Source: a virus. From it: a DNA stretch of 43,936 bases. Of the stretch, positions 1-43,936 are shown piece after piece. Positions within the stretch are counted from its first letter, which is position 1; every line of letters starts with the position of its first letter. A model generated the notes under the pieces. That model did no database searches. It had not been told where the DNA came from and saw nothing but the letters and a program-made list of their open reading frames with translations. Location: positions 1 through 43,936 of the IMG/VR virus record IMGVR_UViG_3300044844_000961, one strand, 5' to 3'. A program made the position numbers and the translations under genes.

Positions 1-127
1 ATTCCCCATCACCCTGAATCGTCCCGACATCTGTTGAATCTGCGGGAGAGCTTTCAAATTTTGTAATGCTTGCCTCGCAAGTTGCCGCCAAATAGCTATC
101 AATGCCTTTCTTCTTGAGTTCCCATAG
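1..127. repeat. Terminal direct repeat, copy 1 (contig circularisation overlap)
   Basis: These 127 bases are identical to the last 127 bases of the window (43,810-43,936). The exact length of 127, a common maximum k-mer, and the uninterrupted reading frame across the join indicate an assembly overlap of a circular or circularly permuted genome rather than a biological terminal repeat. The unique genome is therefore about 43,809 bp. Confidence 0.95.
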
Positions 128-502
128 TTTTTTAAAATTTGCCGTTCCTTGATCTGGCGACCAACTAGAAGGATCACCCAACCACTTGCGATACTTTTCC
201 CATTCGTCGTTAGCAATAATGAATGGCCCCTTGTGAAACATAGGATGCGTTTCGATTGGCTCCTCGGCAACCCCAGCACGGATAGAAACCTGTCCGCTTG
301 CAGGAATATCCACATAATAGCTTTCCGTGTAAGTGTGGTATCCTTTTTCGTAAGACGAAGAACGATCAAACGCATTTGCGTTGCTCGCGTCGATATTTGA
401 AAAGCTAGTGGTTTTTTTATGCCAAACTTCGGTGACGCGAGTTTGCCCGTTTTTTTGGTCAAAAGACTTACGAAGCGACAATTGATGCCATCCGTTAGCC
501 AT
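1..502 (-). CDS. Tail-module protein, N-terminal part of junction-spanning gene
   Basis: The ATG at 502-500 overlaps the TAA of the tape measure gene (TAATG), and the frame stays open to base 1. Joined through the circular overlap it continues from 43,809 to the TGA at 43,673, giving 212 residues. The protein starts MANGWHQL and is a paralogue of the next gene downstream (42,996-43,667). Both share an N-terminal aromatic stretch, a central E-W-x-KY block, WSP-x-x-GTA-x-FK, WELK-x-KG and a closing GGWDT-x-x-Y. Its position directly after the tape measure gene suggests a distal tail or tail-tip component. No family is recognised. Confidence 0.85.
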   Translation of the reverse strand, partial: MANGWHQLSLRKSFDQKNGQTRVTEVWHKKTTSFSNIDASNANAFDRSSSYEKGYHTYTESYYVDIPASGQVSIRAGVAEEPIETHPMFHKGPFIIANDEWEKYRKWLGDPSSWSPDQGTANFKKLWELKKKGIDSYLAATCEASITKFESSPADSTDVGTIQGDGE

Positions 503-3324
503 TACGAATTAGACTCCCAAGGGTTGATTGGTTGCATACTTGTAGAGCGCGAAGGCATTCTAGGGTTAGCAATTGCGTTTGCAATTTGTTGTAGCAGGCG
601 AGTTTGCTTTTTATTTTCATCCAGCAAGCCGCCGCCAACTCCCACAGAAACGCCGCCGCCGCCAACGGACATTGTTGAGGACACGGCGAGCGGGCCTTTT
701 TTATCGTTTTGCCTTTGCTCTAAAATTTTATCAAGGGACATGATCTTGTCTGCATTTTGCTTGGCTTCCTTGTCGCCATAGCCCATGTCCTTCTGTTCCT
801 TGACTAGCTTTTCACGCTTCTTGTTGTCTTCAAGTTCGGTGACTTTTTTTGAGTCGCCTTTAACCTTTGCTTCTTTAATTTGAATGTCTCGCTCGTTTTC
901 GGAGCGTTGGTTGGCCTTGGGAAGCTCCGCAAGGGCTTTATCAAGGGCTACCTGTTGGTTGGCATTCTGCATCGCCTGTTTGGGCGAGTATCCCAAACCT
1001 TTTTGCTCCTCGAAAATTTTGTCGCGCTTTTGAGTTTCTTCGATCTTGTCGGCTTCTTTATCCTTCCCCGCCGCTCGCAGTTCCTTAACCTTAATTCCCT
1101 TTTCGTTTTCTGATCGCTTGTCGGCCAAGTCTTTTTCTCTTTGCGCCCTATCAAAAGACAGCATTTTTTCAGCCCTCGCTATTGCGTCTTGAAAAGTAAT
1201 GCCCGTGTCTTTGACCAACTGACTTGCCATGTCCTGCTTCTTTTGCTCGTCCTCTACGGCATTGACCTTGTTAATGTCGCCGGAAGACTTGGCGTTGGAT
1301 GTCGCTTGTTTTTCAGCAATTTGATTGTCGAACTTGGCAAGATTGGCGGCTTGTTGTTGCTTTTCCTTTCCGAGTTCTTTTTCAATCCCGATAAGGTCTT
1401 TTTTAATGCCGATGAGTTTTAACAAGCGTTCCGCCTCGTATTGCGTTGCGGTGTTATTGTCGAATTTTGACTGCAACGATCCAATCTGCTTGTCTAGCTC
1501 TTGATTTTCGCTTGTCCCGCTGTCCAAAGAATAAGAGTTCCCAAACGCCTGTTTGAAAAGGTCGCCCCTTTGCGCCTCGGCTTTGGATATTCCTTTTTCC
1601 GAATCCCCAAGGCTTTCAAAACGGCTTTTTTCCTGCGAGTCGCCCAAGTCCTTGTTGGCGTCCTTAACCTTGTCGCGCAGTTTTTCAATCTCGGCGGCTT
1701 CTTTTTCGGCTTGGGCGGCGGCTTCTTTTGCCAAAAGGTTTTGCCGCATTCTCGCCGCAGTTACCTTGTCCAAACTCTTTTCCACCATATCAATCGCTTG
1801 AAGCTCGCGTTGATATTGCTCAAGCAAAACGCCCTTGTTTGAATCGCTTTTATCGCTGGATGCTACCTCTTGCATTTTATCGCGAATTTCTTCGCGTTGT
1901 TTGCCAAGGTCGCTTTTGATTTCCTCTTTTTCTTTTTCCGAGCCAACCTTGCTGACACGATTTATGTTGCTCTTGAAAGCCGTTGTCCCTTCTTTCATTA
2001 TCGACTGCTGTTCGTCCGTAGTCTGATTTTTCTCGTTCGCCCACTCCATTGCCTTTGTGAAGGCAAAGGTGACTCCCGCTAATGCGCCTTGAATTGCTAG
2101 TGCCGCCAACTGCCCGCTTGCCGCCATAGCCTTAAAAGCTCCCGCCGCAGACGCCGCCATAGCCTTCAAGCCTCCCATTATGCTCACAGACATCAACCGA
2201 AACGATTGAATGACCTTCCCTGTAACTGTCGGGGTAAAGAGCATATTGTATTGAAAGGTCTGCCATGCGCGGCTCGCAGAAGCGATTCCTGTTTGCCCAA
2301 GAGTCATCAAGCTAGTGTTTAGCGTTTGAGCCTTTGCTGACGCAGTTAGTTTTGCGTATCCAACCGCCACCAATGCCGGAACGAGTGCGCTCATCAGCGT
2401 TGACCCCACTTGAATGATAGCTGGCAATGCTTTCAAGACTTCCGCCGCCATCGACATTGCAGTTGCCGCAATCCTTCCAAATTCAGACGCAACGCCGCTT
2501 AACCCCTCTTTTAACTGGTCGCCTGAAAACGCCCCGTTGATTTCTTGCAAGCCTGCTTTGAAAGCCTCAAACATCGGTTGCGCCAAATCGGTTTTAAGAT
2601 TGTCGAGGTTTTCTTGAAGGATTGTCATTTGGCTTTGAAATGTCCCCATGCCTTGCCCTGCATCGACAAGAATAGGCTTCATTTTAGCCATAACGGATTC
2701 AAAGAGCGTGCCGTCTGCCTGCGCTTTCCGCAGTTGTTCTCCGCTCATGCCAATGGCTTTTGCCACGCGATGCCATCCATCGACATTTCCAGTTGTAAGA
2801 GATCGGAGTTCAGATGCTAGATTTGCCTGATCGCCGCCAAGTGCCGCGAGTGCCTGCGAGACGGCGACAATCATATCGACCTGTTTCTCGCCGTCTTTGA
2901 TGCCAGCGGTAAACATTCCGCCAGCCGTCATTTGAAGCGTGTCTGATAGCTGGGCAAAAGTCGCTTCGGCGTAGAGTCCTTTTTCACGCAGGCTTTTGAG
3001 AATCTTGTCGGACTCTCTCATGCGGTCGTTGAAATCGGCAAATCGCGATCCGTCGAATTGATTTAAGAGCGTGGCAACTGAGATTCTGGTTTGTTCTAAC
3101 TGCGCGTTTAACTGAACTCCGCCAGCGAGTGAGCGTTGCAAAGTGGCAAACGCCGCGCCAACCCCAACAACGCCTGCCGCAATGCCTCCAAGTTGCCCGA
3201 CAAGTGAGCCGGAAAATGACGAGCCTATCTTCCCTGCAAACGCTTGTAGGTTTTTTTGTGCCGCTTGCAATGCGGCGTCAAACTGGCTGGCGTTAAGTGC
3301 TAATGTGACTGTGGCTTGGCTCAT
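502..3324 (-). CDS. Tail tape measure protein
   Basis: This 940-residue protein is the longest tail gene and sits just after the tail chaperone, the usual place for the tape measure. The N-terminal 280 residues hold the Ala/Gly-rich, helical segment and the LTTGNVDGW and AKAIGMS-like motifs common in tape measure proteins. A hydrophobic Ala/Leu-rich stretch follows at about 285-430, then a long charged coiled coil. Residues 663-736, 737-806 and 807-874 are three related repeats of about 70 residues, each with a Lys/Glu-rich helix, a G-Y/I-T-F/S element and a closing (L/S)-(F/L)D. A Gly-rich stretch precedes the C terminus. At roughly 0.15 nm per residue the tail would be near 140 nm. It acts inside the tail tube and sets its length. 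Confidence 0.93.
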   Translation of the reverse strand: MSQATVTLALNASQFDAALQAAQKNLQAFAGKIGSSFSGSLVGQLGGIAAGVVGVGAAFATLQRSLAGGVQLNAQLEQTRISVATLLNQFDGSRFADFNDRMRESDKILKSLREKGLYAEATFAQLSDTLQMTAGGMFTAGIKDGEKQVDMIVAVSQALAALGGDQANLASELRSLTTGNVDGWHRVAKAIGMSGEQLRKAQADGTLFESVMAKMKPILVDAGQGMGTFQSQMTILQENLDNLKTDLAQPMFEAFKAGLQEINGAFSGDQLKEGLSGVASEFGRIAATAMSMAAEVLKALPAIIQVGSTLMSALVPALVAVGYAKLTASAKAQTLNTSLMTLGQTGIASASRAWQTFQYNMLFTPTVTGKVIQSFRLMSVSIMGGLKAMAASAAGAFKAMAASGQLAALAIQGALAGVTFAFTKAMEWANEKNQTTDEQQSIMKEGTTAFKSNINRVSKVGSEKEKEEIKSDLGKQREEIRDKMQEVASSDKSDSNKGVLLEQYQRELQAIDMVEKSLDKVTAARMRQNLLAKEAAAQAEKEAAEIEKLRDKVKDANKDLGDSQEKSRFESLGDSEKGISKAEAQRGDLFKQAFGNSYSLDSGTSENQELDKQIGSLQSKFDNNTATQYEAERLLKLIGIKKDLIGIEKELGKEKQQQAANLAKFDNQIAEKQATSNAKSSGDINKVNAVEDEQKKQDMASQLVKDTGITFQDAIARAEKMLSFDRAQREKDLADKRSENEKGIKVKELRAAGKDKEADKIEETQKRDKIFEEQKGLGYSPKQAMQNANQQVALDKALAELPKANQRSENERDIQIKEAKVKGDSKKVTELEDNKKREKLVKEQKDMGYGDKEAKQNADKIMSLDKILEQRQNDKKGPLAVSSTMSVGGGGVSVGVGGGLLDENKKQTRLLQQIANAIANPRMPSRSTSMQPINPWESNS

Positions 3325-3887
3325 TTCTTTATTTTTGCCTTTGCTATTGCTTCTTGTTGTTTCCTTCGCACATAAACCAGCAAGTCGGCGGCTCGGTTTT
3401 TAATTGCGCGATCAACATACCCTGTTTTTTTGGCGTATTCTCCCGCGTTAGGAGTTCTGTTTCGCAGAATGATGTAAGGGGAGGGGCCGGTAAGATTTTC
3501 GATCACAACGCCGCGAGGGTTTCTTACGGCTTGCAGTCTTTTTGGTGCGCCTGTTTTGATTGTTCTGCCGTAGCGAACATTGAACCACCCTGTCGATTGC
3601 ACCCAGCCAGCGTATTGCAAACGCCTGCGGATTTCAGCCATTGCGCTTCCAGATGTTCTTTTGATTCTCCAGTTCAATTTCTTTGGCAAGGAACGAATTT
3701 CGTTGCGAACTTCAAAAGCGTGACTCCTCGCTTCTTGAAACAAACCGTTCACTCCCTTTGCGCCAGAAATCAGCATGGCGGCTTGTTTTTTTAGGATTTC
3801 CGGCAAACTGCGGCGACTATACTGCATATACAGACGCAGGGCATCCCGCATCGGCTTCATGTCGGCTTTAATAGTCGCAGTCATCAT
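3321..3887 (-). CDS. Minor tail/head-tail morphogenesis protein (unassigned)
   Basis: This basic protein of 188 residues lies between the frameshifted tail chaperone and the tape measure gene. It overlaps the chaperone extension by 20 bases and the tape measure start by 4 (ATGA), so it belongs to the same translationally coupled tail operon. It starts with two adjacent ATG codons, either of which could be used. A helical N-terminal half is followed by a segment with GPSPYIILRNRTPNAG, which resembles HK97-gp10/minor-tail-type proteins in tone but not enough to assign. The role is inferred from position only. Confidence 0.75.
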   Translation of the reverse strand: MMTATIKADMKPMRDALRLYMQYSRRSLPEILKKQAAMLISGAKGVNGLFQEARSHAFEVRNEIRSLPKKLNWRIKRTSGSAMAEIRRRLQYAGWVQSTGWFNVRYGRTIKTGAPKRLQAVRNPRGVVIENLTGPSPYIILRNRTPNAGEYAKKTGYVDRAIKNRAADLLVYVRRKQQEAIAKAKIKK

Positions 3888-4122
3888 CTATTGCTGAATT
3901 GTCAGCTTCCCAAAGTCGATTGATCGCATCTATTGTGGTGTTTGCTGATTCTTTGCTTGGCGGTAACGGAATAACCGTCCAAACATCACACGCCCGAAGT
4001 GCGGCGTGATAGTATTGATGCAGTCTGTGAAGCGGTAATTCCCATAAAATAAAATGTTCGCTCCACCCTGTTTCTTTAGCCAACATGAAGACCGCCGCCG
4101 CGATCCATGTTGGCTCTATTAG
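3868..4122 (-). CDS. Tail assembly chaperone, -1 frameshift extension (gpT-like part of gpGT)
   Basis: This reading frame is open from the slippery site to the TAA at 3,868 and adds 84 residues to the upstream 144-residue chaperone, making a 228-residue fusion. An ATG at 4,086 could in principle start it alone, but no ribosome-binding site is evident there. The segment carries TGWSEHFILWELPL-x-x-L-x-x-YY, typical of the T-domain of lambda-like tail chaperones, which contacts the tape measure or tail tube. The geometry (immediately before the tape measure, -1 frame, canonical heptamer) matches the lambda gpG/gpGT system. Confidence 0.85.
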   Translation of the reverse strand, partial: LIEPTWIAAAVFMLAKETGWSEHFILWELPLHRLHQYYHAALRACDVWTVIPLPPSKESANTTIDAINRLWEADNSAIDDDCDY

Positions 4123-4553
4123 TTTGGGGGTGGTGAGGGGTCATCGGATTGATGCTTCTGAGGTTTCTGTTCAATATCGACATCCGCAATTTTAGCCCTT
4201 GCAAGAATATCCAATACCGCCGCGATTTCGTCGTTCAGTTGCGGTGTGCAATGGCAGGCAAATTCGTAAACGGCCATTTCCCACTTTTCCCTGTCCCCAT
4301 ACACGGCTTTAGAAGCCGCTTCTGGCGTCAATGTGTGCAAATACAAAAATTCCAGCGTGGCAAAATCTGGATTCTCCATTTCTTCAAGGTTTTTGCCCGT
4401 GAGAAGTTCGTTTTTAAGCCGCTTCAAAAGAAGTCGCCGACCGCCAGAGAACGGATGTAACAACTTGCCGCCAGCCATCGGCATTGGCTTAACAAATTCA
4501 TCTTCTAGTTGCGCGGTTCTGTCCGCCTTAAACTGATCTTTTTCGTCGCTCAT
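4119..4553 (-). CDS. Tail assembly chaperone (gpG-like)
   Basis: This is a 144-residue protein with an ATGA overlap with the upstream gene. The central part is helical with LLLKRLKNELLTGKNLEEME and EFLYLHTLTPEAA, then a C-terminal Pro/Asp-rich tail ending SPPPN. The last three sense codons contain the heptamer C-CCA-AAC directly before the TAA, so a fraction of ribosomes should slip to the -1 frame and make the longer fusion. Such proteins coat the tape measure before tail tube polymerisation and are absent from the virion. The assignment rests mainly on gene order and the slip site, as chaperones diverge strongly. Confidence 0.85.
   Translation of the reverse strand: MSDEKDQFKADRTAQLEDEFVKPMPMAGGKLLHPFSGGRRLLLKRLKNELLTGKNLEEMENPDFATLEFLYLHTLTPEAASKAVYGDREKWEMAVYEFACHCTPQLNDEIAAVLDILARAKIADVDIEQKPQKHQSDDPSPPPN
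4122..4128 (-). promoter_or_regulatory. Programmed -1 ribosomal frameshift heptamer
   Basis: On the minus strand the bases read C-CCA-AAC in the chaperone frame, a canonical X-XXY-YYZ slippery heptamer, followed immediately by a TAA stop. Slipping back one base gives CCC-AAA-CTA and an open frame of 85 codons including the stop. A GC-rich GATCGCGGCGGCGG run follows about 20 bases downstream. Confidence 0.88.
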
Positions 4554-5002
4554 ATCAGGGAAAGCATTTTCTCGCGTTCTTTTTCCGTTGCATCAGGGGA
4601 AATAATAGCGAAGCGACCTCCACGGCGGATTAAAGCAGAAGGCTTTCTGTCGCGGACAAATGCGCGTAGGTTTTGGTAAGTCTCCATAAAAAACCGCAGA
4701 TAAGCGATGGGATGATCTGCGTTTGCCTCGCACCATTCTTTTGAAAGGAAACGCCGCGCAAATTCAGCGGCGTCAATTTTCTCCTCCTGTTTGATCGGAG
4801 TAAAAGTGGCAAGTTCACTTGATGGAAGCCATGCCGTTGTGCGTTTGGTTTCTCCGTTTGAAAGAACCTCTACAGTGTCGTTGTAGCCTTGATCCCGAAG
4901 CGGTATGCCGCTTACGCACATCCCCGCCACTAGCCATGTGTTTTGGGATTTTAGTGGCGGGGTATTTTCGTCTTTGATGATATGGATTTGCTCGTTAAGC
5001 AT
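4550..5002 (-). CDS. Tail-operon protein of unknown function
   Basis: This 150-residue protein is encoded between the tail-tube-like genes and the tail chaperone. It overlaps the chaperone start by 4 bases. An N-terminal beta-rich segment is followed by a helical part with EFARRFLSKEW and YLRFFMETYQNLRAF. No family is recognised. The start is the ATG at 5,002, preceded by a G-poor leader (AATCAATCAACC then ACAATCAA) that recurs before two other genes in this genome and lacks a Shine-Dalgarno sequence. Confidence 0.8.
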   Translation of the reverse strand: MLNEQIHIIKDENTPPLKSQNTWLVAGMCVSGIPLRDQGYNDTVEVLSNGETKRTTAWLPSSELATFTPIKQEEKIDAAEFARRFLSKEWCEANADHPIAYLRFFMETYQNLRAFVRDRKPSALIRRGGRFAIISPDATEKEREKMLSLI

Positions 5003-5056
5003 TTGATTGTGGTTGATTGATTTGATTGTGGGTTGTTATGCAGTTAGCGCATAAAT

Positions 5057-5392
5057 TTATCCTACTGTTACGCCGGATTTGTAGCCCTTGGCAGTAATAG
5101 AAAATGAAGGGAAGTCGTCGGCTTTTTGGGTTTCAGTAACGCCCGTAATAATAACAACAGACGCTCCAAAGTTGCTTGCCGTAATGACACTTAAAGATGT
5201 AGCGGCGATTGATGCAGGATTAGAGCCGACTCCACTTACAGAAATATCGTAAGTTGGATTGTAGCAATAGGCTTGTGCAAATGTTCCGTCTTTATCAACA
5301 ATAAGTTTTTCTTCCATCTTGCCGCTAACTTCGACAGATTGCGTAAAGCCAGTGGCACTAGAAAGACCGAAGGTAAAGGATGTGGCGGCCAT
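5057..5392 (-). CDS. Tail-tube-like protein, copy B
   Basis: This is a 111-residue, beta-rich protein and a paralogue of the next gene upstream in the operon (5,394-5,705). The C-terminal halves align: TE-x-DDFP-x-F-x-x-T-x-K-x-Y near the end and a G-x-G then Ala/Ser-rich segment before it. The N-terminal part reads TFGLSSATGFTQSVEVSG then a VDKDGTFAQAY strand. Small, all-beta proteins at this position (between connectors and chaperone) are candidate tail tube subunits. One base separates it from copy A. Confidence 0.7.
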   Translation of the reverse strand: MAATSFTFGLSSATGFTQSVEVSGKMEEKLIVDKDGTFAQAYCYNPTYDISVSGVGSNPASIAATSLSVITASNFGASVVIITGVTETQKADDFPSFSITAKGYKSGVTVG

Positions 5393-5393
5393 A

Positions 5394-5705
5394 TTAAACA
5401 GCAGGGTATTCTTTGGTTGTTACTTCAAATTGTGGAAAATCATCTACCGACTCGGTAACTTTTGCTGAAACAACCTTGGAAGAAGTTATGTTTCCAGCGG
5501 CAAGCGAAGACAGAATGCTTTTCCCGTCTCCATAGCCACGAATTGTCCGAGTTTTTGTAGAGTATTTTAGAGTTTTTGCCTCTTTGATAGAGCCTGTGTA
5601 GTCTTTAAGCTCTTTAAGTTCAACGGAATCTTCTTCCGTTACTTCTTGGACTGCGGCACTTGATGGTGCGCCCGTAATTGAAAATGTAATCCCGATTGCT
5701 GCCAT
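5394..5705 (-). CDS. Tail-tube-like protein, copy A
   Basis: This 103-residue protein shares the closing TE-x-(V)DDFP-x-F-x-x-TTKEY pattern and overall layout with the following gene, so the two arose by tandem duplication. The middle is Lys-rich (SIKEAKTLKYSTKTRTIRGYG) with the rest Ser/Thr-rich, consistent with a beta-barrel. One copy may form the tail tube and the other a terminator or tube-end subunit, or both may alternate; the sequence does not say which. Confidence 0.7.
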   Translation of the reverse strand: MAAIGITFSITGAPSSAAVQEVTEEDSVELKELKDYTGSIKEAKTLKYSTKTRTIRGYGDGKSILSSLAAGNITSSKVVSAKVTESVDDFPQFEVTTKEYPAV

Positions 5706-5706
5706 A

Positions 5707-5964
5707 TTATTCAGGTGTTAAGGTTGTTTCTTTTAGTGGAACCGACACAATTGCGGCGGTTTTTTTAACATTTGCTTGGAAGAAAAATTTTCCGTTTTGA
5801 GAATACGAAATGCGGTAATACCACCATTCGCAATTTGGCTTAAAGGCTTCAATGACCTCTGGCTTGCAACTGCAATAACCGCGAACGGCCCAGCATTCGC
5901 CAATATCGACTTGCGTAACGCCTTTAATTTCGCCAAGCGGCTTTAAAAAATCTGTGTTGCACAT
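5707..5964 (-). CDS. Small Cys/Trp-containing protein in tail operon
   Basis: This 85-residue protein is encoded one base before the tail-tube-like pair. It has cysteines at positions 2, 24, 31, 33 and 45 and an aromatic stretch CEWWYYRISYSQNGKFFFQ, suggesting a compact beta fold. No family is recognised. Location between the tail terminator-like gene and tail tube genes suggests a virion or assembly role. Confidence 0.7.
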   Translation of the reverse strand: MCNTDFLKPLGEIKGVTQVDIGECWAVRGYCSCKPEVIEAFKPNCEWWYYRISYSQNGKFFFQANVKKTAAIVSVPLKETTLTPE

Positions 5965-5983
5965 TCTAGTAAGAAGTGCGGTG

Positions 5984-6403
5984 TCAACTTCTCACAATCC
6001 CAAGCAAAATTGTAATTGTGTGAGTGTAGTTGTTCTCCTCAATCCCTAAATCCACATCCAAAATTTTCCCGCCAGCCGAGGCGTGTCCAACAGCGGCGGC
6101 GTTATAGTCTGTGAAAATTGCGGAACTATGAACGGCATTGACGATGTTTGTAACTGCTGTGCCGTGGGCATCTAGGCTCACGCTTGGGGCAGGGGATGTA
6201 ACAATAACGCGGACAGTCGCCTTCCAAAGACTGCCAACAACATTTTCGCACCGCTCGCAGGCAACAACGGCGAACGAAGTGTCGTTTGGCGTTGTTGTTT
6301 CGTCCGCCATTTTTGCAATGTGCAGAGCAGGAACAGCAGTCTCCAACGCCGCCTCAAACGCTTTTTCAATTAGTCCGGCATTCATTTTCTGTGACGCACG
6401 CAT
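5984..6403 (-). CDS. Putative tail terminator / tail completion protein
   Basis: This 139-residue protein has an N-terminal helix (LIEKAFEAALETAVP), a central strand region (VVGSLWKATVRVIVTSPAPS) and a helix plus strand ending THTITILLGIVRS. That helix-sheet pattern and the position, after a head-tail connector and before the tail tube, are those of gpU/HK97-gp10-type tail completion proteins. The assignment is by order and shape, not by a diagnostic motif. It overlaps the connector gene by 22 bases. Confidence 0.7.
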   Translation of the reverse strand: MRASQKMNAGLIEKAFEAALETAVPALHIAKMADETTTPNDTSFAVVACERCENVVGSLWKATVRVIVTSPAPSVSLDAHGTAVTNIVNAVHSSAIFTDYNAAAVGHASAGGKILDVDLGIEENNYTHTITILLGIVRS

Positions 6404-6708
6404 TCCAGCGTGACAAATGGGGTTGCAAGGTTGGATCGCACTCCGTCGAGCAAGTATTTCACATTGCCGACTTCGATAGTAACTTGAGCTTTTGGCACAA
6501 GCAAAACGCTAGACTCGTAACAGTCGCGATGAATTACAATTTCTGTAACCTCCTGTTGTTCAAATCCGCCTTTTACAAGTTTTACCGTTCCCGTGTTGTC
6601 GTTCACGGTTCCAAAAACTTCGATGCCGTTGATTAAAATAGACTGTCCAACGAGCCGAAGCGATTCGTTAAAACCGTCCATCATTGTGTTTAAGAGGTCT
6701 TTATCCAT
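6382..6708 (-). CDS. Putative head-tail connector (head closure) protein
   Basis: This 108-residue protein is the first gene after the capsid protein terminator. It has a helical start (LLNTMMDGFNESLRL), then beta strands with G-rich turns and ends LDGVRSNLATPFVTLECVRHRK. The small beta-rich fold and order (capsid, connector, terminator, tail tube) fit an FII-like head closure protein. It reads through from the capsid transcript, or from a promoter not obvious here. Confidence 0.65.
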   Translation of the reverse strand: MDKDLLNTMMDGFNESLRLVGQSILINGIEVFGTVNDNTGTVKLVKGGFEQQEVTEIVIHRDCYESSVLLVPKAQVTIEVGNVKYLLDGVRSNLATPFVTLECVRHRK

Positions 6709-6715
6709 AAGAAGA

Positions 6716-6746
6716 AAAAGCCCTGCCTTTTTAGGGCAGGGCTTTT
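6716..6746 (-). terminator. Intrinsic terminator after the major capsid gene
   Basis: An 8-bp GC-rich stem (GCCCTGCC at 6,720-6,727 with GGCAGGGC at 6,735-6,742) is flanked by A and T runs on both sides, so it can act on either strand. On the minus strand it lies 25 bases after the capsid stop and is followed by TTTTTCTTCTT. It probably stops most capsid transcripts and lowers expression of connector and tail genes. Confidence 0.85.
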
Positions 6747-6770
6747 GTTACACCAACACCGCCAGTATTA

Positions 6771-7736
6771 TTATACCTGTGTTGCTAGAAGTTCACCCGC
6801 CGTTGAATCAATAACCTTTTCAGCCGAATGCTGACGCACGCGAACCATGTCGCCGCGACGAGCTTCGTTCCGATAGGTTTCAGTCACAAAGAGGTCGGGA
6901 GCATCGCCTGTCCATACAATCTGACGGACTGCGCCGCCAGCGGCAAAGTCACCGCTTCCAGTTGTGCCGATCCAGATATAATCATCGTTCCAGATGTGTT
7001 CAAGGTTTGGCCCCTTGTTCTTGCTGGCAGTATCGTGTTTGGCGGCGGCAATGATGACATTGGCGATTCCGAAAACGGAAGCAATGTCGCCGGGGTTCAC
7101 CAAGCGTTGCTGACCAGAAGGCAAGTTGCCGAAGATGTAGGTTTGCAACTTGGCGGAACGGCGCAAGCGGTTCCAAAGGCCAAGATTCAAAACCATCGTG
7201 TTAGGAGCGATGCCTTTGCCAGTAAGACGATCAAGGGCTTCGTTCACATCACGCGCAAGGTCGATGGTAGCCAGATTAGCTTCACTATAAGCAACCGTTG
7301 TGTTGGTTGTGGTGAAGTTGGCAGGATCGTAAAGGACATTCGCGGCACGAACCTCCATTGCAAGTCGCATTTGGCGAAGAACCATCTGCGCGGTGATAAC
7401 CTCGGCATCGAAGAAGCGGGAGTAATCGCGAGCGTAAGCATCGTCAATGCGCTCCTCAAGACCACGATCAACAGTTTCAAAGGTGTCCTGTTCGTGAGCG
7501 CGGCTAGTTTCGTTATAGCTTCCATCAGGCCCGCGAAGTGTAAAGTCGGCATGACCGTCTTTAGATTTGAGCAAGTTGCCCAACGCGGTGCGAATGCGTG
7601 GGTAAATGCCCGTGCGGGTTGGGGAGCTATAAACTCCGAAGATACGAGGAGCGACCAGCAGACTCTCAATGCCTGCCGCCTCAATGACGAAGGTGTTGAT
7701 GTCGCTACGGATGATTGCGTTAGTATTGCTATACAT
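6771..7736 (-). CDS. Major capsid protein
   Basis: This 321-residue protein follows the protease/scaffold and decoration genes and precedes a terminator, the usual place for the capsid gene. It has the gpE/HK97-fold layout: an N-terminal extension, a long helix region around ARDYSRFFDAEVITAQMVLR, a conserved VLNLGLWNRLRRSAKLQTYIFG segment around residues 183-204, and a C-terminal strand region with VRQIVWTGDAPDLFVTETYRNEARRGDMVRVRQHSAEKV. It forms the icosahedral shell. Confidence 0.92.
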   Translation of the reverse strand: MYSNTNAIIRSDINTFVIEAAGIESLLVAPRIFGVYSSPTRTGIYPRIRTALGNLLKSKDGHADFTLRGPDGSYNETSRAHEQDTFETVDRGLEERIDDAYARDYSRFFDAEVITAQMVLRQMRLAMEVRAANVLYDPANFTTTNTTVAYSEANLATIDLARDVNEALDRLTGKGIAPNTMVLNLGLWNRLRRSAKLQTYIFGNLPSGQQRLVNPGDIASVFGIANVIIAAAKHDTASKNKGPNLEHIWNDDYIWIGTTGSGDFAAGGAVRQIVWTGDAPDLFVTETYRNEARRGDMVRVRQHSAEKVIDSTAGELLATQV

Positions 7737-7745
7737 GGCTTAAAA

Positions 7746-8114
7746 TTAGGCTTGAGTTTTTCCGTTGATTGCAACCGCTTCCACGAAGTCGTCGGTTGAG
7801 ACGGCGTGGAGTGCGCGATAGAGCGGGTGCTTGTTTGCGCTTTGAGTGGATGAAACTTTCCCGCTAGTTGCAGGATAGAGAAGTGCGCCGACTGTCACAG
7901 AGCCGTTGGCAATCACTTCAAAAGTTCCACTAGCATTGTGGAGCTTGATCGCAACGGCTTCGCCGCTATTGCAATCCCGTTCAACAACGCCGATGTGTTT
8001 GGAGTCGTCCGCGTCGGCGGCGATCACATTGCCGTTAGCGTCAAGCATGACGCGAGTTCCCTTGGTAAGTGCCGCAGAGGACACAAAATTACGGTATCCA
8101 GTATTATTTTGCAT
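7746..8114 (-). CDS. Capsid decoration/stabilisation protein (DUF2190-like)
   Basis: This 122-residue, beta-rich protein lies between the protease/scaffold and capsid genes, 9 bases before the capsid start. It reads LTKGTRVMLDANGNVIAADAD, then IGVVERDCNSGEAVAIKL and VGALLYPATSGKVS, the pattern of the DUF2190 or gpD-like decoration proteins whose short beta-tulip binds capsid three-fold sites. Co-position with the capsid gene supports this. Confidence 0.82.
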   Translation of the reverse strand: MQNNTGYRNFVSSAALTKGTRVMLDANGNVIAADADDSKHIGVVERDCNSGEAVAIKLHNASGTFEVIANGSVTVGALLYPATSGKVSSTQSANKHPLYRALHAVSTDDFVEAVAINGKTQA

Positions 8115-8116
8115 AT

Positions 8117-9076
8117 TTAGATTAGTTGAAGTCCTTTGGAAATGAGGTCAGCTTTACGCAGTTCGGGGAACTGTTTTTCAGCCAGCTTGATTGCCTCGGT
8201 TTGTTTCAAGCCAGCGTTTTGGCGAACAACCGCCGCAACCGCTTCGCTGAAATCTTTTGGAGCGGAAGCCTGCGAAAACTCGTTGTTTGCCGCAGGTGTC
8301 GCGTTGTTTGAAATGCTTTTGAGAGTTTCGGAAAGAGCTTCAAACTTGGCGTCAAGCTCGCTCATCTTGGATGAAAAATCATCCTTCGACAAAGCATCGC
8401 TCATTTCCTCGTCGTCTTCCTCTTTAACCATTGCTCGCTTAATTTCGCCAAGCAACGACTCAAGGCTCGCAAAACGCTTTTCGCTGTTTTCGCGCCATTC
8501 ATCAGTTTTGGTTTGCCAATCTTTCATTTTAATTTCTTCCTCTTTTTCAGGTTCAGGTTGGTTTTTTGTGTCGCCCATACAAACATTGTTTTTAGTGTCA
8601 ACTAATACCTCGCTCAAAAGACCATCTGGATTTGCGGCTGGATCGGTTACGATGTCGCAACTGCGAATCCTAGAGCAACGGGCGTATGTTTCTCCGTCTT
8701 TTGTTTCATGTTGACCATGAATGCTTACAGACATCCCGAAAGTGTCTGGCAGTTCGCGGGCAAGTTCCAAGATGTGCGCCACTTTTTCTGCGGTTTTCAA
8801 CAAATGCAGATCGGCCTTGAGCTTGTCACCCTCGATGCGGAAGTTTTTAACGCTTCCAACGATGCTAAATACGCCGCCGCCGTGATCGACTTTGACTTTT
8901 ACGCCGTTTTGAAACTCGTTTGCCGCCGACAACACTTGCTCCAAGGTCGTGTCGTCAATCATCAACTCATGCCCCCGTGCTGGGCCTTTGGTCATTACGG
9001 AAACATTGCGAATAATTCCGGCGTCAAAATCAATTTCGCCAGATTCGGCAAAGCACAGAAAGGGCAAGTTCTTCAT
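8117..9076 (-). CDS. Prohead protease fused to scaffold domain
   Basis: Residues 1-160 form a serine protease of the prohead type: VKVDHGGGVF places a candidate catalytic His at 65, and LPDTFGMSVSIH a candidate Ser at 116, followed by CDIVTDPAANPDG. Residues 165-319 are charged and helical, with Lys/Glu-rich coiled coil and a final helix ELRKADLISKGLQL. This is the usual scaffold half that is cleaved away during capsid maturation. The 319-residue length fits a protease-scaffold fusion. It acts inside the procapsid on the capsid and scaffold proteins. Confidence 0.88.
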   Translation of the reverse strand: MKNLPFLCFAESGEIDFDAGIIRNVSVMTKGPARGHELMIDDTTLEQVLSAANEFQNGVKVKVDHGGGVFSIVGSVKNFRIEGDKLKADLHLLKTAEKVAHILELARELPDTFGMSVSIHGQHETKDGETYARCSRIRSCDIVTDPAANPDGLLSEVLVDTKNNVCMGDTKNQPEPEKEEEIKMKDWQTKTDEWRENSEKRFASLESLLGEIKRAMVKEEDDEEMSDALSKDDFSSKMSELDAKFEALSETLKSISNNATPAANNEFSQASAPKDFSEAVAAVVRQNAGLKQTEAIKLAEKQFPELRKADLISKGLQLI

Positions 9077-9096
9077 GCCCTATCCATGATGTCAAT

Positions 9097-9486
9097 TTAG
9101 ACCATTTTAGAAACTGCCATTTTGCTCCAAAACTTGCACGACCAATACCGTGCTTTCCACTTGGGGCCGGGGCTTGAGCAATTGTGCCGCGAGCGAAAAT
9201 TCTTTCGGGCGTTAGGATCGTCCCGTTTGATGCTCATGTTTGGATCGCCAAAGTTGACCTTAACGATATTCCCCTTGTCGTTCTTTACATACACCGAGAA
9301 TTTTTTCGGGCCTTTGGGAGTGCGGAAGGGCTTATTGAGTTTCTTTTGTGCCTCGCCTAATTCTACTTCGTCCGAAACATCTTCGGAATAGCCGTGTTCG
9401 GCTTCGCAAAAGTTAGCGATGTGATTTTGATAAAGGTCGTTGACCTTTTTCATGCAACAGCAGGGCTTCTTTTTATTGGGCGACAT
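9097..9486 (-). CDS. Conserved phage morphogenesis-linked protein with GDPNMSIKRDDP motif
   Basis: This 129-residue basic protein carries FRTPKGPKKFSVYVKND, VNFGDPNMSIKRDDP and FRSRHNCSSPGPKWKARYWSC, a block I associate with structural regions of many aquatic phages. Four cysteines near the N terminus (CCC at 9-11, then C27) and two more near the C terminus (positions 103 and 117) suggest metal binding. It lies between the portal and protease genes, so a head assembly role is inferred. It overlaps the upstream gene by 14 bases. Function is unknown. Confidence 0.78.
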   Translation of the reverse strand: MSPNKKKPCCCMKKVNDLYQNHIANFCEAEHGYSEDVSDEVELGEAQKKLNKPFRTPKGPKKFSVYVKNDKGNIVKVNFGDPNMSIKRDDPNARKNFRSRHNCSSPGPKWKARYWSCKFWSKMAVSKMV

Positions 9487-9766
9487 AAATAGGAGGAACG
9501 GCGAGTTTAAGCCGTTCGGCTAGGCGTTGGGTGTAATCAGAGGGGAGGGGAAGCATCGGGCATTCTTTTATCATTTGTTCGACTTGCTCGGCTTCCGCCT
9601 TCCCTGAAGTTACAAAAGATTTCCAAGCTGGAACTGAATCGTTCTCCATCAGTTCGTAACAATACGATGCTGGGCCAATCTCCGCGAGAAGGTCAACATC
9701 AGCCCCTTCGTAGTCTTCTGGTCTAGGGCGGTTTTCGTCGGTGTTTTCGTCAGCGATGTAATACAT
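9473..9766 (-). CDS. Acidic protein of unknown function in head operon
   Basis: This 97-residue protein starts MYYIADENTDENRPRPEDYEG and is strongly acidic in its first half, with a helical second half (AEAEQVEQMIKECP and YTQRLAERLKLAV). It lies 3 bases after the portal gene and overlaps the next gene by 14 bases. No family is recognised. Confidence 0.72.
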   Translation of the reverse strand: MYYIADENTDENRPRPEDYEGADVDLLAEIGPASYCYELMENDSVPAWKSFVTSGKAEAEQVEQMIKECPMLPLPSDYTQRLAERLKLAVPPIYVAQ

Positions 9767-9769
9767 AAT

Positions 9770-12700
9770 TTAAGGTTGGAACCTATAATTTTCCTCGTCG
9801 TCGCCAGCCCACGCAAGTTGATTCCACTCGGAAATTTTTTCGCGCAGTTTGCTCAAAGAGGTTCTGCCAATAGCCGCGCCTCGCGGAACGGCGTTTCTGT
9901 CTTTTTGACTGCGGATTCGCGGACTGCCAACCCCCTTAAAGACATAAACAATTTTATCATTTACCGGAATGCGGACTCCACCGTTTGCGAGCCGTTTTAT
10001 TTTTCTGGCATCGACAACAATTGTCATGGTCGGAGCTTTTAATTTTGTTGATTCCTTGTGTTTGCGTTGGCGGCATTCTTTTCTGGAAGTGGCTTTGAGT
10101 TCTTTGATTTCTACGCCGCCAATCCCAATGCCCTTCACTTCGGCTAACACCAAGCGGGATTTTCCGTTAATAGACGCCCGCACATGAAGGTCGCTTGGGT
10201 TCCACCTTGATTTCCCGTCTTTAGCGTCAACCTGCATTTCCATGATTTTTGCATTTAAAACGCGAGCGAGGGTCTTCTCGATGTTTTTGGATTCCAAAAT
10301 TGCCGCCGAGGATTGCGCTGTGTAGTTCTCTTTGGCGCGTTTGGACTTGATTGTGGCAATAATTTTCTTCTGATCGCCTCCGCCGCCACCCGCGCACTTG
10401 TTGCCCGACTTAAAGCCGCCTGCTCCCGTTCCGCAGTTGAACTCCGAAAGCTGTTGGGCTTTTTTTCTATATTTAATCCAATCGCAATCGTCTTCTGTTT
10501 CTTCAATTATGATCTCGTCGGCAAAATCGCTGTTTTCGCTTCCCCACCATTTTTTTGGTGGTTGGTGCTTATCGCGAGCGGATTCGCCATCAAATACATT
10601 TTCTATTTTTATTGGATTTGATGACATGACAACAACCTCGCTTTCTTCCTCCATACCGAATCCTAAAGAGGCAAAAGAAAATATGTCTTTGGGTTTAATT
10701 TTGGCTTCAATCACGCGTTCTCCAAACGCCTCTGCTATGCCTTTTGATAATGACCAAGAAGACAAAGCGTTCCCTTGCCATTTTTGTCCCGCTTTTGGGC
10801 CTCCTCCAGAAAACGCATTATTTGTAACGCCCCGATACAGTGTTATTGAGCTTGTGACTCCAATTTCCTTCAACCGTGCTTGCGTTAATTTGTAGCTCAT
10901 AGAAGCCACTTCTTCAGCCGCTTTGTTTTTTTTGGGATTTTTTTTATACTTCGCAATCAATTTTTTTTGGAACGATGTAAGTTTTGCGCCATATAATTTT
11001 TGCGCCGCTAGATGCAATGGCGCGGTAGCGGCACTATTAGATTGAGAGTTCCATTCTTCTACGAGTCTATTGAAGTTCTCAAAAAGTTTTGTGTTTTTCT
11101 CATCGTCCCAATCTATGCCCTGATCTTTCCACCAATCAAAACCATAGTATTTAGCTATGGCTCGGAGCAGTTTTGATTCCGGCTTGAGCTTCTTTTTAAC
11201 TTTTATTTTAGCTCTGACGGTTTTCTTTTTTGAAACTTTTTTGTTTCCACCACCGCCACCGCCACCCGCGCACTTGTTACCCGACTTAAAGCCCCCCGCT
11301 CCTGTCCCGCAGTTAAACTCTAATATGTGCTTGTCACAAAGTTCAGAGAGAGCCTGTTTGTTTACTTTTTTTTTTACTTCTGGCGGGGCAGGGGCTTCTT
11401 CCGCTTGCTGTTCCTGTGTCGGGTTAGGATTGCGTTGCGACAACCTATCAAGCGAAATTCCGTATTCTTTTGAAAGTCTGTCGAGGGTCTGTTGTTCGCG
11501 AGCGAGTTGTTCAAACTCCTCCTCCCAATCCTTTCCCTGTTCCGCGTAAATGTCCGAAGCGGTTTTTAATCCCAGCTTGTGTTCTTCAATGTTAGCCGCG
11601 CTCTCGCGCCCTATATCGGCAGTCGGCCATGCCGAAAACTGCCAACGCCCCACGCGCCAGTTTTTAATCGCTTTGATGTAGTTGTTTGAGATCGCCCACG
11701 CAAAGAAGCTGTCCTTGATTGGATCGAGAACATTTTCAGTAACGAGTTGTTGGTATCTAGCGCAGGCTCGCCGCGCCTTTTGGCTTTCAAGACGACCCGT
11801 AACGCCTCCGCTATCTTTCGAGTTTACAAAAAAGCCGTATGGAATTTGCAGAGCAAGGCAAACCTGCCGTTCCAGTTGTTCAATAAACGCCTCAAATGTT
11901 GCGTTAGGTCTTGCTGTTTGGAACGGCTTGATGCTTTCGCCTTCGTGGAAATAATTGATCGCCCCGTAATTGACTTCTTCAATTTTGTTCCCGCGTGAAT
12001 CTGTTGTTGTTGCCCACTCGTCCGGCTCGCCGCCTTTTCGTTCCACAATCGCGGTGTTGCTGCTGTTCCACTTAACTGCAAACTTCTCATACCGCAAAAT
12101 GTCATAGATGTCGCGGCAGGTTGGAATTGCGGTGTCCAGAGCGGTTATGCCGCGATATTGGTCAATTCGCAACGGATCAAAGATGTGCAAGAATTGATTT
12201 GCAGGAACATCAATCGGATCGACATACATCCCCTCTCTTGTTCTGCGAAAAATACGGTAGGCTTTAGGCTCGCCCGTCTTTGGGTTTACAATGACGCCGC
12301 TAAAATAGCTGTCTAACTCGTCAGTATTAGTCATCCAGTTTTCGTGAGGTCGCCCGATTCTGTCAGCTTCAATAAGTTGAAGCCTGAAATCGGCTCCGCT
12401 CATGCGCTTTACAAGCCCGCAATCGCCATCGCGAAGCATTGCGATAAATGCAAGACGCACCATTGAGGCAAAATTGTGTCTTCCCGAAAAGTCTGCTTTT
12501 TTGCACCAAGTCTCCCACGCTTCTTCGTATTCGGTATCACGGTTTGGATTTCCTGTTCGCGCTTGGTAGCGAATTGTTCCAAAAGTGTAGGTTGCAAGCT
12601 CCATCAACAGACCCCGCACAAGCGGACTGTTTTGCATCAGGTCGCGAGATTCGGCCATGAGTTGCACCCTATCGCGAGCAGATGAATGGTTTTCGCTGGA

Positions 12701-12859
12701 AATGGTATCGTGCATCCCAACGAGTTGCCTATCTCGCGAAGGCATTGCGCCCTCATAGCGAAATTCTGTCAGCATTTCTTTGGCTTTCAGCCTGCGAACA
12801 GCCGCCGCCGGATTGACAATCTCAAGTAGTTTGTCGATGAAATTTGTTTTCGGCTTCAT
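9770..12859 (-). CDS. Portal protein with ADP-ribosyltransferase-like and PD-(D/E)XK-like C-terminal extensions
   Basis: At 1,029 residues this is about twice a normal portal. Residues 1-480 are a lambda gpB-like portal (LVRGLLMELATYTFG, MLRDGDCGLV, NQFLHIFDPLRIDQYRG, QIPYGFFVNSKDSGGVTGRLE). A Pro/Glu-rich hinge leads to a Cys/Gly linker (514-538: FNCGTGAGGFKSGNKCAG plus Gly run). Residues 560-755 look like an R-S-E ADP-ribosyltransferase: ITLYRGV (Arg 676), LSSWSLSKGIAEAFG (Ser 700-703) and EEESEVVV (Glu 739/741). An almost identical linker follows at 806-828. Residues 830-1029 contain PSDLHV (Asp 890) and LAEVKG (Glu 907, Lys 909), a PD-(D/E)XK-like pattern. The portal part is the DNA gate of the head; the extensions would be packaged with or injected from the virion. 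Domain calls are by motif only. Confidence 0.85.
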   Translation of the reverse strand: MKPKTNFIDKLLEIVNPAAAVRRLKAKEMLTEFRYEGAMPSRDRQLVGMHDTISSENHSSARDRVQLMAESRDLMQNSPLVRGLLMELATYTFGTIRYQARTGNPNRDTEYEEAWETWCKKADFSGRHNFASMVRLAFIAMLRDGDCGLVKRMSGADFRLQLIEADRIGRPHENWMTNTDELDSYFSGVIVNPKTGEPKAYRIFRRTREGMYVDPIDVPANQFLHIFDPLRIDQYRGITALDTAIPTCRDIYDILRYEKFAVKWNSSNTAIVERKGGEPDEWATTTDSRGNKIEEVNYGAINYFHEGESIKPFQTARPNATFEAFIEQLERQVCLALQIPYGFFVNSKDSGGVTGRLESQKARRACARYQQLVTENVLDPIKDSFFAWAISNNYIKAIKNWRVGRWQFSAWPTADIGRESAANIEEHKLGLKTASDIYAEQGKDWEEEFEQLAREQQTLDRLSKEYGISLDRLSQRNPNPTQEQQAEEAPAPPEVKKKVNKQALSELCDKHILEFNCGTGAGGFKSGNKCAGGGGGGGNKKVSKKKTVRAKIKVKKKLKPESKLLRAIAKYYGFDWWKDQGIDWDDEKNTKLFENFNRLVEEWNSQSNSAATAPLHLAAQKLYGAKLTSFQKKLIAKYKKNPKKNKAAEEVASMSYKLTQARLKEIGVTSSITLYRGVTNNAFSGGGPKAGQKWQGNALSSWSLSKGIAEAFGERVIEAKIKPKDIFSFASLGFGMEEESEVVVMSSNPIKIENVFDGESARDKHQPPKKWWGSENSDFADEIIIEETEDDCDWIKYRKKAQQLSEFNCGTGAGGFKSGNKCAGGGGGDQKKIIATIKSKRAKENYTAQSSAAILESKNIEKTLARVLNAKIMEMQVDAKDGKSRWNPSDLHVRASINGKSRLVLAEVKGIGIGGVEIKELKATSRKECRQRKHKESTKLKAPTMTIVVDARKIKRLANGGVRIPVNDKIVYVFKGVGSPRIRSQKDRNAVPRGAAIGRTSLSKLREKISEWNQLAWAGDDEENYRFQP
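10376..10444 (-). repeat. Linker module copy 2 in portal gene
   Basis: This stretch encodes EFNCGTGAGGFKSGNKCAG followed by five Gly. The DNA is close to the copy at 11,246-11,320 (about 85% by eye over some 65 bases). The conserved Cys pair and Gly run separate the ADP-ribosyltransferase-like domain from the nuclease-like domain. Confidence 0.9.
11246..11320 (-). repeat. Linker module copy 1 in portal gene
   Basis: This stretch encodes EFNCGTGAGGFKSGNKCAG followed by seven Gly, joining the portal domain to the ADP-ribosyltransferase-like domain. It repeats at 10,376-10,444 at both protein and DNA level, which would let the intervening 0.8 kb domain be lost or swapped by recombination. Confidence 0.9.
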
Positions 12860-13110
12860 ATACGAAATGAGGCAAGGGTTTTGTATGTCCTTTTGCGGCG
12901 TTTTTCATTTAAGGCTTTGGTCGCCGCCTCTAGTTTTTCAGCCACAAATTGAATGTCCCTGCTTGCGGTAATTCCTCCACCGCTATTGTTTGTAAATTCA
13001 GAGCGGTATTTTATTTTTAAGGTTTCGATTTCAACCTCTAATTCATCAACGGAAAAAGATCGGTAAATCAGCAAGTGGTCGGCAGGCATACTAATTGCCC
13101 TCCCTGTCAA
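12856..13110 (-). CDS. gpW-like head completion / head-tail joining protein
   Basis: This 84-residue protein sits between large terminase and portal, the position of lambda gene W. It is mostly helical, with FSVDELEVEIETLKIKYRSEF and ASRDIQFVAEKLEAATKALNEKRRKRT and a basic C terminus, matching the gpW helix-turn-helix layout in length and charge. It overlaps the terminase gene by 20 bases and the portal start by 4 (ATGA). Confidence 0.72.
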   Translation of the reverse strand: MTGRAISMPADHLLIYRSFSVDELEVEIETLKIKYRSEFTNNSGGGITASRDIQFVAEKLEAATKALNEKRRKRTYKTLASFRI

Positions 13111-14863
13111 CAGCCGTTGGCTCGCTTACGGCAATCTTCGTTATCATTGCCGCCACAAGATTCATGCACTCGCAGTCAAAAGCGTGGTTGTCTTTGCGGA
13201 TTTGAAGCCATTCGTAGCTCACTCGTCCCTTGGCATCCACCCGTTCTTCGCGGATTTCGGCGGTAACTTCATCGAGATATTGTTGCGATATGTCGGCTGG
13301 AATTTCCCACGATGAAGCGAGTCCTCTCATGTGTTGCAACAGAATGTCTTTAGTCAAATGGTTAGCCCAAAGAAACAGCTTAACAGGCTTGAGTTTTCCT
13401 TGCAGAGAAGTTCCGATTGCGGGGTCTGCCCGTGAACTCGTCCAGCATCGGCGAACCCCATCGTGAGAATAAGCCTGCACTCCGTCTCCCTTGAATGCCT
13501 TCCACTTGTGTTCGCTTTTGACGATTTCCTGATAAACAACCGTGGCGTTGTAGCCCGTATCAATCACAACATCATCGTTGTCCACGCCAAGATCGACAAT
13601 CAACTGCCGCAACTCGTCCCAATTCCACACGCGCCCGTAGTCAACAAGTCTGCTTGTCCCTCCGTTGCCCCAAGCCCGACACAGGTAAACCAAGTGGTCT
13701 TTCTGCACATCGACTGACAAGAACCTTCGTTTCTCATCTTTCCAAGTGCTACGAAGCGTGTAGTCGGTTTTGCGTTCCTCAAGCCACTTCCAATCTTTGA
13801 TGTCCTTCATTGCATCCTCCCAAGGTTGACCAAGGGATTCGTTGATGAATGATTTCAGTTTTTCATGGTCGTGCCATGTTAGGCTTTTGTGCGCCTGTAA
13901 AAACTCCTCGACCAAATCGCGCCACCTAACCCACGGGGGAAGCATGGCATTCCAAGTGAAGCTAATTCGGTTTGCGGGAGCGTCAGGATTGTGGGCAATC
14001 CACTCACCACTTAAAGCGAGGGCGCGTCGATCCTGCGGCTTGTCATGGATATGGTGATTGCACTTCGGGCATTCCAAGTGAATCGTCGGGGCAAGTTTGT
14101 CGAAATTCCAAACCCCGTTTGGTCTGGTTTGTTCGTTGTCGTCCCACTTTAACTGCTCCCATTGAATGTGGAAGCGTCCTTTGCACTTCGGGCATTGAAC
14201 ATAGAAGTGCCGCTGATCCCCGCTCAAAAAGGCTTGATGAACCTCGTCGTGTTGCGAGTCCGGCGTTGAGATAATAACGCGCCTTGCATTCCAGAATGCC
14301 CGTGTTCGCTTTAAAACCATCTCCAATGCCCCTGCCGGATAGTTGCGAACTTCATCCAGAAAAAGCCATCGGATCGGCTTTGATTGCAGTTTTGAAGGAC
14401 TGTTTGCGCCGTTTACGATCAGAGGCATCGAGGCAAAGTCGATTTCAGTTCCGCGAATGCCGCCTCGTTCTTTCGGCATCAGGTCGGCAACGGGCTTGCA
14501 GTCTTCAAGTGTTGGCAACAGTCGTGTTCTGAAAAATGTCTTTGCTTCATCCTGTGCCGCCATAACCCACATGGCGGGGCCAGCATCTTCGGCAATCGCC
14601 CACGCCAACAGAATCATAATCGTTTGCGTTTTCGATGACTGCGCCGAACACATCACGGAGATTTCCGAAACGGCATTATCCGAAAACACCTCCATCAGAG
14701 ATTTTGTCCAAGGTGCGGTGTCGGCGCGAAACTTGCCAGCAAACGGCGATGTCTTGTCGATTACAATGTTGTCCTCGGCCCATGCCCACGGAGGGCGGCG
14801 GTCAATAGGTCGCCACGCCTCCCGCGCCGTTTTCTCAATAAGGCTAATCCCACTTTTTTTCAT
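13091..14863 (-). CDS. Terminase large subunit (GpA family)
   Basis: This 590-residue packaging motor has the lambda GpA layout. A degenerate Walker A-like SAQSSKTQ lies at 73-80, Walker B WLFLDEV at 166-172, and the coupling-type segment RRVIISTPDSQHDEVHQAFLSGD follows. Two CPKC motifs near 225 and 265 form a Zn-binding pair typical of GpA. The nuclease domain begins with FLSVDVQKDHLVYLCRAWG and continues with VVIDTGYN and HAFDCECMNLVAA. It cuts and pumps DNA through the portal. GpA terminases usually work at cos sites; no cos site was identified here. Confidence 0.93.
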   Translation of the reverse strand: MKKSGISLIEKTAREAWRPIDRRPPWAWAEDNIVIDKTSPFAGKFRADTAPWTKSLMEVFSDNAVSEISVMCSAQSSKTQTIMILLAWAIAEDAGPAMWVMAAQDEAKTFFRTRLLPTLEDCKPVADLMPKERGGIRGTEIDFASMPLIVNGANSPSKLQSKPIRWLFLDEVRNYPAGALEMVLKRTRAFWNARRVIISTPDSQHDEVHQAFLSGDQRHFYVQCPKCKGRFHIQWEQLKWDDNEQTRPNGVWNFDKLAPTIHLECPKCNHHIHDKPQDRRALALSGEWIAHNPDAPANRISFTWNAMLPPWVRWRDLVEEFLQAHKSLTWHDHEKLKSFINESLGQPWEDAMKDIKDWKWLEERKTDYTLRSTWKDEKRRFLSVDVQKDHLVYLCRAWGNGGTSRLVDYGRVWNWDELRQLIVDLGVDNDDVVIDTGYNATVVYQEIVKSEHKWKAFKGDGVQAYSHDGVRRCWTSSRADPAIGTSLQGKLKPVKLFLWANHLTKDILLQHMRGLASSWEIPADISQQYLDEVTAEIREERVDAKGRVSYEWLQIRKDNHAFDCECMNLVAAMITKIAVSEPTAVDREGN

Positions 14864-15455
14864 GTAGCTTTCTTATGACCTCATCTACTTGGTCTTTGAT
14901 TCGCTTTTCAGCCTCGGCAACCTTCATGCCAACAACTTGCGGAGCAAGGGTGCTTGGCATTTGTTCTAAAACCTTTTTTGCAGTCGCCACCATGCGAAAA
15001 ACCTCCCGCGAAACTTCGTCGTTAGCCGTGTAGTTGCCGCGTGCAACTTCCAGTTCCAAATCTAACCGCTCGCAAATGGTTCGGAGCCTCCTAACCTCAA
15101 GTTTATTGCGCTCATCGTCAGGATCATCTTCTGCAATTTTTCGCCCCGTCTTCGATGCCCACTCCCGAAATTCAGGGATGCTATACCGTCCATCTGATCT
15201 GGATTGGGGGCATCCTTTAATTTTAAGCCATCGCTGAATTGTCTTCCGCTCGACTCCTAAAATATCTGCTAACTCAACTTGGTTTTTAGCCCATGCCTGA
15301 TCTCCTTCGTTGCCGTCTGCAAGCCCTTGAATCTGCGATAACTCCATACTCGAAAGGGTCTTCCCTTCCGTTACTTTGCGGATGATGTTCAGCAGATTCT
15401 TTTTAAGAATCTTACTTGCCATCTCTGCGCCTTTGCCTTCTATTTTTTCTTCCAT
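14844..15455 (-). CDS. Terminase small subunit (Nu1-like)
   Basis: This 203-residue DNA-binding protein has a winged-helix/HTH of the Nu1 type (QVELADILGVERKTIQRWLK, then DGRYSIPEFREW) at about residues 55-110. A charged coiled coil (RNKLEVRRLRTICERLDLELEVARG) follows, with a C-terminal helix likely to bind the large subunit. It overlaps the large terminase start by 20 bases. An alternative start is the ATG at 15,422 (MASKILKK). Confidence 0.88.
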   Translation of the reverse strand: MEEKIEGKGAEMASKILKKNLLNIIRKVTEGKTLSSMELSQIQGLADGNEGDQAWAKNQVELADILGVERKTIQRWLKIKGCPQSRSDGRYSIPEFREWASKTGRKIAEDDPDDERNKLEVRRLRTICERLDLELEVARGNYTANDEVSREVFRMVATAKKVLEQMPSTLAPQVVGMKVAEAEKRIKDQVDEVIRKLHEKKWD

Positions 15456-15462
15456 TTTTTTC

Positions 15463-15491
15463 TGGACTCAATAACCGGCGTCATCTATATT
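15463..15491 (+). promoter_or_regulatory. Candidate promoter for the DUF488-like gene
   Basis: TGGACT (15,463-15,468) and TATATT (15,486-15,491) are separated by 17 bases. The expected start of transcription would be within a few bases of the ATG at 15,502, implying a leaderless or nearly leaderless transcript. The same 46-base gap must also hold a minus-strand promoter if the terminase operon is independently driven; TTGTTT-16-TATAGA on that strand is a weak candidate. Confidence 0.5.
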
Positions 15492-15501
15492 TATATGCTC
15501 C

Positions 15502-15915
15502 ATGAAAACAAGCTATTACACACACGCAAACTCCCTAGATAAAAAGAAATTTTTCCTCGTTCGCACTTCTATTGGTTCCCCAAGATTTTTAAAATGCGAT
15601 TGCAATGCGTCTTTTCTTGCGCCGGAACAGGATTGGCTTGATTTAAGTGAGGCATCGTATCGTCGGAAATATATTTCAAAGCTCAACAAGTCTGGCGTTG
15701 CATATTTTAAGTCGCAACTTGCTCAAATCCAAAAAGCCGCAGGCAAACGCGAGATCGTTCTCCTTTGCTACGAGTCTCTTTCGCCAGAAAAGGTTGCCGA
15801 GGGTCAGTTTTGCCATCGCAGGATTTTTGCCGATTGGTGGGAGCAACAAACTGGCGAGAAAATAGAGGAAGTTACCCCTCATCGCTCTCGACCTGTTCAG
15901 CCGACGCTTCTTTAA
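15502..15915 (+). CDS. DUF488-like protein
   Basis: This 137-residue protein has RTSIGSPRFLKCDCNASFLAP near the N terminus and IVLLCYESLSPEKVAEGQFCHRRIFADWW at about 85-113. The L-L-C-Y-E ... CHR pattern is characteristic of DUF488 proteins, whose biochemistry is unsettled. It is the only plus-strand gene inside the minus-strand packaging cluster. It converges on the ParB-like gene with a 44-base overlap of coding ends. A role linked to the PAPS-reductase/ParB pair or to DNA protection is inference from neighbourhood. Confidence 0.8.
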   Translation: MKTSYYTHANSLDKKKFFLVRTSIGSPRFLKCDCNASFLAPEQDWLDLSEASYRRKYISKLNKSGVAYFKSQLAQIQKAAGKREIVLLCYESLSPEKVAEGQFCHRRIFADWWEQQTGEKIEEVTPHRSRPVQPTLL

Positions 15916-16573
15916 GAAGTCCTTGGAGTTTTCTGCCGTCGATATATCGGTTGTCTTCCAGACTAAGAGCGTCCGTGAAATCTTTCCTTGCGGCATAATT
16001 TTTAAATACCACGACACAGTAAAAATCGGGGTCGTTGTTGTCTTGCGCTCCTGCTACCAACTGTTCATTAGCTTCGCGGGCTTTCCGTAGTTGTTCAGCC
16101 ATGACTTCAATAGCGGAGTTTTCTGCCGCATCAGGAGACTCCCCGAACAATTGGTAAACATCGCTTAAATCAAAGCCCGTGTTTTCGAGTTCAATTTCCG
16201 CGTCTTTCAAAAGGGAGTTGAGCTTTTCCAAATCCCAATCGCCTTGTGCGTTGGAATTGTTCAGAAAAACATTCAGTTCCTTTTCTGTTTTCTCATCAAC
16301 ATCAACAACGGCGACAGACATCGTGTAGTCCATCGTGCGCTCCAAATCGTCCAGCGCGGCGACTCGTTGATGTCCGCCAACTATGAATCCTGTTCGCTTA
16401 TTCCAGCAAATCGGCTGAACAAGCCCAACTTTTCCCAAGCTGTCTCGGAGTTTTTTTCGCGAATAATCGGAAATCTGGCGAGGGTTATACGGAGCGTTCT
16501 TGATTTCGCTTCGGTGAATCTGTTCTACGACAAATTTTTGAAACTCTGTCTGCTTGCTGTCTTTTTTAGCCAT
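15872..16573 (-). CDS. ParB/Sulfiredoxin-like nuclease-domain protein (IbrB-like)
   Basis: Residues 15-100 carry the ParB N-terminal fold: NAPYNPRQIS, then LRDSLGKVGLVQPICWN and IVGGHQRVAAL (GHQR at 67-70), the nucleotide-binding/hydrolase signature of phage ParB-like proteins. The remaining 130 residues are charged and helical with an acidic end. It overlaps the PAPS-reductase-like gene by 8 bases and forms a pair with it, as IbrA/IbrB-type pairs do in phages and prophages. The pair's biochemical role is not established. It is probably not a partition protein, as there is no ParA or parS-like array. Confidence 0.86.
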   Translation of the reverse strand: MAKKDSKQTEFQKFVVEQIHRSEIKNAPYNPRQISDYSRKKLRDSLGKVGLVQPICWNKRTGFIVGGHQRVAALDDLERTMDYTMSVAVVDVDEKTEKELNVFLNNSNAQGDWDLEKLNSLLKDAEIELENTGFDLSDVYQLFGESPDAAENSAIEVMAEQLRKAREANEQLVAGAQDNNDPDFYCVVVFKNYAARKDFTDALSLEDNRYIDGRKLQGLLKEASAEQVESDEG

Positions 16574-17231
16574 ACATTTCCTCTCGTTTGATTACTGCCT
16601 CTGCATACGGAAACCATTTGAGTATCCGCTGAAAATCATCGGGGAAATTCTTGTAAACAAAGAGTAGTGAAGGCGTCGAAAGATCGACCCCTGTTGCGGA
16701 TGCCGCAGTGGACATTTTCGGAATAGGGATTCCCCTTACTTTGCAATACGCAAGGACATCCAATTTGTTCCATTTGCGTATAGGGTAAACCATGTCTGTC
16801 CAACCCTTCGTTGTGTTGAAGAATCTTCTTCGCCAAAGCGAATCCGCATCCTTTGCGCCCGTGACTATGTATTTTGTTCCGGCTTCTGTCCGAGCAAGAT
16901 CGTAAACATCGCGAAGCGTCCAATCCGGCAGTGTTTCGGCATTCTTCCCCTCGTCGCAATAAATCCCTTCTTTGAGTGCGCGAATTAAAACCCAGTGCGG
17001 ATACTGCACAATTTGAACATTCCACCTTGCCCTTGCGTAATCCAAGGCATCCTCCGTGCATTTTAAATTTGGAACGAAGTGCATGAAGAAACAATGCACC
17101 GTCTTGAAGACCCTTGAACACAAATCAAGGCACACCAAACTGTCCTTGCCACCGCTGAATGCTACGGTGATCGAATCGCTTTCTTTTTGTTTTTCCCTTA
17201 AAAGCTCAAGGGTGTCCTGCCAGATTTGCAT
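16566..17231 (-). CDS. PAPS-reductase-like PP-loop enzyme (IbrA-like)
   Basis: This 221-residue protein has the PP-loop ATP-pyrophosphatase motif VAFSGGKDSLVCLDL (SGGKDS at 26-31). Family-typical elements follow: an internal LKCTEDALDYAR, TGAKDADSLWRRRF near 130, and MVYPIRKWNKLDVLAYC near 147-163, which positions the Arg/Trp pair found in PAPS reductase and DndC-like proteins. The N-terminal 35 residues are short, giving a compact enzyme. It would activate a substrate by adenylation or move sulfur. In phages, paired with a ParB-like partner, it may modify DNA or affect host sulfur chemistry; that is inference. The leader (ATCAATCAACCCAATCAA) lacks a Shine-Dalgarno sequence. Confidence 0.88.
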   Translation of the reverse strand: MQIWQDTLELLREKQKESDSITVAFSGGKDSLVCLDLCSRVFKTVHCFFMHFVPNLKCTEDALDYARARWNVQIVQYPHWVLIRALKEGIYCDEGKNAETLPDWTLRDVYDLARTEAGTKYIVTGAKDADSLWRRRFFNTTKGWTDMVYPIRKWNKLDVLAYCKVRGIPIPKMSTAASATGVDLSTPSLLFVYKNFPDDFQRILKWFPYAEAVIKREEMYG

Positions 17232-17294
17232 AATGTTTGATTGGGTTGATTGATAAAATTTCCGCGTGCGGGATGCGCGGCCCCCTATGGTGGA

Positions 17295-17423
17295 CTAGCC
17301 ACCACCACCGCCGCCGCCACCCTTCGGTTTGCGTCCGCCCTTTTTGGCTTTTGCTGCTGGCTTCTTTTTAGCCGCAACCTTGGCAGTAACTTTTTTCTTT
17401 GGTTTCAATTTTGCTTTTGCCAT
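17295..17423 (-). CDS. Small Lys/Ala-rich basic protein with poly-Gly tail
   Basis: This 42-residue gene starts at ATG 17,423 with an excellent ribosome-binding site (AAAGGAGG, 7 bases before ATG). The protein is nearly all Lys, Ala, Pro, Val and Gly: MAKAKLKPKKKV, then AAKKKPAAKAKKGGRKPKG and eight Gly. This resembles the tails of histone H1-like/HU-like proteins and suggests nucleic-acid binding and high expression. It is the first gene of the minus-strand late cluster, below the promoter at 17,552-17,579. Function is inferred from composition only. Confidence 0.8.
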   Translation of the reverse strand: MAKAKLKPKKKVTAKVAAKKKPAAKAKKGGRKPKGGGGGGGG

Positions 17424-17551
17424 GTCAATTCACCTCCTTTCGCTTCGCTTTTCTTGCAGTGTCAAATCCGTCCATCAATCCGGGCAAGTGTGTAAAACGC
17501 AGTAAAAACACTGCTCAAACACCGCAAATTCCCAGCCGGCTTTAATAAAGC

Positions 17552-17579
17552 ATTATAAATCAACGGTTTACACAAGCAA
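17552..17579 (-). promoter_or_regulatory. Candidate late promoter (minus strand)
   Basis: On the minus strand TTGCTT (17,579-17,574) and a perfect TATAAT (17,557-17,552) are 16 bases apart. It would drive the small basic gene and the PAPS-reductase/ParB pair. A small hairpin (GCAGT/ACTGC, 17,500-17,515) lies in the leader. The divergent operator and promoter begin 15 bases away, so one regulator could control both directions. Confidence 0.6.
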
Positions 17580-17593
17580 AAAAGATGAGAAAA

Positions 17594-17627
17594 AGGGTGA
17601 CAGACACCCTAGTTTTTGCGATTATAT
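17594..17627 (+). promoter_or_regulatory. Operator and candidate early promoter
   Basis: A near-palindrome AGGGTGACAGACACCCT occupies 17,594-17,610; its core GGTGACAGACACC differs by one base from the GGTGTCNGACACC motif found elsewhere in the genome. GTGACA (17,597-17,602) inside it matches five of six -35 bases, and an AT-rich ATTATA lies 18 bases further on. A repressor bound here would cover the promoter of the putative structured RNA and early operon. Confidence 0.55.
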
Positions 17628-17629
17628 GG

Positions 17630-18243
17630 ACAGTTCTTTGACAGACAGACGAAGCGGAAAGGTGAGAGGCAAGTCCCTCTCCCGACAACGAGTGCCACAG
17701 CACCGAAGGGTAAACCCGATGCAGAGCCAACGGCCAGAATGTGACGAGCAGGACGGAAACGACAAGGCGAAGTGCGGAACCTAAAAAAAGACCTTCAGGA
17801 GTGGCAGTAGCGAAAGGCGAATGTCGGGTAGGTCAGCACAGACCAGATGGGCGGCGAGCGAAAGCGACAAAGTGTGACGAACGAACCTAGTAAGTGGAGT
17901 CTCAAACGGAGCGGAAAGCCCGAGAAACAGAAGTTGTAGCAAACACGGCGCAAGAAAAACCCTGCACCGGAAACTTGCCACCCTGCGATAGCAGTAAGGG
18001 CAAGTGGTTCTGCGGACAGCAACGACACTCGGTAAACCTTTCCCATCAGCAAGTGCCTGTGACTTGCCGACCGCCGCTTATTGCTAACCTCGCAAACCGT
18101 GCTGGCAAAAACACCATGCCGTTCATCGGCTCTCAAAAGTTGCCACCCTGCGAGGGGCTAATGCCGCCAAACTTGCAAGCGCAAGTCTGCTCGTCCCAAG
18201 CCGAGAGAAAAGTGCAGAGGGGCCAATCAAACCATGCAAACAA
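17630..18243 (+). ncRNA. Putative large structured non-coding RNA (early leader)
   Basis: No convincing gene exists in these roughly 610 bases on either strand. The plus strand is full of short perfect stems with purine-rich loops: GAGAGG/CCTCTC (17,664-17,681), GTGC/GCAC, GGG-TAAA-CCC, GGTC/GACC, ACTTGCC/GGCAAGT (17,973-18,005) enclosing CTGC-GATA-GCAG, GCAAGT/ACTTGC (18,049-18,067), CCTCGCA/TGCGAGG (18,088-18,155) and ACTTGC-AAGC-GCAAGT (18,171-18,186). CCGAG/CTCGG (17,920/18,028) and CAGAA/TTCTG (17,928/18,008) nest around the ACTTGCC hairpin. Phages are known to carry large ornate RNAs such as GOLLD and ROOL; identity with these cannot be judged by eye. It could also be a long structured mRNA leader. 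Confidence 0.6.
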
Positions 18244-18450
18244 ATGAAACTGAAAACCAAATCGCCCGCCGCTACTGCGGCATCCACCGCCGAAATCGAC
18301 ATCTACAAGGGCAACCCCATGCTTGTCCTTAAATCCTCCCCCGACACCAAATGGCCGTTCCAGTTCGGCCTTGGCAAAGCCAAGTTGATCTTGGCTCACA
18401 TTGCCGAGATTGAGCGTTTCGTTGAATCCAACGGCGCATCCATCGACTAA
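18244..18450 (+). CDS. Small early protein, unknown function
   Basis: This 68-residue protein directly follows the structured stretch. It contains IDIYKGNPMLVLKS and KWPFQFGLGKAKLILAHIAEIERFV, a strand-helix layout I associate with small conserved phage proteins. The leader GCAAACAA before the ATG lacks a Shine-Dalgarno sequence. Function is not known. Confidence 0.78.
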   Translation: MKLKTKSPAATAASTAEIDIYKGNPMLVLKSSPDTKWPFQFGLGKAKLILAHIAEIERFVESNGASID

Positions 18451-18457
18451 CCCTGCG

Positions 18458-18499
18458 GGGTTGCCACCGCAACCCTGCTCAACCAACACACACACGACA
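18458..18499 (+). promoter_or_regulatory. Early leader module: hairpin plus (AC)nGAC
   Basis: A 7-bp hairpin (GGGTTGC 18,458-18,464, loop CACC, GCAACCC 18,469-18,475) is followed by an unstructured run ending ACACACACACGACA directly before ATG 18,500. There is no Shine-Dalgarno sequence. The same hairpin plus AC-run design recurs before other early genes. Confidence 0.65.
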
Positions 18500-19741
18500 A
18501 TGCCTAGATTAAAAACCACATCAGTTGATACCCCTGAACTGCGCGAACTAGTTGCGAGCATCGTTTCTTCATGCGAAGTCGATATTGACTACAAAGAAGT
18601 CTGCTCAACGCTGACCTCTGACGCCAAATCCTTCAATACCATTGCAGGAGCGGTTGCCGGACACGCTCCGTTGATTAACGCGATGGCTACTATTGCCGCC
18701 GATAGAGCGAACGAAGTCGCTTATATAACTGCTATAAAGCAATCCGAAGCGGTTGCCACCCGCGCTGTTGATACCATCAAGCAAGCCATCACCGCCGCCC
18801 TTGCTGAACCCGAAGCAACTCCTGCCAAGGTTCGGCGCAAACTCAACTCGGTTCTGCCAAGCGGCAAGGCCAATGTTGTGCAACAGCAGATCGAAAGATT
18901 CTGCGCTCCGAAAGCGGCACTCATTCCTTTGTTGCTTCTCGGAGAGCAGGGGGCTGGCAAGACCTACGGAGTTCGTCTTGCCGCTAAAAACTACGATCAC
19001 TTTGTCGAAGTTCCCTGCCATGCAGGAATGGAAGCAAAGGATTTCATCGGCGGGCCATTGCCTGACGGAAATGTTTTTAGTTGGACTGACGGCGGAGTTG
19101 CCAGAGCGTTCCGCCTCGCGGCGGCTGGCAAGAGCGTCCTCCTTCTTGTCGATGAGATATTCCGTGTGCCAGCATCGCAACGATCTGTGTTCCTTACTTG
19201 TCTGTCACCAGACGAGACGGGGCCAGAGCCAGTGTATAAGCTCAAGACTGAGCGAGTCATCGGAGGCAAAGGCGATGTGCGACACACAGAAGAACTCTGT
19301 GCGCCAGTTGCAAACCTGTCCATCGTTGCCACGACCAACATCGGCGGTCAGTTCAATGTTAGTGAAGACGATCCCGCGATGGCGGAACGCTGGCAGTTTC
19401 ACTATGTTTACTGCACGGCGGACGAAATCCAACGCGTCATCAAGAATGTCCTGTTGGAATACAGTGCAAACGAAGCAGAGGCTAATGAGTTGTCTGTAAA
19501 ATACACTGCCTTTTGGCAGAAGGCTTCTGAGTTGAAGAAGCTCGGCACGATTAACCTTGCGCCAACCATTCGCACACTGACCCGTGCGGCGAAAATTGCC
19601 ACCGCTCACACTGCCATTGCCCATCATCAAGCCGTGATGACCGTAGCCCCCATGTGGGCCGGAACCGACTTGGATGGTCGCCTTAACACAGCACAAATCG
19701 AAAACATTGCCCTCGCATCGAAAGGAGCCTTCAAATGCTAA
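18500..19741 (+). CDS. MoxR-type AAA+ ATPase
   Basis: This 413-residue protein has a helical N-terminal part (1-140) and a MoxR/CbbQ-like AAA+ core: Walker A GEQGAGKT (148-155), Walker B LLLVDEI (214-220), sensor-1 ATTN (277-280) and a likely arginine finger in AERW (297). The ATG at 18,500 is chosen because the recurrent (AC)nGAC leader precedes it and the upstream gene ends at 18,450; an in-frame ATG at 18,401 would overlap that gene. The stop overlaps the start of the VWA gene by 7 bases. MoxR ATPases remodel targets with a VWA partner, as in RavA-ViaA, CbbQ-CbbO and NorQ-NorD. The target here is unknown. Confidence 0.9.
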   Translation: MPRLKTTSVDTPELRELVASIVSSCEVDIDYKEVCSTLTSDAKSFNTIAGAVAGHAPLINAMATIAADRANEVAYITAIKQSEAVATRAVDTIKQAITAALAEPEATPAKVRRKLNSVLPSGKANVVQQQIERFCAPKAALIPLLLLGEQGAGKTYGVRLAAKNYDHFVEVPCHAGMEAKDFIGGPLPDGNVFSWTDGGVARAFRLAAAGKSVLLLVDEIFRVPASQRSVFLTCLSPDETGPEPVYKLKTERVIGGKGDVRHTEELCAPVANLSIVATTNIGGQFNVSEDDPAMAERWQFHYVYCTADEIQRVIKNVLLEYSANEAEANELSVKYTAFWQKASELKKLGTINLAPTIRTLTRAAKIATAHTAIAHHQAVMTVAPMWAGTDLDGRLNTAQIENIALASKGAFKC

Positions 19742-21375
19742 CTAATAATCAACGCTATCGTTTCCAGACCAAGTTTCTTGCTTTGGAAAGTGAAGCCGCC
19801 TTGCCAGAGCCAGTAATTTTTAGCTGGCTCAACCCGACAGAACAACCTCCTACGGGTTGCTGGTCGTTCAAGGACGGCAAGCACATCATCCGCGTGAATA
19901 TCAATTGCGCGGACAAATCGGTTGCCACCCGCTCTGCGCGGGCGGCGTCAACATTCGCAGAAATGATTGCTCGCCATGAGTTCTGCCACGCTGAATTAAC
20001 GGAACGCGATTTCGTTAAGCAAAATGAAATGTGCAAGCGGGTCGGATGTTCCTTCCGCCTTCTCAATATCTTTGAGGATGCGCGGATCGAGCATAAGAAG
20101 CGTGTTGCTTCCACCAAGCCGTTCGGTTGGTTGCGTTGGGAGAAACCCGCTGAACCAAAGAGTCCTGTTGGTATCTTCTTCTGGTTCCTTCAGCATGAGT
20201 TCATGCCGTATCACGGCGGGTATGATTTGCTTCTGCCGAAGCAATTAGATCGCGCCAGTATTTATCCTGTGAAGGTTGAGTCGTTTGGTAAGGCTCGCTC
20301 TCGGAAGTTGTATCATAACATGAAAGCAGTTGCCGAGTCGCACGGCATTCCGCCAACAACGATCACGCTTGTTTATCGCTTCTTTGTCGAAGTGACTCGC
20401 ACTCCAAACACGATGAGTTTGGAAGCGTGGCTGAAACGCTGGATGGAGTTGTTTCCAGAAACCAATGCAGAAGGAAACGGCATCGGACAGATTGTGGAAG
20501 GCTCTCATTGCGGTGACCAGATCGCGCCAGAAATTGTAAACGCCGATCATGTTCCCACCGTAGGCAAGGGCAGTGGCAAGCCAGCCGCCGTGCCACCCAC
20601 TGCGCTGTCTCGCGACGAGACTCGCCTTGTTGGGCCAAAGGATCGCGATGAAACTGGCGGCGAGCCGATCAAGGCTGGCCCCCATATCAAGCCTTCACTG
20701 TATCCCGACGAACAGACAATTGCGCTAGGCATTGCCAATTTAATTGGCCGCGCCTTCCGTTGCCGTGGCGACGACAAGATCAAGACGCTCTCTAGTGGCA
20801 AGCGGCTTAACATTCGCGACATCGCTTGCGGCAATGTTGCCAAGCCGTTTGTGCGCCGTGAAGTTCTGCCTGTTGGGGTTCCCAAGGTTGCCGCCATCTT
20901 CGACTTTAGTGGTTCGATGATGGGCAACCCTTCCAAGAATGCTCGCATTCTATTGTTTGCGCTCAATCGACTAGCAAAGAGTGGCGCAATTAAGTGTCAT
21001 GCTTACGCCACCCAAAGCGGTCGCGGTTGCTATACCGATCAAGCTCTGCCGTGCCGCGAAGAGAATATCAATTGGGAAGCGGTTGGCGGATCAGAAGGTA
21101 TGCGCCTGTTCTTCACGCAAAAAATGAGTGAGTTGCAGGACTTTGATTCGGTTATTGTTTTCACCGATGGCGACATTGGTGATAAAGGAACCGATTTCAG
21201 TCCCCTTCATTCACGCGGCATCTTCCCTGTTGGTGCGTATGTAGCAAACATATCGCCGGAAGCTCTGTTAGCACAGCAACAGCAGTTGAGCCGCTACTTC
21301 GACAAGGGCATTGCTCGGCCCGACATGATTAGTCTGGCGAGCGACATTGCCCGACTCATCACCAACTCGCGGTGA
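19735..21375 (+). CDS. Metallopeptidase-like/VWA protein, partner of MoxR ATPase
   Basis: This 546-residue protein has an N-terminal zincin-like motif HEFCH (81-85) and a candidate third ligand in NIFEDARIE (111-119). After a Pro/Gly-rich linker, the C-terminal third is a von Willebrand A domain with MIDAS residues DFSGS (390-394) and FTDGD (476-480). The layout is that of VWA partners of MoxR ATPases (CobT/NorD/ViaA type) with a peptidase-like N-terminal domain. It starts at ATG 19,735 with AAAGGAG upstream and is translationally coupled to the ATPase. Whether the HExxH is catalytic cannot be told. Confidence 0.88.
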   Translation: MLTNNQRYRFQTKFLALESEAALPEPVIFSWLNPTEQPPTGCWSFKDGKHIIRVNINCADKSVATRSARAASTFAEMIARHEFCHAELTERDFVKQNEMCKRVGCSFRLLNIFEDARIEHKKRVASTKPFGWLRWEKPAEPKSPVGIFFWFLQHEFMPYHGGYDLLLPKQLDRASIYPVKVESFGKARSRKLYHNMKAVAESHGIPPTTITLVYRFFVEVTRTPNTMSLEAWLKRWMELFPETNAEGNGIGQIVEGSHCGDQIAPEIVNADHVPTVGKGSGKPAAVPPTALSRDETRLVGPKDRDETGGEPIKAGPHIKPSLYPDEQTIALGIANLIGRAFRCRGDDKIKTLSSGKRLNIRDIACGNVAKPFVRREVLPVGVPKVAAIFDFSGSMMGNPSKNARILLFALNRLAKSGAIKCHAYATQSGRGCYTDQALPCREENINWEAVGGSEGMRLFFTQKMSELQDFDSVIVFTDGDIGDKGTDFSPLHSRGIFPVGAYVANISPEALLAQQQQLSRYFDKGIARPDMISLASDIARLITNSR

Positions 21376-21383
21376 TTGCTACA

Positions 21384-21493
21384 CCGCTCCGTGCCACCGT
21401 GCGCGGAGCGGAAAGCAGTCCCCATTCGGGGTTCCCTGCATAAGCAGTAAACAAAACCCTGCGCCGACAGGTTAAATAATGGCAACACACACG
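21384..21493 (+). promoter_or_regulatory. Structured leader with hairpins and AC run
   Basis: The gap after the VWA gene has two strong hairpins, CCGCTCCG/CGGAGCGG (21,384-21,411) and CCCC-ATTC-GGGG (21,420-21,431). It then reads ATGGCAACACACACG just before ATG 21,494. This matches the hairpin plus AC-run leader seen at other early genes. Confidence 0.55.
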
Positions 21494-21700
21494 ATGGCAA
21501 AGCCAACAACAAACAACACCAACGCAACTGCATCCTTGAATGAGGATCAACTTGAACAAGTCCGCGCCGTTGTAGCGGAATACCTGATGAGCGACGAGTT
21601 CGATGTGAAACTCAATCACGCCGATGTGGTTGATGCTTGCAAGACTGCGTTGCAGGACAAGGAAGTGCAAACAAGCCTCTCCGAAATCCTCAAGAAGTAA
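21494..21700 (+). CDS. Small acidic early protein, unknown function
   Basis: The protein is 68 residues from ATG 21,494 (MAKPTTNN), or 73 from ATG 21,479. The later start is favoured because the ACACACACG leader lies directly before it and would otherwise be coding. After a Thr/Asn-rich start the sequence is helical and acidic (EDQLEQVRAVVAEYLMSDEF, then LQDKEVQTSLSEILKK). No family is recognised. Confidence 0.7.
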   Translation: MAKPTTNNTNATASLNEDQLEQVRAVVAEYLMSDEFDVKLNHADVVDACKTALQDKEVQTSLSEILKK

Positions 21701-21712
21701 CATCGAGTCAAA

Positions 21713-21738
21713 GCCCTGCCGTCAATCGGCGGCAGGGC
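21713..21738 (+). other. GC-rich hairpin before small membrane gene
   Basis: A 9-bp perfect stem (GCCCTGCCG with CGGCAGGGC, 8-base loop) lies 12 bases after a stop codon and 7 before the next ATG. There is no T run after it, so it is probably not an intrinsic terminator. It may be an RNA processing or translation-control element. Confidence 0.6.
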
Positions 21739-21745
21739 ATCGACT

Positions 21746-21856
21746 ATGAAACGCAAACTTAATCTCCGTGTTGAGCAGGATAAGTTTTACGGACGCTTGT
21801 TCGTTCTTGTCGTGCTTCTTTTTATTCTATCAATACAAATTATATCAATCCTATGA
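21746..21856 (+). CDS. Small single-span membrane protein
   Basis: This 36-residue gene reads MKRKLNLRVEQDKFYGR, followed by a hydrophobic stretch LFVLVVLLFILSIQIISIL that ends at the stop. The TGA overlaps the ATG of the next gene (ATGA, 21,853-21,856), supporting real translation. The basic N terminus predicts a cytoplasmic start and a single membrane helix. It may be a membrane-acting peptide of the early region; function unknown. Confidence 0.6.
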   Translation: MKRKLNLRVEQDKFYGRLFVLVVLLFILSIQIISIL

Positions 21857-22317
21857 ATCCTAATGTTCGCTCACTAATTCAATTCAATCATTTCATCTTT
21901 GATGAGATCGAAACCAACTGCCGCACATATAAAAAGCAAGAGTTTGACGAGCTAATTGTCGTCGAATTTGACTTGCACTTTGCCACCAAAGGTGGGGGTT
22001 ATGCCTTCCCTTGCGATTCGGCTGGCAATGTTATCGTTGAAGAACTGCCCGCAGAAGCAGGAGTCAACTACAACTTCTGTTTAAGCTGTGCAGAGAAAGG
22101 GTGTTGGGACAAAATCCATGTTCGCCCCTACATCAAACGCTATCGCACTTGCGATTGTGGCAGTGGGTTAGACCCCGAAGAGCGATACGATGCGCGAGGC
22201 ATTTATCTGACTCGCGCTTGCTCAAAATGTGTTGGCGAAAAACTTCGCGGCTACCGTCACGAGGTTCTGACCAACTCCAACTACGAATGCGACGAACTCA
22301 TTGAATCAGATTACTAA
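21853..22317 (+). CDS. Cys-rich conserved early protein, unknown function
   Basis: This 154-residue protein has Cys pairs suited to metal binding: C-x-x-C in FCLSCAEKGC near 76-82, C-D-C near 98-100 and CSKC near 127-130, with YDARGIYLTRACSKC between. It ends ECDELIESDY. The last 32 bases of the gene recur at 23,252-23,283. The function is unknown; a Zn-ribbon role in nucleic-acid or protein contact is possible. Confidence 0.8.
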   Translation: MNPNVRSLIQFNHFIFDEIETNCRTYKKQEFDELIVVEFDLHFATKGGGYAFPCDSAGNVIVEELPAEAGVNYNFCLSCAEKGCWDKIHVRPYIKRYRTCDCGSGLDPEERYDARGIYLTRACSKCVGEKLRGYRHEVLTNSNYECDELIESDY

Positions 22318-22318
22318 T

Positions 22319-22585
22319 ATGCAACTATACGAAATCTATCCAATCGTTGAGGGCGAGTTTACTTTCCCTCTCACGCCCGAACCCGTCTCGCTTCAAGAAG
22401 CAACCGACATCTTGCATCGCCGGATGTCGCTTCTGTTGACGCAAGGCTATTGGCGAAACTGCCGAGGCGAGCAAGTCCCGCTTGATGAAGTTGGTTTCAA
22501 GATTGTCCCTGCGACTCATTACGAAGATGAGGATGAAGACGACATAGACGAGGCAGGGCAACTCAACGGAGCTTGGCATCCATGA
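22319..22585 (+). CDS. Small early protein, unknown function
   Basis: From ATG 22,319 this is an 88-residue protein (MQLYEIYPIVEGEF). That start lies one base after the previous stop and is preferred over an in-frame ATG at 22,301 that overlaps the upstream gene. An alpha/beta part (SLQEATDILHRRMSLLLTQGYW) is followed by an acidic tail with EDEDEDD. The ATGA overlap with the next gene shows coupling. No family is recognised. Confidence 0.72.
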   Translation: MQLYEIYPIVEGEFTFPLTPEPVSLQEATDILHRRMSLLLTQGYWRNCRGEQVPLDEVGFKIVPATHYEDEDEDDIDEAGQLNGAWHP

Positions 22586-22782
22586 GTCCAGTTCACACCG
22601 CAACAATCGACACCGAGACTTGGGACGCGCCAGCAAGTTCCAATTTGTCTCGGCGCGAACATCCAATCCTCCGAATCCGTGGCAAGTGGCTGGAGAATTT
22701 GGGCTACACGAAAAAATCCAAAGTGCAGATAACAACTTTGGAAAACGGAAATCTTCTCATCACAAAAATTTCGGCGGCTTGA
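22582..22782 (+). CDS. SymE-like / AbrB-fold small protein
   Basis: From ATG 22,582 (ATGA overlap with the upstream gene) this is 66 residues. The C-terminal half reads PILRIRGKWLENLGYTKKSKVQITTLENGNLLITKI, matching the SymE-type pattern of L-R-L-x-G-KWL-x-x-x-G-F followed by basic residues and a strand. SymE proteins are SpoVT/AbrB-fold toxins or nucleoid-binding proteins. An early phage copy may be a DNA- or RNA-binding effector; the SymE link is by pattern only. Confidence 0.68.
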   Translation: MSPVHTATIDTETWDAPASSNLSRREHPILRIRGKWLENLGYTKKSKVQITTLENGNLLITKISAA

Positions 22783-22805
22783 GCAACCGACGATCAACAA
22801 ACCCC

Positions 22806-22836
22806 GCCGATGCTCTCGGCAAACACACACGACAAA
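22806..22836 (+). promoter_or_regulatory. Early leader module: hairpin plus (AC)nGAC
   Basis: A 5-bp hairpin (GCCGA/TCGGC, 22,806-22,820) is followed by AAACACACACGACAAA and ATG 22,837. As at other early genes there is no Shine-Dalgarno sequence. This leader supports starting the gene at 22,837 rather than at the earlier in-frame ATG 22,810. Confidence 0.6.
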
Positions 22837-23238
22837 ATGATACAAACACACAAAAACATAATCGCAGTCCTCTCAGAAGTGAGAGTTAAATTAGACACCA
22901 ACACACCGAGCATTCCATTCCTCGGTGAACTGTCACATCAAGTTGCCAAAGCAATCGACTTGATTAAAGAGCCAATCAACATGAATGAGTTCTTTCACGA
23001 TCAAATCAAAATCTCTTGCGAGGAGTTGTTTAATGATCGGGTTGAGGAAAGAATTGATGGTTTAGAAGAAAGATTGAGTGACCACGAAGACGATATTGAG
23101 GATTGCAAGTCGCGCATTGAATCCTGTGAAGACGACATCAGCGGATTGCAGGACGAGGGCAAGGGGTTAGATGCAGACGGGGTGCGCGTTATAATAGCCA
23201 ACGCCTTCGTCGATGCTTCCAAGGCAGTCACCGCATGA
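22837..23238 (+). CDS. Acidic coiled-coil early protein
   Basis: This 133-residue protein (start MIQTHKNIIAV) has a helical N-terminal half and an acidic coiled coil in the second half (EERIDGLEERLSDHEDDIED, then CKSRIESCEDDISGLQ). The TGA at 23,236 is followed in the same frame by 14 more sense codons that encode RQKSECDELIESDY, of which ECDELIESDY is also the C terminus of another early protein. That suggests an interrupted or fused tail. Confidence 0.75.
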   Translation: MIQTHKNIIAVLSEVRVKLDTNTPSIPFLGELSHQVAKAIDLIKEPINMNEFFHDQIKISCEELFNDRVEERIDGLEERLSDHEDDIEDCKSRIESCEDDISGLQDEGKGLDADGVRVIIANAFVDASKAVTA

Positions 23239-23251
23239 AGACAAAAATCAG

Positions 23252-23283
23252 AATGCGACGAACTCATCGAATCTGACTACTAA
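23252..23283 (+). repeat. Duplicated gene end encoding ECDELIESDY
   Basis: These 32 bases match 22,286-22,317 with three differences, all at third codon positions and synonymous (Ile, Ser, Asp). The encoded residues and the TAA stop are unchanged. The stretch is in frame with the TGA-terminated coiled-coil gene just upstream. Confidence 0.85.
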
Positions 23284-23293
23284 AATCCCGCGA

Positions 23294-23351
23294 GTGCAGG
23301 GTGTGCAAGTTGCCACCCTGCACCGCACAACCCAAACAACACACACACGAC
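23294..23351 (+). promoter_or_regulatory. Early leader module: 10-bp hairpin plus (AC)nGAC
   Basis: A perfect 10-bp hairpin (GTGCAGGGTG 23,294-23,303 with CACCCTGCAC 23,314-23,323) has GTTGCCACCCTGC in its 3' half, a string shared with the structured RNA stretch. It is followed by AACACACACACGAC and ATG 23,352. No Shine-Dalgarno sequence is present. Confidence 0.7.
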
Positions 23352-23567
23352 ATGAGAAATCTAAATCAGTATTCCGACACGGAAATCATTGAACGCCTCG
23401 CGAATGCGATGGTTACTGGCGCAAATTGCGGAGGTCACACAAAAGCGCATTACAACTATGTGGCGGTAGATGAATACCGAGCCGAACTTGAATCGCGTGG
23501 AGTTTCCATTCCAAGCAATAAGGAACTCTATGCACAGGGGGCATTTAACGGAGTTGGAAGTTGGTAA
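23352..23567 (+). CDS. Small early protein, unknown function
   Basis: From ATG 23,352 this is a 71-residue protein (MRNLNQYSDTEIIERLANAM). The start is set by the AC-run leader; an earlier in-frame ATG at 23,301 lies inside the hairpin. It ends with SNKELYAQGAFNGVGSW. Its composition is ordinary for a soluble small protein. No family is recognised. Confidence 0.7.
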   Translation: MRNLNQYSDTEIIERLANAMVTGANCGGHTKAHYNYVAVDEYRAELESRGVSIPSNKELYAQGAFNGVGSW

Positions 23568-23576
23568 TTACAAAAT

Positions 23577-23834
23577 ATGAGCAAAGTATTCCGCATTACT
23601 GGATCGTCCTCCCTTCAAGCCATGATCGACGCAATCGACAAATACGAGCCAACTGAAAAAGAGTTGGACGAATTTGAAGAGGCGATGCGACTCGGCCCGC
23701 CAAAAGAACCTAAACCGCGCAAGTCAGCGAAGTTGGTTCCTAAAAAAGAACCTGCAATCAATCAGCTAAATATAGCTGGCATGGCATCGAGCTTCAAAAA
23801 GTTCTGCGATAGCCACGGCTACATTTGCAGTTGA
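23577..23834 (+). CDS. Small early protein, unknown function
   Basis: This 85-residue protein has an acidic helical N-terminal half (DAIDKYEPTEKELDEFEEAM) and a Lys/Pro-rich centre (PPKEPKPRKSAKLVPKKEP). It is the last gene before the strong terminator at 23,845. The C-terminal segment FKKFCDSHGYICS carries two Cys. No family is recognised. Confidence 0.7.
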   Translation: MSKVFRITGSSSLQAMIDAIDKYEPTEKELDEFEEAMRLGPPKEPKPRKSAKLVPKKEPAINQLNIAGMASSFKKFCDSHGYICS

Positions 23835-23844
23835 TAAAACGCAC

Positions 23845-23882
23845 ATCCCGTCCCTGCTTCGGCAGGGGCGGGATTTTTTTTT
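23845..23882 (+). terminator. Strong intrinsic terminator of the first early operon
   Basis: A long GC stem (ATCCCGtCCCTGC with GCAGGGgCGGGAT) closes on a TTCG tetraloop and is followed by nine T. It ends the plus-strand early operon and overlaps the stop of the convergent minus-strand gene. Confidence 0.93.
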
Positions 23883-24426
23883 AGTTTTCGCAAGACCAAC
23901 TCTCGGTCTGCACTTTCAAGCGCGGCATCGGCTCGTCCGAAGAAAAACTGCGGTCAAAGAACAGAACCCTATTCGTCGGCTGAATCGTTAGCCGTCCGTT
24001 GTCGAGTTCGATAAACATAAACTCTTTCGCCTGCTCTGGCTCGTCGCTGAATCCGTCTTCCATCGGAGCGACTGTGAACAAGTAGTCTCCATCATACGAC
24101 TTGCCGCCCACCATTGCCCTGCATCGAAGTCCTCGGAGGTAAGTGTATTCATGCGCCACCCACTCGTATCCGTAGCAATCCCACATCTGCGCTTGTTCCG
24201 GCGACCATTCCGGCTCTGCGTCCTCGCGAAACGCGATGGCGTGTGGTGGCAACTCGCGATAGACTGCGCCAAAATCAAAGCGGATATTGCACCCCCAAGT
24301 TCGACCGGGCCTACTGACTAGCCCGAACCAGATAACATCCACAAAGCCGCAGGGCTGTTCGTGTGTGAACCGTGAATCAATGAAAACATATTTGTGTTTC
24401 GGTAGTGATCCAATCAATCGCGCCAT
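23881..24426 (-). CDS. Isolated minus-strand early-region protein, unknown function
   Basis: This 181-residue protein is the only minus-strand gene inside the early region. It is rich in aromatic residues and acidic clusters (MWDCYGYEWVAHEYTYLRG, AEPEWSPEQAQMWDC), with a beta-rich C-terminal third ending in a Phe/Arg pattern VLFFDRSFSSDEPMPRLKV. The gene is convergent with the operon before it and faces the control region behind it, so it may be a lysogenic or moron-like gene. No family is recognised. Confidence 0.7.
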   Translation of the reverse strand: MARLIGSLPKHKYVFIDSRFTHEQPCGFVDVIWFGLVSRPGRTWGCNIRFDFGAVYRELPPHAIAFREDAEPEWSPEQAQMWDCYGYEWVAHEYTYLRGLRCRAMVGGKSYDGDYLFTVAPMEDGFSDEPEQAKEFMFIELDNGRLTIQPTNRVLFFDRSFSSDEPMPRLKVQTESWSCEN

Positions 24427-24450
24427 ACAATTTCGCGCCTGTTGTCAGTT

Positions 24451-24604
24451 CTTGCGTAACTTTTCACCCAAAAACTTACGCAAGCTCACGCATGAGACAT
24501 TGAAAAAATGCTCATCCAAATTGAATCTTCGCGCCCTCGCCGGAACCTCCTAGCTCCGTGTCCTCAAAAAGATTCCTTATGGGGGGGGTATGCGCTTGCG
24601 TAAG
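24451..24604. promoter_or_regulatory. CTTGCGTAA inverted and direct sites
   Basis: CTTGCGTAA (24,451-24,459) and TTACGCAAG (24,476-24,484) form an inverted pair with a 16-base gap. A third copy CTTGCGTAAG lies at 24,595-24,604. They lie between the minus-strand gene and the second early operon. A protein-binding or replication role is likely; a G run of eight (24,581-24,588) lies between them. Confidence 0.6.
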
Positions 24605-24677
24605 TCATTGAGACACAATGGCACAGCGTTTTATAGGGCGATTTGTGCAACGCGCATCGCAATTTTGAAATGCGAAC

Positions 24678-24718
24678 AACGCAATGAAACGCAATGAAAC
24701 GCAATGGAAGCGCAATGT
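24678..24718 (+). repeat. 10-bp direct repeats (AACGCAATGA)
   Basis: Units AACGCAATGA, AACGCAATGA and AACGCAATGG follow each other every 10 bases, with a fourth (GCGCAATGT) 11 bases later. A one-helical-turn period places all copies on one face of DNA, as in iterons or multi-site operators. The same AACGCAATG occurs next to the operator at 33,192. This lies in the 409-base gene-free gap 24,427-24,835, which may hold an origin or regulatory array. Confidence 0.8.
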
Positions 24719-24783
24719 CGCAACACATCGATCAATGCGAAAACACACGCACGACAGAAAAAAAACTTTTTTAAAAAAAAATA

Positions 24784-24812
24784 TTGACGAGGTGTGTGAC
24801 ACCTGAGAGATT
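24784..24812 (+). promoter_or_regulatory. Promoter with operator GGTGTGTGACACC
   Basis: TTGACG (24,784-24,789) follows an A-tract (AAAAAAAAATAT) and precedes the palindrome GGTGTGTGACACC (24,791-24,803), which sits between the -35 and a weak -10. The gene 24,836 begins 24 bases further on. A repressor at the palindrome would block this promoter, possibly the RHH protein encoded by that gene. Confidence 0.6.
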
Positions 24813-24835
24813 CACCTTTCAATCAACCCCAATCA

Positions 24836-25048
24836 ATGCCAAACCAACGCTCCACAAACAAAATTCGCGTCACAGTTCCTATGGAAAAGTGGCTCGAAAA
24901 GGAAATTAGCGAGGAATGCAAGCGCACGGGTATGGACAGGGTTGCTTTAATTAAAGCGGCGTGCGCTTCCTACCTCGAAAATCATATTAGACCTCACACC
25001 CATGCAAGTAAACCTACCCAGCCAGCTAAAAAACCAATTAGAAACTGA
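24836..25048 (+). CDS. Ribbon-helix-helix (CopG-like) regulator
   Basis: This 70-residue protein has a basic strand followed by two helices: KIRVTVPMEKWLEKEISEEC, then GMDRVALIKAACASYLE, the pattern of ribbon-helix-helix DNA-binding proteins. It is first in the second early operon, directly after the operator promoter, so it may regulate itself. It overlaps the next gene by 47 bases. The start uses the leader CAATCAACCCCAATCA seen elsewhere, without a Shine-Dalgarno sequence. Confidence 0.78.
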   Translation: MPNQRSTNKIRVTVPMEKWLEKEISEECKRTGMDRVALIKAACASYLENHIRPHTHASKPTQPAKKPIRN

Positions 25049-25367
25049 TGCTGTTTCCCTCGGCATTCCCCTCGAAAATCTTATTCTGTCGGCTCTACAT
25101 TTCTATTTTGTAGATAGGGTGTCAGACACCAATAAGCGGATTGCGTATAGCACAACCGAGACAGCAGAGATGATTGGCGTATCCACAAAGACCATTCTGC
25201 GCTTAGTAGCCAGAGGATTGTTAAAGCCGCTCCCTGACTCGACGCGGCGTTACATTTTTTCGGAAAAGGAAATCGAAAGGTATGTGGCGGACGCCACAGG
25301 TCGAACCTCCGAGAAGGTTTCCCCCGCAACCCGAAGGGTGCAGGGGAAACGCACACGACGGCACTAG
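25002..25367 (+). CDS. RHH-like plus excisionase-type HTH protein
   Basis: This 121-residue protein has an N-terminal ribbon-helix-helix-like part (NLPSQLKNQLETDAVSLG) and a MerR/excisionase-type HTH (IAYSTTETAEMIGVSTKTIL, then RRYIFSEKEIERYV) at about residues 45-95. The tail is basic (RRVQGKRTRRH). The palindrome GGTGTCAGACACC (25,118-25,130) falls inside the gene. It could act as a transcription regulator or a recombination directionality factor; the second is favoured by HTH type and small size, but integrase is far away. Confidence 0.75.
   Translation: MQVNLPSQLKNQLETDAVSLGIPLENLILSALHFYFVDRVSDTNKRIAYSTTETAEMIGVSTKTILRLVARGLLKPLPDSTRRYIFSEKEIERYVADATGRTSEKVSPATRRVQGKRTRRH
25118..25130. 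promoter_or_regulatory. Palindrome GGTGTCAGACACC (operator/stoperator candidate)
   Basis: A perfect 13-bp palindrome about its centre, one of five related sites in the genome. It lies within the coding sequence of the RHH/HTH gene. Together with the site at 25,437 it would place repressor along the transcribed region, as stoperators do. Confidence 0.6.
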
Positions 25368-25401
25368 AAGTGCCAGTAGTAGAAGCAACACACAAAAAAC
25401 C
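25317..25401 (+). promoter_or_regulatory. Early leader module: hairpin plus AC-rich run
   Basis: GTTTCCCC (25,317-25,324) pairs with GGGGAAAC (25,343-25,350), with an inner CCC-GAA-GGG. Then comes GCACACGAC and, further on, CAACACACAAAAAACC before ATG 25,402. It overlaps the end of the preceding gene. The design matches the other early leaders. Confidence 0.6.
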
Positions 25402-26286
25402 ATGAGGCAACAACTATTCACCCCAAACGCATCTGCGGTGTCTGACACCGCGATTGCAATGGTCGAAGAAAAATCAATGGAGATTCTGCCGCCAAACGCT
25501 GTTGAGGCGATGGCAAGGGCCGAAATCGACATTCAGATCAGCACCGCACACCGATTTCCTCGGACGCTTGCGGGATTCAAGAAACGCGCAGTCGATATGG
25601 TCACGATTGACGAGGAAACCGCATTGTCCTGCATCTACTCGCGTCCTGTGGGCATGAAGAACGGCAAGCAGACCTACGCCGAAGGACTATCCGTTCGCAT
25701 GGCTGAAATCATTGGCGCGGCATACGGCAACCTTCGGGTTGGAGCAACACTCATCGAGCAGACGGAGAGATTCGTTCGGGCGAGGGGCTATGCTCACGAC
25801 CTAGAGGCGAACTTTGCGGCGACCAGTGAAGTCATTGAGTCAACCGTCAAGCGCGATGGAACACCATACGACGAGCGAATGCGCGTTGTGATCGCGAAGG
25901 CGTGTCTCGCAAAAGCTCTGCGTGACGCGACATTCAAGGTCGTTCCTCGCGCTTTGTGCAAGCCTGTCGAGAACGAGGCGAAGCGCATTGCAATTGGTGA
26001 CGCGAAGACCCTCGAAACACGGCGCAAAGCAGTTTTTGAGTGGGTGGCGAAAATCAATGTCGCGCCAGAGCGAGTGTTCACGGCTCTCGGCGTCGAAGGC
26101 GAGGAGGACATCGGCGTGGACGAACTCAAGATTCTCTTGGGTCTGCACACCGCCATCAAAGACGGCGAAGTTACAATTGATGAGGCTTTTCCTCGCGTTG
26201 TTGCAAAAGCCGCCACACCGAAACGACTCAAAAAGGAGGAACCAAGCGATGACGGAGCAACTGTCATTGTTCCTGACCAACAATAA
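25402..26286 (+). CDS. Candidate single-strand annealing recombination protein
   Basis: From ATG 25,402 this is a 294-residue protein. The core FPRTLAGFKKRAVDMVTIDEE, YAEGLSVRMAEIIGAAYGNL, YAHDLEANFAATSEV and AKALRDATFKVVPRAL is a pattern I recall from phage recombination proteins of the RecT/SSAP type. The C-terminal region (ERVFTALGVEGEEDIGVDEL, LGLHTAIKDGEVTIDEAF) also fits such proteins. Its neighbours, a winged-helix protein and an exonuclease, support an annealing role. The start is chosen by the AC-rich leader; an in-frame start at 25,282 would lie within the previous gene. Motif evidence is moderate. Confidence 0.75.
   Translation: MRQQLFTPNASAVSDTAIAMVEEKSMEILPPNAVEAMARAEIDIQISTAHRFPRTLAGFKKRAVDMVTIDEETALSCIYSRPVGMKNGKQTYAEGLSVRMAEIIGAAYGNLRVGATLIEQTERFVRARGYAHDLEANFAATSEVIESTVKRDGTPYDERMRVVIAKACLAKALRDATFKVVPRALCKPVENEAKRIAIGDAKTLETRRKAVFEWVAKINVAPERVFTALGVEGEEDIGVDELKILLGLHTAIKDGEVTIDEAFPRVVAKAATPKRLKKEEPSDDGATVIVPDQQ
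25437..25449. promoter_or_regulatory. Palindrome GGTGTCTGACACC (operator/stoperator candidate)
   Basis: A perfect 13-bp palindrome at the start of the recombination gene, encoding part of SAVSDTA. It is one of the five related sites. A repressor here would block elongation or initiation near the start of the operon. Confidence 0.6.
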
Positions 26287-26560
26287 CGCCGAAAACCCCC
26301 TTGTCTCCGCTTTGCGGGGGCAAGGTTGGGTGACGGCGAAACGGTTGAGTTTCCATCTAGGGACAGGAGATCGCGAGCTTCGCGCAATGGCGGAGGCTTC
26401 TCGCGGCGAAATCATCAGCGGACAGAAGGGCTACAAGCTCTCTGCCGAAGCAACATTAGACGAGATCGACCACGCGGCGAATTGGTTGATTTCACAAGGA
26501 AAAAAGATGCTTGAGCGCGGCATCGAAATTCGCCGCAGAGCGCATCAAAAAATCAAATGA
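26249..26560 (+). CDS. Winged-helix-like small protein in recombination operon
   Basis: From ATG 26,249 with ribosome-binding site AAAAGGAGG this is 103 residues (MTEQLSLFL). It reads GWVTAKRLSFHLGTGDRELR, then GEIISGQKGYKLSAEATLDEI and ISQGKKMLERGIEIRRRAHQ. The layout (helix, helix, beta-wing GYKL, long helix) suggests a DNA-binding winged helix, commonly found between SSAP and exonuclease genes of phages. It overlaps the upstream gene by 38 bases and the next by 4. Confidence 0.78.
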   Translation: MTEQLSLFLTNNNAENPLVSALRGQGWVTAKRLSFHLGTGDRELRAMAEASRGEIISGQKGYKLSAEATLDEIDHAANWLISQGKKMLERGIEIRRRAHQKIK

Positions 26561-27648
26561 ACACACACACACACGACACACTAATTGAAGATGAGCGGAG
26601 CGGCTTGCCGTCTGCCTCTAACACCGAAGCCCTTCTGCTCTGCCCTGCGCGTTGGCGCATGGAAAAGATGGTGGGGATTGAAGAAGAACGCAGTGAAATT
26701 GCGGATCGCGGAACACGCATCCATTCGGCAATTGAAACAGGCAAGGGCGACGATTTAAGCGCGGAGGATTTTGCAGAGGCGCGATTGATCGTGAGCCACG
26801 AAACCGAGGCGATCACGGCTTGGTGCTTGCAGATCGGAGCGGATGATGTCGAGAGGACAATCCGCGAAGAAAGAATGTGGATGAAGATTGACGGCAAGCC
26901 CGCATTCAGCGGAAAGCCGGACGCTGTTCACATTGTCGGCAAGCATGGATTGGTTGTCGATTACAAGACGGGATTCAAGCGAGTGACAGACGCGAGTGAG
27001 AATCCGCAAATTGCGGCTCTGGCGGTTCTGGCGGCTCAAGAATACGGGCTGGAATCGGTTCGCGGAATTATCATTCACTCTCGGTTCGGCGTGACGGCGG
27101 CAGATTTTGAAATCTCCGATTTGAACTATTGGACGCACACGCTCCGAATGATGCTTCGCAACGCGCAGGATGAAACGCTTCCTCCTGTTGCTGGTGAAAA
27201 GCAGTGCGCGTATTGCCGAGCATTCGCCATGTGTCCAGCGGCACGGAAGAATGTTGCCGATGTCTTTAACGGAGCGGTTGCGCCAGTGATTTCTCCGCGT
27301 GAATTAGAGGTCTTTCCTTTAGTCGAAAAATACATCGCGGAGCGGCGGCGTCTGGCGAAGCTCGCGCTGAAAAGCGGCGTCGAAATTGAGGGCTGGCAAC
27401 TCGGAACTCCGAAGCGTCTTTGCAAGGTTACGGACATCAGCAAGGCGTGGGAGATTGTTGACGGCAAAATCCCCGTCGAAGCGTTTGTTGGATGTTGCGA
27501 TGTCTCCGTTCCAAAAGCGGCTGATGCGCTGGCGAAGGGCTTAAACATTGGCAAGAAGGCGGCTCGCGTTCAGTTGGAAGAACTGTGGGCAGAGTGCATG
27601 ACGGTGACTGAATCCGAGGCTCCCTTGTCGCGAAAGGAGGTTAAATGA
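26557..27648 (+). CDS. Cas4/RecB-type PD-(D/E)XK exonuclease
   Basis: This 363-residue protein has the RecB-family nuclease core: GTRIHSAIE (His 56), FSGKPDAVHIV (Asp 122), VVDYKTGF (Asp 135, Lys 137) and a QIAALAVLAAQEYG helix. A Cys at 29 (LLLCPARW) with three near 207-216 (KQCAYCRAFAMCPA) matches the Fe-S cluster pattern of Cas4/AddB-type nucleases. It is a likely 5'-3' exonuclease partner for the annealing protein. The ATG overlaps the upstream stop (ATGA). Its first codons are themselves an AC repeat (NTHTHDT). Confidence 0.88.
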   Translation: MNTHTHDTLIEDERSGLPSASNTEALLLCPARWRMEKMVGIEEERSEIADRGTRIHSAIETGKGDDLSAEDFAEARLIVSHETEAITAWCLQIGADDVERTIREERMWMKIDGKPAFSGKPDAVHIVGKHGLVVDYKTGFKRVTDASENPQIAALAVLAAQEYGLESVRGIIIHSRFGVTAADFEISDLNYWTHTLRMMLRNAQDETLPPVAGEKQCAYCRAFAMCPAARKNVADVFNGAVAPVISPRELEVFPLVEKYIAERRRLAKLALKSGVEIEGWQLGTPKRLCKVTDISKAWEIVDGKIPVEAFVGCCDVSVPKAADALAKGLNIGKKAARVQLEELWAECMTVTESEAPLSRKEVK

Positions 27649-27887
27649 AAAAGCGCGTTCAGGCCAAAGCCAAGGTGTCGCCCATCAAGCGCAACATCCC
27701 GATTCCGACTCATCGGGCGGGCAAAAACATTGAACTCATCGTGCGAATGAGTGTTGGCGATTGCATCGTTGTTTCAACACGGGCGGAAGCGAATGGCTTG
27801 TTTGTTGCGGCACGGCGACACGGCAAAATAAAATTGTTATCCAGAGCCGCCGAGCATGGCGACATCTGCGTTTGGAGGGTCAAATGA
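27645..27887 (+). CDS. Small basic protein, unknown function
   Basis: This 80-residue protein starts at ATG 27,645 with AAAGGAGG upstream. The first 30 residues are basic (KKRVQAKAKVSPIKRNIPIP); the rest reads VGDCIVVSTRAEANGLFVAA and GKIKLLSRAAEHGDICVWRVK, a compact alpha/beta unit found in phage recombination clusters. It overlaps both neighbours by 4 bases. Function unknown. Confidence 0.78.
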   Translation: MKKRVQAKAKVSPIKRNIPIPTHRAGKNIELIVRMSVGDCIVVSTRAEANGLFVAARRHGKIKLLSRAAEHGDICVWRVK

Positions 27888-28213
27888 TAGCACGACTCTC
27901 TTACCGAAATGTGGAAATGAACAAGACCGAGGCGCGATTCGCGCAGTGGTTGGACATCGGGATTCGTGAGGGGCGATTCGTTGCGCGATACTTTGAGGAC
28001 ATTACCTTGAGGATTGGCGACAATTGCCGCTACACGCCTGATTTTGCGGTCTTGTGCGCCGACATGAGCTTTCGGTTCTACGAGGTCAAGGGTTTTTGGC
28101 GCGACGATGCGCGAGTCAAAATCAAAGCCGCCGCAAGCAAGTTCAATATGTTCCCTTTCTTTGCGGTTCAGTGGAAGGGCGGCACTTGGGAAGTGGAGGA
28201 AATCAAGCCATGA
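27884..28213 (+). CDS. DUF1064-like PD-(D/E)XK endonuclease
   Basis: From ATG 27,884 (ATGA overlap) this is 109 residues. NKTEARFAQWLD gives Glu 16, YTPDFAV gives Pro-Asp 52-53, and FRFYEVKGFWRDDARVKIKAA gives Glu 67 and Lys 69: the PD-(D/E)XK arrangement of DUF1064 proteins. It probably acts as a small structure- or ssDNA-specific endonuclease in recombination, in place of RusA. The starting codon upstream at 27,761 is in the previous gene and not used. Confidence 0.82.
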   Translation: MIARLSYRNVEMNKTEARFAQWLDIGIREGRFVARYFEDITLRIGDNCRYTPDFAVLCADMSFRFYEVKGFWRDDARVKIKAAASKFNMFPFFAVQWKGGTWEVEEIKP

Positions 28214-28431
28214 GCGTTCCATTCGACATCCGCGTATATGTGCAAGGGAAACCTGTTGAGGTCGAGAGCGTGGCGATCACTTGTCTAGGCTTGCAACCAT
28301 CGGCGTCTCCATCATCCAAGCTCGAAATCAAGGTCAATGTGCCTTGGGCATTGGGCGGGGAAGTTCCAAAAGATCATAGCGGGCCGAAACTCAAACTCCG
28401 AACCAAGAAGGGAGTTTCTGATGCCCAATAG
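28210..28431 (+). CDS. Small early protein, unknown function
   Basis: From ATG 28,210 (ATGA overlap with the endonuclease) this is 73 residues: MSVPFDIRVYVQGKPVEVES. It is beta-rich at the start with a Lys-rich end (KDHSGPKLKLRTKKGVSDAQ). It overlaps the next gene by 11 bases. No family is recognised. Confidence 0.72.
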   Translation: MSVPFDIRVYVQGKPVEVESVAITCLGLQPSASPSSKLEIKVNVPWALGGEVPKDHSGPKLKLRTKKGVSDAQ

Positions 28432-29083
28432 AATGTTGCGCGATTGGACGGACAGCTTGAAATTCGACGCCATTCACCCAGCCTGCGAGCAGTTGTTTGT
28501 TAGGCTGTTAATGAAAGCCGATGACTACGGGCGGATGTTTGCAGAGGAGCGCATGATTCGCTCACTTTGTTACCCCCTTGGGGGCATGGAGGGCATCGAC
28601 TTCGCTTTTGTGATAGGCGAGTTGGAAAAGCGCGGATTGATTTCGTGCTACGAAAACGGAGGCAGGAGATACCTTTCAATCATCAATTGGGGTCAGCGTT
28701 TCCGTGGTTCCAAGCCAAAATTCCCTGCGCCAGAAGGAGAGGATGCGAAGTGGTTGCCCTTACCGACTACGACTACGACTACGACTACGCCTTCGTCTTC
28801 GACTACGACTACGACTACGCCTACGACTACGGCGGCTGAAAACGGCGAGTCGCCGCAAGTCGCCGCGAGTGGCGGCGATTTGTTTGGCGATCCGGCAGAC
28901 GAGGAGGAATGGCTAAACGGCTTGCGGCGTCAGTTTCCCGACAGGGATGTTGACGGCGAGTTCAAGACATTCCGCGCTTACTGCGCCAAGAAGGGAACAG
29001 CGGCTAATCGCAGAGGCTTCATTGGCTGGCTCAAGAAGGCATCCACCGCCGTTCGCGGCAGAAAGGAGCGTTTTGGTTACTAG
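28421..29083 (+). CDS. Replication initiator-like protein (DnaD/primosome type)
   Basis: From ATG 28,421 (GGGAG upstream) this is 220 residues. MPNRMLRDWTDSLKFDAIHP, RLLMKADDYGRMFAEERMIRSLCYPL and ELEKRGLISCYENGGRRYLSI are winged-helix features of phage replication initiators. A Thr/Pro/Ser linker (about 116-139, encoded by a 6-base repeat) leads to a C-terminal helical part with DEEEWLNGLRRQFPDRDVDGEF and RGFIGWLKKA, as in DnaD-like proteins. It likely binds origin DNA and recruits the DnaC-like loader encoded next. Confidence 0.8.
   Translation: MPNRMLRDWTDSLKFDAIHPACEQLFVRLLMKADDYGRMFAEERMIRSLCYPLGGMEGIDFAFVIGELEKRGLISCYENGGRRYLSIINWGQRFRGSKPKFPAPEGEDAKWLPLPTTTTTTTTPSSSTTTTTTPTTTAAENGESPQVAASGGDLFGDPADEEEWLNGLRRQFPDRDVDGEFKTFRAYCAKKGTAANRRGFIGWLKKASTAVRGRKERFGY
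28765..28830 (+). repeat. GACTAC hexamer microsatellite in the initiator gene
   Basis: Eleven 6-base units of the GACTAC type, several with substitutions (GCCTTC, GTCTTC, GCCTAC), encode the Thr-rich linker. The period is a multiple of three, so slippage changes linker length without breaking the frame. Confidence 0.85.
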
Positions 29084-29810
29084 CTGTCCCGAATGCGGCG
29101 TGGAGTTCACGCCCGAAACGGTGGAGTGGAATGGTCGCGTTGTATTCCGGCAACAATACTGTTTCTCATGCGCTGAAAGCCTCCAGAAACGCCGCGACGA
29201 GCAAGAGAAGGCAAAGGAGGCAGAGGAAGCAACAAAACGCGCTGGCGAGGCTTTTGACGCAATCTGCCCGCCACTGTATCGAGAAACCGACTTGTCCCGA
29301 CTTCCCGCGCCGTTTCGCGATGAAGCAATCGGGTGGGAGTGGAGCGCAAAGGGGCTTGGGCTTGTCGGCATGGCTGGCAAGGGCAAAACCCGCGCCGCCT
29401 ACCACATCTGCCATCGAATGCTCGTCTCAGGCAAACGAGTCGCCGCAACCTCCGCGCCAATGTTTGCTCGGTTGTGCGTCGATCAGTTTTCCGACGACAA
29501 AAAGCGCAGGGCTGAAGCGGAAGCCCAAATCAAATCCATCTACAAAGCCGACATCTGGTTTCTGGACGATCTCGGCAAGCAACGCATGACGGATCGCGGC
29601 GAAATGGAACTCTATGCGGTGCTGGAACACCGCACAGCATCACTCCTACCGACCATCTGGACGGCAAACGCAAAGAGCGCGGTTTTGCTTCAAATGTTCT
29701 CCGAGGACAGAGGCGAACCAATCATGCGCCGACTCATAGATTTCTCACGGATCGTAGCGGTCTGGCGAGACACCCCCGAACAACAACAAACACACACACA
29801 CACGACATGA
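29073..29810 (+). CDS. DnaC/IstB-like helicase loader ATPase
   Basis: The TTG at 29,073 is preferred: AAAGGAG lies 5-7 bases before it and it gives MVTSCPECG, with a Zn-type quartet C5, C8, C30, C33. The 245-residue protein has Walker A GMAGKGKT (99-106), Walker B IWFLDD (161-166) and a downstream IWTANAKSA sensor. This is the AAA+ loader that places host DnaB-type helicase. It overlaps the initiator gene by 11 bases. No phage helicase is visible, so host DnaB would be used. Confidence 0.85.
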   Translation: MVTSCPECGVEFTPETVEWNGRVVFRQQYCFSCAESLQKRRDEQEKAKEAEEATKRAGEAFDAICPPLYRETDLSRLPAPFRDEAIGWEWSAKGLGLVGMAGKGKTRAAYHICHRMLVSGKRVAATSAPMFARLCVDQFSDDKKRRAEAEAQIKSIYKADIWFLDDLGKQRMTDRGEMELYAVLEHRTASLLPTIWTANAKSAVLLQMFSEDRGEPIMRRLIDFSRIVAVWRDTPEQQQTHTHTT

Positions 29811-30430
29811 AAAACGCAGAAATTGAAATCGGTGGCGCAATAGCCACCAACGAACAAATCGTAACGACATCAGAATTGATGCCACTGGCCCCTGTCATCG
29901 CACTCAAGGAGTTCAAGCGCGGTTGCGGATACCGCAAAAAAGGCGGCACATACATGGTGGACTTGTCCCCACAAGAAGTGCCAACCGAAGGCTTCCCATT
30001 TGAGTTAAGCGTCTGCCCTTGTTGCAACGCAGGAATCAAGTTTTCTCGGGGCTTCCAATGGATTCAGCCGCGCCTTTTGTTTGGCGACGAGTCGTTGCCG
30101 GAACGGGCAGGATTGATTTGGATTGGCGGGAAGTTTTATTCCACGCCAAAGCACTTTATTGACGAGGCGCGAACTCTCGGCGTGTCACGGCGCATTGCAA
30201 CCGTTCCGCGAGGCTTGGTGCTTGGAGAAACCAAAATCTATCTCGCTCACTTAAGCGCATTCCCGAACGCTTTGCCGTCCAAAGCTGGCGTCTTCGCATC
30301 CTTCGTGCCGACCAAGTTGCAGTATGTGGTCAAGGACGATGACACCGACGCAAAGTTGTATGCGGTGCAAAAACGCGGGATTGAGGCGATCACGGTCACG
30401 CCAGCGGATTCAATGTTTGGAGATGAATAA
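29807..30430 (+). CDS. Conserved early protein with Cys pair, unknown function
   Basis: This 207-residue protein starts after a perfect AACACACACACACACACGAC leader. It has GCGYRKKGGTYMV, CPCC (at about 70-73), KFSRGFQWIQPRLLF and ERAGLIWIGGKFYSTPKHFIDEARTLGVSRRI. The block is one I associate with widespread phage early proteins with a Zn-binding knuckle; the enzymatic role is unknown. The leader lies inside the end of the preceding gene. Confidence 0.82.
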   Translation: MKNAEIEIGGAIATNEQIVTTSELMPLAPVIALKEFKRGCGYRKKGGTYMVDLSPQEVPTEGFPFELSVCPCCNAGIKFSRGFQWIQPRLLFGDESLPERAGLIWIGGKFYSTPKHFIDEARTLGVSRRIATVPRGLVLGETKIYLAHLSAFPNALPSKAGVFASFVPTKLQYVVKDDDTDAKLYAVQKRGIEAITVTPADSMFGDE

Positions 30431-30587
30431 GCCATCGCCAAAGCAACTGGCATTCGCAATCATTGTTGCCGTGGCGTTATTCGCCACGGCAATCGTGATG
30501 ACGATTGTGGAACAAATCCATAACTCTCAAAAACCAAAGTTCGATGCCTGCAAAAAGTGCGGGAGTATCAGTCGATTCGCGTTCTGA
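30423..30587 (+). CDS. Small membrane protein with CxxC
   Basis: From ATG 30,423 this is 54 residues: a short Lys start (MNKPSPK), one hydrophobic segment (LAFAIIVAVALFATAIVMTIV), then a tail with DACKKCGSISRF. It overlaps the upstream stop by 8 bases and the next start by one (TGATG). Probably a membrane-anchored early protein; function unknown. Confidence 0.65.
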   Translation: MNKPSPKQLAFAIIVAVALFATAIVMTIVEQIHNSQKPKFDACKKCGSISRFAF

Positions 30588-30766
30588 TGGAGGCTTTAAA
30601 AGATTACATCAGGGCAAAAAAGCTAGACGAGAAGCGCATTCTGAACCTCCTGCAAGATTACGGAATCATCAGTGATATGTGCGTAACGGTTGAAGAAGTC
30701 GGCGATGCCGGAAAAGCGGTCGCTTGGCTTGAGTTAAAATTGGACTCGTTGAGCCGCCTTGACTGA
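30587..30766 (+). CDS. Small early protein, unknown function
   Basis: From ATG 30,587 this is 59 residues (MEALKDYIRAKKLDEKRILN), helical and charged. It starts in the previous gene's stop and ends 33 bases inside the convergent integrase gene. No family is recognised. Confidence 0.65.
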   Translation: MEALKDYIRAKKLDEKRILNLLQDYGIISDMCVTVEEVGDAGKAVAWLELKLDSLSRLD

Positions 30767-31786
30767 GTGGCTTTCCCGCAGGTGTCCGTAGGTCTTGAGC
30801 GCAAGAACTCCTCCATCCTTGTGACCAAGCCAACTGGCAACTGTGGGAATGTCCACGCCGCTTTCAATGCAGGTCGTGGCGAACAAGTGACGCAAATCGT
30901 GGTGAGTGATTCTTTCCATTCCCACTGTGTCCGCCGCCCTCGTCATAGCCTTTTCCGCCTCGCCAACGCGCAAGACAAAATCAGATTTTTTTGGCAAGCG
31001 TTCTAAAAGGTTTTTCAACGCAGGAATAATTGGAATCCATCGTTCAACGCCGCCTTTAGTCTCGCGCAGAATCAACCTGTCTCGGCTCGCGTCAATGTCG
31101 CGCCACTTCACATTCTTCGCCTCGTTCAGCCTCGCGCCTGTAAACGCCAAGAACTCCACAAGGTCGGCACACGCGCCCGATTTCCACGACTTCTTTTTAG
31201 AGTTGGGGAATCGCATAACCTCGACAAAGCGTTTGAAGGTTTCTTTGTCCGGCAACACAAGGTTTTTGGCTTTTGGGCGAACCTTCTTTGTATCGGCAGA
31301 AGGATCGGCAAACAACAAGCCCGCCCGCCTCGCGTGGTCAAACGCCATTCGGAGGCTTCCCAGCATATTGTTGGCAAGCGGAGGGCTGAACCTTTGTGAA
31401 ATTCTTTTGAACCATTCCTCGCAGTCGCGAGGCTGGACTTCTCGCGGCTTCATTTCTTTCAACTCAGGCCAAGTGGCATGAAGTCGATTGATCGTGAACT
31501 CTCGGTAATCGCGGCTTCGCTCGCGCAAGCCCGTCTTGTGGCGGGCCGCGTCAATCACAAGGTCGATACAATCGCCCATTGTCTGCACATCCGCTGTTGG
31601 AGCGGCGTTGAGGCAATAGCGAATCTCCTTGAGCTTTTCGGGAAGCATCGCCTTGGCAACGCTGATGGATTTGGTCTTGAGGCTCTGGCGCACGATTTGG
31701 CCGCGCACCTTGACGCGCACATAGAAAGTGCCGCTTTCGGTATTCTGAATCAGGTGTTGTGTTGTTGTAGGTTTCCAAGTGGTCAT
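30734..31786 (-). CDS. int: Tyrosine integrase
   Basis: This 350-residue protein is a tyrosine recombinase. An N-terminal arm-binding part and a SAM-like core-binding domain (about 65-170, with RSRDYREFTINRLHATW) precede the catalytic domain. The catalytic residues are Arg 219 (FTGARLNEA), Lys 244 (ETKGG), His 296 and Arg 299 (HHDLRH), His 322 (WLGHKDGG) and Tyr 333 (KTYGHL). It faces the attP site directly upstream (31,840-31,883). It inserts the phage into the host Arg(ACG) tRNA gene. Confidence 0.95.
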   Translation of the reverse strand: MTTWKPTTTQHLIQNTESGTFYVRVKVRGQIVRQSLKTKSISVAKAMLPEKLKEIRYCLNAAPTADVQTMGDCIDLVIDAARHKTGLRERSRDYREFTINRLHATWPELKEMKPREVQPRDCEEWFKRISQRFSPPLANNMLGSLRMAFDHARRAGLLFADPSADTKKVRPKAKNLVLPDKETFKRFVEVMRFPNSKKKSWKSGACADLVEFLAFTGARLNEAKNVKWRDIDASRDRLILRETKGGVERWIPIIPALKNLLERLPKKSDFVLRVGEAEKAMTRAADTVGMERITHHDLRHLFATTCIESGVDIPTVASWLGHKDGGVLALKTYGHLRESHSVKAAQRVQF

Positions 31787-31791
31787 AAGCA

Positions 31792-32018
31792 GTGGTCAAA
31801 CCTGATTGTCACCTACACGGAAGTCTTTGGTTCAGAGAGTGCAGCCGATAGGAGTCGAACCTATAACCTTCTGATCCGTAGTCTCTTTGTGTAGAAGGAC
31901 TCATCAGGACTCATGCACCATACAAGGGACTTACAAAAAGGCAAGAGGAATCAAAAGGACAGAAAAAGACCCAAAAGGACACGGTTTGAGGGCTAGAGTG
32001 GTCAAAGCGGTGGTCAAA
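31792..32018. other. attP: attP region with tRNA-Arg-derived core and arm-like repeats
   Basis: On the minus strand 31,883-31,840 reads GACTACGGATCAGAAGG, then a T-arm (ATAGG-TTCGACT-CCTAT) and CGGCTGCA. This is the 3' half of an Arg(ACG) tRNA gene, from the anticodon loop CTACGGA to the acceptor end. The 5' half is missing, so it is an integration core, not a tRNA. Flanking direct repeats may be integrase arm sites: GTGGTCAAA at 31,792, 31,998 and 32,010; CAAAAGGAC at 31,952 and 31,972; AGGACTCAT at 31,896 and 31,906. The gap 31,787-32,096 has no gene. Confidence 0.88.
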
Positions 32019-32096
32019 ATAAATGGTCGCAAACACCCATCTGATCGAAAAAAAATTCCGGCAAGGAAATCAGGGCAAGCAACCATCTGACCTGTT

Positions 32097-32738
32097 TCAG
32101 TTGGCGTCTAGCATCCGACGAACTCGTTCATAGGTTTGAGCCATTGGAGCAAGAAGACCGCTCAAGGATTCAAGCCTGCGCTTGTCCCAATCCGCAATCG
32201 GATCGTTCGCCTCCACAAATTTTACCCACCCCATAAATCGCAACGCCACGGATTCAATGCTCACGGGCAATCCGGCATCACTCGAAAACTCTTTGTTGCG
32301 CTCCTCGTTTTTGATGACCCTTCCGGCGCGAATGGAGCGAGCGAGTTCATCAGGGGCAAGTTTTTTGCCCTCGGCAGTTCTCAACCATTCCTGTTGTTGC
32401 TCTGATTCTTTAACATTGCGAGCAACGGCGTGATGATGCGCGGCAGTGAGTGAGGGATTCCGATTGAACGGCGAGATTGTCGCGATCTTTTCGCACCGCA
32501 TCGCACGAACAAAATCAAACTCTAGTTGATTCAGAATTTCCTCTGCGGAGTCCCTTCCAAAGCGCGTGGAGTGCTGTTGAATCCAATCCCCGATGATGAA
32601 ATCCATCGAGGTATCCATTTGAGCAATGACTTCAAAAACATGACGGCTTTGCTCCTCGGTAATTTCAGGGTGCATTTTCAACCCCGATCCAGAAATTTCT
32701 ACGAGGTTGCCAATATCTGCGAGTGGTAGTGTCATCAT
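32097..32738 (-). CDS. Lysogeny-region protein, unknown function
   Basis: From ATG 32,738 (ATGA overlap with the upstream gene) this is 213 residues: MMTLPLADIGNLVEISGSGL. It is charged and helical, with RSIRAGRVIKNEERNKEF and LESLSGLLAPMAQTYERVRRML. An earlier in-frame ATG at 32,765 would overlap the previous gene by 31 bases. It lies between the endolysin region and attP, where a repressor or regulator often sits, but no HTH is convincing. Confidence 0.75.
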   Translation of the reverse strand: MMTLPLADIGNLVEISGSGLKMHPEITEEQSRHVFEVIAQMDTSMDFIIGDWIQQHSTRFGRDSAEEILNQLEFDFVRAMRCEKIATISPFNRNPSLTAAHHHAVARNVKESEQQQEWLRTAEGKKLAPDELARSIRAGRVIKNEERNKEFSSDAGLPVSIESVALRFMGWVKFVEANDPIADWDKRRLESLSGLLAPMAQTYERVRRMLDAN

Positions 32739-33223
32739 ACAGTAAGTGATCGTCTGTTTCTCCAATGATTGCTGACGCCGTTGACGCGATATTTTTCACG
32801 CGCCTCGTCGCTCTTGCAGTTCTGGCGCGGCAAATCAAGTAAGCGCACCCAAAAATCTTTTGCTTGATTTATCGCGGCGACTGTGAATCCCGTCATCCGA
32901 GCCGCCTCGCGTTCGCTTTTCCAGCCGTTCATCAAATTAAACCCGCCTGCAAAAATCAGGCCGAGTGTTTTGATTTTGATGTTGCCTTTTTCAAGCAACC
33001 CGCCAGCGATGAGTTGAAGTGTTTTGGAGTTACTTTTTTCTCCATTGTTTTCCAACTCGCCGCGATGCCACTCTGCGATTTCGTTAGCTTGTTTTTCTGT
33101 AAGACCGAATCTATCGCAAAGCTCGTCTTCCAGCGTGTCAATCTCGGATGCGAAATCAACTACGAATGAGGGAATATGATAATTCACGAATCGTGGTGTC
33201 GGACACCACGAACGCAATGTCAA
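32735..33223 (-). CDS. Putative DNA-binding lysogeny-region protein
   Basis: The longest form (TTG at 33,223, overlapping the endolysin stop as TTGA) has 162 residues; a GTG at 33,187 would give 150 and start after the operator palindrome. The protein is helical, with FGLTEKQANEIAEWHRGEL and SEREAARMTGFTVAAINQA, which could be a helix-turn-helix around residues 112-140. The perfect palindrome at 33,192-33,210 lies in or just before its coding start, suggesting self-regulation. It is a repressor candidate by position and shape only. Confidence 0.68.
   Translation of the reverse strand: MTLRSWCPTPRFVNYHIPSFVVDFASEIDTLEDELCDRFGLTEKQANEIAEWHRGELENNGEKSNSKTLQLIAGGLLEKGNIKIKTLGLIFAGGFNLMNGWKSEREAARMTGFTVAAINQAKDFWVRLLDLPRQNCKSDEAREKYRVNGVSNHWRNRRSLTV
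33192..33210. promoter_or_regulatory. 19-bp perfect palindrome containing GGTGTCGGACACC
   Basis: CGTGGTGTC-G-GACACCACG is a perfect 19-bp palindrome, the longest of the five operator-like sites. It lies at the start of the lysogeny-region gene and is followed by AACGCAATG, the unit of the repeats at 24,678. Confidence 0.65.
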
Positions 33224-33672
33224 GCTACAATGTCTTGCTTTGCGTTCACTCGCTCGCGCATTTGGGCTATCGTCAATCCTGTCTTGGCTTGGAAGTGTGG
33301 TTTATCAACCATTTTTTTCCATCGCCCTCCCCATTCAAAGCCCAAAGATTCACCGACAAGACCTAGTTCGTCGTATAACGGATGTGTGCCGAAATAGAGC
33401 GTGTCTTTGAAGACCCCTACATCAAATGCAATTCCAAAATTGTGATTTGAGTAACCGCCCCTTGCGTTCGTTACAATTTTTCCTTTGGCTGTTCGACCTT
33501 GCGCGTAAATAGCGTCTTGTTCCGCAAAGGATCGTGTGCCGGAAATAATACGAACATCATAACCTTTGGCTTTGGCTATGGGTATAGCCGCATTCATAAA
33601 CACACGCGCCATTTTCTGAACCTTCGGATGAAGTGTCGAAATGTTGCGTTCCGAACGAGTGTCTAAAGTCAT
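33220..33672 (-). CDS. Endolysin, L-alanyl-D-glutamate-type peptidase (M15 family)
   Basis: This 150-residue protein has the M15/VanY-like motif: SGTRSFAEQDAIYAQGR (44-60), SNHNFGIAFD (75-84, with His 77 and Asp 84 as Zn ligands) and KPHFQ (124-128, His 126). The length matches single-domain phage T5-type peptidases that cut peptidoglycan peptide bridges. There is no signal peptide, so it relies on the adjacent holin. The gene overlaps the holin stop by 4 bases (ATGA). Confidence 0.92.
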   Translation of the reverse strand: MTLDTRSERNISTLHPKVQKMARVFMNAAIPIAKAKGYDVRIISGTRSFAEQDAIYAQGRTAKGKIVTNARGGYSNHNFGIAFDVGVFKDTLYFGTHPLYDELGLVGESLGFEWGGRWKKMVDKPHFQAKTGLTIAQMRERVNAKQDIVA

Positions 33673-34076
33673 CGGGCGTTTACCCCTTTCATTTTTTCCA
33701 ATGTGCGAAGTGTTCCGAGGCCAAGCATTCCAAGAAGGGTGGTCATTAGCATTTCGGTGGGGAGTTCTACGACAGGGGCGGGCTGTTTAGTGACTAGCAC
33801 ATAAGTCCACGAAAACAGGGGCTGCCCGAAGCAAATCCAGCCGAAAGAGAATGCACACACCCAGCCAACTGCGGGTCGCCAGCCGCTTACAAACAAAGAA
33901 GTGTGTTGCGCCTCGGCGGTGTTGGTGGTGGATTGCTGAGTTGCCTCTTGTGCGGCGATTTCCAGCACACGAAGTTGCCAAGCCTCTTTAGCCCTGTTTT
34001 TGGCGTCGGTGTCGGGGATAAATTTGTCGATCAAATCAATCCCCGATTTCATCATTGCTGGTAAGTCCCAAGTCAT
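33669..34076 (-). CDS. Holin of the three-segment GTA/HP1-like type
   Basis: This 135-residue protein has SGWRPAVGWVCAFSFGWICFGQPLFSW and PTEMLMTTLLGMLGLGTLRTLEKMKGV. The SGWRP-x-GW and the closing LLG-x-LG-x-x-x-R-x-x-EK motifs are typical of the 3TM holin family found in gene transfer agents and phages. The first half is helical and charged, probably cytoplasmic. It would form holes releasing the endolysin. It is coupled to both neighbours by ATGA overlaps. Confidence 0.86.
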   Translation of the reverse strand: MTWDLPAMMKSGIDLIDKFIPDTDAKNRAKEAWQLRVLEIAAQEATQQSTTNTAEAQHTSLFVSGWRPAVGWVCAFSFGWICFGQPLFSWTYVLVTKQPAPVVELPTEMLMTTLLGMLGLGTLRTLEKMKGVNAR

Positions 34077-34315
34077 TTTCGTTCGAGTGTGCGGATGCGG
34101 TTTTCGTGGTCGTTGAGGGTGTTATCGTGCCTAGCGTCCGTTACAGCGTTCTGCTCCATACGGATAAGAACTGCTTCAATCTTTTCAATGCGAGAGTTCG
34201 CCGCCGTAAACTCCTCCTTGGTCACAAACTTTGTGCCGAGAAGGGCGACGGCGAGAAGGGCGACGGTGGTGGCGATTTTGAGGCCGAAGTCAAAATGTTT
34301 GCCGAGGTCGCTCAT
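34073..34315 (-). CDS. Membrane-anchored coiled-coil lysis protein (i-spanin or antiholin-like)
   Basis: This 80-residue protein has one transmembrane helix (about 12-30, LKIATTVALLAVALLGTKF) followed by a coiled coil (AANSRIEKIEAVLIRMEQNA, then HDNTLNDHENRIRTLERK). An N-terminal anchor with a periplasmic coiled coil resembles Rz-type i-spanins; no o-spanin partner was found. It may instead act as a holin modulator. It is coupled to the holin gene. Confidence 0.7.
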   Translation of the reverse strand: MSDLGKHFDFGLKIATTVALLAVALLGTKFVTKEEFTAANSRIEKIEAVLIRMEQNAVTDARHDNTLNDHENRIRTLERK

Positions 34316-34518
34316 TGCTGTTCTTCTTTCAAGCCCAAAAGGGCGACTTCAGCGCGGCACTCTTCCTCCGTGTCGCAGATGACCATGGTGTGCGGGGAGG
34401 AGGTGCGCCCGCTGCATTGCTGTGGCGGTATTACGAGGGTAAGCGCGGATTCGTCGTAGATGAACCACCACTCGTCTGCGGTGGTTTCGACTTCGTTAGG
34501 TTGATTGATGCTTCGCAT
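34312..34518 (-). CDS. Small acidic lysis-cassette protein
   Basis: This 68-residue protein starts at ATG 34,518, 2 bases after the LRR gene stop, with MRSINQPNEVETTADEWWFI. It ends EEECRAEVALLGLKEEQQ and overlaps the next gene by 4 bases. A longer frame to 34,863 would run through the LRR gene and encode a highly Arg/His-rich sequence, so it is a shadow. No family is recognised. Confidence 0.7.
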   Translation of the reverse strand: MRSINQPNEVETTADEWWFIYDESALTLVIPPQQCSGRTSSPHTMVICDTEEECRAEVALLGLKEEQQ

Positions 34519-34520
34519 AA

Positions 34521-35732
34521 TTAGTTGGTGGTTACTGTCCAGCCTCGGGCTTGCAAGGTTTGTTTGTCGGTGATTCCTTGTCCGGTAGGGGCCGCATTTC
34601 CTGTGCCGCCGAGTTGGATGGTGCAAGTGTTGGTGGGGGTCTTGACGCGTCCTGCGGCGACAAATGCGGCGAGGATGGCGTTTACGGCAGCAGCAGTGAG
34701 TTGATTGGTGTTCGCCCAAAAATCGCCGAGCGTTGCTGATACCGTGCCGCCTGCGAAGCCTGTGAGCTTCGTAGTTCCTCTCTGAGCATCGGCGCGGAAT
34801 ATGGCGAGGGCGGTGTGGGAGGAAAGATTTGGAATGTCTCCGGTGTGCAAACACCCAGAACACCAGAAATTCGTCAGCGTCGGGCGCACACTTAAATCCT
34901 GTATAGGGCCAGCAACATCGTTGTTGGAATACGCAAGGCTAGTGCAAGCAGGGTGATCCGTGAGAAGTGGAGGAGTCCCTGTGAAGCGCGTCGTTTTGTT
35001 TTGGCCTACATTCATGGAAACAATCTTCGAGTTTGCTCCAGTGGGGAGAATAGGGAATGCGCCGGACAGCAGGTTGGCGTGGATATGTAAACTCGTAAGG
35101 TTATTCAGCGCAGATAGATTTAGGTTGCTGCCCGTTAATGAGGAGTTGTTGATAAGGACTGCGGCTAGAGTTGTAATAGCCGAGAGGTCTGGGAATGCTC
35201 CTGTCCAATTTATGTATTGGTTGCCCACCCTACCCGCAAAATTCAGTGTGCGAAGGTTGGGTTTATTGGTAAGAGTCTCAAAGCCAACTTGGTTAAATTC
35301 ATTATCGCGTAAATCTATATCAACAAGATTCGTAAGCGATCCGTAGCCTTGGAAATTGGTGATGCCGTTGCCTGCGCAGATAATGCTAGTGAGGTTTGGG
35401 AAACTAGAGACATCAATCGTCCCGCCGAGCTTGGGCGAGCTTGTGCCGCAAGTAATTCTGGTTACGCTGGATGGCGGGGAAAGGTCGAGTGTAGTAGAAG
35501 ACGCGGTCAGGTCGGTCGAGATATTGCTGGTGAGAGCCGTGGACGCGGAGCCTAGCAAAGCGTTCACAGCCCCAGTGAAAACGGCACGGAAGCCAGTGAT
35601 CGTGCTAGACAAGCCAGAGGCAAAAGTCCACAGCTCTTCCTTGGCCGCCGACCATACAAGCGTCATTCCCCGATACACTGCCATGACATCGGTAGTGCCT
35701 TTTTTGATCTTCTTGGCCTGATTAAGAATCAT
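34521..35732 (-). CDS. Leucine-rich-repeat tail or receptor-binding protein
   Basis: This 403-residue protein has an N-terminal attachment segment (1-70) with KKGTTDVMAVYRGMTLVWSA, then LRR-type repeats of about 22-25 residues through the centre: FPNLTSIICAGNGITNFQGYG, SLTNLVDIDLRDNEFNQV, KPNLRTLNFAG, ALNNLTSLHIHANLLSGAFP and others. A C-terminal block LQARGWTVTTN ends the protein. LRR proteins bind other proteins, so host surface recognition is likely. It follows two fibre genes and precedes the lysis cassette, as receptor-binding proteins often do. Confidence 0.85.
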   Translation of the reverse strand: MILNQAKKIKKGTTDVMAVYRGMTLVWSAAKEELWTFASGLSSTITGFRAVFTGAVNALLGSASTALTSNISTDLTASSTTLDLSPPSSVTRITCGTSSPKLGGTIDVSSFPNLTSIICAGNGITNFQGYGSLTNLVDIDLRDNEFNQVGFETLTNKPNLRTLNFAGRVGNQYINWTGAFPDLSAITTLAAVLINNSSLTGSNLNLSALNNLTSLHIHANLLSGAFPILPTGANSKIVSMNVGQNKTTRFTGTPPLLTDHPACTSLAYSNNDVAGPIQDLSVRPTLTNFWCSGCLHTGDIPNLSSHTALAIFRADAQRGTTKLTGFAGGTVSATLGDFWANTNQLTAAAVNAILAAFVAAGRVKTPTNTCTIQLGGTGNAAPTGQGITDKQTLQARGWTVTTN

Positions 35733-36670
35733 ATCAAGACATAGATTGTGTTGGTATCCTTAGTAGGCAGGGCTGTGTAGGCGGCTTCAGTCATGACGGA
35801 GATGGTGGATGCGCCGCCGCCGTTGGCTACTGCGCCAATATCAGAAGGCGACAAAGCATCCGTTCCGCCTGTGGCATGGGAGGATTTGTGTGAGGTGGGT
35901 TGGCCGCCACCACCCAAAACCGATGTTCCATTACTGTCTAAAATATCACCACTAGCGGGCAGTGTTAAATCGCCGTCTTTGTTGAATACCCAAGTCTTGT
36001 CAGCAACCTTGAGATCAAATTCAAGGTATTGACTGATTGTGTAAACATTACCGCCGCCCGAAGGAAATTCTGATCCGTCTGGCAATGGAGTATTCCCACT
36101 GCCGATCCTTAAAATTAACGCAACTCCGCTATTGTCCTGCGCTTGCGTTATCTGCTTCCAGCCCATTAAACCCGGCCCTTTAATATACCACGCTCCGCCT
36201 ATTGAGGTAATTAAACCTAGTATTGCATTGTCAGAGTATAAAAAAGACCCTGCTTGCGGAATATAATTAGTAACAGTGTTAGTGGCGGTGAAAGAATAAC
36301 CTTTTAAAGTGTTATTAGGTAAAATTGTGCTACCATCTATACCGAGCGTCCATTGGTTAGTTGCGCTTGGCGGCGTGAAAGTGAGTGATCCCTCGGCTAC
36401 GGGAGAATCCGAAATCGTGCCGCCGTTGGGTAGCGTTAAGTCGCCATTGTTTTGAAGCTCAATGTGCTGAGACTGATCGAGCGAATACAATTCGTCGTGG
36501 CTGTGAATGGCAGGCGCACCGATAGGGACTACGCCATTCGTCGTTGGGTGTTTGCCCTGCCAGACCTGATCGGCCCAATTTACGCAAACCTCCCCTCCGC
36601 TAAGTTGCTCTGGGAGAGGAACCTTGCCAGCAATAGTGCTTTTTTTGGGAATGATGATTGGAGATGCCAT
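35729..36670 (-). CDS. Tail fibre protein
   Basis: This 313-residue protein has an N-terminal VCVNWADQVWQGKHPTTNGV and IHSHDELYSL segment and two NGDLTLPNGG/DGDLTLPASG repeats. A Gly-rich stretch with SHKSSHATGGTDALSPSDIGA is followed by a closing TKDTNTIYVLI. These are typical of phage tail fibre and fibre-tip proteins. It overlaps the LRR gene by 4 bases. Confidence 0.83.
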   Translation of the reverse strand: MASPIIIPKKSTIAGKVPLPEQLSGGEVCVNWADQVWQGKHPTTNGVVPIGAPAIHSHDELYSLDQSQHIELQNNGDLTLPNGGTISDSPVAEGSLTFTPPSATNQWTLGIDGSTILPNNTLKGYSFTATNTVTNYIPQAGSFLYSDNAILGLITSIGGAWYIKGPGLMGWKQITQAQDNSGVALILRIGSGNTPLPDGSEFPSGGGNVYTISQYLEFDLKVADKTWVFNKDGDLTLPASGDILDSNGTSVLGGGGQPTSHKSSHATGGTDALSPSDIGAVANGGGASTISVMTEAAYTALPTKDTNTIYVLI

Positions 36671-36684
36671 TATAGAATGGGTTG

Positions 36685-36711
36685 CCCTCGCGGGATTGGA
36701 ACCCGCGAGGG
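36685..36711 (-). other. Perfect 10-bp hairpin between fibre genes
   Basis: CCCTCGCGGG and CCCGCGAGGG pair around a 7-base loop (ATTGGAA on plus, TTCCAAT on minus). On the minus strand the loop and inner stem (GCGGG-TTCCAAT-CCCGC) look like a tRNA T-arm. No T run follows, so it is a poor intrinsic terminator; RNA processing or stability is possible. The rest of a tRNA is absent. Confidence 0.7.
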
Positions 36712-36730
36712 TCTTTGGGGTTAGGGATTT

Positions 36731-37849
36731 TTAGTAAACTCCACCGTCGATGATGAAGTTTTCGATTTTGCTCATTTGGGACGATCCACCATAGGTGTGA
36801 TTGACACCGACCAAATGTCCTGCTGCTTGGAGGGCGATATAGCCATCTGTTGAATCACCAAGACCCCAATCAGAATCAACGAGATCGAGCGTGGAGTGAA
36901 CTCTAACACCAACACTATTACCACTTTCGTTAAATTCGACCACTGAACCAGTAGCTCTAATCATGTATGCTCCGCCGCCAGCATCCACGGTGAAATCGCC
37001 ATTGATCGTGGTCGTTCCCGCAGTCGTAAGAGCAAGGTCAATGTTCTGCGTCTTGGTTTCGAGGTCGCCGACCCGTCCTGAGAAAACAGGATCAATGGAA
37101 ACCGTGTAGCCAGCATTCTCGTCGCCAGTTACGGAGATTTCGTCTGTAGTTCCGCTAACAACAACATCCACATTGTCGAGCTTTTGCCAGCCCGTGCTAG
37201 TTTTAACGATGGCGTCCCCGACCTTAAGCGCGAACGAGTCACTGCCAGCGGTGTAAGTGCCTGCGACATCCACTCGGTAGTAGCTACCCGTGGTCTGGTC
37301 AGTGGCGAGCGTTAGGTCATTGACATTCGACGGGCCAGTGGCAATAATGTTGGTCGAAAGATCGCCAACATAATGGAACACCGATCCAAGAGCGGAAATG
37401 GCCGTATCGAGGTCGGTTAAACGAACCGAATCATTGGCGTTTACTGGCGCACCCAGATTAGTAATCCGACCAGTCTGCATGTCGATATTCCCAGAGCTAG
37501 ACATAGTAATGTCATTCGCGGTGACAATAAGAGATGTAAATTTACCAGTCGAAGGGGTAGTCGCGCCGATGGTCGTGCCATCAATCGTGCCGCCAGTAAT
37601 CGCAACGGCATCGGCATCCTGCGTGGACATCGTTCCGAGCGAGCCAGTTGCATTGGTAACTGCGGTTGTAACATCGGTGTGAGTGGCAAAAGTGCCGTTG
37701 CCGCCAACGATTTCGTTGGTGACGACTCCTGCGACTTCAACGCCGAGGTAGAGATTTTTTGCGACTTGATCCATCGCGAGTTGACCCGCTTGGAGAGTTG
37801 CGCTAGGTGCTGTTGCACCGCGTAAGATTTTAATAATTGGATTTGCCAT
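36731..37849 (-). CDS. Tail fibre protein, Thr/Val/Gly-rich
   Basis: This 372-residue protein has IIKILRGATAPSATLQAGQLAMDQVAKNLYLGV at the N terminus, then long Thr/Gly/Asp-rich beta segments (ATTPSTGKFTSLIVTANDIT, MSSSGNIDMQTGRITNLGAPVN), typical of trimeric beta-helical fibres. It ends NFIIDGGVY. The leader is a run of CCAAAA units instead of a Shine-Dalgarno sequence. Virion location at the tail tip is inferred. Confidence 0.82.
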   Translation of the reverse strand: MANPIIKILRGATAPSATLQAGQLAMDQVAKNLYLGVEVAGVVTNEIVGGNGTFATHTDVTTAVTNATGSLGTMSTQDADAVAITGGTIDGTTIGATTPSTGKFTSLIVTANDITMSSSGNIDMQTGRITNLGAPVNANDSVRLTDLDTAISALGSVFHYVGDLSTNIIATGPSNVNDLTLATDQTTGSYYRVDVAGTYTAGSDSFALKVGDAIVKTSTGWQKLDNVDVVVSGTTDEISVTGDENAGYTVSIDPVFSGRVGDLETKTQNIDLALTTAGTTTINGDFTVDAGGGAYMIRATGSVVEFNESGNSVGVRVHSTLDLVDSDWGLGDSTDGYIALQAAGHLVGVNHTYGGSSQMSKIENFIIDGGVY

Positions 37850-37886
37850 AATGGTTTATAAGGTTTTGGTTTTGGTTTTGGTTTGA

Positions 37887-38483
37887 TTAAAATGTTCCCG
37901 CATCTATTTCTAGTTCGGAAGTCAAGGCGTCATCCTTGGTAACATGACTCAAAAACTGACGGACGCGCAGAGGACTCATGTATTTGATGTTGTCAACACC
38001 CGCCTCTGCTTCTGCTTGGGTTGCTAAAGTGTCTGGTGTAATTACAGGAAGCCCTTCGCCGCCGCCGATCACATCATTGTTGATTGTAGTCACCAAGGTT
38101 GATGAGGAATTTACAATAACCCCATTGCTCCATTGTATTTCTAGCATTGTCTGCAATGGAGTTGAAGATGCTCCAAGAAGGGCAAATTCGTTATTGATTT
38201 CGACCGTGTTGAGGTTCAGCAAAAACGAATAGGTCGTTGTTGAACCCGCATTCTCTGTCCAGTTTGGAGAAGATGCTAAGTGATTGCTAGAGTAGTTGTT
38301 AATTTTCTTGACGCTTAAAAATCCAGAAAATCCGCTCTCAAGCGAAGTAGCCCGTTTGTTTTTAAAAAAAACAACCTCAATGTTGTATGAATCCCTGCGC
38401 TTTAAAGATAACCGCTTTAGCGGGAAGTCTGCTATTGGAGACGAATAAAAATCTCGCGTGTCAATGTTCAGGTAAAGTTTCAT
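37887..38483 (-). CDS. Baseplate/fibre protein
   Basis: From ATG 38,483 this is 198 residues: a basic N-terminal part (KLYLNIDTRDFYSSPIADFP, KRLSLKRRDSYNIEV) and a C-terminal half with ATQAEAEAGVDNIKYMSPLRVRQFLSHV. The QAEAEAG-x-D-x-x-KYMSPLRV block is common at the C terminus or linker of phage tail fibre proteins. It overlaps the small gene upstream by 23 bases. A TTG at 38,489 would add two residues. Confidence 0.8.
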   Translation of the reverse strand: MKLYLNIDTRDFYSSPIADFPLKRLSLKRRDSYNIEVVFFKNKRATSLESGFSGFLSVKKINNYSSNHLASSPNWTENAGSTTTYSFLLNLNTVEINNEFALLGASSTPLQTMLEIQWSNGVIVNSSSTLVTTINNDVIGGGEGLPVITPDTLATQAEAEAGVDNIKYMSPLRVRQFLSHVTKDDALTSELEIDAGTF

Positions 38484-38640
38484 CAGCAACTACAACACCT
38501 TTTGATGTCAAATCAGGTTGCAGTTTATTGAGCGCGACGAACACCGTTTCTGGAATTTCAAACTTGTAAAGCTCTCTCTCGGAGTGGGCCAGAGGGTTCT
38601 CGCAGTAAAGCGTGTCTTTATGGAGTTGCGCTGGATTCAT
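38461..38640 (-). CDS. Small protein overlapping fibre gene
   Basis: A 59-residue gene from ATG 38,640 to TGA 38,461: MNPAQLHKDTLYCENPLAHS, then ELYKFEIPETVFVALNKLQP and a closing VVVADETLPEH. The sequence reads as an ordinary soluble protein, fills the gap between the zinc protein and fibre genes, and overlaps the fibre gene by 23 bases. No family is recognised. Confidence 0.68.
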   Translation of the reverse strand: MNPAQLHKDTLYCENPLAHSERELYKFEIPETVFVALNKLQPDLTSKGVVVADETLPEH

Positions 38641-38651
38641 ACAATGCTAAA

Positions 38652-38972
38652 TCAACTTTGTTCTTTTGATTCTATGTCATCAGGCAAAATAACGGACTCC
38701 CATTTCCCTATTGGGCAACGCTCGCTTGCCATAAGGTTTTTAGCCCAAACAGCGCATCCGCATTCATTGCATTTCCCAAGACCAAGCATTTCTGTGCCGT
38801 CAAATTTTTCGCAAGTTTCACAAATTTTATGCCTTTCTTCTGCAATACTGTGATCGCACAAAGTAAAGTTAGATTTAGAAAACTCTTTTGCAGACTGAAT
38901 AAAAGAAATTGTCCTAATAAGACATAACTCAATTCGTTGTTTCAAAAAATCCTTGGTTTGATATTTATTCAT
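38652..38972 (-). CDS. Zn-ribbon-like phage protein
   Basis: This 106-residue protein has CETCEKFDGTEMLGLGKCNECGCAVWAKNLM and SERCPIGKWESV. The Cys pattern C-x-x-C ... C-x-x-CGC ... CP-x-GKW is a phage Zn-knuckle seen beside tail genes. It overlaps the glycosyltransferase gene by 4 bases (ATGA) and may act with it. Function unknown. Confidence 0.8.
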   Translation of the reverse strand: MNKYQTKDFLKQRIELCLIRTISFIQSAKEFSKSNFTLCDHSIAEERHKICETCEKFDGTEMLGLGKCNECGCAVWAKNLMASERCPIGKWESVILPDDIESKEQS

Positions 38973-40036
38973 ACAGAAACAAAGCCTTGTGATTTTACTC
39001 GCAAATGCCCGCGATGTTCTCCTTCTGTTTCATGGTAGGCTCGATAATGAATAATTTCTGGAGCGTCGGTTGGAGCGTCGGTTGGCTTCCGTTTTATGTG
39101 GTCGCAAACAATGTGTGGAACGCAAGCGATTTTAAGAGATGCCGGATACCACCTAGACCAGCAGAGGAAAAGGTCTTGTGTGCCTTTGCCTTCGTAGCCT
39201 GTAAAATCAGCATGAGCCAACGCACGGGCTGAAAGCAGAGTGCATCCAAGCCCGCACCAATCGGACGGCACAATGGCTCCGCGTCCAATGGAGGGATAGG
39301 CGAAATCCATCCATCCGCGCCGCCGCCAACCGTGCTTTGCCGTGACTTCCCACACATTGCCATCCGGCGGGCAGTTTTTGATGCGCTCGCGAAGACGCCC
39401 CATGCGCTTGCCTTCTTTTTCAAACATTGGTTGAAGGGATTTCCACTCGGTTTCATTGGTTGCCTTTTGAGACAAACGCTCGCCGCATTTTTCAAAGCAG
39501 AGCTTTAATCTGGCGGGCATCTTCTTTTCGGATGGAAGGAAATCCTCGGCGATATGGTGCTGTGGCGAGCCGAATCCTCCTAGAAAAAGCCCGTTTGAGT
39601 AGGTAGCGGCGGCGACATCGTAAAACGGCGATCCGTTTGCTGTTGGCATTTTTAAAACCCACTCCAAAACTTGCAATGAATCAGGCGGAACGACCACATC
39701 ACTTTCAACCACCCAGCACGCATTTGACCTAATGCGTCGAGCCTCTGAAAATGCCGCGCCCTGCAATGCGGCAATTCGTAGTTGAGCTTCTTCTTTGTAT
39801 CTAGTTGATGTATCATCTTTAATTGGGAGTTTTAAGGCAATTATTCTCCATCCATCAGGGATTTCTTTTTCAGCAAACTCGACAGCTTTTCTGCCTTCAA
39901 TGCTATCGTCGGTAGCAAAAATAAAATTCACATCTTTACAAAACGATGCGGCGGCAACAATTGCTCTTAAACATTGCTTCCATGCAAACAAGTATGATCT
40001 CGTTGCTGAAACTGTAATAGTAAGATTATCTATCAT
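38969..40036 (-). CDS. Glycosyltransferase-like protein in tail operon
   Basis: This 355-residue protein begins with a GT-A-type strand (LTITVSATRSYLFAWKQCLRAI) and has NFIFATDD and a DxD-like CWVVESDVVVPPDSLQVLEWVL at about 110-130. Later parts include GLFLGGFG, SDWCGLGCTLLSARALAHADF and HIVCDHIKRKP. The pattern resembles glycosyltransferase family 2/GT-A nucleotide-sugar enzymes. In a tail operon it may glycosylate fibre or tail proteins, or host surface. Exact donor and acceptor are unknown. Confidence 0.75.
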   Translation of the reverse strand: MIDNLTITVSATRSYLFAWKQCLRAIVAAASFCKDVNFIFATDDSIEGRKAVEFAEKEIPDGWRIIALKLPIKDDTSTRYKEEAQLRIAALQGAAFSEARRIRSNACWVVESDVVVPPDSLQVLEWVLKMPTANGSPFYDVAAATYSNGLFLGGFGSPQHHIAEDFLPSEKKMPARLKLCFEKCGERLSQKATNETEWKSLQPMFEKEGKRMGRLRERIKNCPPDGNVWEVTAKHGWRRRGWMDFAYPSIGRGAIVPSDWCGLGCTLLSARALAHADFTGYEGKGTQDLFLCWSRWYPASLKIACVPHIVCDHIKRKPTDAPTDAPEIIHYRAYHETEGEHRGHLRVKSQGFVSV

Positions 40037-42361
40037 TTAAAACTTCTCCATGTGTGGAATATTAGCAGCCCAATTTTCTTTTCCTCCGAACCCATCATGT
40101 CGAACATAGCACTCTTTGTTTTCCATTCTTTCTAAAAAAGAGTAATCTACTTTTTCGCCTTCTTTTGTTGAAGGATTGCTTAATGTTGTAGTTTGATAAA
40201 AGCCGGGAGTAATTATTACTGTCAATTTTTCACCGTGCGGAGCAACGCCGCCGCATAATTTCCCAAACCTCGTGAAATCTGGAACTCCTAGCAGGTCTTG
40301 ATTAGGGATTATATTTGTAACAACGGATGCTGCTTTTACACCGCTTCCAGATTCAATAATTGAAAATGAAGCTGTTGATGAACTAGAAGAAGACTTTGTT
40401 GTATAATAAACATATCCACCATATAGTGATATAGTTTTAGACGCATTGTTTTCAACCCATGAAGTAGATTGATTTTGCGGGGTATAAACGCCGTTTAAAA
40501 ACCATTGTTGAGCTAATGCTGTATTAAAACTGCCATGCGTGAAAGTTTTTCCAGTTGATTCTGAATTAGTATATGTAGCAACTGTATATGTATGACCGCT
40601 TTCAATGTTTACTCCCTCAACAACGCTAACGGAGCTTTTATTTAAAACAGCCCATCCATTATTTACAAAAACAAGATGCGAAGCAATTGGGCCGTGCCGA
40701 AACCAAAAATTTGTTACTTTTCGTCGTCTGTGAACATTCCCGCCCATTGCAATTCCCCATTGAGATTCACCATCAAGTTCGCGTGTAATATGGGCAAGAG
40801 TATCAGGATCATCTGAATTATCAGTCACAGACTCAGCCCAAGAATCTTGCGACGATGTTATTGAAGGCGTCATTATTTTTGGGCGACCCATTTTAGCGGT
40901 GGTAGAAAACCTGTAATTAGTAGATGCCCCGAAAACATCAACCGCTTGGCCATAAGAATCAAAAATACCTGTTCCGCTAGAACCACCAAAATCTCTTACT
41001 CCATTAAACAAAGCGAACAATATATTGCTATAATACAATGGATTTCCGTTATTAACCCAAACACCGGTAGTAACTGGAATTAAACCTTCATAATCAGTGC
41101 TATTTTCGTATGCGTCATAATAATACCCACTGCTTGAACTTGTAGACCAACCATTTGTAAAAAAAACCGATTTTGAAGATTTTATTGATTTTGGCCCGCA
41201 AATCAATTGCTTTCCAAAGTCAGCGGTTCCTTCATCCCCGATTCCAGCTTCATAATTATGAATTACAGATGTATCATAATAATAATTAGTTAGTTTTGTT
41301 GTATATCCAGTAGAGATTACATCGTAAAAATCTGTTAAAACACCAGATTCATTTGTCCCGCTTTTCAATAAATAAAAAACAATTCCTTTATCAAGCTCTA
41401 AATGAGTGTGCATTGTTGTTTTCCAATAAGAATCAACATAGGTAGTAAATTCAGTCGATTTTAATGACATTGATGTTGATGTTATTGTGCCGATTATATA
41501 GGTGTATGTTTTTGTTGAAGTCGTAAAAAAAGTCTTATGCGTTGAAACCGTTCCTGTCCCGTTTGTAGCATTTGTAGATAACGAAGTAGTTGAAGTAGTA
41601 ACGCAACTTTGTTCTGCGCTTATAGATGTTGTTGTTCCTACTTTAAATCCTTTCGAGGTTGAATAAGTGGTTTGCATTAAAGCGCATTTAAACCAATCGT
41701 TCCCAACTTTAGATACCCCCGTATATGTCGTAGAAGTCGTTTCAGTTCCTTTTGTTGTTTTGTAAAAGGTAAAGTCAGGCATGGTTGGTTTATCACTTCC
41801 ATACCCCTTGGCATGATTTGTAGTGGTGGTCGTAGCTTTTATGTAAGAATTACCATTATGCGAATAATAAATATGAATATCTGACACTTTTCCTTCTGGT
41901 GATATGCGAACTGTTCTATCAGCGTATTTATATTCCTCCGCTCCATTTTCCGATATAATGGTGAAATTATTTGTTGAACCTGAACCTGATCCACTTTCCG
42001 TTGTTTCTTGTGGGGTATCTTCTCCCTCTGGAACATCCCAAAATGTTGCATAGCTGTTATTTGATCCACTAGCTGTATAATTAGCGGTATATGAAGGTTG
42101 TGTAACTCCAGTCCCTATTGTAGCCCATTCAATACCTTTGCGAAATTCTGATAATGGTCGATAAGATGATGATTCTGTGTTATCGTTGCCGCCGCCGCCT
42201 CCACCACCATTGCAAGCGCAGGTTCCTCCAGTAACCGTGTTGATCGCATAAGTCATTACCGCAAAACCATCGTCCTCGCTAACGCATCTGCATCCGCCAA
42301 CTTCTACTTGTGTATAAGAGACGCAAAAATCAGCAAAAAAACAATATTTCCATGTTGTCAT
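40037..42361 (-). CDS. Large Ser/Thr/Tyr-rich tail protein
   Basis: From ATG 42,361 this is 774 residues: MTTWKYCFFADFCVSYTQ. That start is 2 bases after the previous stop; a TTG at 42,382 would overlap that gene. After a poly-Gly stretch (about 55-62) the protein is low-complexity, with Ser, Thr, Tyr, Asn and Gly throughout, many TTST/TSTS runs, and a C-terminal part with FGKLCGGVAPHGEKLTVIITPGF. The DNA is clearly more AT-rich than neighbouring genes, suggesting recent gain. It is probably a tail fibre/tip adhesin; no family is recognised. Confidence 0.78.
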   Translation of the reverse strand: MTTWKYCFFADFCVSYTQVEVGGCRCVSEDDGFAVMTYAINTVTGGTCACNGGGGGGGNDNTESSSYRPLSEFRKGIEWATIGTGVTQPSYTANYTASGSNNSYATFWDVPEGEDTPQETTESGSGSGSTNNFTIISENGAEEYKYADRTVRISPEGKVSDIHIYYSHNGNSYIKATTTTTNHAKGYGSDKPTMPDFTFYKTTKGTETTSTTYTGVSKVGNDWFKCALMQTTYSTSKGFKVGTTTSISAEQSCVTTSTTSLSTNATNGTGTVSTHKTFFTTSTKTYTYIIGTITSTSMSLKSTEFTTYVDSYWKTTMHTHLELDKGIVFYLLKSGTNESGVLTDFYDVISTGYTTKLTNYYYDTSVIHNYEAGIGDEGTADFGKQLICGPKSIKSSKSVFFTNGWSTSSSSGYYYDAYENSTDYEGLIPVTTGVWVNNGNPLYYSNILFALFNGVRDFGGSSGTGIFDSYGQAVDVFGASTNYRFSTTAKMGRPKIMTPSITSSQDSWAESVTDNSDDPDTLAHITRELDGESQWGIAMGGNVHRRRKVTNFWFRHGPIASHLVFVNNGWAVLNKSSVSVVEGVNIESGHTYTVATYTNSESTGKTFTHGSFNTALAQQWFLNGVYTPQNQSTSWVENNASKTISLYGGYVYYTTKSSSSSSTASFSIIESGSGVKAASVVTNIIPNQDLLGVPDFTRFGKLCGGVAPHGEKLTVIITPGFYQTTTLSNPSTKEGEKVDYSFLERMENKECYVRHDGFGGKENWAANIPHMEKF

Positions 42362-42363
42362 AT

Positions 42364-42999
42364 TTACGCAGTTACACCCCAATTTAAATATAAATCAAAT
42401 GGATACCTACCTATATCATAAGTGCTTTTTTCTACAACAGAAGTTGTTTGAAGTTTTGCTGATAGGTTTGTAGTTACGGCTTGATATACCGCCCCATTGT
42501 AAGTAGCCCCAATTAGAGCATTTAATTCAGTAGGTGGAGAAAATAGCCCTGACGGTTCTGGAGCGCGAACTTGCGCATCTGTTTCAAGACTTGATTGAGT
42601 AATAGAGCCATCCGCATTTATTGTGCAATTTAAATAAAAATATGTAAGACTATCTTTTGCATAAGTAAATTCCTTCAACTTGTCCGATTCAAAGTGATTG
42701 CTTGTTAAAACTAAATTTATAGTTCCCGGCGTTACAGTTGCGTAATATCCTGTAATGTCTCCACTATCGCTAGTCTTTGCAAATGCGGAAATTTTAAACG
42801 GGTGTAATATAGTTGCCGCTTGTGTTGGTTTTGGTTTTGGAGCAACAAGCACGGTTCCTTGCGATGTTACAATCGGACGAACCCCAACGCTTGGCGAAAT
42901 CCGAGTGCTGCGAAGATAATCAATCAATTCGTTCCACATAGATGCTGGAACAGTTGCGGAACCGCCAGCGCGAGCCGATATTTTTGAAGGAATTTTCAT
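42364..42999 (-). CDS. Tail-module protein, unknown function
   Basis: This 211-residue protein starts MKIPSKISARAGGSATVPAS and has a Pro/Lys-rich segment (VAPKPKPTQAAT) then beta-rich parts (GYYATVTPGTINLVLTSNHF, SSLETDAQVRAPEPSGLFSP). It is followed by the large low-complexity protein and overlaps the paralogous upstream gene by 4 bases. The DNA is AT-rich like its downstream neighbour. Virion role inferred. Confidence 0.75.
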   Translation of the reverse strand: MKIPSKISARAGGSATVPASMWNELIDYLRSTRISPSVGVRPIVTSQGTVLVAPKPKPTQAATILHPFKISAFAKTSDSGDITGYYATVTPGTINLVLTSNHFESDKLKEFTYAKDSLTYFYLNCTINADGSITQSSLETDAQVRAPEPSGLFSPPTELNALIGATYNGAVYQAVTTNLSAKLQTTSVVEKSTYDIGRYPFDLYLNWGVTA

Positions 43000-43667
43000 G
43001 CGTTATTGTAAATGTCAGTGTCCCAGCCGCCCTCTCCGCTAGAGCGGTAGGTTTTTGTTACGCGCCATTTTGCAGAACTGCCTACCCCTAATTTTTCTGC
43101 GTCAACAGAAACGAGCATCCAAGTCCTGCCCCCACGAAGTGTAATGGCGCGAGGGGGCGGCAATGTGTCGATTCGCCCCACTTTTGCAACAGGGGGTTTA
43201 CTAGTTTCAATTGATGTTACCTGCGCCTCAATGCTGTAGCTTAACCAAGTATCAACTCCTTTTTGTTTTAACTCCCAAAAATCTTTAAACTCCGCTGTCC
43301 CATCATTGGGACTCCATGATGTATCTCCTGCATCAACATATTTCCGATATTTTTCCCATTCAGAATCCGCAATTTCTTTGTCGCCACCACTTCTGTAGCG
43401 GGGGTGCGTTTCAAGAGGTTCCTGTGATAGCGTTGTATTGTATGTGAATCCATCGTTAGGGTCGGAATTGCCCTCATAATAGCTTTCTTGGTATGTAGCT
43501 AATCCGTCTTGATACTCGTAAGCTCGATCAAAAGAACCCGACTTTGCCGATTTAGGGCCGGGTTCTGTAACCGATAACATTTCATAAAAATCTGTAACAA
43601 GGTCTTGCCCTTGCCTGTCATCGTAGCGTTTTTCTTTTTTAGTATGTTCCCAGCTACCAAATGCCAT
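42996..43667 (-). CDS. Tail-module protein, paralogue of junction gene
   Basis: From ATG 43,667 (MAFGSWEHTKKEKRY) this is 223 residues; a TTG at 43,676 would add three. It pairs with the junction-spanning gene: E-W-x-KY-R-KY/W, WSP-x-x-GTA-x-FK-x-x-WELK-x-KG, W-x-V-T-K-T-Y and a final GEGGWDTDIY versus GKGGWDTKLY. The shared pattern covers most of both proteins, so they arose by tandem duplication. Role as tail-tip proteins is inferred from position after the tape measure. Confidence 0.82.
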   Translation of the reverse strand: MAFGSWEHTKKEKRYDDRQGQDLVTDFYEMLSVTEPGPKSAKSGSFDRAYEYQDGLATYQESYYEGNSDPNDGFTYNTTLSQEPLETHPRYRSGGDKEIADSEWEKYRKYVDAGDTSWSPNDGTAEFKDFWELKQKGVDTWLSYSIEAQVTSIETSKPPVAKVGRIDTLPPPRAITLRGGRTWMLVSVDAEKLGVGSSAKWRVTKTYRSSGEGGWDTDIYNNA

Positions 43668-43672
43668 AATTA

Positions 43673-43936
43673 TCAATAGAGTTTAGTGTCCCAGCCACCC
43701 TTGCCGCTTGCCTTGTAGGTGTATGTGTTTAACCATTTGTTTTTTGCGCCATCTTTTGTTCCGTTTACTGAAAACAAAATCCAATTTTTGTCGTCTGACA
43801 AATTTGGCAATTCCCCATCACCCTGAATCGTCCCGACATCTGTTGAATCTGCGGGAGAGCTTTCAAATTTTGTAATGCTTGCCTCGCAAGTTGCCGCCAA
43901 ATAGCTATCAATGCCTTTCTTCTTGAGTTCCCATAG
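43673..43936 (-). CDS. C-terminal part of junction-spanning tail gene
   Basis: This is the end of the gene that starts at 502. The last 87 codons are open from 43,936, where the 127-base overlap begins (same frame), to TGA 43,673. It ends KASGKGGWDTKLY, matching its paralogue just downstream. The last 127 bases duplicate 1-127. Confidence 0.85.
   Translation of the reverse strand, partial: LWELKKKGIDSYLAATCEASITKFESSPADSTDVGTIQGDGELPNLSDDKNWILFSVNGTKDGAKNKWLNTYTYKASGKGGWDTKLY
43810..43936. repeat. Terminal direct repeat, copy 2
   Basis: Identical to bases 1-127; the assembly overlap that closes the circle. Confidence 0.95.

Follow-up and report, generated by a model that had tools for sequence, protein, structure and literature searches.

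The gene at 9770..12859 on the minus strand of the window (the whole stretch of DNA that was analysed, a virus record in IMG/VR with a length of 43,936 bases) encodes a lambda-type portal protein followed by two C-terminal modules. Our best explanation, to which we assign a probability of about 0.6, is that these modules would be an exchangeable two-enzyme cargo on the portal, in which each enzyme has its own Cys-Gly connector and is loaded, released, and delivered to the host.

The gene is a single uninterrupted open reading frame of 1,029 amino acids. Residues 43 to 343 match the Pfam family Phage_portal_2, and a C-terminal extension of ∼520 residues lies behind the portal part. The features on which the argument draws are given below from the 5' end of the gene's strand (L298, L299, and L300 are relatives of the window phage or of its portal).

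13091..14863, minus strand: terminase large subunit, context (PHROG 15, E = 2.9e-110)
11420..12859, minus strand: portal protein proper, residues 1-480, lambda family (PF05136, E = 1e-49; PHROG 21 portal, E = 2.9e-56)
11246..11320, minus strand: connector 1, residues 514-538, EFNCGTGAGGFKSGNKCAGGGGGGG, core C517-C530 at 11270-11311 (self-comparison, motif scans, end of homology with L298)
10445..11245, minus strand: ADP-ribosyltransferase (ART) module (DRAT match, catalytic residues, pLDDT, fold matches, G+C)
10625-11104, minus strand: DRAT Pfam match, residues 586-745 (PF07357)
10832-10834 (R676), 10757-10759 (S701), 10643-10645 (E739), and 10637-10639 (E741), minus strand: ART catalytic residues (alignment of 17)
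10376..10444, minus strand: connector 2, residues 806-828, EFNCGTGAGGFKSGNKCAGGGGG, core C809-C822 at 10394-10435 (repeat search)
9773..10375, minus strand: PD-(D/E)XK-like module, residues 829-1029 (homology to the C-terminal domain of the L299/L300 portal)
9473..9766, minus strand: 97-aa acidic ORF, pI 4.2, directly downstream of the basic cargo (inside the block absent from L298)
9463..11275, minus strand: block exchanged relative to L298 (blastn; topoisomerase IB in L298)
6771..7736, minus strand: major head protein, context (PHROG 1005, E = 9.2e-25)

The head module around the gene is of normal make-up, with terminase small and large subunits, portal, decoration/scaffold-type protein, and major head protein. 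The original prediction, a portal carrying an ART-like and a nuclease-like region, was borne out by the one open frame and the Pfam match, and the motifs that it had quoted are found at the residues it gave (LYRGV at 674-678, LSSWSLSKG at 699-707, EEESEVVV at 737-744, NPSDLHV at 887-893, and LAEVKG at 905-910). A frameshift or misassembly, which had been named as grounds for abandoning that prediction, is ruled out by a frame that is open over its full length and by relatives that also bear long enzymatic C-terminal extensions: L298, whose portal is 86% identical, and L299/L300, whose portal is 50% identical and whose extension (in L299) is homologous to the last module of the window gene. An apparent 100% identity between L048 and the window portal was a non-overlapping alignment artefact, the sequence being a different protein tail. 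The view that such portal fusions are unusual was only partly right, as the literature already has portals fused to ART, PBECR, 2H, InPase, and Nudix domains (PMC9503650, PMC5512222).

We are highly confident that the first module is an ADP-ribosyltransferase domain, as had been proposed. The Pfam DRAT profile scores 36.5 bits, above its curated cutoff of 25, and the residues R676, S701, E739, and E741 (R-S-ExE) are invariant across 17 aligned ART homologues (alignment A5), giving the assignment strong support. The alignment drew on six homologues in loci fetched by the connector and about twenty from a search with the ART alone, and the identity of the window ART to its relatives is 19 to 26%. 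Such an E-x-E pair characterises arginine-type transferases. AlphaFold gave the ART core a pLDDT of about 90. Comparison with PDB structures by Foldseek returned a list made up mostly of ARTs, headed by a CNFy fragment (domains 4-5) and followed by ExoS/T and other ART toxins; no match reached an E value of ≤1e-3 (best, 1.3e-3) and TM scores were low, partly because ∼90 disordered residues were included in the query. Searched against a viral library, the same module matched a DEDDh-domain protein and a head-morphogenesis protein of a phage, with E values of about 1e-8. The G+C content of the ART module is 0.399 versus 0.491 for the portal. Close-relative scans with the ART region alone or the nuclease region alone found nothing, and tblastn with both regions against 50,697 phage records returned no relatives. 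A local blastp cluster linking the window ART to 26 modules was discarded because it originated in low-complexity sequence.

The last module is basic (pI 10.3) and is, by its sequence, a probable DNA-cutting domain. The C-terminal domain of the L299/L300 portal, found by a separate search with the window portal, is 33% identical to residues 829 to 1029, in a comparison of two distinct sequences. Common to both are E861, NPSD890, E907-V-K909, and a tail F-x-G-V-G-x-P-R, and E861, D890, E907, and K909 form the candidate active site. With the whole module as query, no match was returned in Pfam, PHROG, NCBIfam, or PDB, and the A4 scan returned only the nuclease relatives already known. Since the AlphaFold model of this module is unusable (pLDDT, 36.8), we infer the fold, which is likely to be PD-(D/E)XK; the order of elements is compatible with an alpha-beta-beta-beta-alpha-beta core. 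The nuclease claimed originally therefore has the conserved E..PSD..EVK pattern of one independent family on its side, and on the other an unusable model and no profile match. That both C-terminal modules are decaying, inactive passengers is very improbable. The distance of the ART from its relatives and the lack of close relatives of the window nuclease would suit decay, but all four catalytic residues of the ART have been kept, as have those of PSD..EVK, and the frame is long and uninterrupted.

What joins these modules to the portal? One copy of a 23-residue peptide, EFNCGTGAGGFKSGNKCAGGGGG, which the earlier reading had missed, lies ahead of each module. The second copy was detected at an E value of 4.2e-14, and the DNA of the two connectors is identical at 69 of 87 bases over the aligned stretch. 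The connector has the form C-G-T-G-x-G-G-F-x-x-G-N-x-C, and there is a sister form, C-P-T-G-x-G-G-G-[IV]-D-N-x-C. A scan of IMG/VR with the strict connector motif recovered 45 loci, the relaxed motif at least 120 stretches, and the sister form at least 120 further stretches, making well over 200 for both forms together. A logo of 177 copies reads [DN]-C-G-T-G-[AS]-G-G-F-[KQ]-x-G-N-x-C-[AGS], then glycines; its position 2, which was left free in the relaxed search, is G in 176 of the 177. Both forms are present in the same contigs, and between L163 and L245 one form substitutes for the other behind upstream sequence that is 93% identical. At the third codon positions of the invariant residues, copies agree in only 42%, and this wide variation indicates that the conserved unit is the peptide and not the DNA. 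A slippery site was rejected as an explanation of the connector, as its codons vary freely. AlphaFold predicts no fold for the connector (pLDDT, <50). Intermediate or related tags were seen at two further loci: L059 has the intermediate tag CGREAGGRFGANNNC, and in L301 a third type of tag, similarly laid out (GGxFxPxG), stands at the start of two ORFs (4400-4960, ..WDESKVRREGGRFAPKGGG, and 4977-5615, ..WDEAKHPRKGGKFAPKGTG) that follow a relative of the window portal with no extension.

The connector is nearly absent from 84,980 GTDB bacterial and archaeal genomes, in which it had 2 matches. This imbalance with the at least 120 stretches in IMG/VR may mean that the hosts are uncultivated or that the phages are rarely lysogenic. 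A link between the connector and a lytic lifestyle was considered and given up, as the window itself encodes a tyrosine integrase (30734..31786, minus strand; PF00589, E = 1.6e-18), from which the window phage is probably temperate. Elsewhere the window encodes a PDDEXK_1/DUF2800 protein (26557..27648, plus strand), probably a recombination or exonuclease gene, and a leucine-rich-repeat protein (34521..35732, minus strand; LRR_4 just above cutoff). A 26-aa connector query by tblastn against the 50,697 phage records returned nothing, a weak test given low-complexity filtering.

Association of the connector with such modules was also seen in a shuffle-controlled test, independent of selection by motif, on 279 kb of sequence retrieved through homology to the ART, the portal, or the nuclease. 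This set contained nine connectors in all, of which the L298 portal has one and ORFs with an ART have the other eight; shuffled sequence gave none. The CGTG connector is missing in 13 of 21 newly found ART homologues, whose fusion partners are MuF, a different type of portal, or other proteins, and the nuclease domain of L299/L300 is joined to its portal without it; the connector is thus common and not obligatory.

Exchange of cassettes almost certainly happens at the connector. By blastn, L298 aligns collinearly with the window over 18832 to 11275, with 84% of the DNA identical; this stretch stops where connector 1 ends, and homology returns from 9462 onward at 77% identity. In L298 (6001-8697) the portal is joined via the connector to the catalytic domain of a topoisomerase IB (PF01028 Topoisom_I, 32.1 bits versus a cutoff of 23.7). 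Because homology with this 84% identical phage stops precisely at the connector, behind which that phage has a topoisomerase IB instead, the modules are, at the level of sequence, an exchangeable cassette of predicted effectors behind a shared tag. Among ORF pairs with upstream sequence at least 70% identical, downstream sequence was unrelated in 239 of 569, and 454 pairs had the converse pattern, pairs being non-independent events in these counts. In a set of eight loci (L003, L005, L006, L010, L011, L016, L027, and L030), the ORFs have tails (..GAGAFSTSFRPT..NAWAMARVNKFLKM..) that are nearly identical as far as the connector, behind which the cargo differs (by eye JAB-like HxHP, metallopeptidase-like, ParB-like, and ART-like); the set is a natural series for studying exchange.

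The exchanged block also contains the 97-aa acidic ORF, at the place where L298 has an unrelated 77-aa acidic ORF (pI 4.3). No homologue of the 97-aa ORF was found, and L299 is without an acidic ORF downstream; a partner, immunity protein, chaperone, or loading factor is possible. Beyond the block, a conserved Cys-containing head-module protein (9097..9486, minus strand; PHROG 7595) is kept in L298.

One alternative for head-associated viral ARTs is that the enzyme acts on phage or packaging components, or shields the portal from host defence, instead of attacking the host (PMC9503650). We regard this as rather unlikely here: an ART and a topoisomerase IB are swapped on the same carrier with no change in the remainder of the head module, which argues that no portal-specific job is conserved.

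The connector recurs on other carriers and with other cargo. Among 66 distinct sequences upstream of a first connector, portals of three Pfam families account for 42 (Phage_portal, 24; Phage_portal_2, 16; Portal_Mu, 2), and others are S78 prohead protease (5) and MuF (1). The 114 distinct downstream modules include ART-PolyVal (9), ADPrib_exo_Tox (6), ART (4), and Zeta toxin (4), where the ART family counts may overlap, and more rarely DRAT (1), PARP (1), and GNAT. As a control, 112 connector-free ORFs of the same contigs were mainly capsid, S78, head-tail connector, and terminase genes, and the 25 families listed for them include neither an ART nor a Zeta family (nine single-member families are unlisted, and in high-GC contigs some of the control ORFs are unlikely to be real genes); for ART-PolyVal alone, cargo and control differ with a Fisher P value of 0.003.

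Three settings of the connector can be distinguished: behind a portal, protease, or MuF protein; at the N-terminus of free proteins; and between the modules of long polyproteins. In 55 of 224 ORFs the motif lies ≤80 aa from the 5' stop, where it tags the N-terminus of a protein that stands alone; one of these proteins is an Ntox46. Copies both at the N-terminus and between modules were found in L260 (five), L109 (four), and L046 (three), and one protein with four connectors ends in a PARP-type ART. The L260 protein (5333-12988; 2,552 aa) has connectors at residues 45, 386, 1454, 1610, and 1983; DUF5824 is the sole recognition above cutoff, and most of its cargo modules are unmatched.

The main rival to reading the connector as a tag is that it is a mere flexible, possibly disulfide-closed linker and recombination joint, with the cargo tethered and acting in the head on packaged DNA or in assembly. 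We consider this plausible, if short of probable. It accounts for the glycine runs after the motif, for exchange at the junction, and for the absence of a predicted fold, but not readily for a peptide that stays constant despite wide synonymous variation or for connectors at the N-terminus of free-standing proteins, where a linker is needless; cargo such as Zeta kinase, Ntox46, and ART also fits host targets. The use at the N-termini of free proteins suggests recognition rather than mere flexibility. On these sequence patterns, the chance that the connector is a release or loading tag and not a plain linker falls just short of even.

Portal C-termini point to the head interior in known structures, so that cargo fused there should sit within the capsid, around the portal. 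The portal stays in the capsid and is not ejected, and cargo acting in the host would need a release step, which the original proposal of twelve copies delivered with the DNA does not supply. No other conserved element is suitably placed for this step, which makes the connector the obvious candidate. In the mechanism that we propose, the portal would bear, each behind its own connector copy, a mono-ADP-ribosyltransferase of the arginine type and a domain that probably cuts DNA. The connector would be recognised during head maturation as a head-loading and/or cleavage tag, the freed enzymes would enter the host along with the DNA, and there the ART would modify host proteins and the nuclease-like domain act on host DNA. 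Delivery of the cargo into the host is the outcome that we favour, with some reserve. More tentatively, the connector may be a general phage head tag that a head protein or a maturation protease reads in trans; unrelated enzymes, either free or as extensions of a portal, protease, or MuF protein, would thereby be loaded into the capsid, cut loose, and injected. No protease or cleavage consensus was identified for the connector, and the glycine tails behind it are also compatible with a simple flexible linker.

Several known systems resemble this arrangement in part. MuF polymorphic toxins carry C-terminal toxin domains, including ARTs, on a portal-adjacent head protein, and co-injection with DNA has been proposed for them (PMC5576092). 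Exchange of the C-terminal domain between related proteins, a trait of those toxins, is found here too (window versus L298; 239 of 569 pairs), but the carrier here is the portal and not MuF, and the conserved Cys-Gly connector is unmentioned in that paper. Polyvalent proteins combine several enzymatic domains in one virion-associated polypeptide and include portal fusions to PBECR, 2H, and InPase; the window protein likewise has at least two enzymatic domains (one only predicted) encoded with virion genes, whereas that paper describes no connector, makes no mention of a linker or cysteine, and contains neither ART plus PD-(D/E)XK nor topoisomerase IB on a portal (PMC5512222). The DRAT match and R-S-ExE residues are shared with DRAT enzymes and other R-S-E ARTs, among them portal- or head-fused viral ARTs (PMC9503650), but nitrogenase regulation, as for DRAT, is implausible here, and the domain belongs to a cassette that is exchanged behind a common tag.

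T4 Alt, a head-packaged ART whose propeptide is cut off by the prohead protease and which is ejected into the host, is a precedent for a head-loaded, trimmed, and injected ART (PMC9026906). The T4 capsid targeting sequences are short N-terminal propeptides on separate proteins (PMC9026906), unlike the Cys-containing box found here on carriers and free cargo, whose cleavage is putative. The RIX domain of T6SS effectors embodies a like idea, a conserved marker by which delivered effectors of diverse kinds can be recognised, but it is a whole domain and belongs to the T6SS, in contrast to a 14-residue box of the phage head (PMC10435454). Enzyme fusions to portal and MuF proteins are thus already known, and the present combination is a new example of them (PMC5512222, PMC5576092, PMC9503650). 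The connector tag was not found described in the literature searched, which takes in few subscription journals and preprints, and none of six strings of the motif occurs in those papers; the sharing of one connector among carriers, exchange bounded by it, and its use on free proteins appear to be undescribed there.

How enzymes are sorted into the head and released is poorly understood for tailed phages beyond T4 and the giant phages. A 14-residue tag that is found over several head-protein families with swapped enzymes makes head loading a directly testable question, and it gives a way to find injected effectors, otherwise difficult to spot, from their sequence. If the connector is indeed a general head tag, hundreds of host-takeover and counter-defence effectors would be identifiable by sequence alone. 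These findings suggest that portal fusions are a general delivery route and not isolated curiosities.

Follow-up and report, generated by a model that had tools for sequence, protein, structure and literature searches.

Genomic context of the locus

The window analysed here, i.e. the whole stretch of 43,936 bp, is virus record IMGVR_UViG_3300044844_000961. A 127-bp direct terminal repeat is found at its ends, and the genome is therefore most likely that of a complete, circular (or circularly permuted) phage, in agreement with an earlier note on this DNA that had described the gene pair studied here as phage-encoded. Gene functions across the genome were assigned by PHROG scans. The features considered are:

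6.8-15.5 kb, minus strand: major head protein, portal and both terminase subunits (PHROG)
13091-14863, minus strand: TerL
15872-17231, minus strand: adjacent ParB-like (phrog_9353/620) and PAPS-reductase-like genes (PHROG)
17597-17625, plus strand: promoter-like site, GTGACA-17-GATTAT with an extended -10, the only match on this strand
17632-18243, plus strand: conserved non-coding leader RNA of ~600 nt, upstream of the pair
18155-18225, plus strand: predicted twister (type P1, RF03160) self-cleaving ribozyme at the 3' end of the leader
18244-18450, plus strand: conserved 68-aa protein encoded immediately before the ATPase, with 70-81% identity in the two closest phages
18500-19741, plus strand: MoxR/CobS-type AAA+ ATPase, 413 aa (motifs, Pfam and profile matches)
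19735-21375, plus strand: CobT-like partner, 546 aa (motifs and profile-profile comparison)
21479-21700, plus strand: conserved small protein of 73 aa directly downstream of the pair
21853-23834, plus strand: remainder of the putative unit, with ORFs of 154 aa (Cys-rich), 94 aa, 142 aa (coiled-coil-like), 88 aa and 85 aa
23845-23880, plus strand: intrinsic-terminator-like site with a 13-bp stem and T8, the strongest in the scanned region
23881-24426, minus strand: phrog_3704 gene, labelled 'ferredoxin' or 'PurM', converging on the pair's unit
26.6-29.8 kb, plus strand: exonuclease, replication-initiation and DnaC-like genes (PHROG)
30.7-31.8 kb: integrase (PHROG)

Given the integrase gene, the phage is probably temperate. 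The ParB-like and PAPS-reductase-like genes are 95-97% identical in the relative G002 and also adjoin the terminase genes in the divergent phage G001, forming a conserved two-gene unit. The phrog_3704 gene is typical of cyanophages, its best match being in Pseudanabaena phage Pam2 (52%), which hints at a cyanobacterial host in freshwater, or at genes exchanged with cyanophages; since the protein had no Pfam match, the names 'ferredoxin' and 'PurM' are doubtful. A linkage between 'PurM/ferredoxin' and CobS, suggested by the position of such a gene between the peptidase and CobS in P-TIM68, was dismissed as coincidence, as most of the 108 matching records suggest none. Relatives of TerL at 31-32% identity occur in Puniceicoccales MAGs, and the partner gene was absent from each of 387 genomes of that order's phylum.

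The run of plus-strand genes at 18244-23834 includes the pair and ends at the terminator-like site. Promoter-like matches were overall fewer than in shuffled sequence, so that the case for a promoter at 17597-17625 is weak. The early-operon status that the earlier note gave to the pair is plausible: strand and neighbourhood are indeed common to the pair and the replication genes, but the terminator-like site lies between them and separates the two units.

The ATPase and its metallopeptidase/vWA partner

Both genes of the pair were recovered at these positions as a MoxR-type ATPase and a metallopeptidase/vWA partner with intact active-site motifs, on the same strand and with frames overlapping by 7 bp. 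The ATPase starts at ATG 18500; a longer frame opens at TTG 18401, but this start is unlikely because the relatives begin at the same ATG. A variable helical N-terminal region of ~115 aa is followed by an AAA_5 core, which passed the Pfam cut-off (E=5.7e-12). The core carries Walker A (GEQGAGKT, 148-155), Walker B (LLLVDE, 214-219), a sensor-type TTN (278-280) and an ERW with the candidate finger R297, and the Walker and sensor residues, previously read as intact, proved invariant in a five-sequence alignment. In a PDB profile search the nearest relatives were NorQ, CbbQ and midasin, and RavA gave no match at E<=1. A small domain common to the ATPase N-terminus and the flanking small proteins was rejected, as it did not score clearly above shuffled controls.

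The partner consists of an N-terminal zincin-like domain, a linker and a C-terminal vWA/MIDAS domain. It matches no Pfam family, and the peptidase and vWA assignments therefore rest on motifs together with profile-profile comparison. The motifs are HEFCH (81-85) and NIFEDARIE (111-119) in the zincin-like domain, and DFSGSM (390-395) and FTDGDIGD (476-483) in the vWA domain. They are not due to chance, because across five homologues with identities down to 24-26% the zincin residues H81/E82/H85, N111 and E114-E119 and the vWA residues D390/S392/G393/S394/M395 and T477/D478/D483 are all invariant (over the alignments of both proteins, identities go down to 24-35% while the motif residues remain unchanged). 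HExxH and the downstream Glu are thus kept across the partner family, which predicts a zincin metallopeptidase. The MIDAS had been described as intact, and this holds for DxSxS and TD...D, but not for the third position, where the usual Thr is replaced by G-x-E-G, a small departure. AlphaFold models built from three-row alignments reached pLDDT values of 41 and 38 for the two proteins, too low for use.

Conservation and divergence of the pair

Close copies of both genes were found on two viral contigs, with identities of 76-77% for the ATPase and about 70% for the partner, and a profile search of the records of TerL relatives revealed more divergent pairs in G001/G030 and G027. Among the relatives in which both genes were located, the ATPase and partner are also adjacent in L003/L004, L002/L005, L075 and L076. 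Searches of 50,697 phage records with tblastn returned nothing for the partner at 1e-3 or for the ATPase at 1e-5; at E<=10 the ATPase had only sub-significant CobS matches. No cellular relatives of the pair were found in searches that covered pattern scans and one phylum.

Both genes are under purifying selection, with dN/dS values of 0.12-0.20 versus 0.01-0.03 for TerL, and amino acid identity to relatives is 64-77% for the pair versus 95-99% for TerL. The pair thus looks functional, yet appears to evolve faster than the packaging ATPase. Hypervariable stretches are located around residues 60-90 of the ATPase and 180-210 of the partner. Other genes of the region and several virion genes have diverged as well (33-80%), and because neighbouring small genes and these virion genes are affected, fast divergence is not specific to the pair.

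Relative to L003 (G002), identity falls sharply over 18244-22317, from 95-99% in the stretch that runs from the terminase to the PAPS genes to 67-77% in the pair and its small neighbours, and two ORFs near 22.8-23.6 kb are back at 92-99%. This drop could reflect either mosaic exchange or fast evolution.

A leader RNA ending in a predicted twister ribozyme

The leader at 17632-18243 contains no conserved ORF. It is about 92% and 86% identical at the nucleotide level to its two close relatives (over 750 and 728 bp), and its conservation exceeds that of the DNA immediately upstream and of most of the pair. The leader body matched no Rfam family even at permissive E-values. GOLLD and ROOL, large RNAs of phages and prophages (PMC12286853), likewise gave no match in the leader. 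Folding of the whole leader with RNAalifold gave almost no covariation support with three sequences; these are too alike, and no fold is therefore claimed for the body. Contigs L101-L103, which carry an 18-nt leader pattern, were discarded as chance matches in coding DNA.

The twister ribozyme predicted at the 3' end is well supported. The corresponding sites in the relatives are:

L003, 4444-4514, plus strand: twister ribozyme site
L075, 10016-9929, minus strand: twister ribozyme site

The window sequence scored 44.3 bits against RF03160 (E=4e-9) on a local stretch, below the gathering score of 67.2, and the L003 sequence scored 48.9 bits. In the divergent phage G001 a match of 31.7 bits occupies the corresponding place upstream of that phage's own pair. 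The pairs of both pseudoknots (T1 and T2) and of P4 are kept in four sequences, a divergent phage included, through compensatory changes, whereas P2, likewise with compensatory changes, is complete in two of the four and has a single C-U mismatch in the other two. If the ribozyme uses the usual twister U-A site, cleavage would fall between U18159 and A18160. The changes include CCC-GGG versus CAC-GUG in T1, G-C versus A-U in T2 and UGC-GCA versus UCAC-GUGA in P2.

It is conceivable, if rather doubtful, that the locus has two parts, i.e. an abundant structured RNA of ~530 nt freed by the 3' twister, followed by the mRNA of the machine, with RNA and machine acting together (for example as an RNP remodelled by the motor). 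Were this so, the locus would define a new class of large phage RNA and would link ribozyme processing to a CobS/CobT-like system.

Relationship to viral CobS/CobT-like pairs and other systems

All five ATPases of the family matched phrog_249 (phage CobS), and four of the five partners weakly matched phrog_459 'peptidase' (best 6.5e-4, single-sequence). A comparison set was assembled from CobS/CobT-like pairs or single members of ICP2, S-RIM44, SSU5, BUCTxx99, ChisanaKitsune, DSL-LC01, CRP-810, T5S1, P-TIM68, RHph_X66 and HCTV-2. With hhalign the ATPase family matched the viral CobS-like set at E=1e-17 and the partner family the viral CobT-like set at E=3e-18, the latter over the vWA part. The N-terminal peptidase slice alone matched the CobT-like set with 95% probability (E=3.9e-8), whereas none of 30 column-shuffled controls exceeded 0.4%. 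In this alignment HE..H faces HE..H and ED.RIE faces ED..IE; together with the invariant zincin residues, this bears out the peptidase-like N-terminal domain that the earlier note had pointed out. Judged from these profiles, both proteins are divergent members of the already described viral CobS/CobT-like (MoxR-vWA-metallopeptidase) pairs.

Such pairs are not mainly a bacterial speciality, contrary to what had been supposed for MoxR-vWA systems. In group 2.2 jumbo phages a MoxR-vWA pair has been described whose vWA protein carries a fused N-terminal metallopeptidase (PMC7824862, which also cites a peptidase-less MoxR-vWA system for the tails of Acidianus two-tailed virus), and CobS/CobT-like pairs have been described in tailed viruses whose hosts belong to eight orders (PMC8651126). 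The latter study points out that viral cobT usually bears a peptidase annotation, and another paper describes cyanophage cobS as a gene of unknown function (PMC9983427). ICP2 CobS alone matches 518 phage records. The CobS/CobT-like pair is, by these comparisons, a widespread mobile-element machine.

The jumbo-phage pair (ASV44729.1/ASV44728.2; PMC7824862), likened here by description only, resembles ours in that a MoxR ATPase lies next to a vWA protein with a fused N-terminal metallopeptidase, again in a tailed phage; unlike it, our pair is highly divergent and lies next to replication genes, and its phage, of 44 kb, has an integrase. To the viral CobS/CobT of cyanophages, ICP2, SSU5 and HCTV-2 the likeness extends to profile-level homology of both proteins, the HExxH...ED..IE and DxSGSM motifs and a replication-gene neighbourhood, whereas the window ATPase differs in its variable helical N-terminal region and the NCBIfam CobS/CobT models are not reached. 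The Marinobacter plasmid pMAQU02 encodes a CobS-type ATPase and a partner with HESAH...IEDIRIE and a vWA domain, and Verrucomicrobia genomes encode a partner type with HESAH...FEDWRVE and a vWA domain (likened on the partner alone). The pMAQU02 cassette (L096 2284-6734) comprises DUF3150, partner and CobS-type ATPase near RecT/lambda-exonuclease; in the Verrucomicrobia loci L097-L099 a DUF3150-like gene lies beside the HExxH-vWA partner. It is possible that DUF3150 is a third subunit of the machine, although none was recognised in the window. The logic of a MoxR ATPase plus a vWA partner is also that of RavA-ViaA and CbbQ-CbbO/NorQ-NorD. ViaA, CbbO and NorD are not known to have a zincin domain. 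Of the examples that the earlier note had named, RavA-ViaA and CbbQ-CbbO, the results point to kinship with CbbQ/NorQ, and with CobS/CobT, but not with RavA-ViaA.

Possible function of the pair

We tentatively favour, at a probability of about 0.4, that the CobS/CobT-like motor and metallopeptidase adaptor act in the DNA replication/recombination phase, remodelling or clipping a nucleoprotein complex. We surveyed 13 annotated regions around homologues, chosen non-randomly from search hits, with many genes unannotated and with Cece lacking an adjacent vWA partner. Genes for DNA replication or recombination (polymerase, clamp, clamp loader, primase, helicase, RecT/exonuclease) occur in nine of them, and no structural gene was annotated in any. 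The window pair shares its strand with the exonuclease, replication-initiation and DnaC-like genes, and the head genes are on the other strand. The AAA+ protein would form a ring motor, and the vWA protein would be its adaptor, docking via MIDAS and linker and presenting the substrate, which the adaptor's zincin-type metallopeptidase domain would cut or process as the motor remodels it. The target would be a nucleoprotein complex, of the host or of the phage, at the stage of infection when DNA is replicated and recombined, and the role one other than cobalt insertion or virion building. We infer complex formation as well as ATPase and protease activity, and likewise the timing and the target.

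Virion assembly or maturation, in which the motor would fold or assemble proteins of the tail or head that the metallopeptidase processes, has been proposed for the same architecture in jumbo phages (PMC7824862). The strand opposite to the head genes and the lack of annotated structural genes in the 13 regions make this unlikely here, as does the similar cassette beside RecT/exonuclease on a conjugative plasmid, which builds no virion. The earlier note had also raised a host-takeover or anti-defence module; in this reading the pair would unfold or break down a complex of host defence or regulation. Divergence much faster than that of TerL, with hypervariable stretches as expected of recognition surfaces, would suit such a role, but regional neighbours and several virion genes diverge likewise, in PADLOC the motor had only weak matches, at the ATPase level (best E=2e-4), and the partner had none, and no known anti-defence relative was found; we regard the idea as possible, though on the unlikely side.

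The least likely reading is auxiliary metabolism, in which viral CobST would join a host CobN/ChlH-type subunit to insert cobalt, serving B12 and class II ribonucleotide reductase. Cobalamin production has been put forward for viral CobST (PMC8651126), and phrog_249 is labelled 'porphyrin biosynthesis'. However, the NCBIfam models CobS and CobT (TIGR01650/TIGR01651) found nothing at E<=1 here, although they recognise most of the other phage pairs tested at 1e-18 to 2e-52. A six-frame search of the window for CobT was negative, with a positive Caulobacter control, and neither CobN nor ribonucleotide reductase was among the annotated ORFs (small ORFs were partly scanned). Moreover, chelation does not need a conserved zincin site, whereas invariant zincin residues recurring in phages, a conjugative plasmid and Verrucomicrobia are expected if the site works. 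Since the chelation, assembly and anti-defence readings are weaker, ATP-driven remodelling and cleavage in the DNA phase is the one that we favour.

The ribozyme-terminated leader is a more unusual feature than the pair itself and may deserve more attention, and it provides a concrete RNA to seek in phage transcriptomes. As for the pair, CobS/CobT-like pairs are some of the most frequently called 'auxiliary metabolic genes' of phages and are usually read as vitamin B12 genes. The intact peptidase site and the frequent association with replication genes suggest that many such phage pairs may be protein-remodelling machines.
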